A stretch of DNA of 64,000 nucleotides from a virus: positions 1 through 64,000 of IMG/VR virus record IMGVR_UViG_3300007760_001422. One strand, written 5' to 3'. The notes beneath the pieces are model-generated. The model did no database searches and was not told where the DNA came from. It was given only the letters and a program-made list of their open reading frames with translations. The number at the start of each line of letters is the position of its first letter. Position 1 is the stretch's first letter. Of the stretch, positions 1-64,000 are shown piece after piece. The position numbers were made by a program, and so were the translations under genes.

Positions 1-114
1 GCCGTCACCACAGGAGAATCCCCAGCACATAGCGGTTGATTGCATGGGGGCGCTTCTATCTCCATAAAGAAGGGGAAATGCTTTTACTAGTTTTTTATCA
101 TTTTCTTTATTCAT
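1..114 (-). CDS. Partial conserved small phage protein (C-terminus outside the window)
   Basis: Open from an ATG at 114-112 to the window edge, 38 codons visible. The start reads MNKENDKKLVKAFP and continues with a Tyr-Gly-Asp-Arg segment and a Met-Cys-Trp-Gly-Phe...Cys-Gly-Asp-Gly cluster. I recall this pattern from small proteins in marine phages, but no function is known to me. The spacing Cys-Trp-Gly-Phe-x-Cys could suit metal binding. A purine-rich ribosome site (GGGAGAGCGA) precedes the ATG. The start region is duplicated at 431-451, upstream of the neighbouring gene. The C-terminus is missing, so family assignment is uncertain. Confidence 0.6.
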   Translation of the reverse strand, partial: MNKENDKKLVKAFPLLYGDRSAPMQSTAMCWGFSCGDG

Positions 115-124
115 TCTTCGCTCT
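104..124 (-). repeat. Direct repeat copy A: RBS/start region of the gene at 1-114
   Basis: A 21-base segment containing the ribosome site, ATG and first codons (ATGAATAAAGA) of the gene at 1-114. It recurs at 431-451 with one difference (position 120 versus 447). The two copies bracket the small gene at 141-371. Confidence 0.75.
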
Positions 125-140
125 CCCGCAACTCACTATA

Positions 141-371
141 TTAGCCCCATCTGGACAGTAAATCAATCGCCTGCTCAAGATGCCTAAGCCCTTTCGTAGC
201 ATTCTCATCCTCTGGTGCCGCTTGGGTCGCGGTTCGTATCTGATCATACACTCTATCAAGCGTGGCAATCTCTTCCTTGATACTATCCGGTCCAGTATAG
301 GGCATGGCACTATCCACCCCTTCAATCTCTTTTTTGATAATCTTTCTAAGTTGTCGTTTTGTGATTTTCAT
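141..371 (-). CDS. Small protein with N-terminal basic helix (MKITKRQLRKIIKKE)
   Basis: 76 residues. It opens with the amphipathic basic helix MKITKRQLRKIIKKEIEG, also seen at the N-terminus of the proteins at 8490-8837 and 35402-36082 and, more loosely, 34952-35389. The remainder is predicted helical, with no recognised domain. AGGAAAA lies upstream of the ATG, and a CTATTTAT element (402-409) lies about 30 bases upstream. The gene sits between two copies of a 21-base repeat, which suggests insertion as a one-gene cassette. Function unknown. A virion-targeting peptide is one inference from the shared N-terminus. Confidence 0.7.
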   Translation of the reverse strand: MKITKRQLRKIIKKEIEGVDSAMPYTGPDSIKEEIATLDRVYDQIRTATQAAPEDENATKGLRHLEQAIDLLSRWG

Positions 372-399
372 TTTGTGTTTTCCTATAAAATGATGGTAT

Positions 400-441
400 T
401 CATAAATAGGTTGAGTGGTTACTTTTTGTATCTTTATTCAT
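400..441 (-). pseudogene. Truncated duplicate of a gene start (13 codons)
   Basis: ATG at 441-439 with RBS-like AAGAGTGA gives MNKDTKSNHSTYL and then TGA. The first codons and the ribosome site copy those of the gene at 1-114, but the frame closes at once. It may be the scar of a duplication event, or a short leader peptide. Confidence 0.4.
402..409 (-). promoter_or_regulatory. Putative late promoter element (CTATTTAT)
   Basis: Reads CTATTTAT on the coding strand about 30 bases upstream of the ATG at 371. It matches the element found before several other transcription units (8871, 23946, 29597, 30748). The promoter role is inferred from position and recurrence only. Confidence 0.4.
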
Positions 442-451
442 TCTTCACTCT
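431..451 (-). repeat. Direct repeat copy B of an RBS/start region
   Basis: 20 of 21 bases match 104-124. It lies just downstream of the tRNA half-gene and upstream of the gene at 141-371. Confidence 0.75.
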
Positions 452-459
452 TTTCCTCA

Positions 460-497
460 TATGAACCGCATGCTCTATCCAACTGAGCTACGAGGGC
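460..497 (-). pseudogene. tRNA-Met(CAT)-like 5' half, broken in the anticodon loop
   Basis: On the minus strand positions 497-491 give the acceptor strand GCCCTCG. Then follow TA, D-stem GCTC, D-loop AGTTGGATA, GAGC, A26, anticodon 5' strand TGCGG, and a loop beginning TTCATA (anticodon CAT). The expected 3' strand CCGCA is absent; the sequence diverges right after the anticodon into unrelated DNA, and no T-arm follows. The break point is the classical integration or recombination point in tRNA genes. The methyltransferase reading frame runs into this element and takes its last seven codons and TAG stop from the tRNA sequence. Confidence 0.7.
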
Positions 498-1224
498 ATT
501 GTAATTCACGAATACGGGCATTCGCTACATCAACATATTCTGGATTGATCTCTATCCCAATAAAATTTCTATTTGTTTTTATTGCGGCGAGTGCCGTTGT
601 GCCGGATCCAATGCAATTATCTAATACAACATCTCCCTCATTTGTATATGTTTTAATCAGATATTCAAACAGGGCCAGTGGCTTTTGTGTCGGATGGTAT
701 ACCTTCCCCTCGCTTTCAGCAGTTTTAAAATATTGCACAGTGCGAGGATAGCGCATTCCAGTATCATTCTTCACAAGAACCGACTTTTGCTTTCCATAGA
801 CTTCGGTTGGCCGGTGAGCCTTGCCCTTGTTATATGGAGTGCTCTGCCACATTTGTGGATTATACACCGGTGGCTTTTTATAAAACACACACACGTCTTC
901 ATGAGCCCTCATCGGCATTTTTTTCGCATTCAAGTAACCGGTGGCCTTTGATTTTTCCCAAATCCAATTATATTTAAATTCTTTAATGTTCGAACTAATC
1001 AATACGCTAGTAAATGGCTGTGCGGACGTTAATACCACAGCTGCATTCTGTTTGATTACTCTCTTATACTCTTTCCACAATTCTTCAAGTGGGATGATTG
1101 TATCCCACTTGCATTGTGTGGTGCCGTATGGTAAATCACACAATATCATGTCAATTGAATCATCAGGAATCTCTCTCATCGTTTCCAGACATTCACCTGT
1201 ATATATTTTATTCAGAGACTTCAC
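475..1224 (-). CDS. Site-specific DNA methyltransferase (N6-adenine/N4-cytosine, beta class)
   Basis: 249 residues, consistent with an N6_N4_Mtase domain. The catalytic motif IV appears as DLPY (about residues 30-33, in the context ILCDLPYGTTQCKWD). The SAM-binding motif I (VVLDNCIGSGTTALAAI) is C-terminal, near residue 200, which gives the beta-class order. The family transfers a methyl group from SAM to an exocyclic amino group in a specific DNA sequence; the target here is unknown. The frame overlaps the upstream endonuclease-like gene by 17 bases, suggesting translational coupling. The last residues (CPRSSVG) are encoded by the tRNA half-gene, so the native C-terminus was probably different and the junction is secondary. 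It could act in restriction-modification, or as an orphan enzyme masking phage DNA. Confidence 0.88.
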   Translation of the reverse strand: MKSLNKIYTGECLETMREIPDDSIDMILCDLPYGTTQCKWDTIIPLEELWKEYKRVIKQNAAVVLTSAQPFTSVLISSNIKEFKYNWIWEKSKATGYLNAKKMPMRAHEDVCVFYKKPPVYNPQMWQSTPYNKGKAHRPTEVYGKQKSVLVKNDTGMRYPRTVQYFKTAESEGKVYHPTQKPLALFEYLIKTYTNEGDVVLDNCIGSGTTALAAIKTNRNFIGIEINPEYVDVANARIRELQCPRSSVG

Positions 1225-1849
1225 TACCCTTCAACCTCTCTTCAAAAACATCCATAATGCTCTGAACATATTCCTTCAACTTTTTGTGATTTAACGGCTT
1301 ATGGTTTTCTTTCTTCCAGATTGGCTTTGTACTGCTTCGCTTTCCATCGGTTAAAAAACTAACACTACCGATGTGCCCCTCGTCCATGATAAAATCATAT
1401 GACTCTTTTTTAACAGAATTTTCAATAGCCAAGACAGAACTAGAAATATTACTTTTAGTATACTTTCTGATCATCCTACAGTCATCAGAGGCTCTAATAA
1501 GATAGCATCGATCCAAATAGGCCTTGCACTCTTCAATGTGAATCAAATCTCCGTCAATATATTGATGGCGGTCAACTTGCATCTGAATGGCATTGCCATT
1601 TTCATTAGTGCATTCAATCTTTCTTTCATCTCCCTTGAGGGTTTCGAATTTGAAACCATAAAGATTGGCATAGTGACTGCCCACCGCAGCCCATGCTGTC
1701 TCTGATAGTTTTTCACCCAGAGCGCCATTCATGTATCGAATTCGGCCGCCAACGTTGGGGGCGTGCGAGATTGAATCAATCTCTTTCATTGTTTTAGTAT
1801 AAAGATTATTTACTTTTTTACAAACACTATTAAACATTTCTTTTTGCAT
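1208..1849 (-). CDS. Putative restriction endonuclease-like protein (PD-(D/E)xK-like motif)
   Basis: 213 residues, no certain family. Around residues 93-112 there is an acidic run followed by E-E-C-K (QYIDGDLIHIEECKAYLD), which fits the D...(D/E)xK metal-binding core of restriction enzymes, with predicted strands around it. An N-terminal segment with Gly-Gly-Arg-Ile-Arg, then Gly-Glu-Lys and Trp-Ala, could form the core's first helix. The gene overlaps the DNA methyltransferase and shares its transcript, which is the strongest contextual support. A good ribosome site (AGGATGAGAT) precedes the ATG at 1849. Alternatives are another nuclease or an unrelated protein that happens to lie next to the methylase. 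Confidence 0.5.
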   Translation of the reverse strand: MQKEMFNSVCKKVNNLYTKTMKEIDSISHAPNVGGRIRYMNGALGEKLSETAWAAVGSHYANLYGFKFETLKGDERKIECTNENGNAIQMQVDRHQYIDGDLIHIEECKAYLDRCYLIRASDDCRMIRKYTKSNISSSVLAIENSVKKESYDFIMDEGHIGSVSFLTDGKRSSTKPIWKKENHKPLNHKKLKEYVQSIMDVFEERLKGSEVSE

Positions 1850-1857
1850 ATCTCATC

Positions 1858-2079
1858 CTATAATTTTTTTGTTTTTCCTCTAAATATTTGATAGAACACT
1901 GGTTTTTCTTTTGCATAGCAAACCGTTACATAGAAAGCATATCTATTGTTTGTCTGCATTGAAATTCCCATTTGTACGTTCCCACAAGAACAAGTATCAG
2001 CAGCGTTCCCTTCGTGAAAGTCGCTATGAAAAAACACGTCCTTGCACAAAGGGCACTCTATCTTTACTTTTTCTGCCAT
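1858..2079 (-). CDS. Small zinc-ribbon protein
   Basis: 73 residues from the preferred start MAEKVKIECPLC. An in-frame ATG three codons upstream (2088) is also possible. Two cysteine pairs (CPLC, then CSCG about 17 residues later) suggest a single zinc ribbon. No ribosome site is evident. A sigma70-type -10 (TATAAT, 2096-2091) lies so close that the message would have almost no leader. It heads the transcript carrying the endonuclease-like and methyltransferase genes, so it could be a regulator of that cassette. Function otherwise unknown. Confidence 0.6.
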   Translation of the reverse strand: MAEKVKIECPLCKDVFFHSDFHEGNAADTCSCGNVQMGISMQTNNRYAFYVTVCYAKEKPVFYQIFRGKTKKL

Positions 2080-2090
2080 ATAATACACCC

Positions 2091-2119
2091 ATTATACAAT
2101 GTTTTAGTTTAAAAAGCAA
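2091..2119 (-). promoter_or_regulatory. Sigma70-type promoter for the zinc protein/endonuclease/methylase cassette
   Basis: The coding strand shows -35 TTGCTT (2119-2114), a 17-base spacer and a perfect -10 TATAAT (2096-2091). The predicted transcription start is near 2084. It overlaps the 3' end of the FEN nuclease gene and would let the cassette be expressed independently of the upstream operon. Confidence 0.5.
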
Positions 2120-3071
2120 GAGATATTCTTTTAAAATTTGCAAACATATCTGACCAATCATATGAGCCAAAGCCGTCCTCCAACATCGCCTTAAGAACTT
2201 CGGTTTTGTTAAATTCAGGATTAAAGTTTTTTATCACATGATTGATGCGTTGTTTCCCCTGTATGCTAATTAAAGGCGAATATAACTGCATCAGTTTATA
2301 ATTTTCTTTAATAAGTTCAACGTTATCAACAATATTTCTGTAAGCTTTAAGATTCGAATCTGTAAGCTCACAAAACTCACTGACTTCCGGAATGGAATAA
2401 GTCTTTTCTTCTTTTAAAAAAGGTAGTCTTTTCGCCACTGTGGGCATGCCAATCGCTGGAACCCCGGGAAGATTGTCTGATTTATCACCAGCAATGGCCC
2501 GGGCTAAGGCAAAATTAGTCGGATGTATGCCATACATATCAACAATTCTGTTAGTGTTTAAAACTTGCTTTTGAATTGGCCTTAAGACAACGGTTGTATC
2601 GTCACAAAGTTGAAAAAAATCTTTATCACTAGAGACTATAACCTTTTGCCATTCACTGTAATGTTTATGTCGAACAACATAAGAAATAATATCGTCGGCC
2701 TCGACTGAATCTAGCATCAGCTGCATGACCGGCATGCTGTTAAGAACTTCCACCAATCTGGTCTGCTGCCAGATTTTATTTTTGATTTCCTCTTCCTCTC
2801 CCAAGGTTCTAATATCTCTATTCAGTCGCAGTGGTTTTCGACCAGCTTTATAGTTTTTGTTTGTTGATTTTCTCTTTTTTGACCCGCCGGGGCCGTCCCA
2901 GCAGATCACAACCCCATCGGGTTTTATTTCTCTGATTAATTTTTGTAGGATCTTTAAAAAGCCCTTTAACCCACCGATTGGATCGCCATTGGTTGATAGA
3001 CTAGGGTCAACAATATATGCCCTGAAATACATATTGAGGGCGTCGATGATGAGCAATCTTTTAGTTTTCAT
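2109..3071 (-). CDS. 5'-3' exonuclease / RNase H of the FEN family (T4 Rnh-like)
   Basis: 320 residues, close to the 305 of T4 RNase H. N-terminal LLIIDALNMYFRAY supplies the first metal-binding Asp. CWDGPGGSKKRK lies near residue 100 and VEADDIISYVV near residue 125. VSSDKDFFQL and AGDKSDNLPG follow, the latter leading into the helix-hairpin DNA-binding part. The family removes RNA primers and flaps from lagging-strand fragments. The start overlaps the thyX stop by 11 bases. Its context with SSB, UvsX and polymerase genes supports a replication role. Confidence 0.88.
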   Translation of the reverse strand: MKTKRLLIIDALNMYFRAYIVDPSLSTNGDPIGGLKGFLKILQKLIREIKPDGVVICWDGPGGSKKRKSTNKNYKAGRKPLRLNRDIRTLGEEEEIKNKIWQQTRLVEVLNSMPVMQLMLDSVEADDIISYVVRHKHYSEWQKVIVSSDKDFFQLCDDTTVVLRPIQKQVLNTNRIVDMYGIHPTNFALARAIAGDKSDNLPGVPAIGMPTVAKRLPFLKEEKTYSIPEVSEFCELTDSNLKAYRNIVDNVELIKENYKLMQLYSPLISIQGKQRINHVIKNFNPEFNKTEVLKAMLEDGFGSYDWSDMFANFKRISLAF

Positions 3072-3771
3072 TTTTAACTTCCATGTAGGCCTTTATTGTT
3101 TCCGGAAACAGGCCTTCTGCGATCCGCAAGCATGCACTAGCCACTAATTGTATTTCCCACTGTGCGCCCTCGTGATTTCTCAAGTCAATAAACTTAAGAA
3201 AGTTATTTAAATTAACAGTGCCGTAATACTCTGTATATAAATTTTGTGGCAACACACCTCGGGCTTGTTCTCGACACACGCCGTGTTCCATTAGAATATT
3301 ATAAAGCGCTAGCGCCTCTTTGTGAAAGCTCTTTATTCGACGAGATGCAACATGGTGAATGTTGCCTACCCCTTTCATTGCCGGAAATACAGGATTTATA
3401 TACTCTGGTACCGAAGCTTGCCGGTTCGAGTCGCTCTGTTTCCTAAAGGTTTCTGGCTCATAGAACTCTAAATTAAAATCCGTATAGCGTCTTGAAATTT
3501 CGTTATATGACCAAGTTCGATGTCTGTGGTGTTGTGAGCGGATAAACAAGGGCACCTTAAACCTAAACGTCATGACGTTGTGTTCCAGCGTTGACGTGTG
3601 TTTGTTTTTAATAAGATATTTAATTAACTTAATATCGCGCTCATTAAGACTTGTGACACGCTTACCGAAACTGACACGAGCGGAATTAACAACTGTAGTA
3701 TCACTACCCATATGGGAAACATACTCAACAAAACCAATGCCATCTGAATATAATTCAATTCTTTTCTCCAT
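3061..3771 (-). CDS. thyX: Flavin-dependent thymidylate synthase ThyX
   Basis: 236 residues, typical for ThyX. The diagnostic signature is RHRTWSYNEISRRY (general form RHRxxSxNxxSxR), preceded by a histidine-rich QHH. An Arg-rich segment (CREQARGVLPQNLYTEYYGT) follows, and the C-terminal part carries RNHEGAQWEI, part of the conserved dUMP/FAD site. The enzyme makes dTMP from dUMP using FAD, NADPH and methylene-tetrahydrofolate, feeding phage DNA synthesis. The start overlaps the end of the upstream membrane-protein gene by 17 bases, and the stop overlaps the FEN gene. Confidence 0.97.
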   Translation of the reverse strand: MEKRIELYSDGIGFVEYVSHMGSDTTVVNSARVSFGKRVTSLNERDIKLIKYLIKNKHTSTLEHNVMTFRFKVPLFIRSQHHRHRTWSYNEISRRYTDFNLEFYEPETFRKQSDSNRQASVPEYINPVFPAMKGVGNIHHVASRRIKSFHKEALALYNILMEHGVCREQARGVLPQNLYTEYYGTVNLNNFLKFIDLRNHEGAQWEIQLVASACLRIAEGLFPETIKAYMEVKNEN

Positions 3772-4159
3772 TTTTTTCTTCCTCGAATTGTGGCCCTACT
3801 TTAAATTTAAGGGCGCGCCACTGTGGACAATTTTCATCTTCTAGTGCCAAGTTGTTATAAACCAAGCTATAGTCTGCCAAGCACATAGTTGTGCACACAC
3901 AAGTTGCATATCGTGGTTCAAAGGATTCGCCACAATCTACAAACATGGGCGTGCCTTGATGCTCGCCAAATCTACATACATTTTCGCTGATTTTCGACAG
4001 AATGTCAAGCTTTTTTTTCAAATTAATTTTATCTTTTTTTATTTTTTGATTCTCTTGTCTTAAACTAACAACTTCCATAGAGATATCGTAGACTGCATAT
4101 GAGGCGAGGCCAACAGCAAGAAGTAAAAAGATATTTAATGTTATTTTTTTAACACTCAT
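3755..4159 (-). CDS. Cysteine-rich protein with N-terminal membrane anchor
   Basis: 134 residues. A hydrophobic segment at about residues 7-26 (ITLNIFLLLAVGLASYAVYD) is followed by a charged, probably coiled-coil stretch (about 30-60). A C-terminal domain of about 70 residues holds six cysteines, including TCVCTTMC. The layout suggests an inner-membrane anchor with an exported, disulfide-bonded domain, which is inference. It overlaps thyX downstream. Its ATG is overlapped by a 13-codon ORF arising from the 33-base repeat at 4170-4202. No known family recognised. Confidence 0.65.
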   Translation of the reverse strand: MSVKKITLNIFLLLAVGLASYAVYDISMEVVSLRQENQKIKKDKINLKKKLDILSKISENVCRFGEHQGTPMFVDCGESFEPRYATCVCTTMCLADYSLVYNNLALEDENCPQWRALKFKVGPQFEEEKNGEKN

Positions 4160-4190
4160 GAATAAAAAGTTGAGACATCTGTAAACCCAT
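4149..4190 (-). other. Short ORF made by repeat copy 1 (MGLQMSQLFIHEC)
   Basis: A strong ribosome site (GGGAGG) and ATG inside the 33-base repeat open a 13-codon ORF. It ends just past the ATG of the membrane-protein gene (4159). It could couple translation into that gene, or be a scar of the duplication. The first seven residues match those of the ORF at 5123-5218. Confidence 0.35.
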
Positions 4191-4202
4191 GCCTCCCTGC
4201 GG
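4170..4202 (-). repeat. 33-base perfect direct repeat, copy 1
   Basis: Identical to 5198-5230. Each copy holds a GGGAGG ribosome site, an ATG and seven codons (MGLQMSQ). The pair brackets exactly one gene, the ParB-like ORF at 4209-5120. Flanking bases differ on both sides. Confidence 0.9.
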
Positions 4203-4208
4203 TTTAAA

Positions 4209-5120
4209 CTAATTTAATAGATTAGAAGTTTTATTTAGCTTAACAATTTTCTGCTTATGTTTAAGAGAACAACCATTAGGCACAGTAACCCTTCGATAAT
4301 CCACAATTAATCCATGAGCGATAGATTCTCCATGCTTATGATGGACTCGACCTCCCTTGGTCTTATAATCAGAAGCAGCATTATACTGAGTATGAATTGC
4401 CACATAATTACTAAACCAAAGCTTAAAATCTTTGTCGACCGCAGAACCATCATTAAAAGACGGATGCAACTTGAATAAGAGCGTAGTGCCCTCCAAAAGT
4501 TCACCCTGAATCTTTTCATCGCTCGGCCACGCTTTGTGCAAAAGTTCAGAAGCTAGTTTTACGTTATCTAAACCGTGCTTTGCACATCGGTTAAACGCCC
4601 CAACAGAGATTCGCTTTGAGTTTGGTGCACCAACGGTGCCAAACGTATCAGGAGAGCCATAAACACTCAAACCAGCATAAACAAGCTGATTTTTAGTCTC
4701 TAGTGCTTTCTGGTCTTGTGCAAGAACTTGGTGCACAAAAACTTCATCTTTGTTTGCACTCTTGCGGTTCGACCAGTTAACTTCATAGAAAAGTTTATGA
4801 TATTCCTGTTCGTCTCCAACATCGATACGATAACAAGGCATCTTAGTACGATTTGGAAACACGACTCTGTACATTCCTCGGCGGTGATCACCATCTAAAA
4901 GATATTCATCACCACTAGGAAAGACAGCAATTGTGGGGGGAGTGAACTTTGACCAATCAAAACCATCCTTAAGATATTTCTTAAGTTGGCTGGCCTTTGT
5001 TTCACGATTAACCAGACTCAACACATCCACACTTACTTGGCCCGGTTTACCGGGCTTTCCGAAAATATCGACGTCATTGATTTTTAGAGATTTTACATCT
5101 CCAACTAAAAAATTACTCAT
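4209..5120 (-). CDS. ParB/Srx-superfamily N-terminal domain protein
   Basis: 303 residues. An N-terminal segment with DEYLLDGDHRRGMYR near residues 71-85 resembles the conserved box of ParB-like nuclease domains (xxxGxxRxxA). The preceding PPTIAVFPSG matches the strand that leads into it. The C-terminal half is unassigned. Members include partition proteins, nucleases and phage DNA-binding proteins, so the exact role is open. The ribosome site AAGGAGG is good and overlaps the end of a small upstream ORF. Position between two perfect 33-base repeats suggests recent acquisition or a tandem-duplication remnant. Confidence 0.65.
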   Translation of the reverse strand: MSNFLVGDVKSLKINDVDIFGKPGKPGQVSVDVLSLVNRETKASQLKKYLKDGFDWSKFTPPTIAVFPSGDEYLLDGDHRRGMYRVVFPNRTKMPCYRIDVGDEQEYHKLFYEVNWSNRKSANKDEVFVHQVLAQDQKALETKNQLVYAGLSVYGSPDTFGTVGAPNSKRISVGAFNRCAKHGLDNVKLASELLHKAWPSDEKIQGELLEGTTLLFKLHPSFNDGSAVDKDFKLWFSNYVAIHTQYNAASDYKTKGGRVHHKHGESIAHGLIVDYRRVTVPNGCSLKHKQKIVKLNKTSNLLN

Positions 5121-5122
5121 AA

Positions 5123-5218
5123 TTATTCCTCCTTATGAGCAGCATCTAAGGTTTTGAGGCCAATTGGACTTACACTAGGTACCTTATCACCTAAAATTTG
5201 AGACATCTGTAAACCCAT
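5123..5218 (-). CDS. Small 31-residue ORF upstream of the ParB-like gene
   Basis: Starts inside repeat copy 2 with ribosome site GGGAGG and reads MGLQMSQILGDKVPSV... to a TAA three bases before the ParB-like ATG. Its last codons (AAG GAG GAA) form that gene's ribosome site. This arrangement suits a translated leader or coupling peptide. No homologue recognised. Confidence 0.45.
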   Translation of the reverse strand: MGLQMSQILGDKVPSVSPIGLKTLDAAHKEE

Positions 5219-5230
5219 GCCTCCCTGCGG
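5198..5230 (-). repeat. 33-base perfect direct repeat, copy 2
   Basis: Identical to 4170-4202, 1,028 bases apart. It carries the ribosome site and start of the 31-residue ORF. Confidence 0.9.
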
Positions 5231-5243
5231 CTCTATAAAGAAT

Positions 5244-5603
5244 TTAATAATAGTATCTGCGTGTAACTCTTCTTTTAAGATTGCCTTTTCTATTATATCG
5301 TCTCGTTACAATTCGCTTTCGCACACGATGGTTGTGCCTGTGGTGGCGCACACGATGGTTGTGCTTGTGATATCGTACGCGCTGTCGATGATGGCGACGG
5401 ACACGATGATATCTTTTGTTAACTTGGCCCATATAACGCCTGTAGGTGTTGCTGTGGGTTCTTACCCGAATCACAGATGCCGGAGCGTGTGAAGTATATA
5501 CAACTTCGTGTGGCATATACGCCTCACCCTCATATGCAAACCCTGCAAAGCAGCCCGGGGTGACAAAAAGCGTAGTACCTAGCACTACATATAAAATACA
5601 CAT
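5244..5603 (-). CDS. Secreted, extremely basic His/Arg/Tyr-rich protein
   Basis: 119 residues from the ATG at 5603, chosen because AGGAGGAAAACTACA precedes it; a longer in-frame reading would run into uvsX. Residues 1-22 (MCILYVVLGTTLFVTPGCFAGF) look like a signal peptide, possibly with a lipobox-like Cys. The mature part is dominated by His, Arg, Lys and Tyr, with a tandem unit (HNHRVRHHR then HNHRVRKR) encoded by a short DNA repeat at about 5330-5362. No known domain. It could bind nucleic acid, lipopolysaccharide or metal outside the cytoplasm, all of which is inference. The composition is unlike that of its replication-gene neighbours. Confidence 0.65.
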   Translation of the reverse strand: MCILYVVLGTTLFVTPGCFAGFAYEGEAYMPHEVVYTSHAPASVIRVRTHSNTYRRYMGQVNKRYHRVRRHHRQRVRYHKHNHRVRHHRHNHRVRKRIVTRRYNRKGNLKRRVTRRYYY

Positions 5604-5628
5604 TGTAGTTTTCCTCCTAGAAATATTA

Positions 5629-6762
5629 TTATATATTTGTTGCAATTTGCGTGCCATTTTCTTCATCCTCGTAAAATGCTTCCGCGGAGCCAATTCGTTT
5701 ATCAAATTTCATGATAATTTCTTCATCCATAATAGTTAAAACCCGATTTCGAAACTTTTCTTTCGAAAGCTTCTCTTTCCATTTGGATGCTTGAAACTTT
5801 TCTCGTGTGTCGTCCTCGTAACAAAGCTCATACCATGCACCAGCCTGTTTTAACGAGTCTGAGCCCTTAATCGCATCCAGCCAGCTTTCCTCATCTTGTA
5901 CACCAATCTCGTCACCCCACAAGATTTTAAAATTGCATTGTCTTCCTTGGGTGCCAAAGCGACTCTTCTCAAGTTTTACCTTGACTTCTGATCCCACCCT
6001 AAAGCCTTTATCATCCAGTACGAAAGAAGCCTTTGCCTTGCGCCCAGTGAGCCACACACGCAATGAATAGGCATAAATCATAGCTTTGCCGCCCGGGGTC
6101 ATATAGGGCGTTGTAAGAGCCTCTGAAGGGCTCCTAGTGATATTAGACTTAAGCTGGTTTAGGACCAAAAATGTCGACTGACTATTAGCTATTGGTACCG
6201 TTAATTTTGACATCCCTTTTGCTAAAATTCTAGCCTTTACTGCCATGGATGAAAGTGGATTAAAATCACCCTCAACATCAGAAACTGCTGGCGTTAAAGC
6301 TAGCGAGTCCCAAATAAATAACATTCTATTTTCATTCGCGCCTAGAAGCTCTTCGATTGTCTCTAATACAAATTCAACATTTTGTGCTTGAATATATAGA
6401 ATATTATCGACGTTGCAACCAGCCTTCTCTAGAAAGCCGGGATCAATAGCAGATTCCGAATCAAAATAAATCACATCGATGCCCATTTTTTGAGCGTTGG
6501 CAGCAACTTGGGCGGCCATGTAAGATTTTCCCGTAGATTCTAATCCTGCGATTTCAGTAATTTTTCCAACTGGTATGCCCGCTGCTCTTCCTCGACATAT
6601 AATTGAATCTAGCCAACGTGAGCCAGTAGGAATCCACTCTTTGACAATCGTTGGGCTGTCTTCATTTAGATTATGAGCCACGTTCATTCCAGCTTTTTTA
6701 TTAATAAGCTGTCGCATATCTGCGACCGATAGGCTCCCAACTTTTTGTTTTTTTCTTGCCAT
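5629..6762 (-). CDS. uvsX: UvsX/RecA-like recombinase
   Basis: 377 residues, near the 391 of T4 UvsX. Walker A is AGLESTGKS (about residues 72-80). Preceding text GSRWLDSIICRGRAAGIPVG is the usual RecA-family lead-in. Walker B is RMLFIWDSLALTP near residue 150. An acidic DSES follows the first strand pair. The protein forms filaments on ssDNA and drives strand exchange for recombination-dependent replication. It sits directly downstream of the gp32-like SSB, its functional partner. A hairpin (6780-6806) separates the two genes. Confidence 0.93.
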   Translation of the reverse strand: MARKKQKVGSLSVADMRQLINKKAGMNVAHNLNEDSPTIVKEWIPTGSRWLDSIICRGRAAGIPVGKITEIAGLESTGKSYMAAQVAANAQKMGIDVIYFDSESAIDPGFLEKAGCNVDNILYIQAQNVEFVLETIEELLGANENRMLFIWDSLALTPAVSDVEGDFNPLSSMAVKARILAKGMSKLTVPIANSQSTFLVLNQLKSNITRSPSEALTTPYMTPGGKAMIYAYSLRVWLTGRKAKASFVLDDKGFRVGSEVKVKLEKSRFGTQGRQCNFKILWGDEIGVQDEESWLDAIKGSDSLKQAGAWYELCYEDDTREKFQASKWKEKLSKEKFRNRVLTIMDEEIIMKFDKRIGSAEAFYEDEENGTQIATNI

Positions 6763-6779
6763 AATTTACCTCGATTGAA

Positions 6780-6806
6780 ATTGAGAGGGGCAATGCCCCT
6801 CTCAAT
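6780..6806 (-). terminator. Hairpin between the SSB and uvsX genes (attenuator-like)
   Basis: Perfect inverted repeat TTGAGAGGGGC - AAT - GCCCCTCTCAA, extended by one A-T pair. The downstream strand is AATTTCAATC rather than a true U-run, so partial termination, or 3'-end protection of the abundant SSB message, is more likely than full termination. Confidence 0.55.
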
Positions 6807-6814
6807 ATTAAACT

Positions 6815-7579
6815 TTAAGCATTAATTAATTCATTAAAAGCAGCTTCAACTGAACTTTCTTTTGTTCCTTTGTTGTTGCTTTTATTATAAGCTTGAAGCT
6901 CGGAGGAGACTTCTTCTGCGTCGGTGTCATTCAGGATGAACTCATTGAGCAGAGCAGAAACCTCTTGGGGGGATTTTCTATCGAATAAAGATTCAAAATC
7001 CGGAATGCTCTCAAGCAATTCTGCACAACGCTTGGGATCCATCTCATCGCATAGCGAAGAACTTTTTCTGCGAGGAGTGATCTTTGTTTGTGGGAATGAT
7101 GCGCCCGGAGGCTTTCCATACCCAATTGTAAGATCCGTTCCTGCCTCGACATCTGTAATGTCTCCATATTCAGGATTCAACACTAGACTAAGAAGGTTTT
7201 CATATGCCATCTTGCCGAAGCCCCAAACTTTAACGCCCTCATCCTCTTCGCCGCGCACTAGCACCGGTGTAAAAAACCGTTGGCGCACAAAAAGGTTTTT
7301 GGCCTCTTTGATACTTTCGGTTGTACCGTCTTTATATAGCTTTGTTGCAAAATCGCAGACTGCACAGTCTTCGCCATAATTGCGCTTTGGGCAGAGAAAG
7401 CCCGGGTTTTTGCCAACGTTATAATGGAAATAATAATCCTTAAAAGGATCTCCATCTGCCGTAGGAACAATTCTCACCTTGGTTTCGCCCTCTTGTGGGC
7501 GCCAAAATTGACTACTTTTGCCGCCATTGGACTTTAGGTTAGTCAATCTTTCCCGAATTTTATTTAAATCTAAACTCAT
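6815..7579 (-). CDS. Single-stranded DNA-binding protein, T4 gp32-like
   Basis: 254 residues. A zinc site of the gp32 type is visible: His52, Cys63, Cys72 and Cys75 (FHYNVGKNPGFLCP ... EDCAVCDF). T4 gp32 uses His-Cys-Cys-Cys with similar spacing. The N-terminus (SLDLNKIRERL) matches the basic cooperativity region. The C-terminal part is acidic (NDTDAEEVSSE), as expected for the tail that binds replication partners. The family coats ssDNA during replication and recombination. It lies next to the UvsX gene. Confidence 0.88.
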   Translation of the reverse strand: MSLDLNKIRERLTNLKSNGGKSSQFWRPQEGETKVRIVPTADGDPFKDYYFHYNVGKNPGFLCPKRNYGEDCAVCDFATKLYKDGTTESIKEAKNLFVRQRFFTPVLVRGEEDEGVKVWGFGKMAYENLLSLVLNPEYGDITDVEAGTDLTIGYGKPPGASFPQTKITPRRKSSSLCDEMDPKRCAELLESIPDFESLFDRKSPQEVSALLNEFILNDTDAEEVSSELQAYNKSNNKGTKESSVEAAFNELINA

Positions 7580-7606
7580 AATATTTTTCCTTTTTTTTTG
7601 TAAAAG

Positions 7607-8476
7607 TCAAGACGGCAAATCTTCCGTCCTGCTGTTTTGTTGTACATAAGAGCACTTTGCTACACAGTAAGAATAAGACACATCATATTGCGTAGAATAT
7701 ATACCATATGTTATTTTCATTTTATCATGTTCTGCTCTGCTTTTCACTTGTTTTTTTATTTTATTTAGCAAGCCGCCATCATTGTCAACCACATCATCAG
7801 GTATAGCATAATAATACCTTTTATCTCTAACTTTGTCAAGAGAAAAAAACATTTTTTCTTTTCCGCTTTCAAAGTCAACGATTCCAAAGGTTTGAATGCG
7901 TACTGAAGGGGGCGAATTTGAAAAGGTATCAATGATGGAATCAGAATTTTCAAAGACATTTATCATGTGATAGGTTGAAACAACTACCTCATTAATTCTA
8001 TTGTAATATTCTTTTATGGGCACATCGCCTATTATTTCAGAAACGGTCGCGTTCGAAACAAGATTTATTCTCTCAAAAACACCAGAACGAGCATATTCTT
8101 GCATTACGCCAAACATAAGATTTTCTTGCAGACTTTTCTTCTCGTTTAACAGGCCAAGATCCGGCTTTATATAAAGAATGCTTATTTTATTTTTTTTCTT
8201 TTTTTTAAGTATTTCCAGAGCGCGCAAACAAAGACCAGATATATCGCCACAACTACTTATAAACAAAATATCGCCTTCTATCTTTTTTAAAAAGGGGCGC
8301 ATTTTAAGGATGGAACAATTTTTTTCATATTCTTCGGGGCCGTCATGAGGCAGAACATTAAGGCAATTCTTTCCCTTAATTCCTACATCTATCTTATATA
8401 TTTTATATTGAGAATATTGACTAAATTGGTCCGCCAGATTACACCCGGCGTTTCCTAGTCCTATAATCGATTGCAT
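7607..8476 (-). CDS. Divergent FtsZ/tubulin-like GTPase
   Basis: 289 residues. The N-terminus SIIGLGNAGCNLADQF (residues 3-18) matches the FtsZ T1 nucleotide loop. ILFISSCGDISGLCLRALE (about 70-88) occupies the place of the Gly-rich T4 signature loop but is degenerate. IKPDLGLLNEKKSLQENL (about 103-120) aligns with the FtsZ segment 'PF.FEG.KR...A..G'. INLVSNATVSEIIGDVPIKE followed by NRINEVVVSTYHMINVF (about 137-175) aligns with the FtsZ strand and central helix H7. The canonical GGGTGSG and the T7 NxDxADV are not intact. Phage relatives (PhuZ, TubZ) position DNA or capsids. Here nucleotide binding may be weak or lost. It sits among replication genes and the fold assignment is by eye. Confidence 0.68.
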   Translation of the reverse strand: MQSIIGLGNAGCNLADQFSQYSQYKIYKIDVGIKGKNCLNVLPHDGPEEYEKNCSILKMRPFLKKIEGDILFISSCGDISGLCLRALEILKKKKKNKISILYIKPDLGLLNEKKSLQENLMFGVMQEYARSGVFERINLVSNATVSEIIGDVPIKEYYNRINEVVVSTYHMINVFENSDSIIDTFSNSPPSVRIQTFGIVDFESGKEKMFFSLDKVRDKRYYYAIPDDVVDNDGGLLNKIKKQVKSRAEHDKMKITYGIYSTQYDVSYSYCVAKCSYVQQNSRTEDLPS

Positions 8477-8489
8477 CTAACCGCCTATT

Positions 8490-8837
8490 TTATACTTGTT
8501 CTGGTGGTGTACCTTGTTGTGTTGCGTCGGGGGCCGGTTCAGCATCCGGTGTGGCCGTTGGCTGTTTTTCTTTTTGTTGCATGTCTCGAACCACTGTCGA
8601 CATCGCAGATCTTACATGGCTGGCTTTAAATTTTTCTGGCAAAAAGCTCACAATTAACTCCAGCATTTCTACAAGCTCTTGTGGTGTGTCAACTCTACTA
8701 AAATAATTTGCAAGGCCGGGCACCTTCCCCAGCTTATCACCGACACGCTGGACATCTTTTTGCGTGGCGTCTTCCTCCAGCCCTCTAGAGATTTCTTCTT
8801 TTATGATTTCTTTTAGTCTTGTTTTTGTAATGAGCAT
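8490..8837 (-). CDS. Small protein with N-terminal basic helix (MLITKTRLKEIIKEE)
   Basis: 115 residues. It begins MLITKTRLKEIIKEEISRG, the same type of amphipathic start as the proteins at 141-371 and 35402-36082. The middle is predicted helical (PQELVEMLELIVSFLPEKF) and the C-terminus is a Pro/Ala/Gln-rich linker. GAGGAAAG provides the ribosome site and a CTATTTAT element lies 33 bases upstream. If this is a late gene, the protein may be a virion or prohead component. I-K-E in the start region resembles a T4 gp21 cleavage site (I/L-x-E), which is inference. Confidence 0.65.
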   Translation of the reverse strand: MLITKTRLKEIIKEEISRGLEEDATQKDVQRVGDKLGKVPGLANYFSRVDTPQELVEMLELIVSFLPEKFKASHVRSAMSTVVRDMQQKEKQPTATPDAEPAPDATQQGTPPEQV

Positions 8838-8870
8838 GATACTTTCCTCTTCTATAATAAACTAACTAAT

Positions 8871-8878
8871 ATAAATAG
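8871..8878 (-). promoter_or_regulatory. Putative late promoter element (CTATTTAT)
   Basis: CTATTTAT on the coding strand in the gap between the polymerase stop and the ATG at 8837. It belongs to the set of similar elements upstream of other transcription units. Confidence 0.45.
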
Positions 8879-8898
8879 CGTTTTTAAAAACAAAATGC

Positions 8899-10080
8899 CT
8901 ATATTGCTAATTTTTTCATATCTCCAAAATTTTTTCCCACATTCACATTGACAAGAAAGTTGCCAGTATCAGTTTCAGAAAAAGATTTCTTCAATTTTAA
9001 CAAAATATCCATGTCTTTTTCAGACAAATCTATAACAAGCGAATCGTGTATACAAAACGCAAGATGAGATAACCTACCTTCAAGTAGATTATGAATTTTC
9101 ACAAATTGACGGAGAAAAATTTCTGCGGCGGTGGCTTGTATGATATAGTTTACTGCATGGTATTCGTCAGACTCAATTTCCTTTCCAAACATGGTAGTAA
9201 TCTTTTTTCCATCCCAATATTTTTGTTTAATTACGTCCCTCTTGTACATTCTGTCTGAAAGGTGATCCTTGGCAGCGGGATTATATAGCCAAGCAAATAT
9301 TCGTTCTTTGGCCTTCTCTCTAGTCAGTGAGTTTTTGTATACGTTTTTAATGTTCCACGCATGCAGATCTTCCTTTGGCTGTTTCTGTCCCAACAGGGCT
9401 AGCGCCGTTCGAAGTTCCATGGCGTTATAATCAAACTCCACAAACCAATCGTTTTTGGGGCTTAAGATTGCCCTGTGTTCTTTAGCCAGTGTTAATATTG
9501 GAAAATAGTCTTTTTTACCCGTCAGCCTCCCAGTTTTACTACCAAATACATTATAAGAAACGCGGGGTTTTATTTCTTTTAGTTTCTTGACAAATCTTCT
9601 TGTTTTAAGCCTGTGTAGTTCGCCGGCCAGTGAGGATGCGTCGATATTTAAATCTTGCTGTTCGATATCCGAAACCACCCTTGCGAGCGAAAGCAAGAAT
9701 TCATAATTTGATGGCCGATTATAATTTGTTATAACGTAGTTTGTTAATTTATTTTTAATCTCACAATAATCTTTTACAAAATCTTTGGGCACCAAATCAT
9801 AAAAGCAATGCTCTTTTAAATCTAGACCAACCTCCCTCATTGAACGATAGTAAGCCTTAAGGCGATTATTAATGTTCTCCCACTCTTCTTGCAGGCCCGG
9901 AGGGCACACTTTGTCTAAGGTTTGCCCTCCACAATATAACTTTGCACACTCAACATTTACATTTTTTAAGGCCGGTGAGTAACTCCACGTCTGATTAAAG
10001 TGGGGCTGTAGGTTTTTATAAAATTTTGAATTATGATATATTAAAGGACAGTCTCTGTCTATAATTTGAAATATGGCCAT
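8899..10080 (-). CDS. DNA polymerase family A, polymerase domain only
   Basis: 393 residues. SYNVFGSKTGRLTGKK (about 175-190) is the thumb/palm entry typical of Pol I. Motif A is VEFDYNAMELR (catalytic Asp217). REKAKERIFAWLY (about 254-266) occupies motif B, with Arg, Lys, Phe and Tyr retained. NYIIQATAAEIFLRQ (about 311-325) and motif C CIHDSLV (His345-Asp346) complete the active site. No 3'-5' exonuclease domain is present, so proofreading, if any, must come from another gene. T4-type phages normally use a family B enzyme (gp43), which makes this unusual among T4-like structural genes. It could be the replicase or a repair enzyme. Confidence 0.88.
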   Translation of the reverse strand: MAIFQIIDRDCPLIYHNSKFYKNLQPHFNQTWSYSPALKNVNVECAKLYCGGQTLDKVCPPGLQEEWENINNRLKAYYRSMREVGLDLKEHCFYDLVPKDFVKDYCEIKNKLTNYVITNYNRPSNYEFLLSLARVVSDIEQQDLNIDASSLAGELHRLKTRRFVKKLKEIKPRVSYNVFGSKTGRLTGKKDYFPILTLAKEHRAILSPKNDWFVEFDYNAMELRTALALLGQKQPKEDLHAWNIKNVYKNSLTREKAKERIFAWLYNPAAKDHLSDRMYKRDVIKQKYWDGKKITTMFGKEIESDEYHAVNYIIQATAAEIFLRQFVKIHNLLEGRLSHLAFCIHDSLVIDLSEKDMDILLKLKKSFSETDTGNFLVNVNVGKNFGDMKKLAI

Positions 10081-10092
10081 ATGCGCTCACTA

Positions 10093-11421
10093 TTAATAAC
10101 CAGAAGTAGTTTCATAACTCATTGGACCGGTAGTATATACAAACTCTTCCGATTCCGCAGCAACAGATAGTGCCTCTGCTGCAGCTGCAATCTCCCCTGC
10201 CGAAGATATATCTGCCACTTTTGTCCTATCGATTTCAACTTGTCTTCTGTATTTTGAAACTTTATTTCTTATACTGTCGTCAATATATAACATTATCGTC
10301 CTGTTGTCAATTGTTTTTTTGGCCAAAAGTGATTCAATGTCTTGTAGCGTTTTTTTGTAGTCCTGACGCGTCATGTAACCTTGTAAGCCTTCTTCCATAA
10401 TCCTTAGCTTAAAATAAAAACCACACCAAAACCGAAAACTTAACTTTTCTTCAATTTCATTCTCGGTAATTTTCTTTCGTTCAACCCTGCAAATGACCGT
10501 AGGTTCCCACAATTTACCTTGGGATTTAATTTTTGTCACGTGAGTATTCCTAGAAGAAATATAAGAATCATAAAACAAAAAAGGCATTTCTTTTAAAAGG
10601 GGCAAGTCCTGAATACATGTTTCTTCATAGTAGTTTTCATAAATTTGTTTTACCGTATACGAACCAAAATTTTGTGCCTTTGCGCGGAGGCGCGGGTGTT
10701 TTAAATTTGCTACCAGACGCCACGGGGCATTTTTATCAAGGACAAATCCATGTCTTTTGGCCGCATTTTTGAAAGCATTAAAATTTTTAGATTGCATTTT
10801 TTTCCATTTGACGAGATCGTCTCCATGTTTTGCTCGATCCGAGAAGCCCAAAACCAAGCCGCTGGAGCGCGGATCACAATATTTACTTTTCATTAATGCG
10901 CTCTTTGTGATGGGCACTCCGCTGGCGGCCATGCCGAGCAAAAAGTTCCCAAAGATGTCGAAAAAAATATCAAAATTTGTTATTTTCCCTAAAAGATTTA
11001 ATCTGTCTGCATATACTCCAAAGAAATTTTCATATATCTCTTCAACCAGATCATTATAAATTTTGGTGGGATGGCTGGGTGGCTTGAGTCCGTTTATTGG
11101 AACGACAGCGCCAAAGACATCCAAAGCAGTTAGGCCCGGGGTTTGTCGGTGAAACTCAACAAAGTCTTTATAAGCCGCGGCAACAAAATCTAGTGTATAT
11201 ATCTTTCCCGGGGGTATGGGCGCAATGATATTGTCCCTATCTTGCAAAGCAATGGTGTGACCGGAAGGGCTGGTTCTGCCATACCATGGGCGATCATACC
11301 AATAGTCCATAAGTCGAGTTGGTAGTTCATCTTCGGGCTTTAGGACCTCCTCTTTATAATATTTTCTCTCTTCAAACAGGCGCCTAGTTCCTAATTTATT
11401 TTCTCCTTCCGGTCTTGCCAT
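10093..11421 (-). CDS. Conserved tail/baseplate-region protein of unknown function
   Basis: 442 residues with no recognised domain. Features: Tyr/Trp-rich N-terminus (MDYWYDRPWYGRTSPSG), a central hydrophobic segment around NFDIFFDIFGNFLLGMAASG (about 148-168), a basic middle, and an Ala/Glu-rich C-terminus ending PMSYETTSGY. It has a strong ribosome site (CTAGGAGGAAAC) and follows the large hub-like gene, so a baseplate or tail-tip role is inferred from location. It is also directly upstream of the DNA polymerase gene. Confidence 0.6.
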   Translation of the reverse strand: MARPEGENKLGTRRLFEERKYYKEEVLKPEDELPTRLMDYWYDRPWYGRTSPSGHTIALQDRDNIIAPIPPGKIYTLDFVAAAYKDFVEFHRQTPGLTALDVFGAVVPINGLKPPSHPTKIYNDLVEEIYENFFGVYADRLNLLGKITNFDIFFDIFGNFLLGMAASGVPITKSALMKSKYCDPRSSGLVLGFSDRAKHGDDLVKWKKMQSKNFNAFKNAAKRHGFVLDKNAPWRLVANLKHPRLRAKAQNFGSYTVKQIYENYYEETCIQDLPLLKEMPFLFYDSYISSRNTHVTKIKSQGKLWEPTVICRVERKKITENEIEEKLSFRFWCGFYFKLRIMEEGLQGYMTRQDYKKTLQDIESLLAKKTIDNRTIMLYIDDSIRNKVSKYRRQVEIDRTKVADISSAGEIAAAAEALSVAAESEEFVYTTGPMSYETTSGY

Positions 11422-11460
11422 AAAATTTAAGTTTCCTCCTAGGATTTATTAAGTAATTAT

Positions 11461-14328
11461 TTACTTACAACCAGTTTTGCCTATACTTCTTGGAGCACGC
11501 TGTCGTTTTCCTTCTCTCGCACCAAAAGATTCCCACTTACAATTTAATTTTGTAAAATAGCTCCCGGGCTTCAACTCATGCTCAACCTTTGTAACTAAAA
11601 AATAGCCGCCTAGGCCTAGTCTTCTAGAAGCACTCCGGGCTCTCTTGGGATCTCCAAATGTCGACGGGTTAATAAATATATATTGTCCGGGCAGAAACAA
11701 AGGATTGCCAAAGAGTTCAACGTCAGCGTCATATATTTCTCTAAACATTTCTGGTTCAACATTGTTGACGATTCTGTGAGATCTTAAAAATGGTTGATCA
11801 TTTCTTTTAAATTTAATATTTTTTAACAGGCCCCGGGGACTTCCAATGTGAAAATGATAAACACCTCTCTCAAAATCTCCCTGTTTGTCCCCCGTTAAGA
11901 CACTAGGAGAGAAAGAACTGGCATACAAATAATAATATAATTTTGGCACATTTTTCGGAGGCTTTCCACTTGGATGAGTACTGTATCTTCCCCAACCTCT
12001 TGAAGAACTATAATTAAATTTAACATTTTCCACACAATACCTTTTCCCGCGAAATATATTTGAAGAATCTGCCCATATTTCGGCCGTGTGCACTCTAGCC
12101 GTGGACTTTTGGCCGCCGGCGGTAGCATCGATACACAACGGACCTATACTGCTGGCAACCAAATCTGATATTATATCTTGCAAGAATTCCTTCAGTGGAT
12201 ATTCTTCACGCAGGGGACGAATAACTTTGTCGATAAACCATATGTGAAAAGCATGAAGAGATATTGGTATATCTGCCAAGTTTACGTAATACGGAGTGCC
12301 AGTAAATGGATCTGTCCAAGTGTAGGGGCCAAGTATAAAATTGACCGTATCGGTTTTGCTGTTGTGGAACCCAACAGCATCATTGTTGTTCGCTAGCGTC
12401 ATAAGGGCGGCGTTTATAATATCCCCCAAATATACAAAATGAAACACAGTTTTGCCATCAGAAAGAAACGGCGCCGAAGAGGCAATTGCTTCGCTGCCTG
12501 CTTGTTCGATGCTCGCCTTGCTCATACCATTCGCGGCCGTCTTCACTTTCTTCGCAACATCGGCCGAGGCGCCCTGTACGGCCTTTTTGGCGGCTGCAGC
12601 CTTTTTGCTCCCGGCCTGCTGGACGATGCGCTCTAGTTCCCATGCTCCGGCCATGGCGGGAGTGGTGGCCGTTTTTTTAGCAAGCGTTTTTTTAGCATCA
12701 GAGTCGCCAGCTTTTGCTCTTTTATTTAATTCCGCAGCTGTGCTGTCGGGTAGTTTATCTTTCCTTCCCCCTCTGGCCACAAGGCCCTCGGAACTAAGCT
12801 GCAGTTCAGAGTTGGGCACCTTCATCCTCCATATACCACCAAAGTTTTGTAACTGCTGCAAGAACGTTTCATATTTTTTTCCGCGTTCTTTTTGTGCCTC
12901 CATTCGCATAAAGGAGTGGAAGCTAGCTATGTGTGCCTGCTGGCCCTTTATTTGGCCTTCAAGCTTTTTGCTCTTTGCATTATCTGCTTGATTTGCTGAA
13001 GCGGCCGGCGCGGTGCCCTTGTTACCAGATGTTTTGTTTGATTTGCGGACTTCAGAATCATGATCGCGCTTTGTGCCTTGAACTTTTTTAAGTCGACTTT
13101 GTGCAGCTGCCATGTCTTGCTTCCACTTTGATAGCTTGGTAGAATATTCTTGTGACATTTTAAAAATATCAGTTTCGCCGCGTTTAAGTGCGCCCTCAAT
13201 CCAGCCAGTATAATTTACAGTAAGCTCTATTGCGCCATTTTCTTTAAATTCTAAATCGTGTTTGTGAAGCTCCAGCGCTACTCTTATTTTTGTATCTGCT
13301 ATGGCCTTTCTTAAATTATTATCGATAATATATTTTTCATTGATGTTTTTGTGTGGGACTGTCCATCCAATTTCTGCAAGTATGCGAAAATACCTCTCCG
13401 TGCTCAAGCCACTGGTTGCAGGACTGGCCGATATTCCTCGCGACCAAGCTGTTGAACTCGGCGCCATAATCAAATCTGAATAAGCTATCGTCTGCGCTTC
13501 AGAGGGAGAGTTAAGAGTGGCCCCGGGGGCGATGCCAGCGCGAAGGAAGGTTTCAGCATTTTGAAAAACAAATTTAAGCTCTGCTGATAGAGTCTTGTCG
13601 ACCGGCTTTGTTTGCCCTTCGTTGGTAAATTTAAAGCTTAATAGACCGGCGCCATCCCCTCTCATTTTGCGATCCGAATATACACTCTCAAAGTCTCCAC
13701 CTGTATATCTGTTCTTTTTGTGTTTAGGGTCTGGAAAATGATTACTAAAATGAAATTCCACTGGGGTACCTTTCTTATCGACTGGGCTTGAGTACGCCAC
13801 CTTGTACAAACGAATCTTTGGCTGCAACAAAGAAAAAACCCATGGCTCTATTTCTAGAAAATGTTTAAACTCTTTGCTGTGTAGAATTTTGTTATATATG
13901 AGCGCGCTGTTCCCAGAAAGAGTTGCATAGAAAACAGGATCTGCGACACGGCCGCGGCCAACTTTCGAAATGCACTGGCTTAGGACTTTTTGCATGTTCA
14001 TATACAAAAAGCACTGCTCTTGTACTGCTAGGTTTCTGGCTCTTTCGGCGGTTTTAGCTTCTTCGGCGGCCTTTTGCGCTAGTTCTTCTTCTTTGGATAG
14101 TTTTCCCTTGCCAACCAACACGGTGCGCCCTTCCATTCTTTCATCTACTGCGCTCTTGTCGTGACCAACAACGCTTGCGGCGCCGCGGGTGACATATTCC
14201 ATCCCCTTGACCGCTTCATTGGTCACACTATTGCTTGTAACTGTATCGGTCCAAGAATATAATTTATTACCAATGCCAGCAACTAGCTTGTTCCACTTAT
14301 GAGACCATGGTACATTTTTGTCTGCCAT
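11461..14328 (-). CDS. Large baseplate hub-like / tail protein
   Basis: 955 residues. An N-terminal Ala/Glu/Lys-rich helical segment (SKEEELAQKAAEEAKTAERA) is followed by a mixed domain. A low-complexity Lys/Ala-rich stretch (about 420-640) comes next. The C-terminal domain ends GGYFLVTKVEHELKPGSYFTKL, a pattern seen in baseplate hub and late-control-D type proteins, where the final strand pair closes the hub barrel. It lies between a LysM baseplate protein and the 442-residue protein, downstream of the tape measure, which is where hub genes usually sit. Assignment rests on that order and the C-terminal signature. Confidence 0.55.
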   Translation of the reverse strand: MADKNVPWSHKWNKLVAGIGNKLYSWTDTVTSNSVTNEAVKGMEYVTRGAASVVGHDKSAVDERMEGRTVLVGKGKLSKEEELAQKAAEEAKTAERARNLAVQEQCFLYMNMQKVLSQCISKVGRGRVADPVFYATLSGNSALIYNKILHSKEFKHFLEIEPWVFSLLQPKIRLYKVAYSSPVDKKGTPVEFHFSNHFPDPKHKKNRYTGGDFESVYSDRKMRGDGAGLLSFKFTNEGQTKPVDKTLSAELKFVFQNAETFLRAGIAPGATLNSPSEAQTIAYSDLIMAPSSTAWSRGISASPATSGLSTERYFRILAEIGWTVPHKNINEKYIIDNNLRKAIADTKIRVALELHKHDLEFKENGAIELTVNYTGWIEGALKRGETDIFKMSQEYSTKLSKWKQDMAAAQSRLKKVQGTKRDHDSEVRKSNKTSGNKGTAPAASANQADNAKSKKLEGQIKGQQAHIASFHSFMRMEAQKERGKKYETFLQQLQNFGGIWRMKVPNSELQLSSEGLVARGGRKDKLPDSTAAELNKRAKAGDSDAKKTLAKKTATTPAMAGAWELERIVQQAGSKKAAAAKKAVQGASADVAKKVKTAANGMSKASIEQAGSEAIASSAPFLSDGKTVFHFVYLGDIINAALMTLANNNDAVGFHNSKTDTVNFILGPYTWTDPFTGTPYYVNLADIPISLHAFHIWFIDKVIRPLREEYPLKEFLQDIISDLVASSIGPLCIDATAGGQKSTARVHTAEIWADSSNIFRGKRYCVENVKFNYSSSRGWGRYSTHPSGKPPKNVPKLYYYLYASSFSPSVLTGDKQGDFERGVYHFHIGSPRGLLKNIKFKRNDQPFLRSHRIVNNVEPEMFREIYDADVELFGNPLFLPGQYIFINPSTFGDPKRARSASRRLGLGGYFLVTKVEHELKPGSYFTKLNCKWESFGAREGKRQRAPRSIGKTGCK

Positions 14329-14347
14329 AACTTATCCTATTCTCCCC

Positions 14348-14689
14348 CTACACATCGAACATGTCAATTATTCGTTCCAAGGGCGCGGGTACGTATACTG
14401 TATCTCCGAGTTCCACGTGGGCCTCGGTCGGAGTTTGATTATACCACGCAATCACCCACCAATATTCCTCAAAACCATAATAAGTGCTAGCTAGCTTATA
14501 AAAACGATCTCCAGTTGACCACGTGTGGCCAATCAATGTCAATGAATTAATTTCTTCGTCAGTTGGATATCTCATTTCTGGCGTGTCATAATACGTAATA
14601 AAGGCCTTTCCCCGCTCCTTAAGGAAAGTTTTATATTGTTCCTGATCTAGTTCTCGAATATTTCTTCCGTCGTATCTACTAATAGGCAT
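14348..14689 (-). CDS. LysM-domain baseplate protein (T4 gp53-like)
   Basis: 113 residues. The C-terminal half reads TWSTGDRFYKLASTYYGF ... WWVIAWYNQTPT ... LGDTVYVP, a LysM-type fold with the pattern GDxxxxLAxxYYG...WW.IA..N found in baseplate wedge proteins such as T4 gp53 and in tail-tube-associated LysM proteins. The N-terminus (SRYDGRNI) is typical of the same family. It is encoded next to other baseplate genes. The likely role is clamping baseplate wedges around the hub. Confidence 0.75.
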   Translation of the reverse strand: MPISRYDGRNIRELDQEQYKTFLKERGKAFITYYDTPEMRYPTDEEINSLTLIGHTWSTGDRFYKLASTYYGFEEYWWVIAWYNQTPTEAHVELGDTVYVPAPLERIIDMFDV

Positions 14690-14728
14690 TTATTTTGATA
14701 ACCTCCTAATTAATCATTCTGAAGGGCC

Positions 14729-15661
14729 CTACGCTAGCGCAGACCCATCCACCACGATCCCCGTGAACGGATCGTTGCCGGGTTTTGTCGTGGCCGCGGC
14801 GCCTTTGCTATCCGCTTTCTTCGCGGCATCTTTCTTCTTCTTCCTTTTTGGCTTATCGGGATTTTTCGGATTGCCCTGTTTGGAAGACTCTTCTTTTTTA
14901 CTTAAAACATTTGTTAACCCATATGGAAAGCCCGGTGACAAAGTTGTGCCATTTGCATCAAAGCCTAGGTCATGTTGGTGGTGGACAGTAAGTTCGCAAC
15001 TTAGTTGCACCGACTGCGGAAAAATAAAACCTTCCACAATAAAATAACCGTCTTCTTCAATGGGCTCATAGGTAAGGCCCGAAAGGCGCGCCATTAAACC
15101 ACTGGAGCTGGCCTTGGAAAAGTTCTTTTTTTGTGCTTTCATCCACTTTTTGTGTTGCTCCTTAAGTGCCGCATCGTTGGTACCGGCCGCAATTTTGGGC
15201 GGTGCTTTGCCCGTGGCACTGTTTGCTATTAAGTTCATGAATTTCACTTTAAACATTGGGGGTGAGCTTATTTGGGTTGACGATATGTCGTTGTAGCTGG
15301 CTTCGCCGGCCAAGGTTTCATATGCAGGATAAAGCATGTTCGCCAGTATAGAGCATTTTTTCATATTAGTCTGTGCCTCAACCATATTGGCCGAAACACA
15401 TTTCCAACCCAAAGAAATTGTTCTTGTTGTCTGTGTAAATATTTCAATAGGGTCCATGCGGCCATATACGTTATAGGTTTCCCATTTGGAATCATACTTA
15501 TCAGAAAATTGTGTCAAGAAAGCGGGAAAACTAACAGTGTGGCCACTGACCATGTGATAAAATTGAATCTTAACACCTTCTTTTTCGTGCGATTTAACAA
15601 CATCTGTGTATCGAGCCGCGGCGCGCGGCCTGTGTGGAAATTGTCCCGGTTTTTTCGCCAT
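14729..15661 (-). CDS. Tail/baseplate protein (tube initiator or baseplate hub associated)
   Basis: 310 residues. The region about 45-90 has VSFPAFLTQFSDKYDSKWE followed by VYGRMDPIEIFTQTTRTISL, a pattern common in phage proteins that bind the tail tube or hub. The C-terminal fifth is a Lys/Pro/Ala-rich linker (PKNPDKPKRKKKKDAAKKA). It sits between the tape-measure and LysM protein genes. No catalytic residues are apparent. The name is by context and pattern only. Confidence 0.55.
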   Translation of the reverse strand: MAKKPGQFPHRPRAAARYTDVVKSHEKEGVKIQFYHMVSGHTVSFPAFLTQFSDKYDSKWETYNVYGRMDPIEIFTQTTRTISLGWKCVSANMVEAQTNMKKCSILANMLYPAYETLAGEASYNDISSTQISSPPMFKVKFMNLIANSATGKAPPKIAAGTNDAALKEQHKKWMKAQKKNFSKASSSGLMARLSGLTYEPIEEDGYFIVEGFIFPQSVQLSCELTVHHQHDLGFDANGTTLSPGFPYGLTNVLSKKEESSKQGNPKNPDKPKRKKKKDAAKKADSKGAAATTKPGNDPFTGIVVDGSALA

Positions 15662-15672
15662 CCTATCCCCTC

Positions 15673-18600
15673 CTAGGTTAATAACCTGTATTTGTTTTCT
15701 AAATATATTTCTGCTGTTTGGCCTACCACATCACCATCAAGCGTGACCTGTACTATGACCGGCGAGCCCTTTTTGCCGGCATCGCTGCCTTTGGCGGCGG
15801 CGCCTGTGGCACCCAAAACTTTAGCCAGTTTATCAACCAGTCTTTCGAAAGCAGGATTTTCCGCGGCTGCAACCTTATTCTCTTGTATAAACTCTGTATA
15901 GCGCACCGCCTGATCAACCAATCCTTTGGTGTTTTCGACAACCTCTGGACGAATTGTTTCGGCAGCTTGTGCTGTTTTTTCCAACGCGAGGCCGGCCTCA
16001 ACCATTGCAGCAGAGGGCATGTTCTCAAAACCAGTAAAAACACCGGTGAGGGCTGCCATCTTTGCCTCTGGTATATCCTCCATTTTTGCCAGAACCTCTA
16101 GAGTTGTTGACGACGGTAGTTTTTCTATGGCGCCGCCAAGTCGTGTTATCGCGCCGATTATTAAAGTTATGCTGCTAGCAATTGCGAAGCCTTTATCTCC
16201 TATATCCAATATTGTATCAAAGGCTGTTTTTGTACCGGTAGATAAATTTGTACTAGCTGTTCCCAAACCTGTAAAGATTTTTCCAAGAGACTCTAGTTCT
16301 GGACTAATCCATTTTATAGCAGCACCCACGCCAAAGATCGGTATCAGCATTGCCGTTAGGCCAATTGCCAGTGCGCCTAGGCCAATGGACAGTTTGGCAG
16401 AAACAAATGCCATAAGGGCCATGGAACCCGCCAGTGCCCCAACCACAATAGCTGCCTGCCAAGCGTTCGGACCCATCTCTGCCAGTCCTCTGGACATTTC
16501 ACCAACACCCAGCGCAGCGAGAGCAATGGCGCTGCCTATCATGAGAGCAGTTGCACCTATGGCCAATAAGATGGGTGCGGCTGGAGTGCCTGCAGCTGCG
16601 AGCCCAGCAAGGGCAGTGGCGGCTGCCGTTAAGGCTGGTACCAAAAAGTAAAAAGTGCCAGCCAATATCGCCACGTTAATGCTCAACGCTAACGCCTCCC
16701 AGCCTAGACCTTTCATACCTTCTGCCATTACTCCTATGCCCCATGCGGCAAGTGCGATCCCCGTGCCTATACCAATGGCCGCTAATGCTATGCCTGCACC
16801 CAGTGCAATGATTTGTACCGCCGACAATGCCGCAACAGCGCCCAGTACGCCAATGGCACCTGATTGGGCGGTTATAGAGCCGGTAACGGCTGGCCCTTGG
16901 GCTATCAGCGCGGTGTTTGCTTTAACCTCTGCACCTTTGCCCATCACAACGCCTTTTTCTGCGCCTGCCAGTGTAGTGCTTGCACCTGCTTCTGCCATTT
17001 TCTCTGCTGTGAGCGTAGCCTCTTGGCCTATCAGCACAGTGTTTTGGCCCATCGCGGTGGCGCTAGCTGCGTTTTCAGCCAATTGGGCTATAAGTGCAAG
17101 TTTTTTACGGGCCAATACAAAGCCCATCACTGCATTAAATGCCCACCACACACCAACAAGGCCGATCATGAGGGGTATAAAATAGCCACCGGTGGCCTTG
17201 TTTATTTCGAATATGGCATCAAAAAAGCCATGGAGAAGATCTAATACCGGTGCTAATGAAACAGCAAACAAGGTCCACACCTCTTTAAGTTTTTCTGTCA
17301 TCGTGGTTAAAGACCTTGATGCATCTTCTAATTCTTTTTGGCCGGCTGCGTTTGCTTCTGATTTTGCCAGCATCTGATCATAGCCGACAAGGCCTTTGCC
17401 AAATAATTTATTCGCCTCATTCATGTCTTGAATTCCAGCAGCTGCAGCTATGGCCTTTCTTTCAAATTTGCCCATAGATTCCCAGCTTTTTCCGGAAGCT
17501 TCAATGCCCTGCAACATTAAACGGATTCTCTCTTCTTCATCAGCTGCCATCATTTCAACGCTGTTTAAATAGGAGCCGCCCAATATTGCGTTTAGTTTGC
17601 CAACCTTGTCGGCAGCATCTTCAAACGTATCAAATTGCGAAAATATACTTAACAGTCTTTGGGTTTCAACGCCCGTTGCTCTTGCAGCTGCAGCTACTCT
17701 TTTAAATATTTGTGGAGCCCTTGAACCGTAAGCAGCGAGAACCGGCATGGCGGCTTTCATCCCCTTGATCATTTCGTCAAATGGCATTTTAATCGCCTTT
17801 GCGGTACCGAGCAACTCTTTATAAATCTGCTTGGACCTTGTAACGCCCAAGCCTAGACTTTTGGTAAAGTCGTCGAAAAGCTCACCTGATTCGCCAGTTG
17901 CAACCCCTAACTTATCCATCATGGATGTAAAATTAACCAACTCTGTTTGTTGCTCTTTGTTAAGATCATTAAAATCTTTCATGTTTTTGGATAAATCTAT
18001 AGTAGCATCTCTTACTGACTCCATCCCGATTATCATGTGGCGTTGAGACTGAAAGCTTTCCATTACTTGATTGTCGAATTTACCAAATTGGCTGGTAGCT
18101 CTGTCGACGGCGACCGTTGTCTCGTCGAAAGCCTTCATCAAGGCAATGGATTCCTCCTTCACCGCCATGAGCACTGTACCCATGACATTTGCAGGCGACA
18201 TTAGCTCCATAAAGCCTGCGGCCATGGCATGCATTGATTTCTTTATGTCTTTTGTTAAAATAATACTACCGGCAAGAGTATCTTTCCACCTCTCACTAAC
18301 ACCAGTGACCGACTGAAGCCAATCTTGAGTTATTTCATTTGTTTTTTGTGTGGCGGTAATTTGTTCTTTTTTTGTCGCCAAAATATCATATTCTACTTCT
18401 AGTTCAGACTGAAGAACCGTAAGCTGATCGTGTTCTGATTGAAGAATTTCACGTGCTATCTCTGCAGAGTGACCCTCTGCAACCAATTTCCTTTCTTCGT
18501 TTAATAAGGCGCGTTCGCGAATGTCCAACTCTTCCAATCTGGCGTTGGCCATTTTTTGCTCTTGATCCAGTCGGCGCGCATCGTGTTCTTGCTCAATTTT

Positions 18601-18840
18601 AAAAGTCTCTACAATATCGTTTATAAAGCGATATCTTTCCTTTACCATTTCGAGTCTTTGTATTTCATCGCTAGCTTCTGTTTGTGCAATTTTAAGCGAA
18701 TCTGTGCGATTGCGAAGACTATCTTCAAACAGCTGCTTTCTTTCGGTCCAAAGTTTGTTGCCGCGTTCTATTTCTTCGTTGTATTCGCGTTGGCGCGCCA
18801 GTTCCTCTTCGGTGGGCGGATTATTGTTGTTGTCGGCCAT
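15673..18840 (-). CDS. Tape measure protein
   Basis: 1055 residues, the longest helical protein in the tail cluster. The N-terminal ~190 residues are charged coiled coil (Glu/Arg/Gln-rich). Residues about 210-560 include a conserved-looking phage tail segment. Several long Ala/Gly/Ile/Leu hydrophobic stretches follow (about 560-900), as in tape measures that later form a membrane channel. A Gly/Lys-rich tail and a short VIVQVTLDGDVVGQTAEIY end close it. It sets tail length and is ejected ahead of DNA. Its place downstream of sheath, tube and chaperone genes is canonical. Confidence 0.88.
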   Translation of the reverse strand: MADNNNNPPTEEELARQREYNEEIERGNKLWTERKQLFEDSLRNRTDSLKIAQTEASDEIQRLEMVKERYRFINDIVETFKIEQEHDARRLDQEQKMANARLEELDIRERALLNEERKLVAEGHSAEIAREILQSEHDQLTVLQSELEVEYDILATKKEQITATQKTNEITQDWLQSVTGVSERWKDTLAGSIILTKDIKKSMHAMAAGFMELMSPANVMGTVLMAVKEESIALMKAFDETTVAVDRATSQFGKFDNQVMESFQSQRHMIIGMESVRDATIDLSKNMKDFNDLNKEQQTELVNFTSMMDKLGVATGESGELFDDFTKSLGLGVTRSKQIYKELLGTAKAIKMPFDEMIKGMKAAMPVLAAYGSRAPQIFKRVAAAARATGVETQRLLSIFSQFDTFEDAADKVGKLNAILGGSYLNSVEMMAADEEERIRLMLQGIEASGKSWESMGKFERKAIAAAAGIQDMNEANKLFGKGLVGYDQMLAKSEANAAGQKELEDASRSLTTMTEKLKEVWTLFAVSLAPVLDLLHGFFDAIFEINKATGGYFIPLMIGLVGVWWAFNAVMGFVLARKKLALIAQLAENAASATAMGQNTVLIGQEATLTAEKMAEAGASTTLAGAEKGVVMGKGAEVKANTALIAQGPAVTGSITAQSGAIGVLGAVAALSAVQIIALGAGIALAAIGIGTGIALAAWGIGVMAEGMKGLGWEALALSINVAILAGTFYFLVPALTAAATALAGLAAAGTPAAPILLAIGATALMIGSAIALAALGVGEMSRGLAEMGPNAWQAAIVVGALAGSMALMAFVSAKLSIGLGALAIGLTAMLIPIFGVGAAIKWISPELESLGKIFTGLGTASTNLSTGTKTAFDTILDIGDKGFAIASSITLIIGAITRLGGAIEKLPSSTTLEVLAKMEDIPEAKMAALTGVFTGFENMPSAAMVEAGLALEKTAQAAETIRPEVVENTKGLVDQAVRYTEFIQENKVAAAENPAFERLVDKLAKVLGATGAAAKGSDAGKKGSPVIVQVTLDGDVVGQTAEIYLENKYRLLT

Positions 18841-18854
18841 GCATTATAATTTCC

Positions 18855-19193
18855 TTATTTAAATGGCCACTTAAGGCCAGTTTCTTTTTCGAAATTTTTG
18901 ACCGCTTTATCTAAATTATATTTAGACTGATATGTTCTGTCGTCTCCGAGTCCATATCTTCTAAAACTCTGCATGTAACTTTTTTCACCATTCATGGCGT
19001 TTGCAAAAGATTTAATTTCCGAAGGGGTGCCACGAACCGAAACAGGCAAGCCGCTTGGTACATCGCCAAGAAGCCTTCTCATAAGAAGCTTAACTTGGCC
19101 AGCGAACATATCGATCCAGCCTTCGTTTAATTCATTTTTTCGGTGTATCCCTAAATCAACGACCATGGGAACTAAATCATTATTATCTTCCAT
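18855..19193 (-). CDS. Conserved small tail-region protein
   Basis: 112 residues, no domain I can name. It carries an amphipathic segment WIDMFAGQVKLLMRRLLGD and a C-terminus of FEKETGLKWPFK. A very strong ribosome site (AAAAAGGAGGAG) precedes the ATG. It lies between the putative tail chaperone pair and the tape measure, so a role in tail assembly is likely but not shown by sequence. Confidence 0.6.
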   Translation of the reverse strand: MEDNNDLVPMVVDLGIHRKNELNEGWIDMFAGQVKLLMRRLLGDVPSGLPVSVRGTPSEIKSFANAMNGEKSYMQSFRRYGLGDDRTYQSKYNLDKAVKNFEKETGLKWPFK

Positions 19194-19263
19194 AATGAAA
19201 ACTCCTCCTTTTTATAATTAGTAGTGTAATGAAAATAGATAGAGGAAGGCATGCTTAAAAAAC

Positions 19264-19494
19264 TTATCTCGATTTCTTTTTCGCCTTTTCATATTCTTTG
19301 CGCTCATCTTCAAACTGCTTAATCAATCTTCTGACAAACCATTCTCTTATTAAAATGGGAAGGTTGTATGCCTCGATAAAGCTCCAGCCGCCATGGTGTT
19401 TTAAGACAAAAAATTGTTCATAAACGCTTTCAATATATTGATCATCTAGGCCAAAAAAAGTCCGTCGTAAACGGCACCTCCATTTCTTGTTCAT
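19264..19494 (-). CDS. Small overlapping ORF; probable frameshift extension of the gp26-like chaperone
   Basis: 76 residues if started at the internal ATG (MNKKWRC), 89 from an upstream ATG at 19533. Neither start has a clear ribosome site. The frame overlaps the last ~50-90 bases of the gp26-like gene and stays open through a run of seven T (19453-19459). A +1 (or -2) shift there would append 62-63 residues (GLDDQYIESVYEQFF... ending EYEKAKKKSR) to the gp26-like protein. Genes between the tail tube and tape measure in many phages encode such frameshifted tail-assembly chaperones. Independent translation is the alternative. Confidence 0.55.
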   Translation of the reverse strand: MNKKWRCRLRRTFFGLDDQYIESVYEQFFVLKHHGGWSFIEAYNLPILIREWFVRRLIKQFEDERKEYEKAKKKSR

Positions 19495-20305
19495 AGCCGC
19501 AATTTTCACAATCAAATGTTTGGCTAAGATCAATGTTTGGGGCTGATTTTGAATAAAATTCTCTAAGGTATTTTGAGTCTAGTGCTGGCATGTTTGCTAC
19601 CAACGTGTTGACTGCTTGCCGGTCTGAATCGCCATTGACAGACTGAATTAAATACCTGCATTGGTCTGTCACGTTGCTATCGGGGAGATTATTTTTTGTT
19701 CTCTTTTCCATGGATTTCACGATTGCTTTTTCGTCAGCGCTGGTCAGCAGTCTAATTCCAACTTCAGCTTTGGTTTTCGGCAGCGTGACATAAAATAGGC
19801 CATCTCTTTCTTCCGCATCATATTCATCAGAAAAATCTTCGCCATGATTTAGCTCTGCCTCATCTAGATCAAATTCAAACTGAACCGATTTTGCGCATGC
19901 TGGGCACTGGACTCTTGTTTTATAGTCTGCCCCATATCCACTTACTCTAGCTGCTACAACAAGAGCGTTTTTGTCTCCAACAAGCAAGTCGGCAATTTTA
20001 ACATTTTTATCGATAATTATATTTTGCAAAAGCCTATCTATTGCAATTCCCTTTCTTAAAAGGGATTTCGATGTCAAAATATCTTCATCTTTTGCGGTCA
20101 TAAACCTAATTTCTATGCTCTCTGCATTGTGCAGTGGATGGCCTTCGGGATAAAACCTGCCCTTGCTTGGCAATTCAACAAATTCCGTGGGAGTTGCAAA
20201 AGAAAAAGATGCAGTGGGATCACTATTTGTTTTATTATTGTCCTGTTCTGTAAAGGCTGTAGGTGGTGGGTCAGAGTTTATTCTTTTCTCATTTCTTGAT
20301 GTCAT
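19442..20305 (-). CDS. Baseplate hub assembly chaperone, T4 gp26-like
   Basis: 287 residues. After a variable N-terminus comes FVELPSKGRFYPEGHPL and IEIRFMTAKDEDILTSKS, the hallmark of the T4 gp26-like baseplate family in T4-type phages. Two cysteine pairs, CPAC (about residue 137) and CENC (about 273), could bind zinc. The family helps assemble the baseplate hub and is thought to chaperone the tape measure. The coding end (GAC TTT TTT TGG CCT AGA TGA) contains seven consecutive T and overlaps the next frame, giving a possible recoding site. Confidence 0.8.
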   Translation of the reverse strand: MTSRNEKRINSDPPPTAFTEQDNNKTNSDPTASFSFATPTEFVELPSKGRFYPEGHPLHNAESIEIRFMTAKDEDILTSKSLLRKGIAIDRLLQNIIIDKNVKIADLLVGDKNALVVAARVSGYGADYKTRVQCPACAKSVQFEFDLDEAELNHGEDFSDEYDAEERDGLFYVTLPKTKAEVGIRLLTSADEKAIVKSMEKRTKNNLPDSNVTDQCRYLIQSVNGDSDRQAVNTLVANMPALDSKYLREFYSKSAPNIDLSQTFDCENCGYEQEMEVPFTTDFFWPR

Positions 20306-20328
20306 TGTTACCTCTTAATTTATTGTAA

Positions 20329-20877
20329 TTAGGCTAATTCGAACAATCCTGCTCCAGATGATGAAATTAGCTCTGCCCAGTCATATCTCACGGTCAACTC
20401 TAGATCGGTAAGTGCATCCTCTTCATAAGAAAGCTCACTAAATGTAACCTTTCGAAGCCATGCGTTCTTAAATGTCCACGTTTCAAGTGCGCCTTCACCG
20501 GTTGCGTCAATAATTTCAACGCTAAGTTCTCCCAGTTCTGATATGGCGCTAGCCTTGTCCATTGTAGATAGGCTGTTCATATCTTTTGGGGGACTATATC
20601 CTGCATTTTGAATAATGGTCGACATAACCTCCGCGGCATCAGGGGTGATGGGATCAACCAGTGTGAAGTTCACCTCTGACCATTTGACTCGGCCGGGATA
20701 ATAAAAAGTATGATTAAGATAAGCATGTTCTGCTTCTTGAACCTCTATTTCCGGTCGTGATACTTTTTTAACCAACCATTGAATGTTATCAAAGCTGCCT
20801 AGCGTCAACACAAATCTAAACGCACGTTTAGGGTCTTGAAGTGGTGCCGACCAAAAATTCGTATTCTTATCTGCCAT
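20329..20877 (-). CDS. Tail tube protein, T4 gp19-like
   Basis: 182 residues, close to the 163 of T4 gp19. FRFVLTLGSFDNIQWLVKKVSRPEIEV at the N-terminus and a C-terminal strand region (TDLELTVRYDWAEL) fit the phage tail tube fold, whose subunits stack as hexamers around the DNA channel. LVDPITPDAAEVM is also typical. It is placed immediately after the sheath gene. The ribosome site GAGGAG precedes the ATG by a slightly long spacer. Confidence 0.9.
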   Translation of the reverse strand: MADKNTNFWSAPLQDPKRAFRFVLTLGSFDNIQWLVKKVSRPEIEVQEAEHAYLNHTFYYPGRVKWSEVNFTLVDPITPDAAEVMSTIIQNAGYSPPKDMNSLSTMDKASAISELGELSVEIIDATGEGALETWTFKNAWLRKVTFSELSYEEDALTDLELTVRYDWAELISSSGAGLFELA

Positions 20878-20930
20878 TATCTTTTATTCTCCTCATAATA
20901 TATAGTAGTTAATTAGCTTTTTAATATCGC

Positions 20931-23891
20931 CTAGTCCTCAAACGCCGCTCCATCGTTTGTAATTACAAAATCAATTGCAATAAATTCAATAGCTTTAGCC
21001 GGTTTCAAGAAAATCTTTGCATACATAATATTTCTGTCAACAAGATCCGGTGTAGTGGTTGTTTCATCCAACACTATTTTATAATTTTCCAAACCTTGAT
21101 TGGCTTTAATATTTGCCAAGAATGGCTCCACTTGACCTCTAAATCTTGCCCACGTTGTTCGCGTATTCTGCGCGAACAATAATCTAGATGCAATTCTAGA
21201 AATTTCTTTTTTCACAAGTACCATCAGGCGGCGAACATTAATTCTGTCGAGCGCCGACAATGATGCCTGTAAAGTTTTCTGGCCAAAAATAACAACTCCT
21301 TCCGCCGGGAAAGTGGCAATAGGATTGATATTGTTTTCATATAATTTGTCTCTTTCGCTGGACTTTAGCTTCTCTCGCGTCTGTACAACCGGCAACCCTG
21401 CCGCGCCTTCAGACAAGCCACCTCTGGTGAAGCCGGCGGGTGCGAACCACGCTGCTGAATTGGCCTCGGCACTGCCCATGACACCAAGCGCCACAACTGA
21501 TGGCGGTACCCAAACAAGCGCATTATTCAGTGAGTCGCGAATCTGCACCCACGGATAGTAACAACAGCCATAGCTGTTATTCAGCTTTCTCGCTTTAATG
21601 TTGGTGACCGCGGTGGAAACGCTACCAAGCCTGTTTTCAGGATCCGATGAGGATTCTGCAGCTGTCTGATATCCCGTGTCCAAGTCAATAATCGCTAGTG
21701 CGTCCGCTCTGTCCTCGCACGTATCGAGCAATCTAGAGGTTAAGGACTCGTTGTATATACCGGGCATGGCAGCCAAGTTATATTCAACATCTTCGGGATT
21801 TGATATCGTATCAATTGCCCTCTTAATCGTATAATAAGCGTAGCTAGAAAGCTCATTGGAGGCCGCTTTTGTGGTTGTGTTATTAAAGGGATCTGCCTCT
21901 TTAATATTAACACCTTGCGAGCCGCCATGGAACACCGTAGTGAATTGATCAAAACCGGCATCTATAATGTTTTGATAGCCGCCGCCTGCAGCGTTCTTCG
22001 ATGTACCATCGTGGTAAGAACCAGAAATGTACCATGCTTTCGCCGGCGAAGAACCTGTGGTGCTACCGCTAACATCATCAAGCGTGAAATACCACGATGA
22101 TTCTACACACGATGTTGAGTCCGTGATGCTTGATGGTAGCGTTCGAACGATATCCTGAACGCTGCGCGCATATCTAGTCTTATTTGCATTCGGAGATGAA
22201 CCATGTATCGACAAGTCCACACCAAAGAATGTTTTTGTCTCGTCGCCCAGATCCAAATCGGCACTGTTTGAGCGAAGAGGAATTGTCGGGAAAACAAATG
22301 AAGCTGTAACATTTCTATTGTCCCCCCATGTGCCAGAGATGAAGCCATATTGACTTGCTCCTTCGGACACACCATATCCACCAACATTTGGTATGTCATC
22401 GTGGCCAACCACGAACGTTTGTGCGCTAGCGGAAGTGGCATGCTCCGAGCCAAGAAGAAGGGCAGTTGTTGAGCCTGTCTGATCGTTAACAGTCACCTGA
22501 CTACCAGAGCCGATTGATGTAAAGCCTTTAAATCTTGGAGGACCATATACGCCAAATGGTAAACACTCTGCATTTATTTTACCGTCAGCAACATCGCCGT
22601 TAACTTCGACCCTGACTCTCTTGGATACATTGGGCCAGTCGCCAAACTCGCGTAATCTTTGTTCTGTATCGTCCCACGTAGTATATTTTGTACCAATTTT
22701 TCTTCCAACATAATTAATTGAATTCGGGTTCAAATTACACTGCGTATATCGCTCAATGTTTCGTGGGCGTTTGTCCGTATCTGACATGCGCCGGATAGAT
22801 AAAGTGAACGTACCATACGCGTCCACATCTTGATTGGGAGAGGGCTTGATGTCCGAAATGGAAACCTTAACATTGTTTTGGTCCCACGTGCCCGGGCTCA
22901 AACACACCAACCTGAAGAGTTTTTGCATGTTTTGTGGATTATATGATGCCGTATCGTTGGTGAGATCCTGTGAAAAGAACCAACCGGTTCTTGCTTCCTC
23001 TGCATCTTTTTGTACAATACCCTTGTTAGCGCTGCCACTCTGCAGGGCCAAAATAACACCGAATTGTTGGCCGGCACTGGAGCCGGTTACGGTGGCGTTA
23101 ACATAGTCTTCATACGTCTCGCCAAGCCAATAAGTTTTAGCGGTGCCCTTGGTCACAGTGCTGTTAGTGAGCGTAGGGTTGGTGTTAAAAACTTTACGAA
23201 TAAATTTATCAGAATTTATATTAAAGTTAAAGGAGTGATCGACAAAATTTGTTACAGTTCCGTTCGCACCACCCGTATCAATTTGAAGTTTGAATTCTTT
23301 ATCTGCGCCTTGGGTTTGAACCCACGTGGCGGCGCGAGCGGCAGAAACTGCAGCGGCGTTGCCAAATGATTCGCCGGTTGTACCAGATAGTCTGATGCTT
23401 CCGGTTTCCAGATACCACACGGCTGCAAGGGTGCCTGTTAAATTTGATGTTGCGCTGCCGCTATCAATAATAAACAAGCCGTATGCACCACCATTAGAGC
23501 CAGAGGTGGTGGTGGCGGTGGAATTCGCTGTCTCCCAACCGGCCTCACCTTGATCTGCTGTATAATTTGTGTGTGCATAACCCAACAATCTCACTATAGT
23601 TACTGGGTTGTTGTTTTTTAAGTAGGCTTGTGCAGCATAAGATGCATAAGTGGGCGCTAGTGATTGTCCGTTTCTCCAAATATCAGTTCCGCCGAGCCCT
23701 GCTTCTGGTTCTCCAAAAATTTCTACAAATTCTGAAAACGACTGTACGGTAATCGGCTTCATAGCTGGGCCGCGGGTTGTGCGTCCGATGATTACTGGAC
23801 CCATTCGCGCGGGTGCAGATTCGATCTGTGATTGATCGATTTCATCGATGAAAACTCCGGGCGAAACAAACTTAAATTTTTTAACAGACAT
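20931..23891 (-). CDS. Contractile tail sheath protein, T4 gp18-like
   Basis: 986 residues, clearly longer than T4 gp18 (659), with the extra length in the middle. The N-terminus VSPGVFIDEIDQSQIE and SAPARMGPVIIGRTTRGPA is the sheath family opening. AYLKNNNPVTIVRLLGY follows near residue 100. The conserved C-terminal core has VVQTREKLKSSERDKLYENN, NPIATFPAEGVVIFGQKTL, DRINVRRLMVLVKKEI and a final beta region (PAKAIEFIAIDFVI). Sheath rings contract to drive the tube through the host envelope. The Ser/Thr/Gly-rich insertion (about residues 110-600) is probably surface-exposed. Confidence 0.95.
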   Translation of the reverse strand: MSVKKFKFVSPGVFIDEIDQSQIESAPARMGPVIIGRTTRGPAMKPITVQSFSEFVEIFGEPEAGLGGTDIWRNGQSLAPTYASYAAQAYLKNNNPVTIVRLLGYAHTNYTADQGEAGWETANSTATTTSGSNGGAYGLFIIDSGSATSNLTGTLAAVWYLETGSIRLSGTTGESFGNAAAVSAARAATWVQTQGADKEFKLQIDTGGANGTVTNFVDHSFNFNINSDKFIRKVFNTNPTLTNSTVTKGTAKTYWLGETYEDYVNATVTGSSAGQQFGVILALQSGSANKGIVQKDAEEARTGWFFSQDLTNDTASYNPQNMQKLFRLVCLSPGTWDQNNVKVSISDIKPSPNQDVDAYGTFTLSIRRMSDTDKRPRNIERYTQCNLNPNSINYVGRKIGTKYTTWDDTEQRLREFGDWPNVSKRVRVEVNGDVADGKINAECLPFGVYGPPRFKGFTSIGSGSQVTVNDQTGSTTALLLGSEHATSASAQTFVVGHDDIPNVGGYGVSEGASQYGFISGTWGDNRNVTASFVFPTIPLRSNSADLDLGDETKTFFGVDLSIHGSSPNANKTRYARSVQDIVRTLPSSITDSTSCVESSWYFTLDDVSGSTTGSSPAKAWYISGSYHDGTSKNAAGGGYQNIIDAGFDQFTTVFHGGSQGVNIKEADPFNNTTTKAASNELSSYAYYTIKRAIDTISNPEDVEYNLAAMPGIYNESLTSRLLDTCEDRADALAIIDLDTGYQTAAESSSDPENRLGSVSTAVTNIKARKLNNSYGCCYYPWVQIRDSLNNALVWVPPSVVALGVMGSAEANSAAWFAPAGFTRGGLSEGAAGLPVVQTREKLKSSERDKLYENNINPIATFPAEGVVIFGQKTLQASLSALDRINVRRLMVLVKKEISRIASRLLFAQNTRTTWARFRGQVEPFLANIKANQGLENYKIVLDETTTTPDLVDRNIMYAKIFLKPAKAIEFIAIDFVITNDGAAFED

Positions 23892-23945
23892 CCTTTATTT
23901 CTCCTTGCATATTCTAGGGGGTAAAAATGCTTTGTCTTTACTTTA

Positions 23946-23953
23946 ATAAATAG
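23946..23953 (-). promoter_or_regulatory. Putative late promoter element (ACTATTTATT)
   Basis: Coding-strand ACTATTTATTAAAG 54 bases before the sheath ATG, in an 87-base gap that otherwise holds only AT-rich sequence. It matches the elements at 29597 and 30748 over ten bases. Confidence 0.5.
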
Positions 23954-23978
23954 TAATTAAAATATTGAAAATCCATAT

Positions 23979-24836
23979 TTAAGATCTATAAAATGTTTTA
24001 GTTAGGTCTCCGTGCTCCGGGGAGTCACTCAATACGACCCTTTCTCTCGGCATACGAACTTCCACTTTGTTTTCCCTAACCACTACCTTGGGGGTCTCCT
24101 GATTTTTATCTTCCCCTATTAAATAGCCTAAAATCTTAATATCTATCTTCGTCTTGTACTGTCTTTGCTCTTGTTCCATGGAGGCAACATTGTTGTCAAG
24201 CGAAAAATCTTGCTGTATAAATCCCGGATATTGATGGCTATTTTTATAAATTGTAAAATAATTTATTCCGCCAGTACGAGTTATAAACGGTGTAACAGCC
24301 TCGTTCATTTGCTGTTGATACTCTGTCATCATCGTGATCGAATATGTGACCTCAATATATGCCGGCATGGGGATCGATATCATTTGATATACAACTTTTT
24401 CATTTTCTTTTTTATTTCCGAACCCATCCTTCAATGGAAAATTATCTTGTTTAACGCTACTCTTCTTCCTGTCGGCGTTTGCAAATTCTGATGTTTTTTG
24501 TTGTTGTAGTTTTCTCGTCACCTGTATTGAACCACCCTTGTGATCTCCATTGGCTGGGATATTTCCCCAGAACATCCCCTTTCTAGCAGGATCTTTAACC
24601 ATAGCTGTTCGTTCGACTGTTATAAGGGGTAATATCAAAGAGCCTGTCGAATCGCGCATCTCTTTGCTGTTTTTAATCTGATGTGAACGTTCTGAAGATA
24701 CCCATAGTACTGGTGTTTTTTTCCACCCCTTGTTGGTGGTTGTATGAACGTCCATCTTTTGGTCTATCCAATCAAAAAAGGCAGCATCAATTACTTCTAT
24801 TGTAGAAGGCTCGACTGGGAATTCTTTACGCGGCAT
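23979..24836 (-). CDS. Tail terminator/sheath stabilizer, T4 gp15-like
   Basis: 285 residues versus 272 in T4 gp15. The central part SIPMPAYIEVTYSITMMTEY with QQQMNEAVTPF and TRTGGINYFTIYKN fits the beta-rich terminator fold that caps the tail and joins it to the neck. The C-terminus has a charged tail. The gene lies between the neck proteins and the sheath, which is the canonical gp13-14-15-18 order. Its start overlaps the upstream gene by 11 bases. Confidence 0.75.
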   Translation of the reverse strand: MPRKEFPVEPSTIEVIDAAFFDWIDQKMDVHTTTNKGWKKTPVLWVSSERSHQIKNSKEMRDSTGSLILPLITVERTAMVKDPARKGMFWGNIPANGDHKGGSIQVTRKLQQQKTSEFANADRKKSSVKQDNFPLKDGFGNKKENEKVVYQMISIPMPAYIEVTYSITMMTEYQQQMNEAVTPFITRTGGINYFTIYKNSHQYPGFIQQDFSLDNNVASMEQEQRQYKTKIDIKILGYLIGEDKNQETPKVVVRENKVEVRMPRERVVLSDSPEHGDLTKTFYRS

Positions 24837-25320
24837 TAAACGTGCCCTCTCTGGCCTTAATACACTTAGCCTCTATTTCTATTTTGTGTTCAACTTGGCC
24901 AAACATTTCTTTTGGCTCATTTAGGGTAACAATTTCATAGTAATCGGTGCCGTATAAAACAAAATCACCTTCACGCACAAACATCTCTTGATCTTCTGTC
25001 AATCTTCTTTTGTGAAAATGTATTATAATCGATGGCCTTTTATCAATTCCAAAATTGGTAGTTGTGGTCTCAATCCCCTCCCACACAATCAACGCATATA
25101 CTCTCACTGGCGATAAAAATGTCTTTTTCATTGCCTCTCCGTATACCGGATGGAATTCGGTGTGTTCCAAGCTGATCGGATAATAAACAATTTGCTGGCC
25201 GATGACGCGCTCAATTAACTCATCGTTAACTTGCTTAACTAAATCCCTCTCTTTTTTCCCCAAAAACATTGGGGGAGGAGGGGCGGTGGGCTGTGACCAC
25301 TTATTATTTTCTTGCGACAC
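24826..25320 (-). CDS. Neck/head-completion protein (T4 gp14 position)
   Basis: 164 residues. After a Pro-rich start (PTAPPPPMF) there is IGQQIVYYPISLEHTEFHPVYGEA and later LTEDQEMFVREGDFVLYGTDYYEIV, a beta-rich layout reminiscent of head-tail joining proteins. T4 gp14 is longer (256), so the assignment is by gene order between the gp13-like and gp15-like genes. It probably forms part of the neck ring through which DNA passes. Confidence 0.55.
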   Translation of the reverse strand: MSQENNKWSQPTAPPPPMFLGKKERDLVKQVNDELIERVIGQQIVYYPISLEHTEFHPVYGEAMKKTFLSPVRVYALIVWEGIETTTTNFGIDKRPSIIIHFHKRRLTEDQEMFVREGDFVLYGTDYYEIVTLNEPKEMFGQVEHKIEIEAKCIKAREGTFNAA

Positions 25321-25335
25321 TTGCTTTTACCCTCG

Positions 25336-26652
25336 TCAGCCAACTATAATAGGAATAGGCGACATTGTTTGTATCTTGCCGACCTGCTCCACGATAGCTG
25401 CATCATTTTCCATTAATTTATTATAGGTTAACTCATCAAGAATTGTTTTAAGTTCTTCTCGTAATTTTTCTTGTTCTTGCTGGCCCTGCGTAATCAAATC
25501 TCCACCGTTTAGTTGTACTGAATCGCCCGGAATAGGTATGCTAGCAAATTTACTTCTTGCATATCCCAGCATTTCCTTGCACACCGAAAGGGCAAACCTA
25601 CGAATCCACTGCTTTCCAATTGAATTGATGTTGCCGTACGGCAAGTTTTCAAACGGCAAGGTATTCATATTGTTGATCCCTTCAATACCAGAAATTTTAT
25701 CCGGTGCAGATTCTTCCCATGGCTCTGAATCATATACATAAAATTCAATAAAGTACTTGTCTGGACTTTCATTAACTGGTGACGGATATAGCCTTATTTT
25801 ATTGTTTTTAATCTCGTACGAGTAGTGTGAATTTCTTGTATAAATTGCATCCTCAAAAGCCATGGCTTGTAGTTTATTTTGCCATGCCGGAATGATCTCA
25901 AATTGAGAATCGTCAGCAAATTGACCATAACTAGCTAGATTTCCAACAGTATTTAGGCCGCCATAATATCCATAAAATCTCCACATCGCATGCGGTGTTT
26001 TAAAATAAACTTTTGTAACATAAATTCTTTTATTTCCCACCTTACCATAAAAATCATTGGTTGAAGTGTTCGCACTAGAAGAGACGATCTGTTGTAGGTC
26101 ATAATCTTGTTTGCTGGCCACCACATCAAAAGATGCCGAATATATATTTCTTTCACCGCCGAGGCCTGCTTGAGTGGCCGCGTCTGCTCCCACTCTTTTA
26201 GCATATTGAAAATCAAACCTAGGATACTTGAGTGCAATATCAGAGCCTGAAAGTGATTCCCCCGATTTAATTTGGCCATCGTGATCAAAAGAGCCGGTTG
26301 AAGAACCAAGCATGTTTGATAGAACATTTTTTGACTGATGCAGATTGAGAATATATGAATATTCCAATACTGCGTCTTCATATGCTGAATATACTTGATT
26401 TTCTGTAATTTCTATGTTTAACGTGTCTCCGCCGAGTTTTTGGTAAACATATGCCACTTGGTCTGCGGCGCCGGATAAGAAATCTGTTGAACCGGCATAT
26501 ATCCCAAGCGGCAATGCGGCTTCAACACTGCCGACAGTTCCCGTTTCTGGTAGGACAATTGCGCTGGTTTCACTACTGGGTGTTAAAGTTGGAGTGGCCA
26601 CTGATTTTCTCCTCTTATTATAAGTAGTAAAAGGGCTAAGTAAAAGCCCCAT
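25336..26652 (-). CDS. Neck protein, T4 gp13-like
   Basis: 438 residues. Recognisable features: NIEITENQVYSAYEDAVLEY near residues 78-98, SKQDYDLQQIVSS, RIYVTKVYFKTPHAMWRFYG, and IRRFALSVCKEMLGYARSKF near the C-terminus followed by LREELKTILDEL. This matches the gp13-like neck/head-completion proteins of T4-type phages. The protein connects the portal vertex to the tail. The gene is separated from the capsid gene by a strong hairpin terminator at 26641-26673. Its ribosome site is AAGAGGAGA. Confidence 0.72.
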   Translation of the reverse strand: MGLLLSPFTTYNKRRKSVATPTLTPSSETSAIVLPETGTVGSVEAALPLGIYAGSTDFLSGAADQVAYVYQKLGGDTLNIEITENQVYSAYEDAVLEYSYILNLHQSKNVLSNMLGSSTGSFDHDGQIKSGESLSGSDIALKYPRFDFQYAKRVGADAATQAGLGGERNIYSASFDVVASKQDYDLQQIVSSSANTSTNDFYGKVGNKRIYVTKVYFKTPHAMWRFYGYYGGLNTVGNLASYGQFADDSQFEIIPAWQNKLQAMAFEDAIYTRNSHYSYEIKNNKIRLYPSPVNESPDKYFIEFYVYDSEPWEESAPDKISGIEGINNMNTLPFENLPYGNINSIGKQWIRRFALSVCKEMLGYARSKFASIPIPGDSVQLNGGDLITQGQQEQEKLREELKTILDELTYNKLMENDAAIVEQVGKIQTMSPIPIIVG

Positions 26653-26673
26653 GTTGAAGATTCAACATGGGGC
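26641..26673 (-). terminator. Rho-independent-like terminator after the capsid gene
   Basis: Inverted repeat GCCCCATGTTGAA / TTCAACATGGGGC (26646-26673, loop of about two to four bases) is followed on the minus strand by TTTTACTT. It lies 33 bases past the major capsid stop and would cut capsid transcripts from the neck genes or protect their 3' ends. Confidence 0.75.
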
Positions 26674-26705
26674 CCTTTTAAGAAACTAATTGTTATTGTT
26701 TGTGA

Positions 26706-28421
26706 TTAGCCAAGCATATCTTCGACAATAACCAGACCATACATATCAGGTCGTACCATCTTCTTCGCATAGCGGGTCATGACCCCCTTGCGCGGTACGA
26801 AGTCTTCCGTACCAAAGATAGTCGGCGTAACTTGTAGTGGCACATACGGAGCGTATACGTAGCCGCTTTCTAAGAAGCTTCCACCCTTACGTCCAACGAG
26901 CACAACATTTCTTAAGAAATATGGGTCAACCCATACATCCCATTTCTTGCTGATGCTACCCGCTTTAACTGCGCCTACGGTGCCTCTGTCTCCATCGGCC
27001 GTAATGTTGGCGCGGAATCCACTAGTGAACTCAAGAAGATTAGCAACCTCTGGTCCTACAACCAAGAAGTTAGCTCCGCCTCTTAAGGTCTTGCGGTGAA
27101 TTTGTGCCGAAACATCATTGATTGTTTCAACAAGCGTCTCATACCACTCTGAAACTGTACCGGTGAAATCGGGGAACAGGCTCTGGTTTGCTGCTGCGCC
27201 AGACTCTTTCTCAACAAATTTACCGGGCTTACGTGACCAGTAATAAGTCTTTGCAGTGGCACCCTTAACGAGATCCTCTAGGATTTCACGATCAATTTCC
27301 AAAGCAATGTGCTCTGAAAGTACGCTAGTAAGCTCAACCTCGGCATCCAAATTGTGATAGGCATTTAAGTCCTGACCAAGTTCCGGAGTCCACTTTGCTT
27401 TGAGCTTCTTGGTGATTGCAGTGACGGACACTGAATCAACGTTGATGTTAATCTCGGGAATATCAGCATTATTCTCAAGACCCCATGCACTTTGACCAAC
27501 AACAGCACCAAGTGCATTATTGGCGCCGGCCGCGGGTGTTCCACCAAGATCATCAGTTTGAGCATATGTAACGGTGTGTGCACCGGTCAAGTCAAACTTA
27601 AGATCATCGACACTTTCAGAACCAGTTGCTTGGAACACGACCAAAAGATCGGGGTTTTGACCAGTAGTAGAACCACTAACTTGAGTCAAACGACGAATCT
27701 GGCGACCTTGCGAATCTTGTGGTTTCGCTGCAGCGGTATTAACATCGCATTTAACTGTTACGAGGTTTTTAAGACTAAGCTGATCAAGAGCAGTAGCTGC
27801 TGCAGTGATCTTACCAATCCAGACAATGCTGCCGGAAAGATCCGGATCGTGACGACAGATGCGGTTGATATCTTCATTCGAAGCTCCAACCGTACCACTC
27901 TGGAATCCTGCGACGGTTACCGAGGAAGCAGAGCCTGTTGGTGAAGAATAACCATTGTTCAACGCATAGAATGCTGTCTCTGCATTCCCATCGGACAAAT
28001 CAACACCGCCCGTCACTTTTTGACCCAAGACGCCACCGCCGTAAACCGAGTCGCCTTCTGTTGCGCCTAGGCGCGTGTGACTATATTTAAAGTCCATGAA
28101 GAAAATCAGGCCCGAAGGCAAGCTCATGGGCTGTACGCTAACAAGATCGTTAGCGATAAGACCGCCGAATACACGGCGAACAATAGGGAACGCCACTGCG
28201 GCAAAGCCCTCGACATCACCGCCGGCCATGGTCGACGCGTGTGACTCACGAAGAAGTTCTTTTGCTTGATTCTCAAGAAGAACCGCCAGAGTCTCTTTGG
28301 AGCGCGCAGAGTTTATACCCTCTAGGAGCCCAGTTTTTTCCCATTTGGATAGAAGGGCGTGGCCCTCCTTAGCGAGATCGCGATTAACGATCCCTTCTGT
28401 TAATTTTTGCAAGACTGACAT
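26706..28421 (-). CDS. Major capsid protein, T4 gp23-like
   Basis: 571 residues (T4 gp23 has 521). FAAVAFPIVRRVFGGLIAND and VSVQPMSLPSGLIFFMDFKY (about residues 73-112) are the gp23 signature. LKAKWTPELGQDLNAYHNLD and EVELTSVLSEHIALEIDREI form the conserved middle, and the C-terminus has VTPTIFGTEDFVPRKGVMTR. The N-terminal ~59 residues look like the removable helical peptide; LLRE before SHAST (Glu59-Ser60) fits the prohead protease pattern (L/I-x-E). GGGAGG precedes the ATG. A terminator lies directly downstream. Confidence 0.96.
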   Translation of the reverse strand: MSVLQKLTEGIVNRDLAKEGHALLSKWEKTGLLEGINSARSKETLAVLLENQAKELLRESHASTMAGGDVEGFAAVAFPIVRRVFGGLIANDLVSVQPMSLPSGLIFFMDFKYSHTRLGATEGDSVYGGGVLGQKVTGGVDLSDGNAETAFYALNNGYSSPTGSASSVTVAGFQSGTVGASNEDINRICRHDPDLSGSIVWIGKITAAATALDQLSLKNLVTVKCDVNTAAAKPQDSQGRQIRRLTQVSGSTTGQNPDLLVVFQATGSESVDDLKFDLTGAHTVTYAQTDDLGGTPAAGANNALGAVVGQSAWGLENNADIPEININVDSVSVTAITKKLKAKWTPELGQDLNAYHNLDAEVELTSVLSEHIALEIDREILEDLVKGATAKTYYWSRKPGKFVEKESGAAANQSLFPDFTGTVSEWYETLVETINDVSAQIHRKTLRGGANFLVVGPEVANLLEFTSGFRANITADGDRGTVGAVKAGSISKKWDVWVDPYFLRNVVLVGRKGGSFLESGYVYAPYVPLQVTPTIFGTEDFVPRKGVMTRYAKKMVRPDMYGLVIVEDMLG

Positions 28422-28452
28422 TTATTTTTCCTCCCTTTATAATTTGTTTTGA

Positions 28453-29559
28453 TTAAGAATTTTTATTTAATCCTGCTAGTTTTTGCATCCTTTCTATTGC
28501 GGGATCGATCCTTTTAACTTCTTTGCGAGGCAAAAATGTTGTAGAACGCTTTGATACTACTTCGTTCAGTGATTTTGGTGTGCTATTATTTGAAACACTA
28601 CCCACTGCACTTTGAAGGGTCTCAAAAATTGTTTTTGATTCCTCAATAGATTGAGCTTTTGAAATAGCTTCGACAATTTTATTTTTTTGTCGCTCATTCA
28701 GGGAGTCGCTAAGTAAAATTTTATTTGTATATAATAGTTTAGCATTTGAAAGGTTAACTTCACCAAGTTTCTCTTTCATCTGAAAAACTACACTTTTTAG
28801 GTGTTCGTTGTTTTCTTTTAGTTCGCTGGTTTCATCCTCGGATACTAGTTGGCCGGTGTTAACATCTTTAACTCTTCGGCCGGGCTCTTTTGCTGTCGCA
28901 GTGTCGGATGTTTTTGTGCGCTCTTCAATATCAGCCTGTTCCTCTTCCAGCGGCTTAAGTCTATCGTCTGGTGTGTCGCCGGGGTTTCGATCAGGAGAGT
29001 TTTTCTTTGTTTTCTCCTCCAGTGATTGATCCTCTTCTTCCTCTAGTTCCTGTGTTTCTTCCTCTAGAGGCGAATCTTCATCCTCATCTAGCATTATTTC
29101 AGACAATTCCTTTATATCTTCTTCAGACAACCCAAAATCTTCATCTCCTTCAATAATGTTCATCAGCACTGATTCCTGAAGTTCGAGTTCTTCATCTTCA
29201 AGCTCGTCGGCAAATTCTTCTCTGTCTTCTAATTCTCCCGAATCCAATTCGGCCGAATCAATCTGGCGCGCTAGCTCATCAAAATCAATCTCAACCTCCT
29301 CTTCTTCATCAGGACAAGGACACAGCTCTTCTCCATCGGTGGCAGCAGAAGGCACCTGATCAGCAAAGTCGCTCTCCTCGTCGGCCGCTGGATCTTCCAG
29401 TGGCTCCTCTTCAAATTCGTCCTGTTCCAATAAATTATTAACCGCTTCTTTGATGTCTTTTGAGTATTTTTCAATTAAAGCTGTTTCTGCATTTTTAATT
29501 GCTGCTTCTTTTAAAGCTTCCGCATCAATGATGGCTTGATCGAGCATGCTAGCTGACAT
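28453..29559 (-). CDS. Prohead core scaffold protein (T4 gp22-like role)
   Basis: 368 residues, very acidic from about 45 to 185 (runs of Glu/Asp, Glu-Glu-Glu clusters). A helical coiled-coil part with NEHLKSVVFQMKEKLGEVNL follows, and then LNERQKNKIVEAISKAQSIE, which I associate with scaffolds of marine T4-type phages. It ends IERMQKLAGLN. Scaffolds fill the prohead and are digested by the gp21 protease. The position immediately upstream of the capsid gene is canonical. Homology is inferred from composition, order and the C-terminal motif. Confidence 0.75.
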   Translation of the reverse strand: MSASMLDQAIIDAEALKEAAIKNAETALIEKYSKDIKEAVNNLLEQDEFEEEPLEDPAADEESDFADQVPSAATDGEELCPCPDEEEEVEIDFDELARQIDSAELDSGELEDREEFADELEDEELELQESVLMNIIEGDEDFGLSEEDIKELSEIMLDEDEDSPLEEETQELEEEEDQSLEEKTKKNSPDRNPGDTPDDRLKPLEEEQADIEERTKTSDTATAKEPGRRVKDVNTGQLVSEDETSELKENNEHLKSVVFQMKEKLGEVNLSNAKLLYTNKILLSDSLNERQKNKIVEAISKAQSIEESKTIFETLQSAVGSVSNNSTPKSLNEVVSKRSTTFLPRKEVKRIDPAIERMQKLAGLNKNS

Positions 29560-29596
29560 ATGTCTTCTCCTTTAGTTTACGCGTATACAGACAAAA

Positions 29597-29604
29597 ATAA
29601 ATAG
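29597..29604 (-). promoter_or_regulatory. Putative late promoter element (ACTATTTATT)
   Basis: ACTATTTATTTTTG on the coding strand, about 37 bases before the scaffold ATG. Driving scaffold and capsid from a strong late promoter would be expected. Confidence 0.5.
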
Positions 29605-29628
29605 TATCGTATTTCATTAAATTCCTTT

Positions 29629-30168
29629 TTAATCCATTCCATAGTAGTCAATGACCACTGTCAAGGTGCCCGAAGTCGAATTTGTTGTGCCATTGCCGGT
29701 ACCAGCATTGCAAATATAGACATATTGATCTGCGGTGCCGTTTCTAACAGTGTCCCTGCAGATCCACACCTCTTTGGGATCGTTTTTCAGATCAATATCG
29801 GATGCGCTAGCGCTATCTGTAGCGTCGGTGTTTGATACGCCGGCACCAAGTAGTTCTGTCCCGGAAGCGATCTCTGCATCGGGCGCCGTGCCAGTGGTAG
29901 CGGACATCTGAATATTAACACTGTGTGTTGAAAGGTTGCTGGCTGTTTTCACAATGGCTGCCACGCTGGTTATAATCGCATTTGCTGGAATTTTCATCGA
30001 CGCAGGCAATTCAACGACTACGTGGTCATCTTCGTTGTGGGCAAATCTGATATCTTGATCTATGGAAATTGTATGTCTTCCCAGACCAACAGACAAAATG
30101 TTAGTTGATATACTACTTTTGTCTAATTCGTCTTCTTCGTCATGAAATTTCTTATTTGGTCCTGACAT
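29629..30168 (-). CDS. Small structural protein, beta-rich, unknown
   Basis: 179 residues. Charged N-terminus (NKKFHDEEDELDKSS), then a Ser/Thr/Ala/Val-rich beta-type body ending SGTLTVVIDYYGMD. The sequence style is that of head decoration or fibre-associated proteins. It follows the 174-residue gene closely (12-base gap) and precedes the scaffold. It has ribosome site GGAGAAAAC. No domain recognised. Confidence 0.55.
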   Translation of the reverse strand: MSGPNKKFHDEEDELDKSSISTNILSVGLGRHTISIDQDIRFAHNEDDHVVVELPASMKIPANAIITSVAAIVKTASNLSTHSVNIQMSATTGTAPDAEIASGTELLGAGVSNTDATDSASASDIDLKNDPKEVWICRDTVRNGTADQYVYICNAGTGNGTTNSTSGTLTVVIDYYGMD

Positions 30169-30180
30169 TAATGTTTTCTC

Positions 30181-30705
30181 CTATGTTTCATCCGTTATAC
30201 CGGATCCAGTCATTGTAAACATTTCGTCCGAATCAACACTGGTCAGCTCTGCAAACAAAAGAAACGAGCCAGATACACCAGTTGCCTGTGCTGAAGTTGG
30301 GCTATCGTTGAATCCCAAACATGTAATATTCACAGTGCTGCATTTTACATCAAATGTAAAAGAGTCGTTAGGATCCGCCAACTCAACATAGTGATTGTTT
30401 TTAATTTGTGGAATATTTACCCCATTCCACTTTGTTGACCAATGGTAAACTCCATAATAATTATCCGCCAATGTTTCAGCAGATGGTGGTGGGCCAAAAT
30501 GTACCACTAGTGAACCGGTGTTAACTGTGCTGTGCATTCCGTTTTCTGCAACATTGTTAACAATTGTGATCGACTTTGCAACGGTTGGAAATTGCACAGT
30601 TACTGAGCCTGATGGTTGAAGGGATGAACCAGTTATCCACGCGTGGCCAGCTGTGGTAAAGGCCGGCTGATATCCTAGGCCCGAGCGGTATCGATGTGTT
30701 GGCAT
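30181..30705 (-). CDS. Small structural protein, beta-rich, unknown
   Basis: 174 residues with an all-beta composition: QPSGSVTVQFPTVAKSITIV, SLVVHFGPPPSAETLADNYY, YVELADPNDSFTFDVKC. This suits a decoration protein or fibre-head module. It is the first gene after a terminator/late-promoter pair at 30748-30797, and forms a transcription unit with 29629-30168 and perhaps the scaffold and capsid genes. GGAGAAAG precedes the ATG. Function is inferred from location only. Confidence 0.55.
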   Translation of the reverse strand: MPTHRYRSGLGYQPAFTTAGHAWITGSSLQPSGSVTVQFPTVAKSITIVNNVAENGMHSTVNTGSLVVHFGPPPSAETLADNYYGVYHWSTKWNGVNIPQIKNNHYVELADPNDSFTFDVKCSTVNITCLGFNDSPTSAQATGVSGSFLLFAELTSVDSDEMFTMTGSGITDET

Positions 30706-30747
30706 TTCTTTCTCCTTGTTAAAAAGTCATGGGATTTAAAGCTAATA

Positions 30748-30755
30748 ATAAATAG
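30748..30755 (-). promoter_or_regulatory. Putative late promoter element (ACTATTTATT)
   Basis: ACTATTTATTATTA on the coding strand directly after the U-run of the terminator at 30761-30797, 42 bases before the next ATG. The adjacency of terminator and promoter marks a transcription-unit boundary. Confidence 0.55.
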
Positions 30756-30760
30756 TTCTC

Positions 30761-30797
30761 TAAAAAAGAAAAAGCCCACCTGTCGAAACAGGTGGGC
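30761..30797 (-). terminator. Rho-independent terminator after the large fibre gene
   Basis: Perfect 10-base-pair stem GCCCACCTGT / ACAGGTGGGC closed by a UUCG tetraloop (minus strand), followed by TTTTTCTTTTTTA. It lies 28 bases beyond the stop of the 857-residue fibre gene. This is a textbook intrinsic terminator. Confidence 0.92.
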
Positions 30798-30824
30798 CAA
30801 TTAACAAAAGTTAATTAATTATTT

Positions 30825-33398
30825 TTATTTTTTAAGGTTAGCGATGGCAGCTTTAAGTTCACTAATCTCATACTGCTGGGCCTTTACAGACTCAACGAGA
30901 ATAGTGGTTAGCTTCGCATAGTCAATACCAAGACCACCTTCAACGGTTCCACCGTATACAACCTCTGGAACTACTTCTTTAACCTCTTGGGCTATGAAAC
31001 CAATATCTTTGGCTCCATCACTCTTCCAATCGTAAGAAACTCCACGCAAGCTCATGAGTTTATCCATTGGATTAACAAGAGTCTTGACGTTCTCTTTAAG
31101 AGTTTCATCAGAATAAGTAACGAAAGAGTGTGCTTTCGCGGTACCATAAGAAGAATTGTTCGGAAGAACGAGACCGTTCGTGCCGTCCCAGAAAGTAGCT
31201 ATAGCTCTTTCCGTTCCAGCCACCAAACAACTAACTACAACCTTTCCGTCTTCTTCGGTGTTTGTAACATCCAAAGAATAACCTGCAATGTTTGCATACT
31301 CGGTTGAGTTTCCACCAGAATCATCACCGGCGAACTCAATCATACCCAAACCGTCATTGTCAGCAGGGCTGGCAGAATCATGGTTGAATTTGAGTATCGC
31401 GGCTTCGGTGTCAGCATTGGAGTTTTTAATCTCGACCACTGGTTTTTCACTAGTCGAAGAATCAATAACAAGACTGGGTGTTGTCATTAAAACTGCAGTA
31501 GCTGCATTTACATCTAATGTCGGAGCAGTAAGGTCGATCTCCGTTGGAGCGGCCACTGCGGTAACACCAGAACCAGCACTACCAATGTATTGATCATCGT
31601 TGTCATCATCTTCGAAGAACAATTTGTTTGTGCTGTTTAATAAAAGACCTTCATTGTGCTTGTGTGTCAAGCTAACATCGGAATCTGCACCAAATCCAAG
31701 TTTGGCGTCATCAGAATCCAACTCAAGGTCATCACCGACATAAAGGTCGGCAGCAACACTTGCACCACCTGCAACAGTTAGCGCACCAGAAGTTGTGCTA
31801 GAAGCTGCAGTAGTTGCTATAATTGCAACTTGTTGACTTGCGTCAACGGTGATTGCGGCTGTTGTGCCATGAGTGGCGCCAACACCAATCTCAAGCTTGT
31901 CAGCACTGTCATCTAGACCCATGCGGAAATCTTGTGCATTACCGTCAAAGACCAAGAAAGTATCCTCCGCACCAGCATCACCGATAGTGAGTTTGGGCGT
32001 GGTTCCTTTGATAACAACACCGGCTGAACCAACTTCCATGTCAATTTGGCCATCTGCTTCAAGTTTCAAAACACCGTCCGAAGACTGTGCGATGAAGGTA
32101 TCGGCATCACCGAATTGCAACTCTCTGCTGCTGTTAAGCAGAATACCGTCATTGTGAACGTGAGTCAGCGTAACGTCGCCGTCATCACCCAAGGAAATGA
32201 CACAGCTGTCAGAGTCCATGAGAAGATCGTCACCAACTTTAATGTCACCATCAGACGAATAGATCACTGCTTTGCTGTTAACAACAGTACCGGCCGAACA
32301 TCCGTCCACCAAGTTTAACTCTTCTGGAGTAGAAGTAACTGAAGTGGTGCTTGCCGCGGCAAGAACTGGTATGTAATACGTACCGGCTGCCATGGCAGGC
32401 AAGTTTAATGTCGCATCTGCAGTTGGATCAATGATACCTAAAGTGGTTTCGTGAGAGTTGGCCGAAGACCCTTCAAACACGAAAGCATTTGTTACATCGA
32501 TATAAGTTTGATTAACAGACGTTGTGGTACCATTAACAGTCAAGTCTCCTGTAACCGTCAAGTTGTCGTTAACTGTCGTCTCGGAGGTCGTGTGACCAAT
32601 CGAAACTGCAATACCGGAAGTTTCGGTTGCAATCTTTAATGCACCAACGGCGTTGGTGATATACGAATTTGTACCATCATGGTAAAGTTGTAAATCGTCG
32701 CCAGTACCTAATTTGATATTAGCGCTATCCGGCATGTCTACGTGAGTAGCAGGTGAAAGCACACCCGCAACGTCAACAGTGCTGGAAAAGTCTGCAGTAC
32801 CATTGAAATCAAGTGCCGTAGCGGTGAAATCAATTTCATCCGTTGCACCAAGTGCCAAAATAGCATTGCTTGATCCGTGGATAAACTGTGACGCGTCGTT
32901 GAATTCAATCTTTTTGGTACCAGCCATCAATAAAGAATCTGCTGATCCATCAATTCTGAAGATCTCTGTTCCGCCTGCATCTTCGAAGACGGCATCTCCA
33001 GCCGTAGTGGCCAAGTCAATTTTAAGACCTGTTGTTCCACCATCTTTGAAAGTGAAATCTCCGCCGTCTGCGTCAAGATTTATGTTACTTGCCACATCGA
33101 GCGTCAAGTCACCGGCGCCGACTGTCATCGAGCACGCGGCGACTGAATTAAATTCTGAAGCCACCAGAGCAGATGCAGATAACGCCGAAGCGCTCACGTG
33201 CAAAGTTGTCACTGGTGTGGAGTGGTTACCCTCTGGACCGATGAACAAAGTCCTTCGATCCGCTTCGTTGCCGGCTCCGGAAGAGCCGCGAGAACCCGAT
33301 ATGTACATCGCACCCAGATTTGAACTAATCGTACCGCTGGTCGACAATTCAAGATCCAGATATGAACCATATGCGGTTGCTGAAATATTACTAGCCAT
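30825..33398 (-). CDS. Tail fibre/spike with C-terminal S74 intramolecular chaperone
   Basis: 857 residues. The body consists of repeated beta modules containing DDLxLDSDD, SLTHVHNDGILLNSS and related text (about 3-4 copies, residues ~220-640). The C-terminal ~110 residues carry the peptidase S74 / endosialidase chaperone domain: SDETLKENVKTLVNPMDKLM, GVSYDWKSDGAKDIGFIAQE, VVPEVVYGG, GIDYAKLTTILVESVKAQQ and a final coiled coil. In this family the domain trimerises the fibre and cuts itself off at a conserved Ser. Likely a receptor-binding or fibre component. A perfect terminator follows. Confidence 0.88.
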   Translation of the reverse strand: MASNISATAYGSYLDLELSTSGTISSNLGAMYISGSRGSSGAGNEADRRTLFIGPEGNHSTPVTTLHVSASALSASALVASEFNSVAACSMTVGAGDLTLDVASNINLDADGGDFTFKDGGTTGLKIDLATTAGDAVFEDAGGTEIFRIDGSADSLLMAGTKKIEFNDASQFIHGSSNAILALGATDEIDFTATALDFNGTADFSSTVDVAGVLSPATHVDMPDSANIKLGTGDDLQLYHDGTNSYITNAVGALKIATETSGIAVSIGHTTSETTVNDNLTVTGDLTVNGTTTSVNQTYIDVTNAFVFEGSSANSHETTLGIIDPTADATLNLPAMAAGTYYIPVLAAASTTSVTSTPEELNLVDGCSAGTVVNSKAVIYSSDGDIKVGDDLLMDSDSCVISLGDDGDVTLTHVHNDGILLNSSRELQFGDADTFIAQSSDGVLKLEADGQIDMEVGSAGVVIKGTTPKLTIGDAGAEDTFLVFDGNAQDFRMGLDDSADKLEIGVGATHGTTAAITVDASQQVAIIATTAASSTTSGALTVAGGASVAADLYVGDDLELDSDDAKLGFGADSDVSLTHKHNEGLLLNSTNKLFFEDDDNDDQYIGSAGSGVTAVAAPTEIDLTAPTLDVNAATAVLMTTPSLVIDSSTSEKPVVEIKNSNADTEAAILKFNHDSASPADNDGLGMIEFAGDDSGGNSTEYANIAGYSLDVTNTEEDGKVVVSCLVAGTERAIATFWDGTNGLVLPNNSSYGTAKAHSFVTYSDETLKENVKTLVNPMDKLMSLRGVSYDWKSDGAKDIGFIAQEVKEVVPEVVYGGTVEGGLGIDYAKLTTILVESVKAQQYEISELKAAIANLKK

Positions 33399-33475
33399 TA
33401 TATTTTCCCCCCTTTGGAAATATGTTTAATGTAAACACCTCCAGTATATTTAAAACACACCGGTGGCGTTGTATC

Positions 33476-33483
33476 TTAAATAG
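33476..33483 (-). promoter_or_regulatory. Possible late promoter element (CTATTTAA) in the 158-base gap
   Basis: CTATTTAA on the coding strand, one base off the CTATTTAT element, 77 bases before the large fibre ATG. The rest of the gap (33399-33556) is AT-rich with a run of A/T (AAAAATAATATTTTTTTT on the coding strand) after the upstream fibre gene. I see nothing else in it. Confidence 0.35.
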
Positions 33484-33556
33484 GGCCCGCATGCAGCGTT
33501 TAGAAGTGAAAAAAAATATTATTTTTAAAAGATGTGTAATGTGAAAAAGATGCGAA

Positions 33557-34723
33557 TCACGATCCGTCTTTTGTCGATCTGCGATCCGATTTAAGTTTGT
33601 TTTCTAGTGAAGATATTTTCTTTTGTTGTTCCTTAACCGCCTCAACCAATATTGGTACTAATCTGGTATAGTCCATACTATAGGCATCGACCCCTTCCGT
33701 TTCCCAGTCAACTATGTCCGGGAGTATTGTACCAACCTCTTCCGCAATGAAACCCAAATCTTCTTTGGTGGAGTTTTTCCACTTGTATGTTACGCCCCTT
33801 AATTTCATAATTGTGTCTATCGGCTCTTCAATGGTCTTAATATCCTCCTTGTAGCGTTTCGACGAATAAGATACAAATGCATTAGCTTTGATGCGACCTG
33901 CAGCGCCGGCGGTATTGGGCAACGTTAATCTGTGAGTTGCACTGTCTGCAGCGACACCCATACCAACATAGCCTGTACTATCATTATAAACCACACTAGA
34001 GGCGGCTCCGAATGCATTTCCGCCATTATTATACTGAAATTGAGTGTCGGCGCCGGCTGGGCGGCCTTCTGTAAGGTCGGTTTCGGCTAGCTCGTTAGAT
34101 CTCCAATAAACCTTGCCATTAGTTTTAGCATATAAATAACCACCAGCACCATCGGACGGCGCGGATGGGGTGGAAGATTCAGCCGAAATGTGCACCAGTC
34201 CCGCAATTGTGGCGGCATTACCATAAATATTACTACCAGATACCACAGAGCCTGTAATTGCACCCAATGCCGATATATTTAGCGTTGTTACTGTATTGTT
34301 AACATATAACGGTTTGTTGAGTTCCATCCTAGAATTGGCATGAGACCACAAGAAAGACGCATCAGTGCCGTCTATTTTAAAGCCGGCCCCGTTCGCAGCA
34401 GAAGAGTCTGCGGCTCCGGAAGCGACTAGTATTGTTGCATCTTGTATAAAAAGTTCTGTTCTTGTATATGCGTCGATGTTCCCAACCACTGTTAGGTTGC
34501 CATTTATTTTAACATCATCGGCCAAGGAAAAGTTAATATCCCCAGAGCCGGAATTAACAGTTATATTTGAATCCCCATTAATTCTAGCGGGTGAGTATAG
34601 CTTGGTGCTGGAGTCATATAAGAGGAACTCACCAGTGACGGGTGGTGATATGTCCACATCGGCAAAGAGAGACAGCGGTTGATCTTGTATTTGTGATGTG
34701 ACAGATTTAGAAAAGCTACCCAT
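33557..34723 (-). CDS. Second tail fibre/spike with C-terminal S74 chaperone
   Basis: 388 residues. The N-terminal half is beta-rich with SPPVTGEFLLYDSSTKLYSP and DVKINGNLTVVGNIDAYTRT. The C-terminal S74 domain starts at about residue 280: SSKRYKEDIKTIEEPIDTIM, GVTYKWKNSTKEDLGFIAEE, YSMDYTRLVPILVEAVKEQQ, then a short coiled coil. It resembles the end of the neighbouring 857-residue fibre, so the two probably arose by sharing the chaperone module. No ribosome site precedes the ATG; a late-promoter-like element is only three bases away. Confidence 0.85.
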   Translation of the reverse strand: MGSFSKSVTSQIQDQPLSLFADVDISPPVTGEFLLYDSSTKLYSPARINGDSNITVNSGSGDINFSLADDVKINGNLTVVGNIDAYTRTELFIQDATILVASGAADSSAANGAGFKIDGTDASFLWSHANSRMELNKPLYVNNTVTTLNISALGAITGSVVSGSNIYGNAATIAGLVHISAESSTPSAPSDGAGGYLYAKTNGKVYWRSNELAETDLTEGRPAGADTQFQYNNGGNAFGAASSVVYNDSTGYVGMGVAADSATHRLTLPNTAGAAGRIKANAFVSYSSKRYKEDIKTIEEPIDTIMKLRGVTYKWKNSTKEDLGFIAEEVGTILPDIVDWETEGVDAYSMDYTRLVPILVEAVKEQQKKISSLENKLKSDRRSTKDGS

Positions 34724-34726
34724 GCT

Positions 34727-34736
34727 AATAAATATT
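34727..34736 (-). promoter_or_regulatory. Late-promoter-like element abutting the ATG (AATATTTATT)
   Basis: AATATTTATT on the coding strand ends three bases before the ATG of the second fibre gene, and no ribosome site is visible. If it is a promoter, the transcript would start at or next to the ATG. Confidence 0.35.
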
Positions 34737-34752
34737 TGGGCGGGCGCTTAAG

Positions 34753-34950
34753 CTACTTTTTTTTTATTTTTTTTCGGCGTTCAGCTTCTTTTCTTCTTTT
34801 GGTGGAAGGCTTTTCATAATACATTTTTTCGCGATAGCGGTCAAGAATTTCTTGTTTTTTAACTTTTTTGATAAAGCGGCGCACCATCTTTTCTAGGGGC
34901 TCATCGGGATATTTAGGTTTAACTTCAACGTTAATTGTGCGCTTAGCCAT
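34753..34950 (-). CDS. rpsU: Phage-encoded ribosomal protein bS21
   Basis: 65 residues from ATG 34950, directly after the upstream stop. EPLEKMVRRFIKKVKKQEIL, DRYREKMYYEKPSTKRRKEA and a poly-basic end (ERRKKIKKK) match the bS21 pattern, where E. coli has FDVALRRF, REFYEKPTT and a basic tail. bS21 binds the 30S platform near the anti-Shine-Dalgarno site and promotes initiation. Phage copies are known from marine phages and are thought to replace the host protein to favour phage messages. It is embedded among head genes, suggesting late expression. A longer reading from an upstream in-frame ATG (34989) is unlikely, because it would overlap the preceding gene. Confidence 0.88.
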   Translation of the reverse strand: MAKRTINVEVKPKYPDEPLEKMVRRFIKKVKKQEILDRYREKMYYEKPSTKRRKEAERRKKIKKK

Positions 34951-34951
34951 T

Positions 34952-35389
34952 CTATTTAACCAACGCCTTCCATGAGCCAGCAGCAACATTCATTATTCCC
35001 GATATGTCAACGCCAGAATCGTTTGGATCCATATTAGATAAAGCGCTGTGTGGCTGGCTATTGCCCTTCTCGCTTCCGCCGGTGGCCAATGGCTTGGTAC
35101 CCTCAAACAAGTTAACGCCACCATACGCATCGGCGTTAATGGCATCGTTCAGTCTTTTTCTTTGCAAATCTAAAGCTTCCTTGTATTGGCTCTCTTTGAT
35201 TCTCATTTGCTGCTCTGTAATTTGTTCTGTCTGGGGGGATGTTTCTTTTGAATTGACAAGACTAGAGGCGTTAACTCCCTGCATAACTTCGGAAATGACA
35301 CTAGACAAGATTCCCTCCTCTATAAGAGACTCTAAAATACACTCCTTAACAATTGGCTTAATAATTCTTTTAAGATCTGATTTCTTCAT
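34952..35389 (-). CDS. Conserved phage protein with N-terminal helix (MKKSDLKRIIKP)
   Basis: 145 residues. The N-terminus MKKSDLKRIIKPIVKECILE followed by LIEEGILSSVISEVMQG is an amphipathic helix pair. I recall this form from head-gene regions of marine T4-type phages. The middle is a Gln/Glu-rich helix (QQMRIKESQYKEALDLQRKR) and the C-terminus has DPNDSGVDISGIMNVA. It resembles the basic-helix starts of other small proteins here. Function unknown; a head or internal protein is inferred from location. Confidence 0.65.
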   Translation of the reverse strand: MKKSDLKRIIKPIVKECILESLIEEGILSSVISEVMQGVNASSLVNSKETSPQTEQITEQQMRIKESQYKEALDLQRKRLNDAINADAYGGVNLFEGTKPLATGGSEKGNSQPHSALSNMDPNDSGVDISGIMNVAAGSWKALVK

Positions 35390-35401
35390 TTATACCTTCT
35401 G

Positions 35402-36082
35402 TTACTCTTCGTAATAACTCTTCTTTTTCGACGGGAGATCAAATCCATGTTGTCTATAGCATGATTCTTCATAAGGTGCAAATTCCCGTACACTTGGGGG
35501 ACCGTGTTGGCTAGTTGTAAGTTCTTCGCGCTTCTTCTCCAGACACCGATTTAGCGCTTCCCTCCTCTCTTCTTTTGACAATCCTCTGCTGCCGCGTCTT
35601 TTTTCAAACTCTTTTTCTTCTTTTTCGCGGTCCCATTGTCTCAACTGTTCGTTGTCCCTGATTTTATCCGCACGGTCTTTCGAAACCCTCTTCTCGGCGT
35701 GACCCTGCACTTGGATAATCAATGCTGTTATATCTTTGATTTTTTGTCTTGCCTTCTCTTTGTCGCTTGAGTCGCCAAGGTTTTTGGCATTTACTCCAAA
35801 TGCTCGTTCGGCTTGGCGTCTTATTCCTTCAAGTTCGTCAAGGAGGGCTTCAAATTGACTGGCTTTGGTGCGCGGTCCTCCTCTTTTGAGTTTTTTAAAT
35901 TTATTTTCCAAGTCCTCTAGCTCAAAGTCGATTCTTATAAACATCCCCGCAGCATCTCTTGATTTAAACCCTAGCATCTTTTTAAGAAAATTCATGTCTT
36001 TGACGCTACCCACTTGCTCGGTCATGACTGCTTCAATTTCTTCTTTGATAATTTGTTTTAGTTTTGATTTAGCAATATTCAT
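35402..36082 (-). CDS. Helical protein with N-terminal basic helix (MNIAKSKLKQIIKEE)
   Basis: 226 residues. Opens MNIAKSKLKQIIKEEIEAVM, the same start type as 141-371 and 8490-8837. The remainder is charged and almost entirely helical, with coiled-coil character (DFELEDLENKFKKLKRGG, then a long Arg/Lys/Glu-rich stretch). It ends in a segment with two Cys (NRCLEKKREEL, YEESCYRQHGF). It is encoded next to the prohead protease. I-K-E near residue 14 would fit gp21 cleavage, making an internal head protein plausible. Confidence 0.62.
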   Translation of the reverse strand: MNIAKSKLKQIIKEEIEAVMTEQVGSVKDMNFLKKMLGFKSRDAAGMFIRIDFELEDLENKFKKLKRGGPRTKASQFEALLDELEGIRRQAERAFGVNAKNLGDSSDKEKARQKIKDITALIIQVQGHAEKRVSKDRADKIRDNEQLRQWDREKEEKEFEKRRGSRGLSKEERREALNRCLEKKREELTTSQHGPPSVREFAPYEESCYRQHGFDLPSKKKSYYEE

Positions 36083-36083
36083 T

Positions 36084-36692
36084 CTATTTTTTCCTTAAAA
36101 CTTCATTCAATGCTCTGTTGATTCTGTCGCCTTTTGTAAAAATCTTGCTAAGGTTTTTCTCCATACCCTCGGTCATCATATACGCGCCGGGGGTTGATGG
36201 TTCCGAAACAAAATCAAAACAAATTAACTGAAAGTCGTCTTCAACGATTGTTTTTCCTTGGGATTCTCTGACAGAGCCTAGGCCTCTGGAAGAAATACCT
36301 AGCTTTACTCCGGACTCAACGAGCGATTTAAGCACTTGGCCGGCCGGAGTGTTCAAAACTTGCACCTTGCCCATAACATCGCCGCCGTTCCACCAAACAT
36401 CAGTAACAAGGTGTGATGCATTTTTAAGATTTATAACGGAGTCTTCAGGGTGGTCTAGTTCGCCCAGTGCGCGGCGCTCTTGTACAAGCTTGCCATAATT
36501 TTCTACCTCTCTCTCTAATATTTTTCTGGGGTAGACGCGACCGTTGCCGTTCAATTCATCGCACTTCTGCATTATTCCAGATAAAATTAGTGTGCCCTCT
36601 CTTACTAGGCGCTTTTCGTCTTCTGTGAGGAGATCTTGGCAGACACCACCTTCACAAAGCTCATAATATTCTCTCAAAAGAAGTTTAGACAT
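36084..36692 (-). CDS. Prohead core protease, T4 gp21-like
   Basis: 202 residues (T4 gp21 has 212). Start of the domain: LILSGIMQKCDELNGNGRVY with the conserved NGRVYP. Catalytic His lies in ALGELDHPED (about residue 97-105) and the catalytic Ser in LGISSRGLGSV (about residue 136-146). These are the two residues of the herpesvirus-type protease fold used by phage prohead proteases. It processes scaffold, capsid and internal proteins during head maturation. It lies between the portal-side genes and the scaffold, with a ragged 113-base gap upstream. Confidence 0.92.
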   Translation of the reverse strand: MSKLLLREYYELCEGGVCQDLLTEDEKRLVREGTLILSGIMQKCDELNGNGRVYPRKILEREVENYGKLVQERRALGELDHPEDSVINLKNASHLVTDVWWNGGDVMGKVQVLNTPAGQVLKSLVESGVKLGISSRGLGSVRESQGKTIVEDDFQLICFDFVSEPSTPGAYMMTEGMEKNLSKIFTKGDRINRALNEVLRKK

Positions 36693-36816
36693 TATCAGTA
36701 AACCTTTTCCTCATAGCGGCTTCCGCCTTAATTCTAGATGCGGGCGCTACCCGCGCGCATTAAGAGCCCTTGCAACAACGTCGAACAGGCTGTAGTTTCC
36801 ACTTTTTATTTATCAT
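36685..36816 (-). pseudogene. Possible broken or recoded small gene between the membrane-protein and protease genes
   Basis: Three overlapping short readings together look protein-like. An ATG at 36816 with an upstream GGAG opens MINKKWKL. Another frame gives SGNYSLFDVVARALNARG and stops (36747-36749). The -1 frame continues VAPASRIKAEAAMRKRFTDNV and stops at 36685-36687, overlapping the protease ATG. A GC-rich hairpin (GCGGG-TAGCG-CCCGC on the coding strand) lies exactly at the last frame change. It may be a decayed gene, a recoded one, or a sequence error. Confidence 0.3.
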
Positions 36817-37189
36817 CCCAATCTCCAAAATCTTCTAAGTCCTCGTCGTGTAGCGCACTGTTGCCATGCATTCCGCCGGAATTGAAGGGATCTTCCTTCT
36901 CTGCGAAAAGCACATTCAACATATACGAAGTGCCCGAACTCAAGCATCCTAAAATAAGTAAATTCGCCCAAGTATATTCAAAATTAAATAGTTCTGTAAA
37001 TTTGTTTATACCAAATAAAAACACGCCAACCCAAAAACCCATACACATTGAACAATTGAAAAGCTGTCCAAAGCCCTTCAGCCAACTGGCGTCGGGGCGA
37101 ATTGCATCGAATATTGAACCGTAAACAATGATTTGTGTAAGACCGTGGGCTGCGAGAATAAAATATATTAGTTCTAATGTTAGCTCCAT
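36806..37189 (-). CDS. Conserved phage inner-membrane protein
   Basis: 127 residues with probable membrane segments at about 5-24 (ELIYFILAAHGLTQIIVYGS), 48-65 (MCMGFWVGVFLFGINK) and 73-95 (TWANLLILGCLSSGTSYMLN). A CSMC motif sits at the edge of the second. The layout recalls DUF1360-type small membrane proteins. The C-terminus is acidic (HDEDLEDFGDWDDK). It is encoded in the head gene cluster, where similar proteins occur in marine T4-type phages; role unknown. Confidence 0.65.
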   Translation of the reverse strand: MELTLELIYFILAAHGLTQIIVYGSIFDAIRPDASWLKGFGQLFNCSMCMGFWVGVFLFGINKFTELFNFEYTWANLLILGCLSSGTSYMLNVLFAEKEDPFNSGGMHGNSALHDEDLEDFGDWDDK

Positions 37190-37199
37190 AACTCCTCTT

Positions 37200-37763
37200 T
37201 TATGCTCTATACATACCAGTCATTCCATATGCAGCCGTAGAACCGGGCCACCTATGTATTGTGCCTTTTCTTTTTTGATGTGGCACTTCACCAAGTTCAG
37301 TTGAATCCTTCTCATCGGGATACAACATGTCTTTTTCTAACTCTTCTTCATACTCTTGATCACGCCTATAATATGGTAACTCTTCTTTGATGAATTTATC
37401 TACAGTAAACACAACAGCCTGCACAGAATCCACTTCATCGCTTTCTAGAAATGCCGCTTCCATTGAACTATACACGCTGCCGCCCTGTATTGACGACGGA
37501 TCGGTTACACCTTTTTTTACCAAAAAGTCAAATAATCTGCTTTGGGCGGAATAAACATGATCCCCCATTTCATCTTTTGGAAAAGCTATTATTTTTTTAT
37601 TTTCTGGGGATATAACAATATCAATCTCGGGATGGCTAAATAAAACAAGATTGCCATCCAAAGTCTTTCTTATATTAATGCTGGACTTGTGTTGAATCGG
37701 CTTTTTTTCGGCTTCTTGTTCGGGGGCAGCTGCTGCTGATCCTATTTTTACCTGAATGGCCAT
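37200..37763 (-). CDS. Conserved hypothetical protein in the head gene cluster
   Basis: 187 residues, no recognised domain. A mixed alpha/beta body contains DGNLVLFSHPEIDIVISPEN and KKIIAFPKDEMGDHVYSAQS. The C-terminal half is acidic (RRDQEYEEELEKDMLYPDE) and the end is RWPGSTAAYGMTGMYRA. Its ATG overlaps the TGA/TAA region of the upstream gene by one base, so the two are translated together. Probably connected with head assembly by location. Confidence 0.6.
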   Translation of the reverse strand: MAIQVKIGSAAAAPEQEAEKKPIQHKSSINIRKTLDGNLVLFSHPEIDIVISPENKKIIAFPKDEMGDHVYSAQSRLFDFLVKKGVTDPSSIQGGSVYSSMEAAFLESDEVDSVQAVVFTVDKFIKEELPYYRRDQEYEEELEKDMLYPDEKDSTELGEVPHQKRKGTIHRWPGSTAAYGMTGMYRA

Positions 37764-38587
37764 TATGCTTGAATCTCTCTAATCAAGTTTTGCACTTTAA
37801 GCACTTGTTCGACCATGCTCTTATCAATAGCGCGATCTTTAAATTGCTCAATTAACTCAAACACCTCTTTTGTTTTATCAAGCATGCCACGATCTTCATT
37901 AATTTCTTCACTATTTTTCATAGCAACCCCTAAAGCATCTTTTAATCTTTTTACTTCTTCATTCAAAAACATTTTCAACCCTATTCCATTATCTGAAAAC
38001 GAGGAAATGTAATTATTCATTAATGTTTTTTGTTCTTCGTGCAGCTTGTCTCCGTATTCTTCATTGAACTTTTTGACAAAAGTTTTATAAACTAAATTAT
38101 CAATAGGGGGCATATTACCATTTTCTTCGTTTTCCTGCACCGTCATGTTTTTCATAAGGGATTCTTCTAGAAGCACCTTGCTTTTAATCGGGGTTTTATC
38201 GCTAAAAACTTGCGATATTGTGGCAAGACTTTTAAAGTTTGGAACAAAGTTTGAATAAACATCCTTTGATAAATTTTGATTTATGTCCGATATAAGACTA
38301 CTTTGCTGTTTAAACAGCGTATCTTGATCAAGAGAAAAATATACTCTCTTGGTTTCCTGTATAAGCTTTTCTGCAACATATGGCTGCATGTTTTTGCTTT
38401 CTAGAATTGCCTTATATAATTCAAGCTCCTTCAACAAGAGAGAATTTTTATTAAAATGTTTTTTTATTATCGATGTGGCCAATCCTTTTCTTTTTGTATT
38501 TTGCTCTACAACGGATCTAGTCACCTCTCTTATTAAGGCTTCAAATAAAAAAGCAGTATTTCGTCGCTTATTGTGCTTTAGCTTCAT
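37763..38587 (-). CDS. Conserved helical protein adjacent to the portal
   Basis: 274 residues, almost wholly helical and basic at the N-terminus (KLKHNKRRNTAFLFEALIRE). The opening resembles proteins that follow the portal gene in marine T4-type phages. Later segments include KSKVLLEESLMKNMTVQENE and VYKTFVKKFNEEYGDKLHEE. Its start overlaps the portal stop by 20 bases. A prohead core or scaffold-accessory role is possible, but nothing in the sequence proves it. Confidence 0.6.
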   Translation of the reverse strand: MKLKHNKRRNTAFLFEALIREVTRSVVEQNTKRKGLATSIIKKHFNKNSLLLKELELYKAILESKNMQPYVAEKLIQETKRVYFSLDQDTLFKQQSSLISDINQNLSKDVYSNFVPNFKSLATISQVFSDKTPIKSKVLLEESLMKNMTVQENEENGNMPPIDNLVYKTFVKKFNEEYGDKLHEEQKTLMNNYISSFSDNGIGLKMFLNEEVKRLKDALGVAMKNSEEINEDRGMLDKTKEVFELIEQFKDRAIDKSMVEQVLKVQNLIREIQA

Positions 38588-40544
38588 CTTTTGACTCCAA
38601 TTCTTTTATTAGTTTTTTGATATCTTGATTCATATCAAAAATCTTTTGTTCTTCCTTATTATAACTAGTTTCTTTTCCCTCATAAATTCCTTTTCCCAGT
38701 CCCAGCAGTTCTTGGGCGCCCTTGAATACATTCCTGTCGGTCGCTTTTGAAGTTTCATCAGACCATTTTGATTTCATACTTCTTTTACGAGCGCCCATAT
38801 CTCTTTTATCGTTTTTTGTTGGCTTATAATATTTTCTTGAGGTCTTTGTCTTAACGGCACCATCTTTTCTGACCTTCACCCATTGCTCCTCATCTCTTTT
38901 TCCGGGCGCTGCCAAGAGCGGACTCTCTTCGCCGGGTGGTGCCTCGGCGGCCGGCTCTTCTGCGGCCATGTCTTCACCGCCTTCGGCGCCCATTTCTTCG
39001 TCACCGAAACCTTCGTCGCCCAGATCATCACCCAGCCCTTCTTCTGCGCCGGGCATGCCTCCTCCGGGGAGGGCCGCTGCAGCCTCTCCTGCAACCATTT
39101 CAGCCACCGACTCCAATGAAGCATCAAATTTTCTGTCATAAAACATTTCTCTTTGATTTCTTAAGAATTCTTCGTCTGAAATTCCCAACAGATTAGAAGA
39201 GATCCATCTCCGACTAAAATAACCCTCTGTTGCACCGGTGGCAATTTCAAATTTAGTTCTCCAGTGTTCTAGTTCTTGTAACTCTGCCAATTTCGAAGGA
39301 TTATTTAGCGTCAAGTTAAAAGACACAATGTCATCTCCTCTAAATCCCAAAGTATACAGGTGAACAATTCCAATTTTTTCCAGACTACTTAAGACTGATT
39401 TTTGAAGCCTCTGGATTGTTCTAGAAAACCTGATGTCTTTTTGTGCTAAAGTGGTCTTATCTTCGTCGGCGCCGTCGCCTTGCGCCAAATAAGACTGGGG
39501 TATTTTAATTGCGGAAAATAACTTTTCCCTAAGATATTTAACGTCATCGATATCGCCAGTGTAGGTTCCCCCGGGCAGATTTGTGATCTCTGTTCCCACG
39601 CCATTTCTTTGGGGGATAAAATAATCTTCATCAATGCTCATGGGGTTATAACGAAGATCGACGCGGCCAGTGTTCGGATCAACAACTTGATTGCGCTTCA
39701 TCGATGTGATAACCTTTTGCATATATTGCTCTACATCTTGCGGTGGTATGTTACCCACCTCAACTTTAAAAACTCTACGCTCCGGTGAGCGAACAATGCG
39801 ATAAGCCATCATGGCGTCTTCCAATAGCGTCAGCTGTCTCCATATTCTTCTCGCAGGCTCTAAAACTGATGTGCCATATGGCGCATACTTATCATTCCCT
39901 AGTATTCTAAAATGTGCCAGCTGCCAGTTTTCAAAGGTCACGCCTCCAGAGTTCCATTGATACTGAATGTAATTTGGGTTAGTTTTGTCTTCTCCCTCAA
40001 GGCGCTCTAGCTCGCCTGTCGGCAGGCCAATGACATTTTTAATTCCGCTGGATTCATCGATATCTAGATATAAGAAAAAGTCCCCATACTTACACATGGT
40101 TCTGCACCAGCCAAACAGGTTAAAATCAATATTTAAAATATCGTGATACAGGGAATCTAAAATTCCTTTTATCTCTTCGTTCGAACTGTTTATGTGAAGC
40201 ATCTTGTTCAAAAGGCTGGCCGTGGTTATTTCATCGGCATATATATCAAGGGCCGAGGCCAACTCGGGTGTATACTCCATTTGATCAAAATCTAAATATC
40301 TTTGCATTCTGTTTTGCTGCACCATGATATTGGCCTGTAGATTATCAAACGGATTATACCCAAGCCTTTGAAATTTTTGACCAGCAACATCCTTAAATTT
40401 ATTGGCATATTTATCATACGCCCTTCTTCTCAATTGTCTTGTGGTTTGAGAACGTCGATTGATTATCGGTCCCGAAAACAAGCGTGTAAGTCTTCTAAAC
40501 AGGGGCGCGCCATCGTTTTTTGGATTTGTTTTTCTATCAGCCAT
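38568..40544 (-). CDS. Portal protein, T4 gp20-like
   Basis: 658 residues (T4 gp20 has 524); the extra length is an acidic Gly/Ala/Glu-rich region (about 495-560) plus a basic C-terminus. Signature segments: YTPELASALDIYADEITTAS (about residues 90-110), FGWCRTMCKYGDFFLYLDID, APYGTSVLEPARRIWRQLTL, MMAYRIVRSPERRVFKVEVG, and a long crown/wing region with NLPGGTYTGDIDDVKYLREK and KIPQSYL. Twelve copies form the DNA entry channel and motor dock. It lies directly downstream of the terminase. Confidence 0.93.
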   Translation of the reverse strand: MADRKTNPKNDGAPLFRRLTRLFSGPIINRRSQTTRQLRRRAYDKYANKFKDVAGQKFQRLGYNPFDNLQANIMVQQNRMQRYLDFDQMEYTPELASALDIYADEITTASLLNKMLHINSSNEEIKGILDSLYHDILNIDFNLFGWCRTMCKYGDFFLYLDIDESSGIKNVIGLPTGELERLEGEDKTNPNYIQYQWNSGGVTFENWQLAHFRILGNDKYAPYGTSVLEPARRIWRQLTLLEDAMMAYRIVRSPERRVFKVEVGNIPPQDVEQYMQKVITSMKRNQVVDPNTGRVDLRYNPMSIDEDYFIPQRNGVGTEITNLPGGTYTGDIDDVKYLREKLFSAIKIPQSYLAQGDGADEDKTTLAQKDIRFSRTIQRLQKSVLSSLEKIGIVHLYTLGFRGDDIVSFNLTLNNPSKLAELQELEHWRTKFEIATGATEGYFSRRWISSNLLGISDEEFLRNQREMFYDRKFDASLESVAEMVAGEAAAALPGGGMPGAEEGLGDDLGDEGFGDEEMGAEGGEDMAAEEPAAEAPPGEESPLLAAPGKRDEEQWVKVRKDGAVKTKTSRKYYKPTKNDKRDMGARKRSMKSKWSDETSKATDRNVFKGAQELLGLGKGIYEGKETSYNKEEQKIFDMNQDIKKLIKELESKDEAKAQ

Positions 40545-40547
40545 ATA

Positions 40548-42137
40548 TTATCCCTTTAACAGCCAAGCATGGTCTTTTATGTCCTCTACATATTTTTTAG
40601 CTTTATCATCCAATTCTATATGTTTTGGTTTAAGCATACCCGGTAAGTTTGTATTTAGTTGTGAATTTGTTACTGTCATTGCGTCTATAAAAGCCTTATT
40701 ATATTCAGCGTCTCTTTGATTTTCAATTATTGCAGTATCTCTAACCCAACACCCAATGGCACATGCCATAATTAAATCATCGTTATAAGATCTCATCGCT
40801 TCTGGTCGACCGTTGTGCCAAACAAAAGTTGACAATTCGCTTTGAAGTCTTTTAGAATATATTTTAAGTAGTTTGTTTCTGATGAATTCTTCGAATTTTG
40901 CAACAACTAAAGGCCTTGTTTTCATTGACATTGTAAAACCGGCCACTGCGCCCGAGCGTCTTTCTGCGGCTAATTCATCAATATATTCATGAGTCGACTT
41001 GATTGAGTGGTAGATGTTGGAATATGCACTTTCTTTTAATTTTTCTAATACAGAGTACCCAATAGAATTGTTTTCAATGACCACCATACAGTTTCCATAC
41101 TCCTTTCCTGCTGTGTCCACCACAGAGGCAAACATGTCTGGAGGTAATTTACCTTGGTACTCGGCAACAATTTCCATTGTTTCTAATTTAAAGACATGAA
41201 ACACCGAATAGTCTTGGCCGTCGCCGCGAGCAACGTCAGCAGACAATAAATATGTATTTTCTGAATTGTATTCTTCCCATATCCAATAATTTCTATCAAA
41301 CCCTGTTTTATATTTGGGCTCCGCGGTTTCAGCCAGAATCCTTTCTATGTCTTGGCTGTGGATAACTGTCTCTCCGGAGGCATTAAAGTTGCACAACAGC
41401 TCTTGTGCAATTTGTCTATAAGACATGTTTTTGGTTTCATTTGCAAACCAATCCTGATCTCTTTCGGGGTGCACGTCCCACATTAGTTTAATTGGATAGA
41501 AATCATTCTTATCTGACTCTGCATCAATATAACTTTGATGAAACCAGTTTCCAACGCCATTGGGGGTTGACAAGGCAATACAACGACCACCCGTAGACAA
41601 CGTGGGGTATAAGCCGGTCCACAGTTCATCTAAATTTTCAACGTGGGCAGCCTCATCAATGACCAAGAGGGAAAGAGCCTCTGAACGGCCGGCGTCACCC
41701 GAAGTGGAGGAGGCTTTAATTTGGGAACCGTTGCTCAACTCAAAAGAAGATCTATTGTCAACAGATACAGAAGCCAACTGCAACAGCCAAGGTGGCAGGT
41801 GTTTTATCATGTGTTTTACTTTTTTAACAAGATTTGATGCTGTGCCAAATTTTGTGGCCATCACCAGCACGTTTCTGTCCCTGTGGAAGAGCAGCATCCA
41901 AGCGATGTAAGCGGCCGTAATGGTTGAAATACCCAGCTGGCGCGCCTTGAGTATTACTGTGAATCTATGATCATTAAACTCATCCAGCAGGTCCGATTGA
42001 TAATTATATGTTTTAAATGGAATTAACCCCTTAAGGGGGTGGGAAATTCTTGCATAATTGTTAACAAAATAAGTCGGGTCTTTACCGCATTGACGTATTT
42101 CTTTGATGATTTCTTTTTTTGTTAATTCGTAACGCAT
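40548..42137 (-). CDS. Large terminase subunit, T4 gp17-like
   Basis: 529 residues. The ATPase part has an adenine-motif-like FKTYNYQSDLL, Walker A in ILKARQLGISTITAAY (about 63-77), and Walker B with catalytic Glu in LLVIDEAAHV (about 157-166). The motif GGRCIALSTPNG follows as coupling motif III. The nuclease part carries LLSADVARGDGQDYSVFHVF (about 293-312), VVIENNSIGY and a C-terminal Asp pair in SYNDDLIMACAIG, as expected for an RNase H-type fold. It packages DNA and cuts concatemers. The portal follows after three bases. Confidence 0.95.
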   Translation of the reverse strand: MRYELTKKEIIKEIRQCGKDPTYFVNNYARISHPLKGLIPFKTYNYQSDLLDEFNDHRFTVILKARQLGISTITAAYIAWMLLFHRDRNVLVMATKFGTASNLVKKVKHMIKHLPPWLLQLASVSVDNRSSFELSNGSQIKASSTSGDAGRSEALSLLVIDEAAHVENLDELWTGLYPTLSTGGRCIALSTPNGVGNWFHQSYIDAESDKNDFYPIKLMWDVHPERDQDWFANETKNMSYRQIAQELLCNFNASGETVIHSQDIERILAETAEPKYKTGFDRNYWIWEEYNSENTYLLSADVARGDGQDYSVFHVFKLETMEIVAEYQGKLPPDMFASVVDTAGKEYGNCMVVIENNSIGYSVLEKLKESAYSNIYHSIKSTHEYIDELAAERRSGAVAGFTMSMKTRPLVVAKFEEFIRNKLLKIYSKRLQSELSTFVWHNGRPEAMRSYNDDLIMACAIGCWVRDTAIIENQRDAEYNKAFIDAMTVTNSQLNTNLPGMLKPKHIELDDKAKKYVEDIKDHAWLLKG

Positions 42138-42142
42138 GCATC

Positions 42143-42673
42143 TTATTTAAAGTTCTTTGATTTACTCTTGCCAAGTGCTAGCCAGTCTTTAATAGAATCG
42201 GTTAGTCTGTCTTCCGGTGTGCCTTGCCCCACGGCCTCGACGCCCTTGAGACCTCCAATCTTATATAATTTTGTGGCCTGTACCCATGAACGAAGATTGG
42301 ACATACTTTGCACCAAAACCTCGGCATCACCTTTGGGGGTCAACGATAGCGTGTCTTTTGTGATCTTTTTATATTCACCCTTCAGGAATTTTGAAATAGA
42401 TTTAAATTTTCTTTCAACATCGTCTTCGAAGCCCCCTTCGTGAACCTCTTTCATCGGCAACTCCGAATGATAGCTTAATATCAGCTGATCTCCAGATATC
42501 CTAACACTAAAGCCATCCATAACTCTAGAGTCGATGATAGGATCACCCTCTTCTCGGCGCAAGCCTATTTTCTTCTCTTCGCCATCATAAGAGTATCTTT
42601 TGTATTGTGAGCCGTCGTACGCATTTGCTGCAGCTTGATTGATCCCTTTTATAATATCATATACGCTTGCCAT
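42143..42673 (-). CDS. Conserved hypothetical protein upstream of terminase
   Basis: 176 residues, no named domain. N-terminal helix (SVYDIIKGINQAAANAYDGS) then a beta region (DGFSVRISGDQLILSYHSEL) and a helical C-terminus. The dense spacing (five bases to TerL and one base from the next gene) indicates an operon with TerL. It could be a terminase partner. It lacks a recognisable small-terminase helix-turn-helix. Confidence 0.55.
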   Translation of the reverse strand: MASVYDIIKGINQAAANAYDGSQYKRYSYDGEEKKIGLRREEGDPIIDSRVMDGFSVRISGDQLILSYHSELPMKEVHEGGFEDDVERKFKSISKFLKGEYKKITKDTLSLTPKGDAEVLVQSMSNLRSWVQATKLYKIGGLKGVEAVGQGTPEDRLTDSIKDWLALGKSKSKNFK

Positions 42674-43069
42674 TTAATCTTGCTCCTTGTCTGGTCTCCA
42701 GCCATTTTCCCAGCGTTCTTCTCTATCTTCGACATACTGAATAAAGCAAAGATAACAGCACTCAAATTTATTCATATATACATCATCTTTCATGTCGAAA
42801 GAATAAACATCACAAACCGGACATTTTCTTTCGGTCTTCTTATTAATTAGATGCTTGCCGACGAAAAAACCGTCTTTATTAATTTTATCACACTGTTCTC
42901 TATTTTTTCGTTGTTTTTTATAAAATTCTTCTGATTGTTTAATGTGTTCTTTTTCTTTTTCTTCATCCCAATTAGACTTGGGGTTGATAATTGTCTTTTG
43001 CCCATACTTTTTAGCTATAGCTTTTTCAAGAGCAGCTATATAATTTAAATCTTTTCCCGATTTACTCAT
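42674..43069 (-). CDS. Zinc-binding conserved protein near terminase
   Basis: 131 residues. A helical basic N-terminal half leads into KTERKCPVCDVYSFDMKDD and KFECCYLCFIQYVEDREERW, so four Cys (CPVC and CYLC) likely bind zinc. The end is WENGWRPDKEQD. I recall similar proteins next to terminase in marine T4-type phages. A small-terminase or packaging-accessory role is possible from position but unproven. Overlaps the upstream ORF by eight bases. Confidence 0.6.
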   Translation of the reverse strand: MSKSGKDLNYIAALEKAIAKKYGQKTIINPKSNWDEEKEKEHIKQSEEFYKKQRKNREQCDKINKDGFFVGKHLINKKTERKCPVCDVYSFDMKDDVYMNKFECCYLCFIQYVEDREERWENGWRPDKEQD

Positions 43070-43358
43070 ATGATATTGTTTGCCATTCGCCGGCAGCCAC
43101 GATCTTCAACCGATGAGTATCCTCCTCGTAAAGCATTAGGCCATTAAGTGCACTAGTGGCAGTTGGCTTGGAAGCTGCTAGAACTCTGGGTAACATCACC
43201 CCTTTGTTACTTGATGACATCTCCAATATAGCCGATGTGTTTGGTGAGCTAATGCCTATGCCAATATTGGAGTTTCCAGCATCGACATCAATATCATCAT
43301 CTCCGGAGCCAAGTTCTACGTTGCCGTCGACAGTTAAATCATCTCCATATTGTGACAT
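43062..43358 (-). CDS. Small fibre-like structural protein
   Basis: 98 residues: repeated GDDxxVDGNVELGSGDDDID text followed by SNIGIGISSPNTSAILEMSS and a C-terminal GLMLYEEDTHRLKIVAAGEW. The style is that of trimeric fibre stalks found next to S74-type fibres elsewhere in this window. It lies between the lysis and packaging genes and could be a small spike or fibre tip. Confidence 0.55.
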   Translation of the reverse strand: MSQYGDDLTVDGNVELGSGDDDIDVDAGNSNIGIGISSPNTSAILEMSSSNKGVMLPRVLAASKPTATSALNGLMLYEEDTHRLKIVAAGEWQTISYE

Positions 43359-43376
43359 ATATATTTCTCCTTTTGC

Positions 43377-43844
43377 CTATTGCTTGGTCGCCTGATTAAC
43401 ACCATAAACCGTTATCAGTGTCAATGCAATCCCTACAACAACGCCGCCGGTAGCCCACCACGTTGAATAATCATTTGTATTCCCAGCAATTGCGGCAAGA
43501 CGCTCAATTTCATTGTTTTTGATATTGATCAACGCTTTATGTTTTGATTGTAAAGCTTGATAAGAAACCTTTTGAGTTTCTATAACCAAACCTAGTTCGG
43601 CTCTTAATTTTGCCATTTCATAATCTAATTTAAGCTGCCATTGTTTATCTGAATAATCCTTGTTCGCCAATAATTTGGCTGCAGCAACAGTATTTAATAG
43701 CACACCAGAGTATGGGGCTGGCTGCTTATACCTTAAGCCCGTTATTCTGCCTTCCGGCGGAATCATTGGCTCGTCCGCTAAAGCGATCACCGGTGTAAAA
43801 GTTATGCAAAACACCAATATTAAAGCTGTTATTTTATTCCACAT
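43377..43844 (-). CDS. Exported coiled-coil protein with C-terminal membrane anchor (spanin-like candidate)
   Basis: 155 residues. N-terminal signal peptide (KITALILVFCITFTPVIALA, predicted cut near ALA-DE). A periplasmic domain of about 95 residues, partly coiled coil (KLDYEMAKLRAELGLVIETQ), follows. A hydrophobic segment at about 128-150 (WWATGGVVVGIALTLITVYG) and a short tail end the protein. This topology would place a rod across the periplasm anchored at the inner membrane. Overlap with the i-spanin-like gene by 11 bases supports a lysis role. No sequence match to a known spanin family was recognised. Confidence 0.55.
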   Translation of the reverse strand: MWNKITALILVFCITFTPVIALADEPMIPPEGRITGLRYKQPAPYSGVLLNTVAAAKLLANKDYSDKQWQLKLDYEMAKLRAELGLVIETQKVSYQALQSKHKALINIKNNEIERLAAIAGNTNDYSTWWATGGVVVGIALTLITVYGVNQATKQ

Positions 43845-44238
43845 ATTCTAACCCATATTTATCGGCCAGCAATCTTGCTAGCTCATCTGGTTTCTCATTA
43901 TACTCTTCGACCAGTACTTTGATTTCTTTTTTCTTTTGCTTGTCCAATTCTAAACTGTCTTCTTCATATTTTTCTTCTAGTTGTTTTAAAATATTACTAT
44001 ATTTTTCTAAAATTTTATCCTTTTTTTTAATTTCTTCTTCGTGAATTTCGTTTATTGCATCAATTTGTTTTTTATAGCTTTCGGAGCGCACCTTCAAAAC
44101 ATCATGTGCTTTATCCTTTTGTCTAAATAAAAACCACAAAACAATTGTATAAATTATAACGGCCGGTGCCTTCCAGTTGTGTTTAAGCCATGTCCATGTC
44201 TTTTTAAAGCCGGTCTTGATTGTCAGCCATGTTAACAT
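43834..44238 (-). CDS. i-spanin-like protein (N-terminal membrane segment, coiled coil)
   Basis: 134 residues. An N-terminal hydrophobic segment (about 25-42, WKAPAVIIYTIVLWFLF) is followed by a strongly charged coiled coil (about 55-115, Lys/Glu-rich). This is the architecture of inner-membrane spanins (Rz type), which act after endolysin to fuse the membranes. It lies 15 bases after a small lipoprotein gene, consistent with an i-/o-spanin pair. Composition and context, not homology, support the call. Confidence 0.6.
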   Translation of the reverse strand: MLTWLTIKTGFKKTWTWLKHNWKAPAVIIYTIVLWFLFRQKDKAHDVLKVRSESYKKQIDAINEIHEEEIKKKDKILEKYSNILKQLEEKYEEDSLELDKQKKKEIKVLVEEYNEKPDELARLLADKYGLEYVE

Positions 44239-44253
44239 AATAATTTCATCCGC

Positions 44254-44673
44254 TTATTGTTTTGTGGTTTTGCTTTCCAAAATAAAATAATATACCAATT
44301 GAGAATCTTTTTCATTATTTTCTTTTTTGACCTGCTTTGCCAACCACTCTTTTCCCTCTACGGCATGTTCGCTGCTTTCGAGCCAGAGCAAATAATGCTT
44401 TACAATCAAACTAGCCGAGAGGTCGCGAATGGCCTCGGTTGCATCACTGTTGGCCATAAGCACCACCATAAGAGACTTAACCCCCAGACAATTATTGGCG
44501 CGCACAAACAATGTACGTATACCCAGCACCGGCACATCGTACCGTTCGTCGGGGTCGCATTGTTTCTTAAGACTCTCGGCTGTCAACTGTGGGTATTTTG
44601 GTGCCGGTGATGTAGTGGCACAGGCTGCTGCAAAAGGCAACAGTAGGAACATAAGCAATAATTTTTTCTTCAT
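44254..44673 (-). CDS. Lipoprotein, o-spanin-like candidate
   Basis: 139 residues from ATG 44673, chosen for its AGGAG ribosome site over an upstream in-frame ATG (44733). The N-terminus MKKKLLLMFLLLPFAAAC has a lipobox (FAAAC), so the mature protein would be acylated at Cys18. TTSPAPKYPQL forms a Pro-rich linker typical of o-spanins. It is longer than most o-spanins and has a helical C-terminal half. Its position in the lysis cluster beside the i-spanin-like gene supports the role. Confidence 0.6.
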   Translation of the reverse strand: MKKKLLLMFLLLPFAAACATTSPAPKYPQLTAESLKKQCDPDERYDVPVLGIRTLFVRANNCLGVKSLMVVLMANSDATEAIRDLSASLIVKHYLLWLESSEHAVEGKEWLAKQVKKENNEKDSQLVYYFILESKTTKQ

Positions 44674-44683
44674 TTTTTCTCCT

Positions 44684-45544
44684 TTAATGATTGTCACAAA
44701 CTTTAAGTTTTTTAAGTGCATCGGGGCCGCCAACTAGCCAATTTCGATCACAACGTCTAATACCAGTCTCATCCAGACCGGCCAATTGGCCTTTGCTTGT
44801 CCATTGCCAAACCGACCATTCACCCCAGCCGCAATTGCCATCGGGCGCATTCCTGCCCCCTTCCTTATATGGCTTTGTGTAGTCAGCTACCCAAAGAGGA
44901 TAATCGACTAGATCGCCCGGATCATTTTTTAAATAACTATACATATACCATTTGGCGGTATATATTACTGCGCGAAGGCCTGTTTCGTTTTCTAGCTCTG
45001 CTAGCCATTCCAAAGCCCATTGGCGATTAAAGTCTGGGTCACCTTTAATGCCAGCTTCCAAGTCCAGCACGGGTAGCATGTCTCCTTCTGGAATTGAACC
45101 CCCGTAGTACTTTAAAAAGTCGCGCACCTCTGACTTAATATCATTTGCGCCGCCAATATGTGGAGATGGAAAGTGATAGCCGCCGATGGGAATTCCATGT
45201 GCGCGGCACTCTTCTAGGTTTCTTTGTGCGCTTTTGTCAAAATAATTAACACCTTGGGATATTTTAGCCCAAACAAATGAAACTTTTGTTGGATCAACTT
45301 TCGCCCAACGCACATTTCCGTTCCAATGGCTAACATCAACCCCTCCGTAAATATCAATTTTTAATTCCTTGCGGGTGTTCGGGCCAACGACGCCATCCAC
45401 CAACAGGCCGGCCTTTTCTTGAAACTTCTCAACCATATTGTGGGTTTTTGGGCCAAAGTCTCCGTCGATATTTAGACCGCCAACGGCACCCTGAATTCTC
45501 TTGACTTCCTGCCCCTTATCTCCCTTTTTGTGTAACAAGCTCAT
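44684..45544 (-). CDS. Endolysin: peptidoglycan-binding domain plus GH25 muramidase
   Basis: 286 residues from ATG 45544, selected by the GAGGAG ribosome site. Residues about 8-62 form a peptidoglycan-binding domain (GDKGQEVKRIQGAVGGLNID, DGDFGPKTHNMVEKFQ). The GH25 lysozyme domain starts with YGGVDVSHWNG (about 68) and carries the conserved LDLEAG pair (Asp/Glu), WVADYTKP and VWQWTSKGQLAG. Such enzymes cut the MurNAc-GlcNAc backbone. No signal peptide is seen, so release needs a holin. It is next to an M15 peptidase. Confidence 0.92.
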   Translation of the reverse strand: MSLLHKKGDKGQEVKRIQGAVGGLNIDGDFGPKTHNMVEKFQEKAGLLVDGVVGPNTRKELKIDIYGGVDVSHWNGNVRWAKVDPTKVSFVWAKISQGVNYFDKSAQRNLEECRAHGIPIGGYHFPSPHIGGANDIKSEVRDFLKYYGGSIPEGDMLPVLDLEAGIKGDPDFNRQWALEWLAELENETGLRAVIYTAKWYMYSYLKNDPGDLVDYPLWVADYTKPYKEGGRNAPDGNCGWGEWSVWQWTSKGQLAGLDETGIRRCDRNWLVGGPDALKKLKVCDNH

Positions 45545-45545
45545 G

Positions 45546-45956
45546 TTATACTCCTCTATAGTCTTTAACGCCCTTTCCTTTCCAGCGCGCGTTCCAACCG
45601 CGTACATCATAATGTACAAAGTTTTTATAAAGCCCGAGGCCTCCCTTCTTGATTTTACCTTCTTTGATGAGGTTGGAAACAATTTTATGAAGTTCGTTGG
45701 CGCTCAAACCCTTAACAATAATGTCGGCAGCTTTTGCCTTCATATGTTGAGATTTTCTTGCGCCTCCGATCTTTCTATTGTATTTCGGACTTCTATATCC
45801 AGAAATCACATGAACTGGTTTACCTATGTGATCGCGAATAATTTGAAGGTTTTCTACTAGTTCACGAACATTGTCCATCAACTCGTCGGGTACTCGGGAA
45901 CCATCGCGACATTTAAATTCTGATTTTTTAAAGTTTTTTGAAAGAGGTACATCCAT
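45546..45956 (-). CDS. M15-family zinc peptidase (peptidoglycan endopeptidase)
   Basis: 136 residues from MDVPLSKNFKKSEF. An in-frame ATG seven codons upstream is possible. Core features: GKPVHVISGYRSPKYNRKIG, the metal ligands in SQHMKAKAADI (His, Asp) and the final His in NFVHYDVRGWNARW. The family (M15_3, like D,D-carboxypeptidase/endolysin) cleaves cross-link peptides in the wall. Together with the muramidase this gives two distinct wall-cutting activities. Starts right after a small membrane-protein stop and lies one base from the GH25 gene. Confidence 0.88.
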   Translation of the reverse strand: MDVPLSKNFKKSEFKCRDGSRVPDELMDNVRELVENLQIIRDHIGKPVHVISGYRSPKYNRKIGGARKSQHMKAKAADIIVKGLSANELHKIVSNLIKEGKIKKGGLGLYKNFVHYDVRGWNARWKGKGVKDYRGV

Positions 45957-45958
45957 AA

Positions 45959-46150
45959 TTATGCACCATGCCTCCATCTGGTGGCAATGTCCGCCAAGCC
46001 CTCTAGCCCTATATAAGCCAAACTAATTGCTACCCAGTCTGCCGATGCTAAAGGTACCGTCTCGAATAACATAAAACCGGTGGCCGTCATCCAAACCATT
46101 AGCTTCCTTGACATAAGTTTGTTCAAGGCGCTATCTAATATTTCCTTCAT
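45959..46150 (-). CDS. Small membrane protein, holin candidate 1
   Basis: 63 residues with two hydrophobic segments (about 15-32, RKLMVWMTATGFMLFETV, and 38-55, DWVAISLAYIGLEGLADI). N-terminal Lys residues and a basic end (TRWRHGA) fit a class II holin. It is placed immediately upstream of the two wall hydrolases. No family match was recognised. Confidence 0.55.
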   Translation of the reverse strand: MKEILDSALNKLMSRKLMVWMTATGFMLFETVPLASADWVAISLAYIGLEGLADIATRWRHGA

Positions 46151-46155
46151 ACGTA

Positions 46156-46386
46156 TTAGTCCTTCCTACTAAACAAAGTAAACAACAGCCCAACTGCCAC
46201 CAATCCTACAAGGCCTTGGCCGCCCAAGCTTTTTGTTACATTAACCACATTTCCCACAACATCTACTGGAAAAAATTCAACGTTTGGGCCGAATAGAAGC
46301 TGTAGTACAACAGCTAGTGCCAACAGGGCAATTGAACCTTCTGTTAACTGCTTAATCCACTCAACCACTGTCTTTAATTTATCCAT
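46156..46386 (-). CDS. Small membrane protein, holin candidate 2
   Basis: 76 residues. Two hydrophobic segments: about 15-35 (EGSIALLALAVVLQLLFGP) and 53-71 (GGQGLVGLVAVGLLFTLF), ending in a basic SRKD. An excellent AAGGAGG ribosome site precedes it. It lies five bases before the next small membrane gene, so the pair may form a holin/antiholin set. Confidence 0.6.
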   Translation of the reverse strand: MDKLKTVVEWIKQLTEGSIALLALAVVLQLLFGPNVEFFPVDVVGNVVNVTKSLGGQGLVGLVAVGLLFTLFSRKD

Positions 46387-46430
46387 AATATTTCCTCCTT
46401 GAATACTATTAATTAGTTTGTTTCTTTATT

Positions 46431-46706
46431 TTATTCATCTTCATCGGAGTCGTCATACTGCGCGCCGCCTTCGTCATAAGGGTTGTCGTCCAAGAGTGAA
46501 TCAAGGCCCCCTTCCCCAAATGAAGATTCCTTTTTTGTATAGCCATCACTTGCCCAACACTGGCCCTTTAGTATAAAACTGGGCGCCGAGATAATTTTTG
46601 CCGTATTGCTCTCGCACCTAGGGCAAGCGGGGTTTTCATCAGTATGTTTCTGGAGTTTGTCAAAGTTGTATTCACAAAACTCACAGACAAATTCATAAAT
46701 TGGCAT
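46431..46706 (-). CDS. FmdB-family zinc ribbon protein
   Basis: 91 residues from MPIYEFVCEFCEYNFDK (ATG 46706, GGAGA ribosome site); a longer reading would overlap the SbcDC gene. Four Cys (C8, C11, C28, C31) form the FmdB zinc ribbon (general form MPxYEYxCxxCxxxF). The C-terminal third is acidic (DDNPYDEGGAQYDDSDEDE). FmdB proteins are putative regulators; phage copies are common but uncharacterised. It follows the recombination gene by one base. Confidence 0.8.
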   Translation of the reverse strand: MPIYEFVCEFCEYNFDKLQKHTDENPACPRCESNTAKIISAPSFILKGQCWASDGYTKKESSFGEGGLDSLLDDNPYDEGGAQYDDSDEDE

Positions 46707-46707
46707 G

Positions 46708-49700
46708 CTATATCTCCACGTGTGCATATGCACCCTGTTTATCAATTGATATTTGCATATCAACGCAATCTTTTAAACTATCTAGGTGCGATATCAAAAG
46801 AACAATCTTAAAGTGTGTTTTAATTAGATCCAACATCCTAACAAAGCCTTCCATATTATTCTCGTCTAGAGCGGTGCCGGGCTCATCTAAAATAAATATG
46901 TTTCCTTTTGGTAGATTTGAGACAGACAACAGTGCTAGCCTTATGGCCATGGCAGCGATTGTTTTTTCTGCGCCGGAACCCAATGACAAGGGCCTAGCAT
47001 CGTGGGACGGGTGCTTGATAAACATCTTGAGTTTTTTTCCATCATCTTCAAAAAACACTTCAAAATTAACAATATTCGCTAATATTTTGGCGATTTCATT
47101 ATTAATTACCGGTAGTTTCTTTTTAATTATATCATAGGAAATACCACTAGTATGCATGCAGCGCATAAAAAGATCATATGCTGAATAAATCTCTTGAAGT
47201 TCTGACAATTCTTGCTTCTGCTCCTGCAAGTTTATTTTTTTCTGTTCTAGTGAGCCGTGCTGCTTATATAGTTCCAGCATTTCTTCTTCACACTCTTGCA
47301 ATAAGAGAGCTTGTACGTCGACTTCGGCACAAAGTTCATCTATTTCCTTTAAAATTGCCCCCTTGTTTTCAATAATTTCTTTATTTTGATAATAGTCTTC
47401 TATTTTTTCTGTTAACGCTTGAATTTCTAACTCTAAAGCATTATTTTGTATTTCCTGCTTTTCTAGCTGCAGTTTATCTGTGTTGATTTCGGTTTCTAGT
47501 TTTTCTTGTTTGCGCAAAAGCTTTTCATGTTTTTCCATGTATCGATCAAGTTTTTCTGGTTCCAATTCTGCTATTTCTTTTTCGACCTTGATGCGGCCGG
47601 CACCAAGCTTTGTACATGTGTGCTCGGTCACCTTAAGCTTGTCGATGGCAACGTATGCATCTTTAATGAATTTACAATGAGAATACTCTGACCCACAAGG
47701 CACCTCTTTAAGAAGTTCTGCCTTTTTGCTTTGATTTTTAAATTTAATTTCTTGGTTAGCAATATCGTTTATAATATTATCAAGCTGCTTTTCCTTCTCC
47801 AGAAGCAATTCCTTTTTGCCCTGCAGTTCTTCATTGTCGAATTCACTCAAAAATGCATTAATCTTTTCTAGCACTTGTTTTTTGTTGTGGTGCTTTTCTC
47901 TGAGTTTAATATTGTCAGCGATCAGGCCGGCACTAGTATTATTGCTGTTTGCAAGGCTAGATTCTAGTTCGTCAATGTTGATAATTTCTGCAGGTATCGC
48001 GTCGACTTCGCGCTCACAACTGTTAATCCTCTCTTTTGAATCATGAATTTTCACCTTAATAGCGTGACACTTGTTTGAGTGTTTTTTGGTTAATTCTTCA
48101 TTGGCTCGAAGTTCTGCGGCGGCCAGCAGTATTTCTTCATCAAACTCGCACCCTTCAAGTCTTTTTATGGCGCCCTTTACATCTGCAATATCATCTTTAG
48201 CTAGTTTATACTTTTTATCAAATATTTCTAAATCAAGAAACTTTGCTAAAATTTCTTTCCGACGCGTGGAGCCCTCGCTTATAAAATCCAAAGAGCCAAG
48301 CTGTGAGGCCATAGAAGTCAATAAAAAATCATCTAATGTACCAAAATATTTTCTTATGTGCTTGTCTGTTTCGTTTCTAGATAGACTGTTTAAACTTTGC
48401 GTCTCCCTCATAACAGGATCGTACAAACTAAAATCTACATCAGTCTTTGCCTCTAGTGTTTCTTCGCCTTTAAGTTTCTTCAGATATTTTTCTGAATGCC
48501 TGCTGATAGAATATTCTGTGTCGCCAATTGATAATTTTAATTTCCCTTGACCAAACTCTTTATTTTGGTTAATAATGTTGAGATTTTTTCTTTCACTCTT
48601 GGAAGTACTATTAAATAAAGTATACAATACACTGTCAATGATACTAGACTTACCAGAGTAATTTTTCCCAAATATTCCCACAATTCCAGAAAGTTTATTG
48701 AAATCAATTTTGTTTCCCTCGTCATAATTAAATAGGTTGTCCCACTCTAGTGTGTTCAACTTCCAATTAATATTTCTAGAGACCTCTTCATCTGATTCTA
48801 TGATCGTGTTGTATTTTCTATTTAATTTATATATACTTTCTAGCGTTTGGTCTTCGACTTGGTAGTCTTTTAAATATTCAGATATCAATTCTTCCTGTAC
48901 TGCGATGCTTCTTAAATTCTCATTAATAAGCTCGCCCGTTAGTTCATCAACATTACCGCGTTGGCCAGCCGCTCTATTAAGAAACGTTATCGATTCAGGT
49001 TTAAACCTAACTTTTGCAACATCAATTGCTTTCCTCATTTTTTCTAATGGCAAATTGTTATTCGATACCAATCTAAGACGAGCGCCATCTTGAATCTTTG
49101 TCCTGCTTGGTATGCGCCCCTTTGGGGTTAATTCTATGGTGACAAAAGGCTTGGGGTTCTTAAGCACGATGTGACGACATGTAAAAGAATCTTTATTATC
49201 AATTTCCCATAACAAAAACCCTTTATCATCTGTTTCTCCATGGTTTTGTTGAACAGTGGAGCCGGGGTATCGACAGCGACCATCATGATCTAATATTTGG
49301 TTTGTCTTGTGAATATCGCCAAGAAAAGCAAAATCATACCCTTCAAAAATTGATAAATCGTCTTCGCCGTGCTCCATAATCCACCCAAGATCTGTTCTAG
49401 AGTTCGATATAGCCCCATGATACAAAGCGATATTGATACTATCGGGATCGCTAGGATGGCACCAATTGTCGCGATCAAACACAGAAAGAACGTTAATAGT
49501 AAAGTTTTCATTTAATTTGGTTTCTCCCGAATATTTTAGAAGATGGAGTTCCGGGTGATCGAGTGCGTTAGCAATCGGAGTGAGAGCATCTTGGCGATTT
49601 GAGTTTCGTAAATTTCCATCATGATTCCCCAATATGATATATGTAGGTGCTATTGAGGCCAAATTGTTAAAAAAGTCAGAACACATTTCGACAAACTCTG

Positions 49701-49860
49701 GTGAGATTTGTGTTTTTGTGTGGGCTATATCTCCGCAATGTATGATATAATCAACCTTTTCTTCTCTCAAACTTTCATATAGTTTTTCGAAAACTTTTTT
49801 ATATTCGTAGTGATATTTTAAATTTTTAATATGGGTGTCTGCAATGTGTGCAAATTTCAT
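46708..49860 (-). CDS. Fused SbcD-SbcC (gp47-gp46, Mre11-Rad50) recombination nuclease
   Basis: 1050 residues in one frame. Residues 1 to ~330 are the Mre11/SbcD phosphoesterase: HIADTHIKN (Asp8/His10), IIHCGDIAH, ILGNHDGN, LYHGAISN and GDIHK. A linker leads to the Rad50/SbcC half: Walker A FGKNYSGKSS (about 397), a long coiled coil with CGSEYSHC (about 723) as a hook candidate, then ABC signature LSLGSGAEKT (about 957) and Walker B IFILDEPGTALDENN (about 985). T4 makes these as separate gp47 and gp46. The complex resects DNA ends for UvsX-dependent replication. The hook is CX6C rather than the usual CxxC. Confidence 0.93.
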   Translation of the reverse strand: MKFAHIADTHIKNLKYHYEYKKVFEKLYESLREEKVDYIIHCGDIAHTKTQISPEFVEMCSDFFNNLASIAPTYIILGNHDGNLRNSNRQDALTPIANALDHPELHLLKYSGETKLNENFTINVLSVFDRDNWCHPSDPDSINIALYHGAISNSRTDLGWIMEHGEDDLSIFEGYDFAFLGDIHKTNQILDHDGRCRYPGSTVQQNHGETDDKGFLLWEIDNKDSFTCRHIVLKNPKPFVTIELTPKGRIPSRTKIQDGARLRLVSNNNLPLEKMRKAIDVAKVRFKPESITFLNRAAGQRGNVDELTGELINENLRSIAVQEELISEYLKDYQVEDQTLESIYKLNRKYNTIIESDEEVSRNINWKLNTLEWDNLFNYDEGNKIDFNKLSGIVGIFGKNYSGKSSIIDSVLYTLFNSTSKSERKNLNIINQNKEFGQGKLKLSIGDTEYSISRHSEKYLKKLKGEETLEAKTDVDFSLYDPVMRETQSLNSLSRNETDKHIRKYFGTLDDFLLTSMASQLGSLDFISEGSTRRKEILAKFLDLEIFDKKYKLAKDDIADVKGAIKRLEGCEFDEEILLAAAELRANEELTKKHSNKCHAIKVKIHDSKERINSCEREVDAIPAEIINIDELESSLANSNNTSAGLIADNIKLREKHHNKKQVLEKINAFLSEFDNEELQGKKELLLEKEKQLDNIINDIANQEIKFKNQSKKAELLKEVPCGSEYSHCKFIKDAYVAIDKLKVTEHTCTKLGAGRIKVEKEIAELEPEKLDRYMEKHEKLLRKQEKLETEINTDKLQLEKQEIQNNALELEIQALTEKIEDYYQNKEIIENKGAILKEIDELCAEVDVQALLLQECEEEMLELYKQHGSLEQKKINLQEQKQELSELQEIYSAYDLFMRCMHTSGISYDIIKKKLPVINNEIAKILANIVNFEVFFEDDGKKLKMFIKHPSHDARPLSLGSGAEKTIAAMAIRLALLSVSNLPKGNIFILDEPGTALDENNMEGFVRMLDLIKTHFKIVLLISHLDSLKDCVDMQISIDKQGAYAHVEI

Positions 49861-50111
49861 AGCTTGGTATTCATCCTATGTATTCTCCAAAGACCTGCTC
49901 TCATTCTTCGGGTTGCGTCTGTTGAGCCACATACTTCAAATGCAACAAAAATATCATTCCACCGTATGTGAATATCGTCATCGCCTAGGCGCTTGTTGGT
50001 TCGAACCTCTAGAACATATCCAATTATGCTTCTATTCATCTCTTCGTCCCAACACGTAATAAGGTCACCAACTCTAAACGGGTGACTTCTTTTTTTAACA
50101 ATATAATTCAC
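49857..50111 (-). CDS. Small SH3-like protein of unknown function
   Basis: 84 residues from a GTG at 50111. FRVGDLITCWDEEM and SIIGYVLEVRTNKRLG form a small beta barrel pattern (GD..xxW...GxVxEV) as in SH3-like proteins. It overlaps the ATG of the SbcDC gene by four bases. A sigma70-type promoter (50148-50120) ends so near the GTG that little or no leader remains, and there is no ribosome site. An internal ATG (MNRSIIG) is the alternative start. Function unknown. Confidence 0.5.
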   Translation of the reverse strand: MNYIVKKRSHPFRVGDLITCWDEEMNRSIIGYVLEVRTNKRLGDDDIHIRWNDIFVAFEVCGSTDATRRMRAGLWRIHRMNTKL

Positions 50112-50119
50112 GCTATAGT

Positions 50120-50148
50120 ATTCTAGTATACATTATAACACATGTCAA
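50120..50148 (-). promoter_or_regulatory. Sigma70-type promoter upstream of the SH3-like/SbcDC genes
   Basis: TTGACA (50148-50143), 17-base spacer, TAGAAT (50125-50120): full -35 and five of six -10 matches. It lies immediately after the primase stop. The predicted start is near 50113, almost at the GTG of the next gene. It would let recombination genes be read early by host polymerase. Confidence 0.65.
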
Positions 50149-50149
50149 G

Positions 50150-51079
50150 CTAAATTTGCATTATTTCATGCATCATGAGAGAGCCGGCATTAAATAAGAC
50201 CGCCTCTTGTTTTCTCCTTTCAAATTCTCCCCTCGCCATAGAGCCCACATCTTCTTGGCCCGAAGTGTCAATTTTATATATTTCAATTCCATATTGAAGC
50301 ATTGTTTTTATTATTCTAAGTGCCTTTTTCTCCGCATCTTCATCGAGCGCAATGTATATTTTAGAACAATTATTAATTATTTTCGAAAATAAATTGGAAT
50401 TATCTCTTATGGTGGAGCCTAGAAGGGGAAGAGCGTTGCCTGCAACAACCGCATCAAATATGCCCTCCACGATAATTATATCCTGTTTCCAGTCAATGTA
50501 TAACTCGTTAAAGACTATATCTTTTGATGCAGGGGGGTTTTTGTATTTTGGCCATTCATTGGCATAATTGCGAGCAATATAATAATTACAGCGACCATCA
50601 ATATTAAATGATGGAAAAATAATTCTATTTTTATATTCCCCCTCGTGACAATATCCTATTTTCCATTTTAAGATATCTTCTTTAAAAATGTTGCGTTCCT
50701 TGAGATACGAGAGTGCGGTGTTTGCAGAGGGGGGCAATTTCTTGTTGCCCAAAAAAATAAAACCTTCCGGCAATTCTAGCCACTGTGGTTGTTCTGTTTC
50801 TTTTTGGCTTGAAAAAATATTGTCAAACTCTGATATATCAACCGTATTAGAAAGCTTTCTCCACTCTGCCTTCTGCGAATACGTACCGTATCTATTGACT
50901 ATTTTTCTAACATTGCCGTGTGAATCACAGACCCAACACTTATATGCATTGATGTCTAAATTTATACTTAATTTTCTTTTGTGGTGATTGCAGTATGGAC
51001 AAAAGAAAAGGTGTTCTCCGCCTGAAAAATAATAGCTCCCTAGAACACCTTTGATTATTGCTAACTTTTCTTTTTCCAA
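50150..51079 (-). CDS. DNA primase, DnaG-type (zinc ribbon plus Toprim)
   Basis: 309 residues. The N-terminal zinc ribbon has FFCPYCNHHKRK (C27, C30) and YKCWVCDSHG (C48, C51). The Toprim part shows DIIIVEGIFDAVVAGN (conserved Glu) and KIYIALDEDAEKKALRI (Asp-x-Asp). Between them lies GYCHEGEYKNRIIFPSFNID, the usual RNA-polymerase-like domain. Enzymes of this type lay RNA primers; T4 gp61 plays the role in T4. It overlaps the resolvase gene by 19 bases. No helicase gene is visible in this window. Confidence 0.85.
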   Translation of the reverse strand: MEKEKLAIIKGVLGSYYFSGGEHLFFCPYCNHHKRKLSINLDINAYKCWVCDSHGNVRKIVNRYGTYSQKAEWRKLSNTVDISEFDNIFSSQKETEQPQWLELPEGFIFLGNKKLPPSANTALSYLKERNIFKEDILKWKIGYCHEGEYKNRIIFPSFNIDGRCNYYIARNYANEWPKYKNPPASKDIVFNELYIDWKQDIIIVEGIFDAVVAGNALPLLGSTIRDNSNLFSKIINNCSKIYIALDEDAEKKALRIIKTMLQYGIEIYKIDTSGQEDVGSMARGEFERRKQEAVLFNAGSLMMHEIMQI

Positions 51080-51585
51080 AGTTTTAAACCTGCTTTGGCA
51101 ATTACAACACTATCTGCCATATCATATGAGCCCTTTACAGGGTTTCCGTATTTTGTATATGATATACTAAAGTCTTCCTCGTTGTCAAGCAAATATTTTA
51201 AAACAATCTCTTTCGATTTTTCACCACGCTTAATGTGAATCCCGCATGCCTTTCTTGCAGTGGACGCACGAAGCTGACTAGGGCCAGCATTAAAAGTCTC
51301 TTTACATATCCACGACACGGCTCCATTAAACCTTTGCAGCTTCGATATGGTTTGGGCCGAGCTAAACCCCGACTTAAATCCCATCAAGGGCTCCTCAATA
51401 AAAACAGCCTTTATTTTAAAGAGTTCTTTGATTGAGCGCAGTCTTTTTTTTATGATATATAATTTATCATAAAATGAAGAATTTGGTCTATCGGTTCTCC
51501 AAGCCTCACAAAAAATAAGTTTTCCCTCATCGTTGATCACGGACGCACCGGTGATCGATGTTGAAACATCAAGTCCTAAAATCAT
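51061..51585 (-). CDS. RuvC-like Holliday junction resolvase
   Basis: 174 residues, the size of RuvC. ILGLDVSTSITGASVIND at the start gives the first acidic residue. AVFIEEPLMGFKSG (about 60-73) gives the second, and YDMADSVVIAKAGL near the C-terminus the third, all in RNase H-fold order. It resolves branched recombination intermediates, which suits a phage that packages concatemers. It overlaps the primase and follows a structural gene by one base. Confidence 0.85.
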   Translation of the reverse strand: MILGLDVSTSITGASVINDEGKLIFCEAWRTDRPNSSFYDKLYIIKKRLRSIKELFKIKAVFIEEPLMGFKSGFSSAQTISKLQRFNGAVSWICKETFNAGPSQLRASTARKACGIHIKRGEKSKEIVLKYLLDNEEDFSISYTKYGNPVKGSYDMADSVVIAKAGLKLWKKKS

Positions 51586-51586
51586 T

Positions 51587-52783
51587 TTATATATCCAATT
51601 TTATTTTAAAAGTATATTCGTCTTTTTCTCTTTTTCTTACTGGCGTGGCTACCTTTGCGATTCCAATCAAGTTTCTATTTTTATCATACACGCCAATCTT
51701 GCTTATAAAAACTTGCTTTTCAAAACTAGCCGAATAGTTATAAAAAGAACTGCTAATTGTGTTTTTAATTGCAGCCTTTTTTTCCTCCACAAACAAAGCA
51801 GAACTGGTTATTGCACCTGTCATGTGTCCATATTTAACATATGTGGGGTTGTTAGAGTGGTTTAGCTTCGCGCTTGGGGCGTGAGCCAGCATTGTTAACG
51901 TATGAGCATAAGAAGTGCCGCTGAAGGCCATGTGGAAGCTGGCGCTGGGTGCTGCTATGTTGCCCGACATAGATTGTCCAAAATATATCCACTTTGGCTC
52001 ATCATATACGGGCGTTGCTGGTGCAGATGGATTTAAATAATACCAATCTTGATTTGATCCGCCCCACGCGTCGGTTGTTGCTGACTCCCGTGACAGCCTC
52101 CAGCTTCCTGTCAAAAGAATGAAACCTTCATTATACAATACAACTCCGGCAACTGAGCCGGTACTAGTACCAGAAACCTCTATAAGTGTACCATCTCGAT
52201 TTTTATCTCTTAATTCACCGACTAGTGTTCCTGTTATATAATATTTTAGACTAACAGAGCCCTTCTTAATATTTGTTCCGTAAAATATAGATGGTATACT
52301 CACCAAGCCAACATCTTGTTGATCCTTGTCGCCGGTAATAGACGAAGAGTATATGTAATGACTGTTTAGTGGGGTATAGTAATTTAAAGTATTTTTTAAG
52401 GCGCTCAACTCTGTGCGCGTAGTGTTTAAAGCGGTGGAAAAGTATAATTTAGACACACTAGCAGACAAAGGAAAACTAGCAGACATCACATCGCCATAGT
52501 TGCTAGTGTTAAAAGCCGTTGTTGAAACCGTTTTAAACGCCTCTAGGGCGCCGTCCTTTGTTACAAACGGGTATATTAAATTATCTGTCTCTCTATTGAT
52601 GTTTAATTCATACAAACTTACATGCCCGTCTTCGGTGTGCAATATATTATCAACATGTGTGCCGCTTATATTTTGTGCATTATTATAGTATGTCGAGCCA
52701 CTGTAAATAAAGAATTCGCACTTTGGATACATCTTTATTCTACTAGAATATATATCGTTATTTAAAAACTTGTAATAAGGCAT
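51587..52783 (-). CDS. Structural tail/baseplate protein, paralogue 1
   Basis: 398 residues. The C-terminal ~40 residues (VFISKIGVYDKNRNLIGIAK then RKREKDEYTFKIKLDI) match the end of the neighbouring protein 52807-53946. Both also share a Ser/Thr/Tyr-rich body and a SSNPTY-like segment. The pattern 'IGLY...N.L..VAK..PxKK...EFT.RVRLDY' is known to me from marine T4-type phage tail proteins. No ribosome site precedes the ATG; a late-promoter-like element lies five bases away. It probably builds the baseplate or fibre base. Confidence 0.6.
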   Translation of the reverse strand: MPYYKFLNNDIYSSRIKMYPKCEFFIYSGSTYYNNAQNISGTHVDNILHTEDGHVSLYELNINRETDNLIYPFVTKDGALEAFKTVSTTAFNTSNYGDVMSASFPLSASVSKLYFSTALNTTRTELSALKNTLNYYTPLNSHYIYSSSITGDKDQQDVGLVSIPSIFYGTNIKKGSVSLKYYITGTLVGELRDKNRDGTLIEVSGTSTGSVAGVVLYNEGFILLTGSWRLSRESATTDAWGGSNQDWYYLNPSAPATPVYDEPKWIYFGQSMSGNIAAPSASFHMAFSGTSYAHTLTMLAHAPSAKLNHSNNPTYVKYGHMTGAITSSALFVEEKKAAIKNTISSSFYNYSASFEKQVFISKIGVYDKNRNLIGIAKVATPVRKREKDEYTFKIKLDI

Positions 52784-52788
52784 TATAC

Positions 52789-52798
52789 CATAAATAGT
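52789..52798 (-). promoter_or_regulatory. Late-promoter-like element abutting the ATG (ACTATTTATG)
   Basis: ACTATTTATG on the coding strand ends five bases before the ATG at 52783, with GTATA between. There is no ribosome site. As a late promoter it would give a leaderless message. Confidence 0.4.
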
Positions 52799-52806
52799 AT
52801 TTGAAG

Positions 52807-53946
52807 TTAATAATCTAATCTAACTCTTAGAGTAAATTCGGTTGTTGGATCCTTCTTCAGCGGCTCGGATAATTTTGCCACCGCTAGTAAATCATTATCT
52901 GCTGAATACAATCCTATTGTCGTAACATAACTTACCGGACTATCAGAGCTTTTGTTTTTAACCTGCATCTTGCTGCTGGAAAGATAAGTTGGATTTGAGC
53001 TATAGTTGTAATCGTTGTGGTTCACTCGACAGAAATAAATCGATGAATTTAGCTCTGTTGTATTATTAAACTGCACACTGTGCAACATATTTCTAACTCC
53101 ATCGCACGAGGAAGAAATGGCCGAGGCGGACAGGACTGCTGCAATTGAACCCGTGTCGTATGTTGCGCCCGGGGCCCCGAAAGGCGAAGTCGACAGCATT
53201 TGAGTTGCGTGAGCGCCGTTCAATCCAATCCATGTGCTTCCGGAGTGGAAAGCAGAAGCAGTAACCACTGCCACGCCAGCCTGATAAAATATCAAACCAC
53301 GTCGATCAACAGTTTTAGTTGCCGCTGTTCTTTGTCGTGCATCAACATCTGCATATAGAATGCCATATTCGCCAGCGGGGGAATTTGTTCTATAATCATT
53401 TGTCGCATTATAATCTTCAAGAATGGTCTTTTGTTCCCAGTTGCTACCACTAATTTCGGGACATGCGGCGCCGCCGGCTGTTGTTTGTGAGTGCGATAAC
53501 AAAGTTAATACAAAAGAGCCCTTCTTAATTTCGTCTTTGTGTAGCAGTCTGGAAAAGTTTATAAACACTACCTCATTCATTACGGTGCCGCCAGTAAGAT
53601 CACCGTCCTCATCAAAGAGCCTAATGTTTCCATCTTCATCATGACCCATCAACAATTGGGCCATCTGATTATATATGTTAATTTTTTTGGCATTGTCCGT
53701 ATTGGCAGAACTAGACAACTTCGAACCAGTAGAATATCCGACAGCGAGATCAAAAATATGATTTGCCGAAGAACTTAAATAAGGGTAATCATATACACTT
53801 TGAAACATGCCGTGTGCATAATTTTTTACATTTTCATTATTATATGTTCCGGAAACGATTGTGCCCGTTATTGGGATGGCTTCGTGAAGCAATGTTCTTG
53901 TTGTTGTTCTGTCATTGTCTAAAAATGCTTTAAATGATGTTGCCAT
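52807..53946 (-). CDS. Structural tail/baseplate protein, paralogue 2
   Basis: 379 residues. C-terminal YVTTIGLYSADNDLLAVAKL followed by KDPTTEFTLRVRLDY is homologous to the end of the 398-residue neighbour. FINFSRLLHKDEIKKGSFVL, RTAATKTVDRRGLIFYQAGV and CRVNHNDYNYSSNPTYLSSS fill the rest. Proteins of this form occur in the tail modules of marine T4-type phages. No enzymatic motif is apparent. Confidence 0.6.
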   Translation of the reverse strand: MATSFKAFLDNDRTTTRTLLHEAIPITGTIVSGTYNNENVKNYAHGMFQSVYDYPYLSSSANHIFDLAVGYSTGSKLSSSANTDNAKKINIYNQMAQLLMGHDEDGNIRLFDEDGDLTGGTVMNEVVFINFSRLLHKDEIKKGSFVLTLLSHSQTTAGGAACPEISGSNWEQKTILEDYNATNDYRTNSPAGEYGILYADVDARQRTAATKTVDRRGLIFYQAGVAVVTASAFHSGSTWIGLNGAHATQMLSTSPFGAPGATYDTGSIAAVLSASAISSSCDGVRNMLHSVQFNNTTELNSSIYFCRVNHNDYNYSSNPTYLSSSKMQVKNKSSDSPVSYVTTIGLYSADNDLLAVAKLSEPLKKDPTTEFTLRVRLDY

Positions 53947-53949
53947 GTT

Positions 53950-54885
53950 TTATACCTTCTTTATGAATCTAACTGGTAGATCTATTCTATATCCTGTTGT
54001 GGCGCCAGTAATTCTTATCGTTGAATCAATAGCATTCATTGCGTCACTGCTAGGGCTTACCGTTACCGTGTTGGTGAGTCCTATTTGTTCGAATAAAAAC
54101 GTGCTAGTGTTCAATTCGATGGACGCCTTAATTTTAAACTGAAGCCTTGTGCCACGTGGCCCAGTGATGACTTCATTTTTGGCCTTTTGATCTCCGGTGC
54201 CACCAATTATTTTTTTCTTTTCGGGCCACGTATCCAAGACCAAATCGGTATTAACCCCGAGAGAGACAAAGTAGCTGGCTATTTGGTCGTCATCGATATA
54301 TGAAACTGCCTGTGGTGCGCCGGCAAGGTTTGTTAATTGGCCTAGCCGATTGTCCATTTCAATAATGTATTGCCTTTCTACCAAATCTGCATCTAGGTCA
54401 AACTTTGCCGAGATGTCTCCTGTGTGCAGGCCTTGATCAATCGTGATGCCGGCATCAAACGCAGCAGGGTTCGCACCAAATATGATTCCGTTGCTAGAGT
54501 TGGCATCGCTTAAACTGTTCTCTGTGTCGTCGTCGACGGCAATTACATATGGGCCAGAGCTGTGTTGTGCGCTTTGGTGATTCGCATTTATCTTCATGAT
54601 TGGCAAATATAATAAATTGGTTCTAGGGATTGAAATCAACTTTGATTTCATGACACTAGTGTTGTTTGTTAGTGCCTCTATAATCGGTGTTTGTAAAATT
54701 TCTAAATCATAATAAGCGCTACCGGAAGCGTGTCCCTTATTATAGCTTCCGTAATTAATTTCATCATCGGCTAGCGCAAATTTTACAATTTTAAAAGAGC
54801 CGTCGCCCCGAGATAGCCTCTGTCTTCCTGAATCTGTTAAAACGGCGTCTAAAATAATATCACCAGAGTTGTCTAAAAATGCCAT
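53950..54885 (-). CDS. Structural tail protein with 'LTxxGR' N-terminal module
   Basis: 311 residues. The N-terminus has IILDAVLTDSGRQRLSRGDG and KIVKFALADDEINYGSYN; the same layout (VIDFKLTRFGRSLLAEGK, then YAFFDDDVVYDSEY) opens the protein at 61633-62649. The C-terminal ~110 residues are beta-rich (GTRLQFKIKASIELN, GYRIDLPVRFIKKV). The ribosome site GGAAAAGGAG is clear. It is probably a baseplate or fibre-attachment component. Confidence 0.6.
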   Translation of the reverse strand: MAFLDNSGDIILDAVLTDSGRQRLSRGDGSFKIVKFALADDEINYGSYNKGHASGSAYYDLEILQTPIIEALTNNTSVMKSKLISIPRTNLLYLPIMKINANHQSAQHSSGPYVIAVDDDTENSLSDANSSNGIIFGANPAAFDAGITIDQGLHTGDISAKFDLDADLVERQYIIEMDNRLGQLTNLAGAPQAVSYIDDDQIASYFVSLGVNTDLVLDTWPEKKKIIGGTGDQKAKNEVITGPRGTRLQFKIKASIELNTSTFLFEQIGLTNTVTVSPSSDAMNAIDSTIRITGATTGYRIDLPVRFIKKV

Positions 54886-54941
54886 TGTTTAGCTCCTTTT
54901 CCTTATAATTAGTATCAAATTTTTCTTTTTTATTGTTTTTA

Positions 54942-57737
54942 TTATATCAAAACCTCTAGGTCTTGTTTAAACTCAAAATATACATTAATTTGTTTGCCGG
55001 TTTTTTTAGATCTTATAATCATTTTATACTGTTTATTCCACATCTTCTTTTCTAAATGACCTAATATGACTTCTGATTTTTCGCCATCTTCCGCATCGAT
55101 AACCTGCTCTACCAACTGTTGTGCAATGGCCGGCTTAATTTGTATATATTTTCTCACTTTTCTTCCACCAGTCTCAAGTTTGACTATCTCTGGCTCAAAA
55201 TCAACTTGTGTAACCTCTATATAGGCCGCGCGGCCGGGTTTTCCGGAACGGACAGTGGCCGGCGCTTCTTCGGGACTGTTATCGACTAACTCAACTCTAT
55301 AGACGGGAGATGGGTTTGATATATATCCGTGCCTATCAATTGTTCTAAATGTATAATAATATTTTTTATTGGATTTTTTAATTTTTTCTATAAAACTATC
55401 TTTTTCAACTAATCTCGCAGTTCCTTTGAAATCTTTATAGCTTGTAGGCTTTTTATCAATTTTAAATACTTGAAATTTTTGTGAAAAATCATCTGACCTA
55501 AAAAGCATTTTTTCTGGTGATGAACCATACATCCCTGCATTTTCGCCCCAGCCCTGACTTTTAAAAACTTTATCAAATATTGCTTCGTCGCTATCTTCAA
55601 TCATTATTGGTTTGGCTTTTATTTCTCCCACCGTATCATTAAGGGCGATTACAAACTTGTTTTTTACTGCCCTGTAAGGAATAATCGTTACTTCTGGCGG
55701 CAATGGCGGGTTGTCGATTATTGTCACATCATCTAAACTGGAGTCTTGAAATGGCGCCTCAACAATGGCCGGATATAATTTATAATACATAGTGGCATAT
55801 GCAACACCAGCAGTAGCGACAGTTTTCGAGTCGCCGGCTTTGCCATGAATTGAGGTTGAGGAGCATGCAGGGCTGGTGACAACTTCCTTGGCTTCGTATT
55901 CCGTTGGTTGCCATGGCGTTCCCGGGCCGCCTAAATTAGCATAATAATATTCAGTACCCAGAACAAGATTATACGTTTTTATTTCATAAGAATAAGTCTT
56001 ATCATATACCACTTGAGTATCACAATAATTTACTATATTTAATTCCTTAAAATTGGGCACCCATATGTTTTGTAATATATTTCCAAATTCATCTTTTTTT
56101 ACTATTTTATAAAACAATATTTCTGAATGTGCGGGCTGTTCGGTGAGAAAATCTTCCGCGGCCCTCTTGTGTTTTGTATATAGAGATTGCAATTTTGAAC
56201 GGAGTATCATAGCGCCAAAGATCATAGAAAACTTACTAATTTCATTTGCATCTTTTTTTGGAACGGCCTTGGGATAGGTCTCGGATGGTTTTAAAAACGT
56301 CGCCTTCCCGTCAATAAAGTTTGCATTTTCATAAAAAGCTGTTTTTCCATGATCTTCGGCAAGAAGTCCCGGGAGGTATTGTGAGCCGAGCCAGTCGCGC
56401 AAGTCCCAAACTTTATACGGGGCTGCAGTTACTGTATCTGTTTGTATTGTTTCTTCGGTGTCGCTGTCAAGCCCCATGGTGAGTGCGGTAACAGACACAT
56501 TGTCATGTTTATTAAAGTGCACTTCTGTTTGGTTTTCTATGAGTTCTTGACCGACCCAAACAACGCCACCGCCGGTACCGTAAGTCCATGTTCGATACCC
56601 ATTTATTAAAAAATTGGCTAAATATTTTGTAGTGCCTGTTTGTTTCACCGTTTCCATAAAATCTGACTCCTGTTCGGTGGAGAATTCGATATCGACATAG
56701 AAAGGGAAATGTTTCTTTTCATCCGGAGGGCCCTTAAGAAGACTCACGCTATCAGTAAAAATAATGTTTTCTTTTGTTTGCAGCGGAAAAGTGTCAGTCG
56801 GACTGCTAGTATAGTTAGGCTTTGGTTCAACATAAAGATGCATATGGGCGTAATTTACATAAGAGGTTCGAAGTTTGTAACCAAATAAATTCAATGCACT
56901 TGGAAAATTTTCTGATTGTCTAAGGGCGTACTGCCCCGATGGGGTGAGCGAAGTCCCGTATGTGGCTCTAACGTAGTCTAAATTTTCTCTATCGTGCAGC
57001 ATCATATATATGTTGGGCATGTTGCGCTCCGAATTGGAGTACTTCTTTAACATTAAAGACCCATTTTCATATTCATTATGATAATGTTGATACACAACAT
57101 TTAATTTTACATACTCGTGTTTTACATTGGAGCCGATCTGTTTATAAGAAAATGGAGAATCATAGTCAAATTTTAAATCAACAAGGGTTTGTGGAAATAC
57201 TGGTATTATAGGATCGCCGTTTTTATTTTTAAAGGCGTTTCCCCACTTTATTTTATCAAAAGCTTTTTCGACGCCAAACGAGTTTTTGAATACAGCATCT
57301 GGATCGGAGGTCCCAACAATAAACCCTCCGCCGGGTTGGGCCTGACTTTTATATTCGTCTTTGATATATTCAGCAGGCTCTTTGGACTGAAAAAATAACA
57401 CTGCTTTGTTCGAGTCCGCCCAGTTAGCTGGTACTTTATCCTTATCTGGATCGGGAGTCAACAAATCGGCTGCCGCGGATCCCCAGCCGGCATGCGGTAC
57501 CGCAATATAGGATTTATAATCATAGGCTCGATCTCGTACGTGTACAGAAAAAAACGGATTCTTTGGGTTATCAAGCACCCTAGCATATTTTGTTCCTGCG
57601 TACGCTTTTTCGAATTCTAGAATATCGGTCTTAATCATGGGTCCGTAAAAGGCTGTTTTGCCGGAACTGGGTTCTTCTGATAGTCTATCACCGACACTAT
57701 TTTTTACTAAAGATTTATTGCTAACGCCTTTTGCCAT
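54942..57737 (-). CDS. Large tail/baseplate-associated protein, unknown
   Basis: 931 residues, no recognised family. The body is Tyr/Pro/Lys-rich with many beta-type segments (FSYKQIGSNVKHEYVKLNVV, KHFPFYVDIEFSTEQESDF). Near residue 760-800 KKYYYTFRTIDRHGYISNPS with VYRVELVD resembles a fibronectin type III repeat. The C-terminus is charged (IRSKKTGKQINVYFEFKQDL). Its ATG overlaps the upstream stop by one base. Likely a large baseplate or whisker-like part, by location. Confidence 0.5.
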   Translation of the reverse strand: MAKGVSNKSLVKNSVGDRLSEEPSSGKTAFYGPMIKTDILEFEKAYAGTKYARVLDNPKNPFFSVHVRDRAYDYKSYIAVPHAGWGSAAADLLTPDPDKDKVPANWADSNKAVLFFQSKEPAEYIKDEYKSQAQPGGGFIVGTSDPDAVFKNSFGVEKAFDKIKWGNAFKNKNGDPIIPVFPQTLVDLKFDYDSPFSYKQIGSNVKHEYVKLNVVYQHYHNEYENGSLMLKKYSNSERNMPNIYMMLHDRENLDYVRATYGTSLTPSGQYALRQSENFPSALNLFGYKLRTSYVNYAHMHLYVEPKPNYTSSPTDTFPLQTKENIIFTDSVSLLKGPPDEKKHFPFYVDIEFSTEQESDFMETVKQTGTTKYLANFLINGYRTWTYGTGGGVVWVGQELIENQTEVHFNKHDNVSVTALTMGLDSDTEETIQTDTVTAAPYKVWDLRDWLGSQYLPGLLAEDHGKTAFYENANFIDGKATFLKPSETYPKAVPKKDANEISKFSMIFGAMILRSKLQSLYTKHKRAAEDFLTEQPAHSEILFYKIVKKDEFGNILQNIWVPNFKELNIVNYCDTQVVYDKTYSYEIKTYNLVLGTEYYYANLGGPGTPWQPTEYEAKEVVTSPACSSTSIHGKAGDSKTVATAGVAYATMYYKLYPAIVEAPFQDSSLDDVTIIDNPPLPPEVTIIPYRAVKNKFVIALNDTVGEIKAKPIMIEDSDEAIFDKVFKSQGWGENAGMYGSSPEKMLFRSDDFSQKFQVFKIDKKPTSYKDFKGTARLVEKDSFIEKIKKSNKKYYYTFRTIDRHGYISNPSPVYRVELVDNSPEEAPATVRSGKPGRAAYIEVTQVDFEPEIVKLETGGRKVRKYIQIKPAIAQQLVEQVIDAEDGEKSEVILGHLEKKMWNKQYKMIIRSKKTGKQINVYFEFKQDLEVLI

Positions 57738-60700
57738 TATTCATACCCTCCAGTGCCCATCGTGCCCTTATCGGATTTGCCGCCGGCCTCTTCGAATGTT
57801 TGTTCCGTTCCTGTTTGCTGATTTTTAGCAGCAGCTGCCTCTACTGCCTTTAAATAGCCCAATTGAGCCTTTAAATCAATCTCAAATGCTTGTATTATGG
57901 CATCAGACTTTGACTCCAATTCTTTTTTAACGGCGGCTTGCGCAGATTCTGATGTCGACGGTTCAATTATAAAATATTCATCAATCGTGGGTAGCTCCAT
58001 CTTTTTAGATGGGCGTATTCTTAATTCACTGTGATAATATGGTTTCAGGCGACAAATAAGAGTTTTAGCTCCTTCTTTGTCACTCCAATCCTCACTTTCT
58101 TTAAGGGTGCGCCAGTTTGGCCTATTTAATAAAAGTTCGCCAGTACTTGATTTATCAAATCCTTGAAGCACCTGCACCTCCATTAGTTTCATATAGTTGA
58201 TATAAAAGGCGCCGGCCAGATCATAGCCGGCCATCGGATCTGTTAATGATTCGACATGTGGTTGGTTCCCGAGCGCAGCCGTACCAAGAGAGCCCTCTGG
58301 GGATGCCTCGAATAATTTAGCCTTAAACCAATCATGAACTACCGCGGTGGGCGACACAGAATTCACCAAAAACGATTTAAGTTGCAAGGGCAAGCTAGCT
58401 ATATCTTTTTCGCTCATATGATGAAGAAAATGATTAGTGGAATTGATGTCAAAATTATGCACAGTCATGTTGTGCGGCGACCGTGGAATTTTTTCCTTTT
58501 TCTTGATTCCAGCTAGGTTCTCATGTTCGTAACCAAATATCTGATTTTTCAGCAGGTGTCGATATAAAGGAATGGTGGAAGCCATGGCTTCTTCCTCTAA
58601 TCGGTCCTTTCCTTCGTTTGCAAACCGCTCTTTCCGAAAACTTCCGGAAATGAATAACGAGCCACTTCCCATCACCGTCTCTGCGTCGACAAAAATAGAT
58701 TTCATATTTTCCATATTTTTAGTTGTAACTCGCAACGGGCGCGCCGTAATATTTGACATTTCTGCAAATAAGGGAGTTAGTTGGGAACTTAATACTTGTT
58801 CTTGAGTGTTCATAGAGGAATGAGGGTTAATTTTTATTTTTAACAATGGTACTTGCGGAGAGCGGCGAAGAGAATTAAATCTTACAATTTTTGCAATTAT
58901 TTCTCGCTGCTTTGGATCCAGAAATAATTGGTCGCCTTTTTCTAAAAAGGAGACATACCCATCATCTTCTTTTCCTCCGGGCGTGCCGTTGTGTATCTCG
59001 CTCTCTGTAAAAGATCTAACACTAACACTAGATGGAGACAAGTAAGAAAACAAATTTTTCCTTAAAAAATCTTCCTCAAATATAGACTGTAATTTAAGTT
59101 GCTTTATTTTAGCAGCACTAATAGTAGAATCTTGTTCTAATTGGCCACTTTTATTTATTTGAAAATATTTTTCAAACTCCTTCATTGTCCGGTTGATGTA
59201 TCCCTTTGTAGTATAGCGAGGCATTTTTCGCAGGCCACTGCCCCAAGATGCTTTTTCTATTGGGCCGTGAGCGTTCAAGTACTCATACCCCACTCCCCTA
59301 GGGACACTGGCGTCAAAAACGGACGAGAACCACTTCTCGAATTTGATATTTCTTTTAGCTGCCTTATTTTGTTTAGAAGAGTTGGTCTTTTCATCCCTGC
59401 TATATGTTGTTAATCTGGTTATTGATTTACCCATGGTTGTTTCTACTTTTCTTATTAAGTCACTTATCAGATCAATAACTATTTTAATTCCTTCCGGGCT
59501 TCCTGTTCTTGGGTGTATCAATATTTGAAAGTACGGTATATACGCTTTAAAAAAGTTCATTGATTTTGTAGACAGCGCATCAAAGATTTCTACATAATCT
59601 TTTAAAGCATTGTTTCTTATTTGGCGATTCTCTGGCTCTTCCCACCTACTAATAAACGCATTAGAAAATTTTCCCGTGGTGCTATCGTAGTTGCCCATCA
59701 CACTAGAGGCCTGAAGTTTTCCCGAAGGATCAAGCACGTGCTGCTGAAAGGATTGCCTTGAGGCCTCGTGAAGATACGCCTCAAGGCTCGTGACAGCTGA
59801 CTCTAGCTTTTTTATCTTTGATTGTATATAGACCACCGTATTATCGATCAACTCTACCTCGACCTTGTACTGGTATTGGCCAGTGTGTTTCGGAAATTGA
59901 CCTTGGCCGGCCTTCATGTCTTTTGTCTTTCCCAGATCCCAGTCACTAAAACTGTAAAATCTCAATGACTCTTCTGGTTCCAAAGTTTTCTCGGTTACGG
60001 TTGTTGTTATCTCGTTTCCTTCTGTGGCCTTCACTTCGCCGGTCTCGGGATCGATTTCGGCCTGATCATCGGTGACAAATTTGGTTTCCTCTTTTGTGAC
60101 ATAAGTTACCGTACCTAGACCCGTTAGTTCAACGCGCTCCATTAAGCCGGTCCAGCCTCCGCCGGTGACATCGCCTACTTTTGTCGCCTTTACACTTCCA
60201 AACTGGTCTTTTACATAGTGTCCAAACTTCAAATCTTCATCTTCTACTTGAACTATAAGAAGTGGATTTTCATTATTATATGAAACATGGCCAGTTATAT
60301 TTCCCCCAAGCTTATTAATTGAATTGATTTCTTTTACCCTTCTTCTTTTGATAGAAAGTTTTTTAATACTAGCAAGACTAAGCAGTTCCGACGCAATTGT
60401 TGGGTTTTTATAAAGGCCGGGGAAGGCAGAATTTTCCTCCAACACTCGCTGAAAATGTATACCAAACAACCCACTGCATTGGCCAAAGCGGCCCCTTGAC
60501 ATAAAAAGCTCCGTAGTTAAACTGTTTTTAAAAGATATATCTTTAATGTCTGCATAAAACTGCAAGTTTTTGCTTTTATTTACAAATTCATTTTTTATAA
60601 AAGTGCTGGCAAAATCCTTTGCTATGTTGTTCACTGCTTTCGTCAGTCGGAAATCTTGAATATTAATATTATTTTCAACACTCCTTGTGAGATACTTAAC

Positions 60701-61636
60701 CCTCCCAAGCTCAACATCTTGTTTTGAATGCCCCGAATTGGTACCAGTCATCCATCGTCCATCTGCCATTTGGTGCACCATTCCATGATGTTGATTGCCA
60801 TCGGAATCGCGAAAAACTATAGTCTTAGAAGCCGTTTTATAATTTTCTATAATGGTTTGATGTGTGCAATTTGCATATTCTGCGTAAACATGGCCCGCAT
60901 CATTAAGGGGGGCGCCTAGTGCGTCTTCTGGGAGTTTTATATATGATACAATAAAATAAGTTAAATCTTTTGGATTACTATCGACATTATCGATATAATC
61001 GAAAAAATAATTTTTTACACGATTTCCACTTTTATCATAACTGTGTGTCACGCTTTTTGTTATATAACCTTTCCCTAGGAGATCTGAAAGGGTTAAATCA
61101 TGTTCTATGATATTCTGACCCAGCTGTTTCTCGTAGTGTTGTTGTAGACTTTGTTCGTGAGACGAGGGGCTGTGGCCGGGGACGTATTTGCCAAAAACCC
61201 AGTATAAAGGCGTAGTCATGGCGGGGCCGGGAAGGAGCGCTTTCATAACGGAATTATTTTTTGGAAGCGTGCTTCTTATAATTTTAACGTGTATATAATT
61301 TAATATATCAAGTTGTGAGCCCGGGCCGTAAGAAGTATCAAAAAGCCACAAATTATCCTCTTCTTCTTTAACGGACAATTTTAAGTGAACTTTTAGTGTG
61401 CCTTGGTTAGTCCAGCTTGATCCTTGGCCGCCTAGACCGGAGAGCCCCCATGTCTCTGGTGACATTGAAGCCCATGCCCTCTTTAGTGCCTCCTCTTGTT
61501 CATAACTAATGGCCTTTTCTCGTTGGATGTGAGGGTCTTTTCGAGCTGTGTTTGCCGCGTCCCAATTTGCAACGCTTTCTAGTCCCACTGTATTAATTTC
61601 TATGCATGGCATTAGTGAATCTTGTAGCATCGTCAT
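57737..61636 (-). CDS. Very large structural protein, unknown
   Basis: 1299 residues, the largest protein here, with no recognised domain. It has mixed alpha/beta text. There is a helical region near 640-760 (KKLESAVTSLEAYLHEASRQ, IKIVIDLISDLIRKVETTMG), a beta-rich part before it, and a C-terminal helical Ala/Glu-rich tail ending GTMGTGGYE. It shares overlapping start/stop codons with both neighbours (61633-62649 and 54942-57737), so the three are one translational unit. A baseplate scaffold role is inferred from size and company. Confidence 0.5.
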   Translation of the reverse strand: MTMLQDSLMPCIEINTVGLESVANWDAANTARKDPHIQREKAISYEQEEALKRAWASMSPETWGLSGLGGQGSSWTNQGTLKVHLKLSVKEEEDNLWLFDTSYGPGSQLDILNYIHVKIIRSTLPKNNSVMKALLPGPAMTTPLYWVFGKYVPGHSPSSHEQSLQQHYEKQLGQNIIEHDLTLSDLLGKGYITKSVTHSYDKSGNRVKNYFFDYIDNVDSNPKDLTYFIVSYIKLPEDALGAPLNDAGHVYAEYANCTHQTIIENYKTASKTIVFRDSDGNQHHGMVHQMADGRWMTGTNSGHSKQDVELGRVKYLTRSVENNINIQDFRLTKAVNNIAKDFASTFIKNEFVNKSKNLQFYADIKDISFKNSLTTELFMSRGRFGQCSGLFGIHFQRVLEENSAFPGLYKNPTIASELLSLASIKKLSIKRRRVKEINSINKLGGNITGHVSYNNENPLLIVQVEDEDLKFGHYVKDQFGSVKATKVGDVTGGGWTGLMERVELTGLGTVTYVTKEETKFVTDDQAEIDPETGEVKATEGNEITTTVTEKTLEPEESLRFYSFSDWDLGKTKDMKAGQGQFPKHTGQYQYKVEVELIDNTVVYIQSKIKKLESAVTSLEAYLHEASRQSFQQHVLDPSGKLQASSVMGNYDSTTGKFSNAFISRWEEPENRQIRNNALKDYVEIFDALSTKSMNFFKAYIPYFQILIHPRTGSPEGIKIVIDLISDLIRKVETTMGKSITRLTTYSRDEKTNSSKQNKAAKRNIKFEKWFSSVFDASVPRGVGYEYLNAHGPIEKASWGSGLRKMPRYTTKGYINRTMKEFEKYFQINKSGQLEQDSTISAAKIKQLKLQSIFEEDFLRKNLFSYLSPSSVSVRSFTESEIHNGTPGGKEDDGYVSFLEKGDQLFLDPKQREIIAKIVRFNSLRRSPQVPLLKIKINPHSSMNTQEQVLSSQLTPLFAEMSNITARPLRVTTKNMENMKSIFVDAETVMGSGSLFISGSFRKERFANEGKDRLEEEAMASTIPLYRHLLKNQIFGYEHENLAGIKKKEKIPRSPHNMTVHNFDINSTNHFLHHMSEKDIASLPLQLKSFLVNSVSPTAVVHDWFKAKLFEASPEGSLGTAALGNQPHVESLTDPMAGYDLAGAFYINYMKLMEVQVLQGFDKSSTGELLLNRPNWRTLKESEDWSDKEGAKTLICRLKPYYHSELRIRPSKKMELPTIDEYFIIEPSTSESAQAAVKKELESKSDAIIQAFEIDLKAQLGYLKAVEAAAAKNQQTGTEQTFEEAGGKSDKGTMGTGGYE

Positions 61637-62649
61637 TCTTCACAGTCCTCATATTCTTCAACAATTTCTTCAACAGTGAGTTCTTCACAGACTCTAACTA
61701 TATCAGTATTAACAGGATCAATAAATTCGTGCTCTGATGTGGGAATATGCTTCCATGAATTATATATATCACATGGCTCTATTTCATCATCAACCAAAAT
61801 ATTAAAATAGTATTCAGCAAAATTCGAATCAATATCGCCTATTTCTTCTTGGCCGGTTATTTGATTCATCTCTCGTTTAACAAATGGTAATAGTTTTAAA
61901 TGCTCAACCACCACAGTTTCCGTGCCTTGGGTTGTTTCTTCTTGCTCGACTTCATATATTTCTATTTCAAAATTTTCATTTGTAAATTCAGCATGTTCTT
62001 CTTTAACATAAATTAAAATATTCTCATGTTCAATATCAACGCCAGTCATGCCGCCGGCTGCACCATCTTCGTAGGTCGTGAAGCTATCATCTGCAGGCAT
62101 CTTTCCAGAGTCCCCATCGTCGTCGTCACCTTCATCCTCGTCATCCCAGTTCTTATCATAAACAATATTTGTCGTTGATTCTACGTGCAGTTGAGGTATC
62201 TTTAAAGTTTGTGTGGAGCCGGTCAAAAATTCTACAGAGCCTTCAACTATTTCACCGGTCAAAAACCTAAGATGCCATGCTGGAATATATTCACTTGATA
62301 ATTCGGAAGTACCTAGAGGGTTTGGTAGTGTATAATTCTTTTCGTTATCTGGTTGCGGAATGTAATTCGAATCCATCAAGCTTCGGCGTTTTTCTTCTAA
62401 ATAAGATTTAACATTTTCCTCAACACCCGTATATGCGCCTTGTGGCTTGTGGCGAGGGACCTCTTTGATCCTGTTAGTAATGTCGTTTTGATCTTCTTGG
62501 AGACCAGCATATTCTGAATCATAGACTACATCGTCATCAAAAAACGCATAATAAACCGGGCTAAGTTTTCCTTCAGCCAACAAAGATCTGCCGAAACGAG
62601 TTAACTTAAAATCTATTACCTCTTCTTTTCTATTAAAAAATTCTGACAT
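61633..62649 (-). CDS. Structural protein with 'LTxxGR' N-terminal module
   Basis: 338 residues. FNRKEEVIDFKLTRFGRSLL then KLSPVYYAFFDDDVVYDSEY parallels the N-terminus of 53950-54885. The middle carries a very acidic linker (DDEDEGDDDDGDSGK). The C-terminus is Glu-rich (CEELTVEEIVEEYEDCEE). EYIPAWHLRFLTGEIVEGSV is another conserved-looking segment. It is probably part of the same tail substructure as the 1299- and 931-residue proteins. Confidence 0.55.
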   Translation of the reverse strand: MSEFFNRKEEVIDFKLTRFGRSLLAEGKLSPVYYAFFDDDVVYDSEYAGLQEDQNDITNRIKEVPRHKPQGAYTGVEENVKSYLEEKRRSLMDSNYIPQPDNEKNYTLPNPLGTSELSSEYIPAWHLRFLTGEIVEGSVEFLTGSTQTLKIPQLHVESTTNIVYDKNWDDEDEGDDDDGDSGKMPADDSFTTYEDGAAGGMTGVDIEHENILIYVKEEHAEFTNENFEIEIYEVEQEETTQGTETVVVEHLKLLPFVKREMNQITGQEEIGDIDSNFAEYYFNILVDDEIEPCDIYNSWKHIPTSEHEFIDPVNTDIVRVCEELTVEEIVEEYEDCEE

Positions 62650-62691
62650 TTAATTTCCCATCATCTATAAGTATTTGCTAGCCATAAAAAT

Positions 62692-64000
62692 CTAAAAGCT
62701 TCCGGGGGGAAGTTTATCAAACTCACTCTTTTTCATTCCTTCTTGTTCAGCCTCTTTTTTGGTTTTCGACATCTCTTCATCTGATGCTGATATGCCATAC
62801 TGTGTCGCTTTTTTCGATTTGGCGGCCTTCATAAGCTTTTTCTCATCCGGGGTCATATGTTTATATTCTTTAGGAATATCGATGCCCTCGCCACTCTTTG
62901 TATACATATCAATATCTGCATCCATTTTTATTGACTCCACCAAAGAACAATAATCATATGGCCAGTTAAAGTTATAGTCTGGTTCGGTGGCCTTGGTTCC
63001 GTCGTTGGATCCATGCTTAAATTTAAATTTAAAACCTGTATCATCCGCGGAGTCAAGCGTTTTTTCATAGTAATTCCATTTTGCTTTTTGTTTTACTTTA
63101 AAGACCATCCACTGTATGTTTGATAAATGGCCACCGTTATTATAGCCCTGTTCCACCCATGGACCAAGCAGTTCGCTTTGATCTATTTTGTGTGTTATCG
63201 TTCTTTCTTCAATCTTTATCTGCTTGGCCTTCTCTGGTAATAGATTTTGCCACATGTCTGCCAAGTCTTGTCTGTCAAAAGTACGTGAAAATTCAAATAT
63301 ATACATCATGATTGGTTCTACGCCGCCGGTGCCGGCAGGGATATCATGAAAAGCCCCAGATTCCTTATAAAACAAGGCATTAAGCCACGAAGGTAGCACG
63401 TATCGTTGCATTTTTTCTACCATATTTATTATACTTTGGCCCGGAATCATATCATCTAGACCGGGGAACTGCATTGGGGCCTGATCCTTCTTGCCATTTG
63501 CCATCTCTACCGCAGCATCAAACAATGGACGAGGAATAGTTGCAAAGTATCTTTTTCCCTCATCCTCAAAGAAAGGAACAGCAATAACTGCTTCACTGAT
63601 TGTTTTAGAACTGCGTATTTTGCCCACTGCAGATGGCTTGGATTTTTGGAATCCGCAGCGATCAGCCAGTGAAAAGACTTTTTTGCCCCAGCCTAATGGT
63701 TTCGGAGCGTCGGGATTGGCGCCGGCAGAGGTCAATACATCTTCTTCTTCTGTGGGTATTCTGGAGCCGTTAACATATGGTGTATTTAATGGATCCATTA
63801 TTTGTACAAAGAAGCCATCTTTTTCTGGCATAGCACCATACTGGTGCCACATTCCTTTAGTGAACGAGCCCGTGCCATATGGCAGCGATACAGCATGATC
63901 ATCTGCGTGACCATTGCTGTGATCAATACTAGTGTCGGGCCATGTTACTGATGAAGTGGCTGCGTTCTTGAAATTTAACACCGGGCTTTCCCACTTGGTT
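62692..64000 (-). CDS. Partial large structural protein (N-terminus outside the window)
   Basis: The frame is open to base 64000; the first visible codons read TKWESPVLNFKNAATSSVTW. An internal GTG at 63981 could be mistaken for a start, but the reading through it looks continuous. About 436 residues are visible. Segments include GKRYFATIPRPLFDAAVEMA, MIPGQSIINMVEKMQRYVLP and YNNGGHLSNIQWMVFKVKQK. The C-terminus is a Lys/Glu-rich helix (KKLMKAAKSKKATQYG) followed by PPGSF. No domain recognised; location suggests a tail component. Confidence 0.55.
   Translation of the reverse strand, partial: TKWESPVLNFKNAATSSVTWPDTSIDHSNGHADDHAVSLPYGTGSFTKGMWHQYGAMPEKDGFFVQIMDPLNTPYVNGSRIPTEEEDVLTSAGANPDAPKPLGWGKKVFSLADRCGFQKSKPSAVGKIRSSKTISEAVIAVPFFEDEGKRYFATIPRPLFDAAVEMANGKKDQAPMQFPGLDDMIPGQSIINMVEKMQRYVLPSWLNALFYKESGAFHDIPAGTGGVEPIMMYIFEFSRTFDRQDLADMWQNLLPEKAKQIKIEERTITHKIDQSELLGPWVEQGYNNGGHLSNIQWMVFKVKQKAKWNYYEKTLDSADDTGFKFKFKHGSNDGTKATEPDYNFNWPYDYCSLVESIKMDADIDMYTKSGEGIDIPKEYKHMTPDEKKLMKAAKSKKATQYGISASDEEMSKTKKEAEQEGMKKSEFDKLPPGSF

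What the first reader, a model, noticed from the sequence alone, without database searches (positions are those of the whole stretch)
460..500. tRNA half-gene cut in the anticodon loop, with its sequence captured by a methyltransferase C-terminus
Positions 497-460 reproduce a tRNA 5' half (acceptor strand, D-arm, anticodon 5' strand, CAT anticodon) and stop matching right after the anticodon. The methylase frame enters the element, so its last seven codons and stop codon are tRNA sequence. A break at the anticodon loop is typical of site-specific recombination into tRNA genes. Most phage att sites carry the 3' half, so a 5' half is unusual. It may mark where the restriction-like cassette joined the genome.
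Basis: partly seen in the sequence, partly recalled or inferred. Interest (0 to 1): 0.75.

Follow-up and report, generated by a model that had tools for sequence, protein, structure and literature searches.

The report
Broken phage tRNA at gene-swap site
A marine bacterial virus carries the first half of one of its own former tRNA genes, cut where other viral genes repeatedly splice in, and a neighbouring DNA-methylase gene now uses the tRNA letters as its tail; it shows tRNA genes serving as gene-exchange points in phages rather than a classic virus-integration site.

Summary
Minus-strand 497-470 is the 5' part of a tRNA (27/28 identical to tRNA-Arg(UCU) of related phages), and the methylase ends in it (CPRSSVG*). 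The window is part of a 131-kb virus record with no other ARAGORN tRNA (a tmRNA excepted), no 3' half and no tyrosine integrase. Related phages carry an intact tRNA-Arg(UCU) downstream of the same 5'-3' exonuclease gene, so this is a relic of a phage tRNA, not a bacterial att site.

It is not a simple half. nt 1-27 match the resident tRNA-Arg, but nt 28-38 match the anticodon arm of tRNA-Met and run into a leader (TGAGGAAAAGAGTGAAGAATGAA). The same joint recurs behind other tRNA 5' ends in other phages, followed by different ORFs, one a DUF723 endonuclease-like ORF found in two different tRNA genes. These joints are 95-97% identical although backbones are about 70%. In a second phage an unrelated gene, clpX, also ends in the half (CPRSSAG*). 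Best reading: the tRNA was broken when a short module recombined in through shared tRNA sequence, probably with homing-endonuclease help; a type II restriction-modification cassette fills the slot upstream. Mobility is inferred; the driving enzyme is not shown.

The parts
470..497 (-). resident part: nt 1-28 of a former phage tRNA-Arg(UCU) gene
   Evidence: 27/28 identical to tRNA-Arg(UCU) of relatives L089, L140 and L146, which lies downstream of the same exonuclease gene in L140/L146
460..469 (-). tRNA-Met(CAU)-like anticodon 5' arm and loop (GCGGTTCATA), first part of the incoming module; the crossover lies somewhere in the D-arm/position 26 region that all these tRNAs share
   Evidence: nt 28-38: 9/11 to tRNA-Met of relatives against 5/11 to tRNA-Arg; same joint in L173 and G001
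437..459 (-). rest of the shared leader, TGAGGAAAAGAGTGAAGAATGAA, with RBS-like GAGG and start codon
   Evidence: part of a 64-nt block (437-500) 96.9% identical to L173 and a 63-nt block 90.5% identical to G001
400..441 (-). mini-ORF MNKDTKSNHSTYL* joined to the leader; in L126 the same stretch stands before the g141 homologue
   Evidence: sequence; segment 104-442 is 88.5% identical to L126
141..371 (-). small gene MKITKRQLRKIIKKE..., next complete ORF downstream of the half
   Evidence: ORF; 78% identical protein in L126, which also has the half
475..1224 (-). type II N6/N4 DNA methyltransferase whose last seven codons (498-478) and stop (477-475) are tRNA sequence
   Evidence: PF01555 E 1.4e-32; PADLOC MTase_II E 3e-88; homologues end at residue ~242
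1208..1849 (-). putative type II restriction endonuclease overlapping the methylase gene
   Evidence: PADLOC REase_II E 1.5e-7; homologues adjacent to the methylase in L013, L019-L022, L024, L025
1858..2088 (-). small ORF; 38% identical homologue lies inside the tRNA cluster of L149/L152
2109..3071 (-). 5'-3' exonuclease gene, the anchor for synteny: in relatives tRNA-Arg(UCU) or the half follows it
   Evidence: PF02739 E 3.9e-30; 80 relatives fetched

Best explanation
The element is a chimeric relic of a phage-encoded tRNA-Arg(UCU) gene that stood downstream of the 5'-3' exonuclease gene in an ancestral marine T4-like phage. A short module, made of the 5' anticodon arm of a tRNA-Met, an RBS leader and an ORF, entered by recombination through the sequence that all these tRNA genes share (CGTAGCTCAGTTGG..TAGAGCA). 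It left the 5' part of the resident tRNA and removed the 3' part. Modules of this kind sit behind different tRNA 5' ends in related phages, and one form carries a DUF723 endonuclease-like ORF. So the most likely mechanism is spreading between phage tRNA genes, started by homing-endonuclease cuts and repaired by the phage's own recombination system. Independently, a type II restriction-modification cassette occupies the slot between exonuclease and half. It was joined so tightly to the tRNA 5' end that the methylase lost its own tail and reads seven codons into the tRNA before a stop. Shown: phage tRNA relic, chimerism, recurrence of the joint, capture by two unrelated genes. Inferred: mobility, the homing-endonuclease drive, the order of events.
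For: (1) Relatives L140, L146, L149, L152, L154, L155 and L161 hold an intact tRNA-Arg(UCU) downstream of the exonuclease gene, same strand; window nt 1-27 match it 26/27. (2) In six loci nt 1-27 fit the resident tRNA best (Arg in window, L126, L173, L171; Met in L169; in G001 no intact copy is known) while nt 28-38 are Met-like, 9-10/11, in all but L126, whose anticodon loop is gone. (3) The joint is far more alike than the backbones: window-L173 62/64 nt against 65-73% in the long backbone blocks; L173-G001 128 nt at 96%; L171-L169 113 nt at 94.7% against 66-76%, in tRNA-Arg in one and tRNA-Met in the other. (4) The ORF after the L169/L171 joint has a DUF723 zinc ribbon (E 3.4e-4, exactly at the Pfam cut-off) and matches phage endonuclease PHROGs. 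At the other end of G001 an ORF with the C-terminus of an HNH endonuclease has its stop abutting an orphan tRNA 3' half. (5) clpX of L173 also ends in the half, ECPRSSAG*. (6) The phage has a RecA/UvsX-type recombinase. (7) T4/T6 precedent: SegB cuts in tRNA genes and drives UvsX-dependent recombination using microhomology between a tRNA 5' end and a gene 3' end (PMC13096335, PMC2988022).
Against: No endonuclease gene is seen beside the half in the window, and PF01844, PF01541 and PF05265 find nothing in the 131-kb record. The type A module (window, L173, G001) is followed by small ORFs of unknown function, not by a nuclease. The contigs of L168, L170, L172, L173 and L171 end about 80-125 nt past the joint and L169 about 0.5 kb past it, so no module's far end was read. 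Window, L126 and L173 have the half in the same neighbourhood, so part of the similarity could be common descent or ordinary homologous exchange. The tRNA-Met-like assignment rests on 11 nt.
Confidence: 0.6

Rival explanations
1. Plain decay: a one-off illegitimate deletion joined the 5' part of the phage tRNA-Arg to a downstream gene leader; nothing mobile is involved, and similar joints spread by ordinary homologous recombination between related phages.
For: tRNA clusters of this phage group are clearly in flux: G001 has a tRNA with an internal deletion just upstream of its half, and many relatives have no tRNA here. The window, L126 and L173 halves share the same neighbourhood. Gene starts with GAAGAATGAA are repeated in several of these phages and offer crossover points.
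Against: The same Met-like arm plus leader stands behind different tRNA 5' ends in different genes, and the DUF723 module sits in tRNA-Arg in one phage and tRNA-Met in another. A one-off deletion does not predict this.
Confidence: 0.25
2. The half is an attP or att scar: a site-specific recombinase integrated a temperate element, or the restriction-modification cassette, at a tRNA gene, with the tRNA 5' half as core.
For: Pelagibacter podoviruses carry exactly such a 5' half of tRNA-Arg(UCU), ending after the anticodon loop, directly after an integrase gene.
Against: No tyrosine integrase in the record, no second core copy in 131 kb, the intact tRNA is a phage gene at this locus in relatives, and the half also exists without the cassette (L126) or beside clpX (L173). 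The chimera of two tRNAs is not expected of an att core.
Confidence: 0.06
3. The tRNA half is kept as a functional RNA element, for example a stable 5' leader for downstream genes, a decoy for anticodon nucleases or a source of tRNA-half RNA.
For: The D-stem is intact in all six loci and the 64-nt block is 97% identical between phages with about 70% backbone identity.
Against: It cannot form an acceptor stem or T-arm; L126 has lost the anticodon loop and changed A9; in L173/G001 the high identity extends into the following coding sequence, which recent transfer explains as well. In the window part of it is coding.
Confidence: 0.07

Closest known systems
T4/T6 SegB and its tRNA region (free-standing GIY-YIG homing endonuclease between tRNA-Arg and tRNA-Ile)
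   Same: Phage tRNA cluster, tRNA-Arg next to the exchange point, double-strand breaks within tRNA genes, UvsX-dependent recombination, microhomology between a tRNA 5' end and a gene 3' end that crops the gene's C-terminus (PMC13096335, PMC2988022)
   Different: No GIY-YIG gene in this record; here a tRNA is destroyed and chimeric, and unrelated genes (methylase, clpX) are joined to its 5' end
Pelagibacter podovirus attP with 5' half of tRNA-Arg(UCU) (HTVC120P, EXVC010P, MedDCM-OCT-S42-C7)
   Same: 5' half of tRNA-Arg ending around the anticodon loop
   Different: Those lie beside an integrase and are a single tRNA sequence; the window half has no integrase and is an Arg/Met chimera at a locus where relatives keep the intact phage tRNA
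tRNA gene fragments left by integrative elements or captured by CRISPR (PMC9897764)
   Same: Partial tRNA genes missed or misread by annotation
   Different: There, partial duplications made by integration, with a complete copy at the other end of the element; here a phage's own tRNA without a complete copy
Phage nuclease genes at boundaries of genetic exchange (PMC10448857, title and abstract only)
   Same: Mobile nuclease genes mark mosaic joints in phage genomes
   Different: Here the joint is inside a tRNA gene and recurs with a shared leader

Membership tests
Phage tRNA-Arg(UCU) gene relic | sequence match to an intact phage tRNA | tested here: met
   27/28 over nt 1-28
Phage tRNA-Arg(UCU) gene relic | same genomic neighbourhood as the intact gene | tested here: met
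   downstream of the exonuclease gene, same strand, in L140, L146, L149, L152, L154, L155, L161; half in L126 and L173 also downstream of exo
Functional tRNA gene | complete cloverleaf | tested here: not met
   ARAGORN none, no Rfam tRNA match up to E 10, no 3' half in 131 kb
tRNA att site of a temperate element | integrase gene | tested here: not met
   PF00589 absent from the record, while all 14 control genomes ring; serine integrases not tested
tRNA att site of a temperate element | second copy of the core at the other end of the element | tested here: not met
   single match in 131 kb at up to 5 mismatches in 20
Homing-endonuclease element in a tRNA gene | endonuclease gene at the joint | tested here: inconclusive
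   DUF723 endonuclease-like ORF at the joint in L169/L171, incomplete at contig ends; none in the window
Homing-endonuclease element in a tRNA gene | same element in more than one target with higher identity than the backbone | tested here: met
   L169 in tRNA-Met, L171 in tRNA-Arg, 94.7% over 113 nt against 66-76%
Homing-endonuclease element in a tRNA gene | cleavage of an uninterrupted tRNA gene and transfer in crosses | not testable with these tools
   needs enzyme and phage
Group I intron in a tRNA anticodon loop | catalytic intron core and matching 3' exon | tested here: not met
   no Rfam group I intron match near the half or in L203/L209; no 3' half
Type II restriction-modification cassette | REase and MTase genes adjacent | tested here: met
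   REase_II E 1.5e-7 and MTase_II E 3e-88, overlapping genes, pairing repeated in other contigs; activity not tested

The most novel reading that the evidence does not exclude
A family of small phage mobile modules uses the conserved tRNA D-arm as a landing sequence: each carries a tRNA-Met-like anticodon arm at its 5' end, hops between phage tRNA genes of different identity by endonuclease-started recombination, leaves chimeric tRNA 5' halves, and so turns tRNA genes into docking points for gene cassettes on both sides.
Probability: 0.35. Interest if true: 0.65.

Novelty: new variant of a known kind. Interest (0 to 1): 0.48.

Why it matters
tRNA clusters are known exchange points in T4-like phages, and SegB shows how a homing endonuclease can exploit them. 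If the module really moves by way of the D-arm that nearly all tRNAs share, one short homology would give access to many sites in many phages, and would help explain why tRNA genes in such phages are lost and reshuffled so quickly. It also gives a concrete case of two unrelated proteins (a DNA methylase and ClpX) whose last seven residues are tRNA sequence, and a warning that a tRNA half in a phage genome need not be an attP and so should not be used for host assignment without an integrase.

Tried and rejected
Intact bacterial source: exact scan of 84,980 species genomes for CCCTCGTAGCTCAGTTGGATAGAGCATGCGG gave nothing. Intact phage tRNA with the same anticodon arm: two IUPAC scans of viral contigs gave nothing. 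Missing 3' half elsewhere in the record: none; the one T-arm-like match (G000:121926-121942) belongs to a tmRNA. Methylase next to a tRNA cluster in L014: suggestive at first, but that contig shares nothing else with the window in the stretch compared. Group I intron: no Rfam match. Reading past the module ends: the pattern scan for its ORF found only contigs that stop there, and the DUF723 relatives L187-L194 have no tRNA by ARAGORN.

Full report
WHAT IS THERE. The window is bases 1-64000 of a 131,445-base virus record with 5'-3' exonuclease, ThyX and RecA/UvsX-like genes. On the minus strand, 497-460 reads GCCCTCGTAGCTCAGTTGGATAGAGCATGCGGTTCATA. Its first 28 bases match a relative's tRNA-Arg(UCU) with one mismatch, and 100 shuffles of the window gave no such match. 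ARAGORN finds no tRNA in the record, and no orphan tRNA 3' half or second 5' half was found. The methylase ORF 475-1224 ends LQ-CPRSSVG-stop, the seven codons and the stop being tRNA sequence. Homologues at 67-74% identity stop matching at about residue 242 and have other tails. A second contig from another assembly is identical here.

WHERE THE HALF COMES FROM. Relatives were fetched through the exonuclease gene. Several carry tRNA-Leu(UAA) before exo and tRNA-Arg(UCU), tRNA-Ile(UAU) and tRNA-Met(CAU) after it, on the same strand. Their tRNA-Arg(UCU) begins GCCCTCGTAGCTCAGCTGGATAGAGCAT in L089, L140 and L146, and the window has this with C replaced by T at one place. The half is therefore a relic of a phage gene, and neither a bacterial source nor an att site is needed. 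An exact scan of bacterial and archaeal genomes found no source.

IT IS A CHIMERA. After nt 27 the relatives' tRNA-Arg reads TCGGCCTTCTAAGCCGA, but the window reads TGCGGTTCATATGAGG. Counted over nt 28-38 the window matches tRNA-Arg 5/11 and tRNA-Met 9/11; over nt 1-27 it matches tRNA-Arg 26/27 and tRNA-Met 22-24/27.

THE JOINT RECURS. A pattern made from the joint found seven stretches in the viral collection. L170, L172 and L173 (one phage in three assemblies) have GCCCCCG...GCATGCGGTTCATATGAGGAAAAGAGTGAAGAATGAA behind clpX. G001 (189,713 bases) has it behind a different tRNA 5' end, GCCGGGG..., near a tRNA with an internal deletion. L169 has a near variant in the tRNA-Met gene and L171 has the same variant in the tRNA-Arg gene. 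L126 has a half right after exo whose anticodon loop is gone. The window-L173 joint is 62/64 identical, whereas the long aligned backbone blocks are 65-73%; L173 and G001 share 128 nt at 96%; L169 and L171 share 113 nt at 94.7% against 66-76% elsewhere, at different tRNA genes. The 120 nt upstream of the six loci show no meaningful similarity to each other.

WHAT FOLLOWS THE JOINT. Different ORFs: MNKDTKSNHSTYL* and then a small gene in the window, MKVGDLVKIK... in L173/G001, MKEEKG... in L126, and in L169/L171 MREKKKKFEHIK..., a DUF723 zinc-ribbon ORF related to phage endonuclease families. At the start of G001 an ORF with the C-terminus of an HNH endonuclease ends with its stop against an orphan tRNA 3' half. 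The contigs of the type A joints other than the window's (and its twin L003) end about 80-125 nt past the joint, as expected if assemblers met the same sequence in several contexts. That last point is inference.

WHAT PRECEDES IT. The window has a putative type II restriction endonuclease overlapping the methylase; the pair recurs in other contigs, so it is a cassette. It lies between exo and the half. In L126 nothing lies there. In L173 clpX does, and clpX also runs into the half, ending ECPRSSAG*. Two of the three frames that enter this tRNA 5' end stop within it, so a gene cropped at the tRNA is quickly closed. This explains the capture without a special function.

MECHANISM. I propose that double-strand breaks in tRNA genes, probably by homing endonucleases, are repaired by phage recombination from donors that share only tRNA sequence. 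This leaves resident 5' parts joined to incoming modules. The precedent is SegB of T4/T6, which cuts in tRNA genes and drives UvsX-dependent rearrangement using microhomology between a tRNA 5' end and a gene 3' end (PMC13096335; PMC2988022). Shown here: relic, chimera, recurrence, double capture. Inferred: mobility and the enzyme. No HNH (PF01844), GIY-YIG or DUF723 gene was found in the window's record, which may be incomplete.

ALTERNATIVES. Simple decay plus ordinary recombination remains possible (0.25). A kept RNA function is possible but unneeded.

VERDICT. Real, explained in outline, and a new variant of a known kind: tRNA genes as phage exchange points. The single locus is modest; the recurrence of the same chimeric joint in several phages is the interesting part.

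Noticed in passing
L089:10362-10554, L090:9851-10044, L119:6146-6352 (relatives of the window phage): A 193-207 nt RNA gene with a tRNA-like acceptor stem, D-arm, T-arm and anticodon stem but about 100-130 extra bases in the anticodon loop (apparently tRNA-Val(UAC) in two). The three are homologous, with compensatory changes in the helices, and no Rfam family was matched at the one copy searched. Possibly a very small intron or a new tRNA-like RNA.
   Followed up: partly
same record beyond the window, G000:121915-122380 (-): Phage-encoded tmRNA, Rfam RF00023 at 82.8 bits, not found by ARAGORN; another at L219:5889-6225.
   Followed up: partly
window 475-1849 (-): A putative complete type II restriction-modification pair in a phage genome, REase gene overlapping MTase gene; same pair in L013, L019-L022, L024 and L025.
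   Followed up: partly
L222:1201-1239, L223, L224 (Pelagibacter podoviruses): Unannotated 5' half of tRNA-Arg(UCU) ending after the anticodon loop, about 60 nt behind the integrase: likely attP with the 5' half as core, contrary to the usual 3' half.
   Followed up: partly
window 4174-4202 and 5202-5230: Exact 29-bp direct repeat (0 expected in shuffles), with related copies in relatives such as L089 and L164; it contains a possible hairpin (GAGGCAT...ATGTCTC).
   Followed up: partly
window 104-124 and 431-451 (-): 21-bp repeat of a gene start (GAAGAATGAATAAAGA) on either side of the gene at 141-371, probably a crossover point for swapping small genes.
   Followed up: partly
G015 (L213), G013, G011, G012: Many short repeated gene starts reading MKVGDLV..., in tight arrays: fast-changing families of small genes in these marine phages.
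   Followed up: no

What the first reader, a model, noticed from the sequence alone, without database searches (positions are those of the whole stretch)
7607..8476. Divergent FtsZ/tubulin-like protein in a T4-type phage
The N-terminal GLGNAGCN loop, a segment aligning with the FtsZ 'PF.FEG.KR...A..G' region, the IxLVSN strand and a long helix IKEYYNRINEVVVSTYHMI follow FtsZ order. The Gly-rich signature loop is replaced by SSCGDISG. Phage tubulins known to me come mainly from jumbo phages and plasmid-like phages. A copy among SSB and polymerase genes of a T4-type phage, with altered GTP loops, could be a cytoskeletal element for DNA positioning or an inhibitor of host FtsZ.
Basis: partly seen in the sequence, partly recalled or inferred. 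Interest (0 to 1): 0.8.

Follow-up and report, generated by a model that had tools for sequence, protein, structure and literature searches.

The report
Degenerate tubulin-like protein beside phage polymerase
A large group of uncultured T4-like phages carries, between its DNA polymerase and single-strand-binding protein genes, a protein with the fold of the cell-division protein FtsZ that lacks the residues FtsZ uses to split GTP, which suggests a tubulin relative reused as a fixed part of the phage replication set.

Summary
AlphaFold2 gives a confident model (pLDDT 93.6), and all 50 listed PDB matches are FtsZ or TubZ (best E 3.9e-13, TM mostly 0.6-0.7). Sequence evidence alone is weak: Pfam Tubulin hits 11 of 46 members, and profile comparisons with FtsZ or PhuZ are no better than controls.

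The family (here called FtsZL) has hundreds of relatives in IMG/VR; none was detected in 50,697 phage records or 84,980 cellular genomes. In its clade it behaves as a core gene: it is present in 77 of 77 loci that were fetched without it as bait and hold both the polymerase and gp32. Its start lies a median of 1 nt from the polymerase stop, and dN/dS is about 0.12.

Guanine-recognition positions are kept (N142, aromatic 158, N162). The catalytic T7 aspartates are not conserved, the T4 loop is altered, and one subfamily has lost more of the phosphate loops. I read it as a hydrolysis-defective tubulin-fold component of the replication module; that mechanism is inferred. A canonical second phage FtsZ family occurs in related phages, independently of it. 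'Inhibitor of host FtsZ' remains possible but untested.

The parts
7607..8476 (-). FtsZL, 289 aa tubulin/FtsZ-fold protein
   Evidence: ORF; model pLDDT 93.6; PDB fold matches FtsZ/TubZ; family of hundreds
8438..8461 (-). T1 nucleotide loop GLGNAGCN (residues 6-13)
   Evidence: G6, G8 and G11 in 133 of 134 rows; changed in part in the divergent subfamily
8234..8254 (-). T4 loop SCGDISG (residues 75-81), replaces FtsZ GGGTGTG
   Evidence: alignment and column counts
7949..8053 (-). T6 Asn N142 and helix H7 (154-176) with aromatic 158 and N162, guanine-recognition positions
   Evidence: N142 and N162 each 131 of 134; helix in the model
7904..7948 (-). T7 region (residues 177-191) without conserved catalytic acids
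   Evidence: no column above 53% acid; 27 of 134 members with no acid
7652..7897 (-). C-terminal domain (residues 194-275)
   Evidence: strands and helix in the model
8899..10080 (-). family-A DNA polymerase C-terminal part, upstream neighbour
   Evidence: Pfam DNA_pol_A E 2.3e-14; neighbour in 126 loci
8490..8837 (-). 115-aa ORF between polymerase and FtsZL in the window
   Evidence: absent between the two genes in most relatives
6815..7579 (-). gp32-like single-strand-binding protein, downstream neighbour
   Evidence: Pfam gp32 E 3.7e-12; neighbour in 131 of 131 loci with room
5629..6762 (-). UvsX/RecA recombinase
   Evidence: PHROG UvsX E 7.8e-52, Pfam RecA E 1e-34

Best explanation
FtsZL is a tubulin/FtsZ-fold protein that has become a constant part of the replication gene block of a clade of T4-like phages. 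It probably still binds a guanine nucleotide, because the base-recognition positions are kept, but it does not carry the FtsZ catalytic aspartates, so a dynamic treadmilling filament is unlikely. The most likely role is a nucleotide-dependent scaffold or switch that works with the phage polymerase, gp32 and UvsX, for example gathering or tethering replication complexes. Shown by computation: predicted fold, conservation, fixed gene order, close spacing to the polymerase gene, purifying selection, lack of conserved T7 acids. Inferred: nucleotide binding, lack of hydrolysis, the replication role.
For: Fold: pLDDT 93.6 and FtsZ/TubZ in all 50 listed PDB matches. Context: gp32 downstream in 131 of 131 loci with room, polymerase upstream in 126; 77 of 77 loci fetched with polymerase or gp32 as bait, and holding both, also hold FtsZL. 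Polymerase stop to FtsZL start median 1 nt, 82 of 116 within -20 to +10; dN/dS 0.115. Residues: N142, N162 and position 158 conserved; no conserved acid in T7; phosphate-loop changes in a subfamily while base-recognition positions stay. FtsZ mutants D46A, D210N and D213N do not assemble (PMC8936486).
Against: No direct link to replication beyond gene order. T7 mapping rests on a distant alignment and the predicted helix end. Predicted structure only. Beta-tubulin-like cases (general knowledge) show that lack of a T7 acid in one subunit does not exclude polymers.
Confidence: 0.42

Rival explanations
1. Inhibitor of host FtsZ: FtsZL docks on host FtsZ filament ends through its nucleotide face and caps them, because its own T7 face cannot take part in the next contact.
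For: FtsZ fold with kept T1 and base-recognition positions but no T7 acids. Phage-coded FtsZ inhibitors are known, such as lambda Kil and P1 Icd (titles and abstracts PMC3961180, PMC11897509).
Against: Sequence no closer to FtsZ than controls by profile. Core, replication-linked gene in every locus checked, unlike typical small accessory inhibitors. The divergent subfamily has also lost the T2 Asp and other phosphate-loop residues of the supposed docking face.
Confidence: 0.2
2. A filament-forming phage cytoskeleton that places DNA or replication sites, like PhuZ or TubZ, with an unusual or slow GTP cycle.
For: Two-domain tubulin fold; nucleotide pocket positions partly kept; PhuZ-like T1 stretch by eye.
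Against: T7 catalytic acids not conserved; no iteron array near the gene; nuclear shell protein of phiKZ not detected in long contigs, though that search had no positive control.
Confidence: 0.17
3. One half of a two-tubulin system with the second, canonical phage FtsZ family (alignment A2).
For: Seven of the long contigs examined carry both families.
Against: FtsZL without A2 in contigs of 184-190 kb (G001, G003, G004), and A2 without FtsZL in contigs of 142-281 kb that do include gp32. Contigs may be incomplete.
Confidence: 0.05
4. Not a tubulin relative but a Rossmann-type nucleotide-binding enzyme sharing the GxGxxG loop.
For: Pfam TrkA_N matches 6 of 46 members, best E 6.8e-6, better than the best Tubulin E-value.
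Against: All 50 listed PDB matches are FtsZ or TubZ along the full length; the long H7 helix, C-terminal domain and T6/H7 asparagines fit tubulin.
Confidence: 0.03

Closest known systems
FtsZ (bacterial cell-division GTPase, PF00091/TIGR00065)
   Same: Two-domain fold; T1 glycines, T6 Asn, aromatic at the F183 position
   Different: Altered T4 loop, no conserved T7 aspartates, no H8 helix in the model, no C-terminal tail for division partners; sequence similarity at control level
PhuZ / phiKZ TubZ (jumbo phage tubulin)
   Same: Phage-coded tubulin fold; similar T1/T2 stretch by eye
   Different: PhuZ has a C-terminal helix and acidic tail used in polymerisation and a T7 catalytic aspartate (PMC3678025); found in jumbo phages, not in this replication block
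TubZ (plasmid and phage partition tubulin)
   Same: Fold match to TubZ-Bt, E 5.4e-11
   Different: TubZ is larger and works with TubR and a repeat centromere (general knowledge); no repeat array found here
FtsZ-annotated proteins of uncultured phages (BFVD A0A6J5RW92, A0A8S5UFG9)
   Same: Best viral fold matches (E 3.1e-12, TMq 0.77)
   Different: Only 10-14% identical and longer; they match the second family (A2) better (E 9.1e-24)
Second phage FtsZ family found here (alignment A2)
   Same: FtsZ superfamily, related phages, partly the same contigs
   Different: Intact GGGGGTGS and FDSKD motifs, N-terminal DFDF motif, matched by Pfam Tubulin in 34 of 34; lies elsewhere in the genome

Membership tests
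Tubulin/FtsZ superfamily (fold) | Two-domain tubulin fold with central helix H7 | tested here: met
   AlphaFold2 pLDDT 93.6; all 50 listed PDB matches FtsZ/TubZ, best E 3.9e-13
Tubulin/FtsZ superfamily (sequence) | Match to Pfam PF00091 above its cut-off | tested here: not met
   11 of 46 members match, best E 1.9e-4; no match over the 33-bit cut-off in the genome searches; profile comparison no better than reversed controls
Tubulin/FtsZ superfamily | Glycine-rich signature GGGTGT/SG in T4 | tested here: not met
   [S/G][C/S]GxISG instead
Tubulin/FtsZ superfamily | Guanine-recognition residues in T6 and H7 | tested here: met
   N142 131/134, N162 131/134, aromatic or His at 158 132/134; equivalences by alignment
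FtsZ / PhuZ / TubZ | Catalytic acids in loop T7 | tested here: not met
   No T7 column above 53% acid; 27 of 134 members have none
FtsZ / PhuZ / TubZ | GTP binding, GTP hydrolysis and polymerisation | not testable with these tools
   needs biochemistry
PhuZ | C-terminal helix and acidic tail | tested here: not met
   Model ends in a strand at 275 and a short disordered tail; PhuZ feature from PMC3678025
PhuZ | Nucleus-forming phage with nuclear shell protein | tested here: inconclusive
   phiKZ shell protein found no match in 11 long contigs, without a positive control
TubZRC partition system | Repeat centromere and TubR next to the tubulin gene | tested here: inconclusive
   No iteron array at 5000-11500; TubR not searched for

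The most novel reading that the evidence does not exclude
A pseudo-tubulin: a tubulin-fold protein without the FtsZ catalytic aspartates that serves as an obligate accessory of a viral replisome, rather than as a filament for segregation, division or spindle formation.
Probability: 0.3. Interest if true: 0.82.

Novelty: new variant of a known kind. Interest (0 to 1): 0.62.

Why it matters
Known phage tubulins (PhuZ, TubZ) are filament proteins of jumbo or plasmid-like phages. A clade-wide tubulin-fold gene in T4-like phages, tied to the polymerase-gp32-UvsX block and without conserved catalytic acids, would widen what the tubulin fold is used for. It makes directly testable the idea that a tubulin relative takes part in phage DNA replication. 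More distant T4-like phages that have the block without the gene, some of them with a canonical FtsZ, give a natural comparison.

Tried and rejected
Single-sequence searches against Pfam, PHROGs, PDB sequences and phage records gave no usable match; scattered weak PHROG hits of single members were ignored. Profile-profile alignment with FtsZ, PhuZ and family 2 was not significant, so I do not claim which known family is closest by sequence. The Rossmann reading, raised by TrkA_N hits, was rejected on fold. An obligate pair with family 2 was rejected on independent occurrence. A partition system was looked for through repeats and not supported; the ParB-like neighbour at 4209-5120 was recognised in only a few of the loci examined. 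No paper found describes the family; the Far-T4 paper holds no mention of FtsZ or tubulin and the huge-phage paper mentions only PhuZ. TubZ yardsticks on toxin-bearing plasmids or phages were left out; one look-up of such a phage record returned nothing and was dropped. Host: only hints. The terminase is nearest to Flavobacterium phage immuto (46%) and Microcystis phage Mel-JY01 (43%), and family 2 occurs in contigs binned with Flavobacteriales and one Halobacteriovorax.

Full report
Observation. The reported ORF exists at 7607-8476 on the minus strand, 289 codons from ATG. It ends 27 nt before a gp32-like SSB gene (6815-7579), followed by a UvsX/RecA gene (5629-6762). Upstream lie a 115-aa ORF and the C-terminal part of a family-A DNA polymerase (8899-10080). 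The rest of the window carries T4-type terminase, portal, capsid and sheath genes. The record is a virus contig of 131,445 bases.

Family. No relative was found by tblastn in 50,697 phage records or by a pattern-seeded profile scan in 84,980 cellular genomes. A 46-member alignment (A1) has a mean column identity of 51%.

Fold. Alignment A1 gives an AlphaFold2 model with mean pLDDT 93.6 and pTM 0.91. Foldseek against the PDB lists FtsZ or TubZ in all of its first 50 rows, best E 3.9e-13, TM mostly 0.6-0.7, with alignments that span both domains. Against viral predicted structures the best match is an FtsZ-annotated protein of an uncultured phage (E 3.1e-12, TMq 0.77). By sequence the support is thin. 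Pfam Tubulin hits 11 of 46 members (best E 1.9e-4), and a Rossmann family, TrkA_N, reaches 6.8e-6 and hits 6 members, presumably through the shared GxGxxG loop. Pairwise profile comparison with FtsZ gave P 0.01, with PhuZ 0.018 and with family 2 0.086. Reversed-profile controls reached 0.001, while PhuZ against FtsZ gave 1.3e-5. So the membership claim rests on structure.

Pocket and T7. Mapping by joint alignment and secondary structure shows the T1 glycines G6, G8 and G11 in 133 of 134 rows, Asn at the T6 position (N142) in 131, Asn at the FtsZ D187 / tubulin N228 position (N162) in 131, and an aromatic residue or His at the FtsZ F183 position (158) in 132. The FtsZ and tubulin equivalents come from general knowledge plus the alignment. 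The T4 signature is changed. In the T7 region (177-191) no column holds an acid in more than 53% of members, and 27 of 134 members have none. FtsZ T7 carries two catalytic aspartates, and D46A, D210N and D213N suppress S. aureus FtsZ assembly (PMC8936486). In a divergent subfamily phosphate-loop positions change too (G11 to A, C12 to S, D30 to N, G81 to N), while N142, N162, Q126, R130, S131 and H170 stay nearly invariant. This pattern looks like a protein that no longer needs a hydrolysis cycle.

Gene context. In loci fetched with FtsZL as bait, the polymerase is the upstream neighbour in 126 and gp32 the downstream neighbour in all 131 with room. To avoid the bait bias I fetched loci with the polymerase and with a divergent gp32. 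All 77 that hold both genes also hold FtsZL. The polymerase stop and the FtsZL start are a median of 1 nt apart, 82 of 116 within -20 to +10, which suggests translational coupling; in the window itself the 115-aa ORF lies between them. Median dN/dS is 0.115 for FtsZL, 0.061 for gp32, 0.046 for UvsX and 0.098 for the polymerase. More distant T4-like phages have the gp32-RecA/UvsX block without FtsZL: the cultured Flavobacterium phage immuto and Microcystis phage Mel-JY01, and several IMG/VR contigs whose slot between polymerase and gp32 holds other ORFs.

A second phage FtsZ. A Pfam Tubulin search of the long contigs found a separate 346-364 aa protein with an intact GGGGGTGS motif and an invariant FDSKD-type T7. 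It has over 100 relatives in IMG/VR, matches Pfam Tubulin in 34 of 34 members and matches FtsZ-family chains in the PDB by sequence. It was not found in the record that holds the window, which may be a fragment. Among long contigs some carry both families and some only one, so they do not form an obligate pair.

Interpretation. The fold is close to settled. Function is inferred from context and residue loss. A replication-linked scaffold or switch fits the fixed place and the missing catalytic acids best (0.42). A host FtsZ capper remains open (0.2), and so does a filament with an unusual cycle (0.17). I rate it a new variant of a known kind: a phage tubulin-superfamily protein that is catalytically degenerate, clade-wide and replication-linked.

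Noticed in passing
L154:1027-2121 (-), L155:988-2028 (-), alignment A2: A second, canonical phage FtsZ family with intact T4 and T7 motifs and an N-terminal DFDF motif, in over 100 IMG/VR contigs up to 281 kb; not matched in the phage records searched. It may be the more conventional phage cytoskeleton.
   Followed up: partly
window 6775-6811: A near-perfect hairpin of two 18-nt arms between the gp32 and UvsX genes (12-pair stem, -24.5 kcal/mol for the stretch, z -4.95) with no clear T run; perhaps a processing or attenuation site.
   Followed up: partly
window 4209-5120 (-): ParB-like protein (PHROG E 0.018) after UvsX, recognised in only a few of the relatives examined.
   Followed up: no
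L154:2158-2871 (-): A 237-aa ORF next to the second FtsZ looks, by eye only, like a phage sigma factor of the gp55 kind.
   Followed up: no
window 8490-8837 (-); ORFs in L248-L254: Small ORFs near the polymerase share an N-terminal pattern like IRRxLxEE in related phages; function unknown.
   Followed up: no
window 20931-23891 (-): Tail sheath of 986 aa, far longer than the 496-position family profile it matches end to end, so probably with a large insertion.
   Followed up: no
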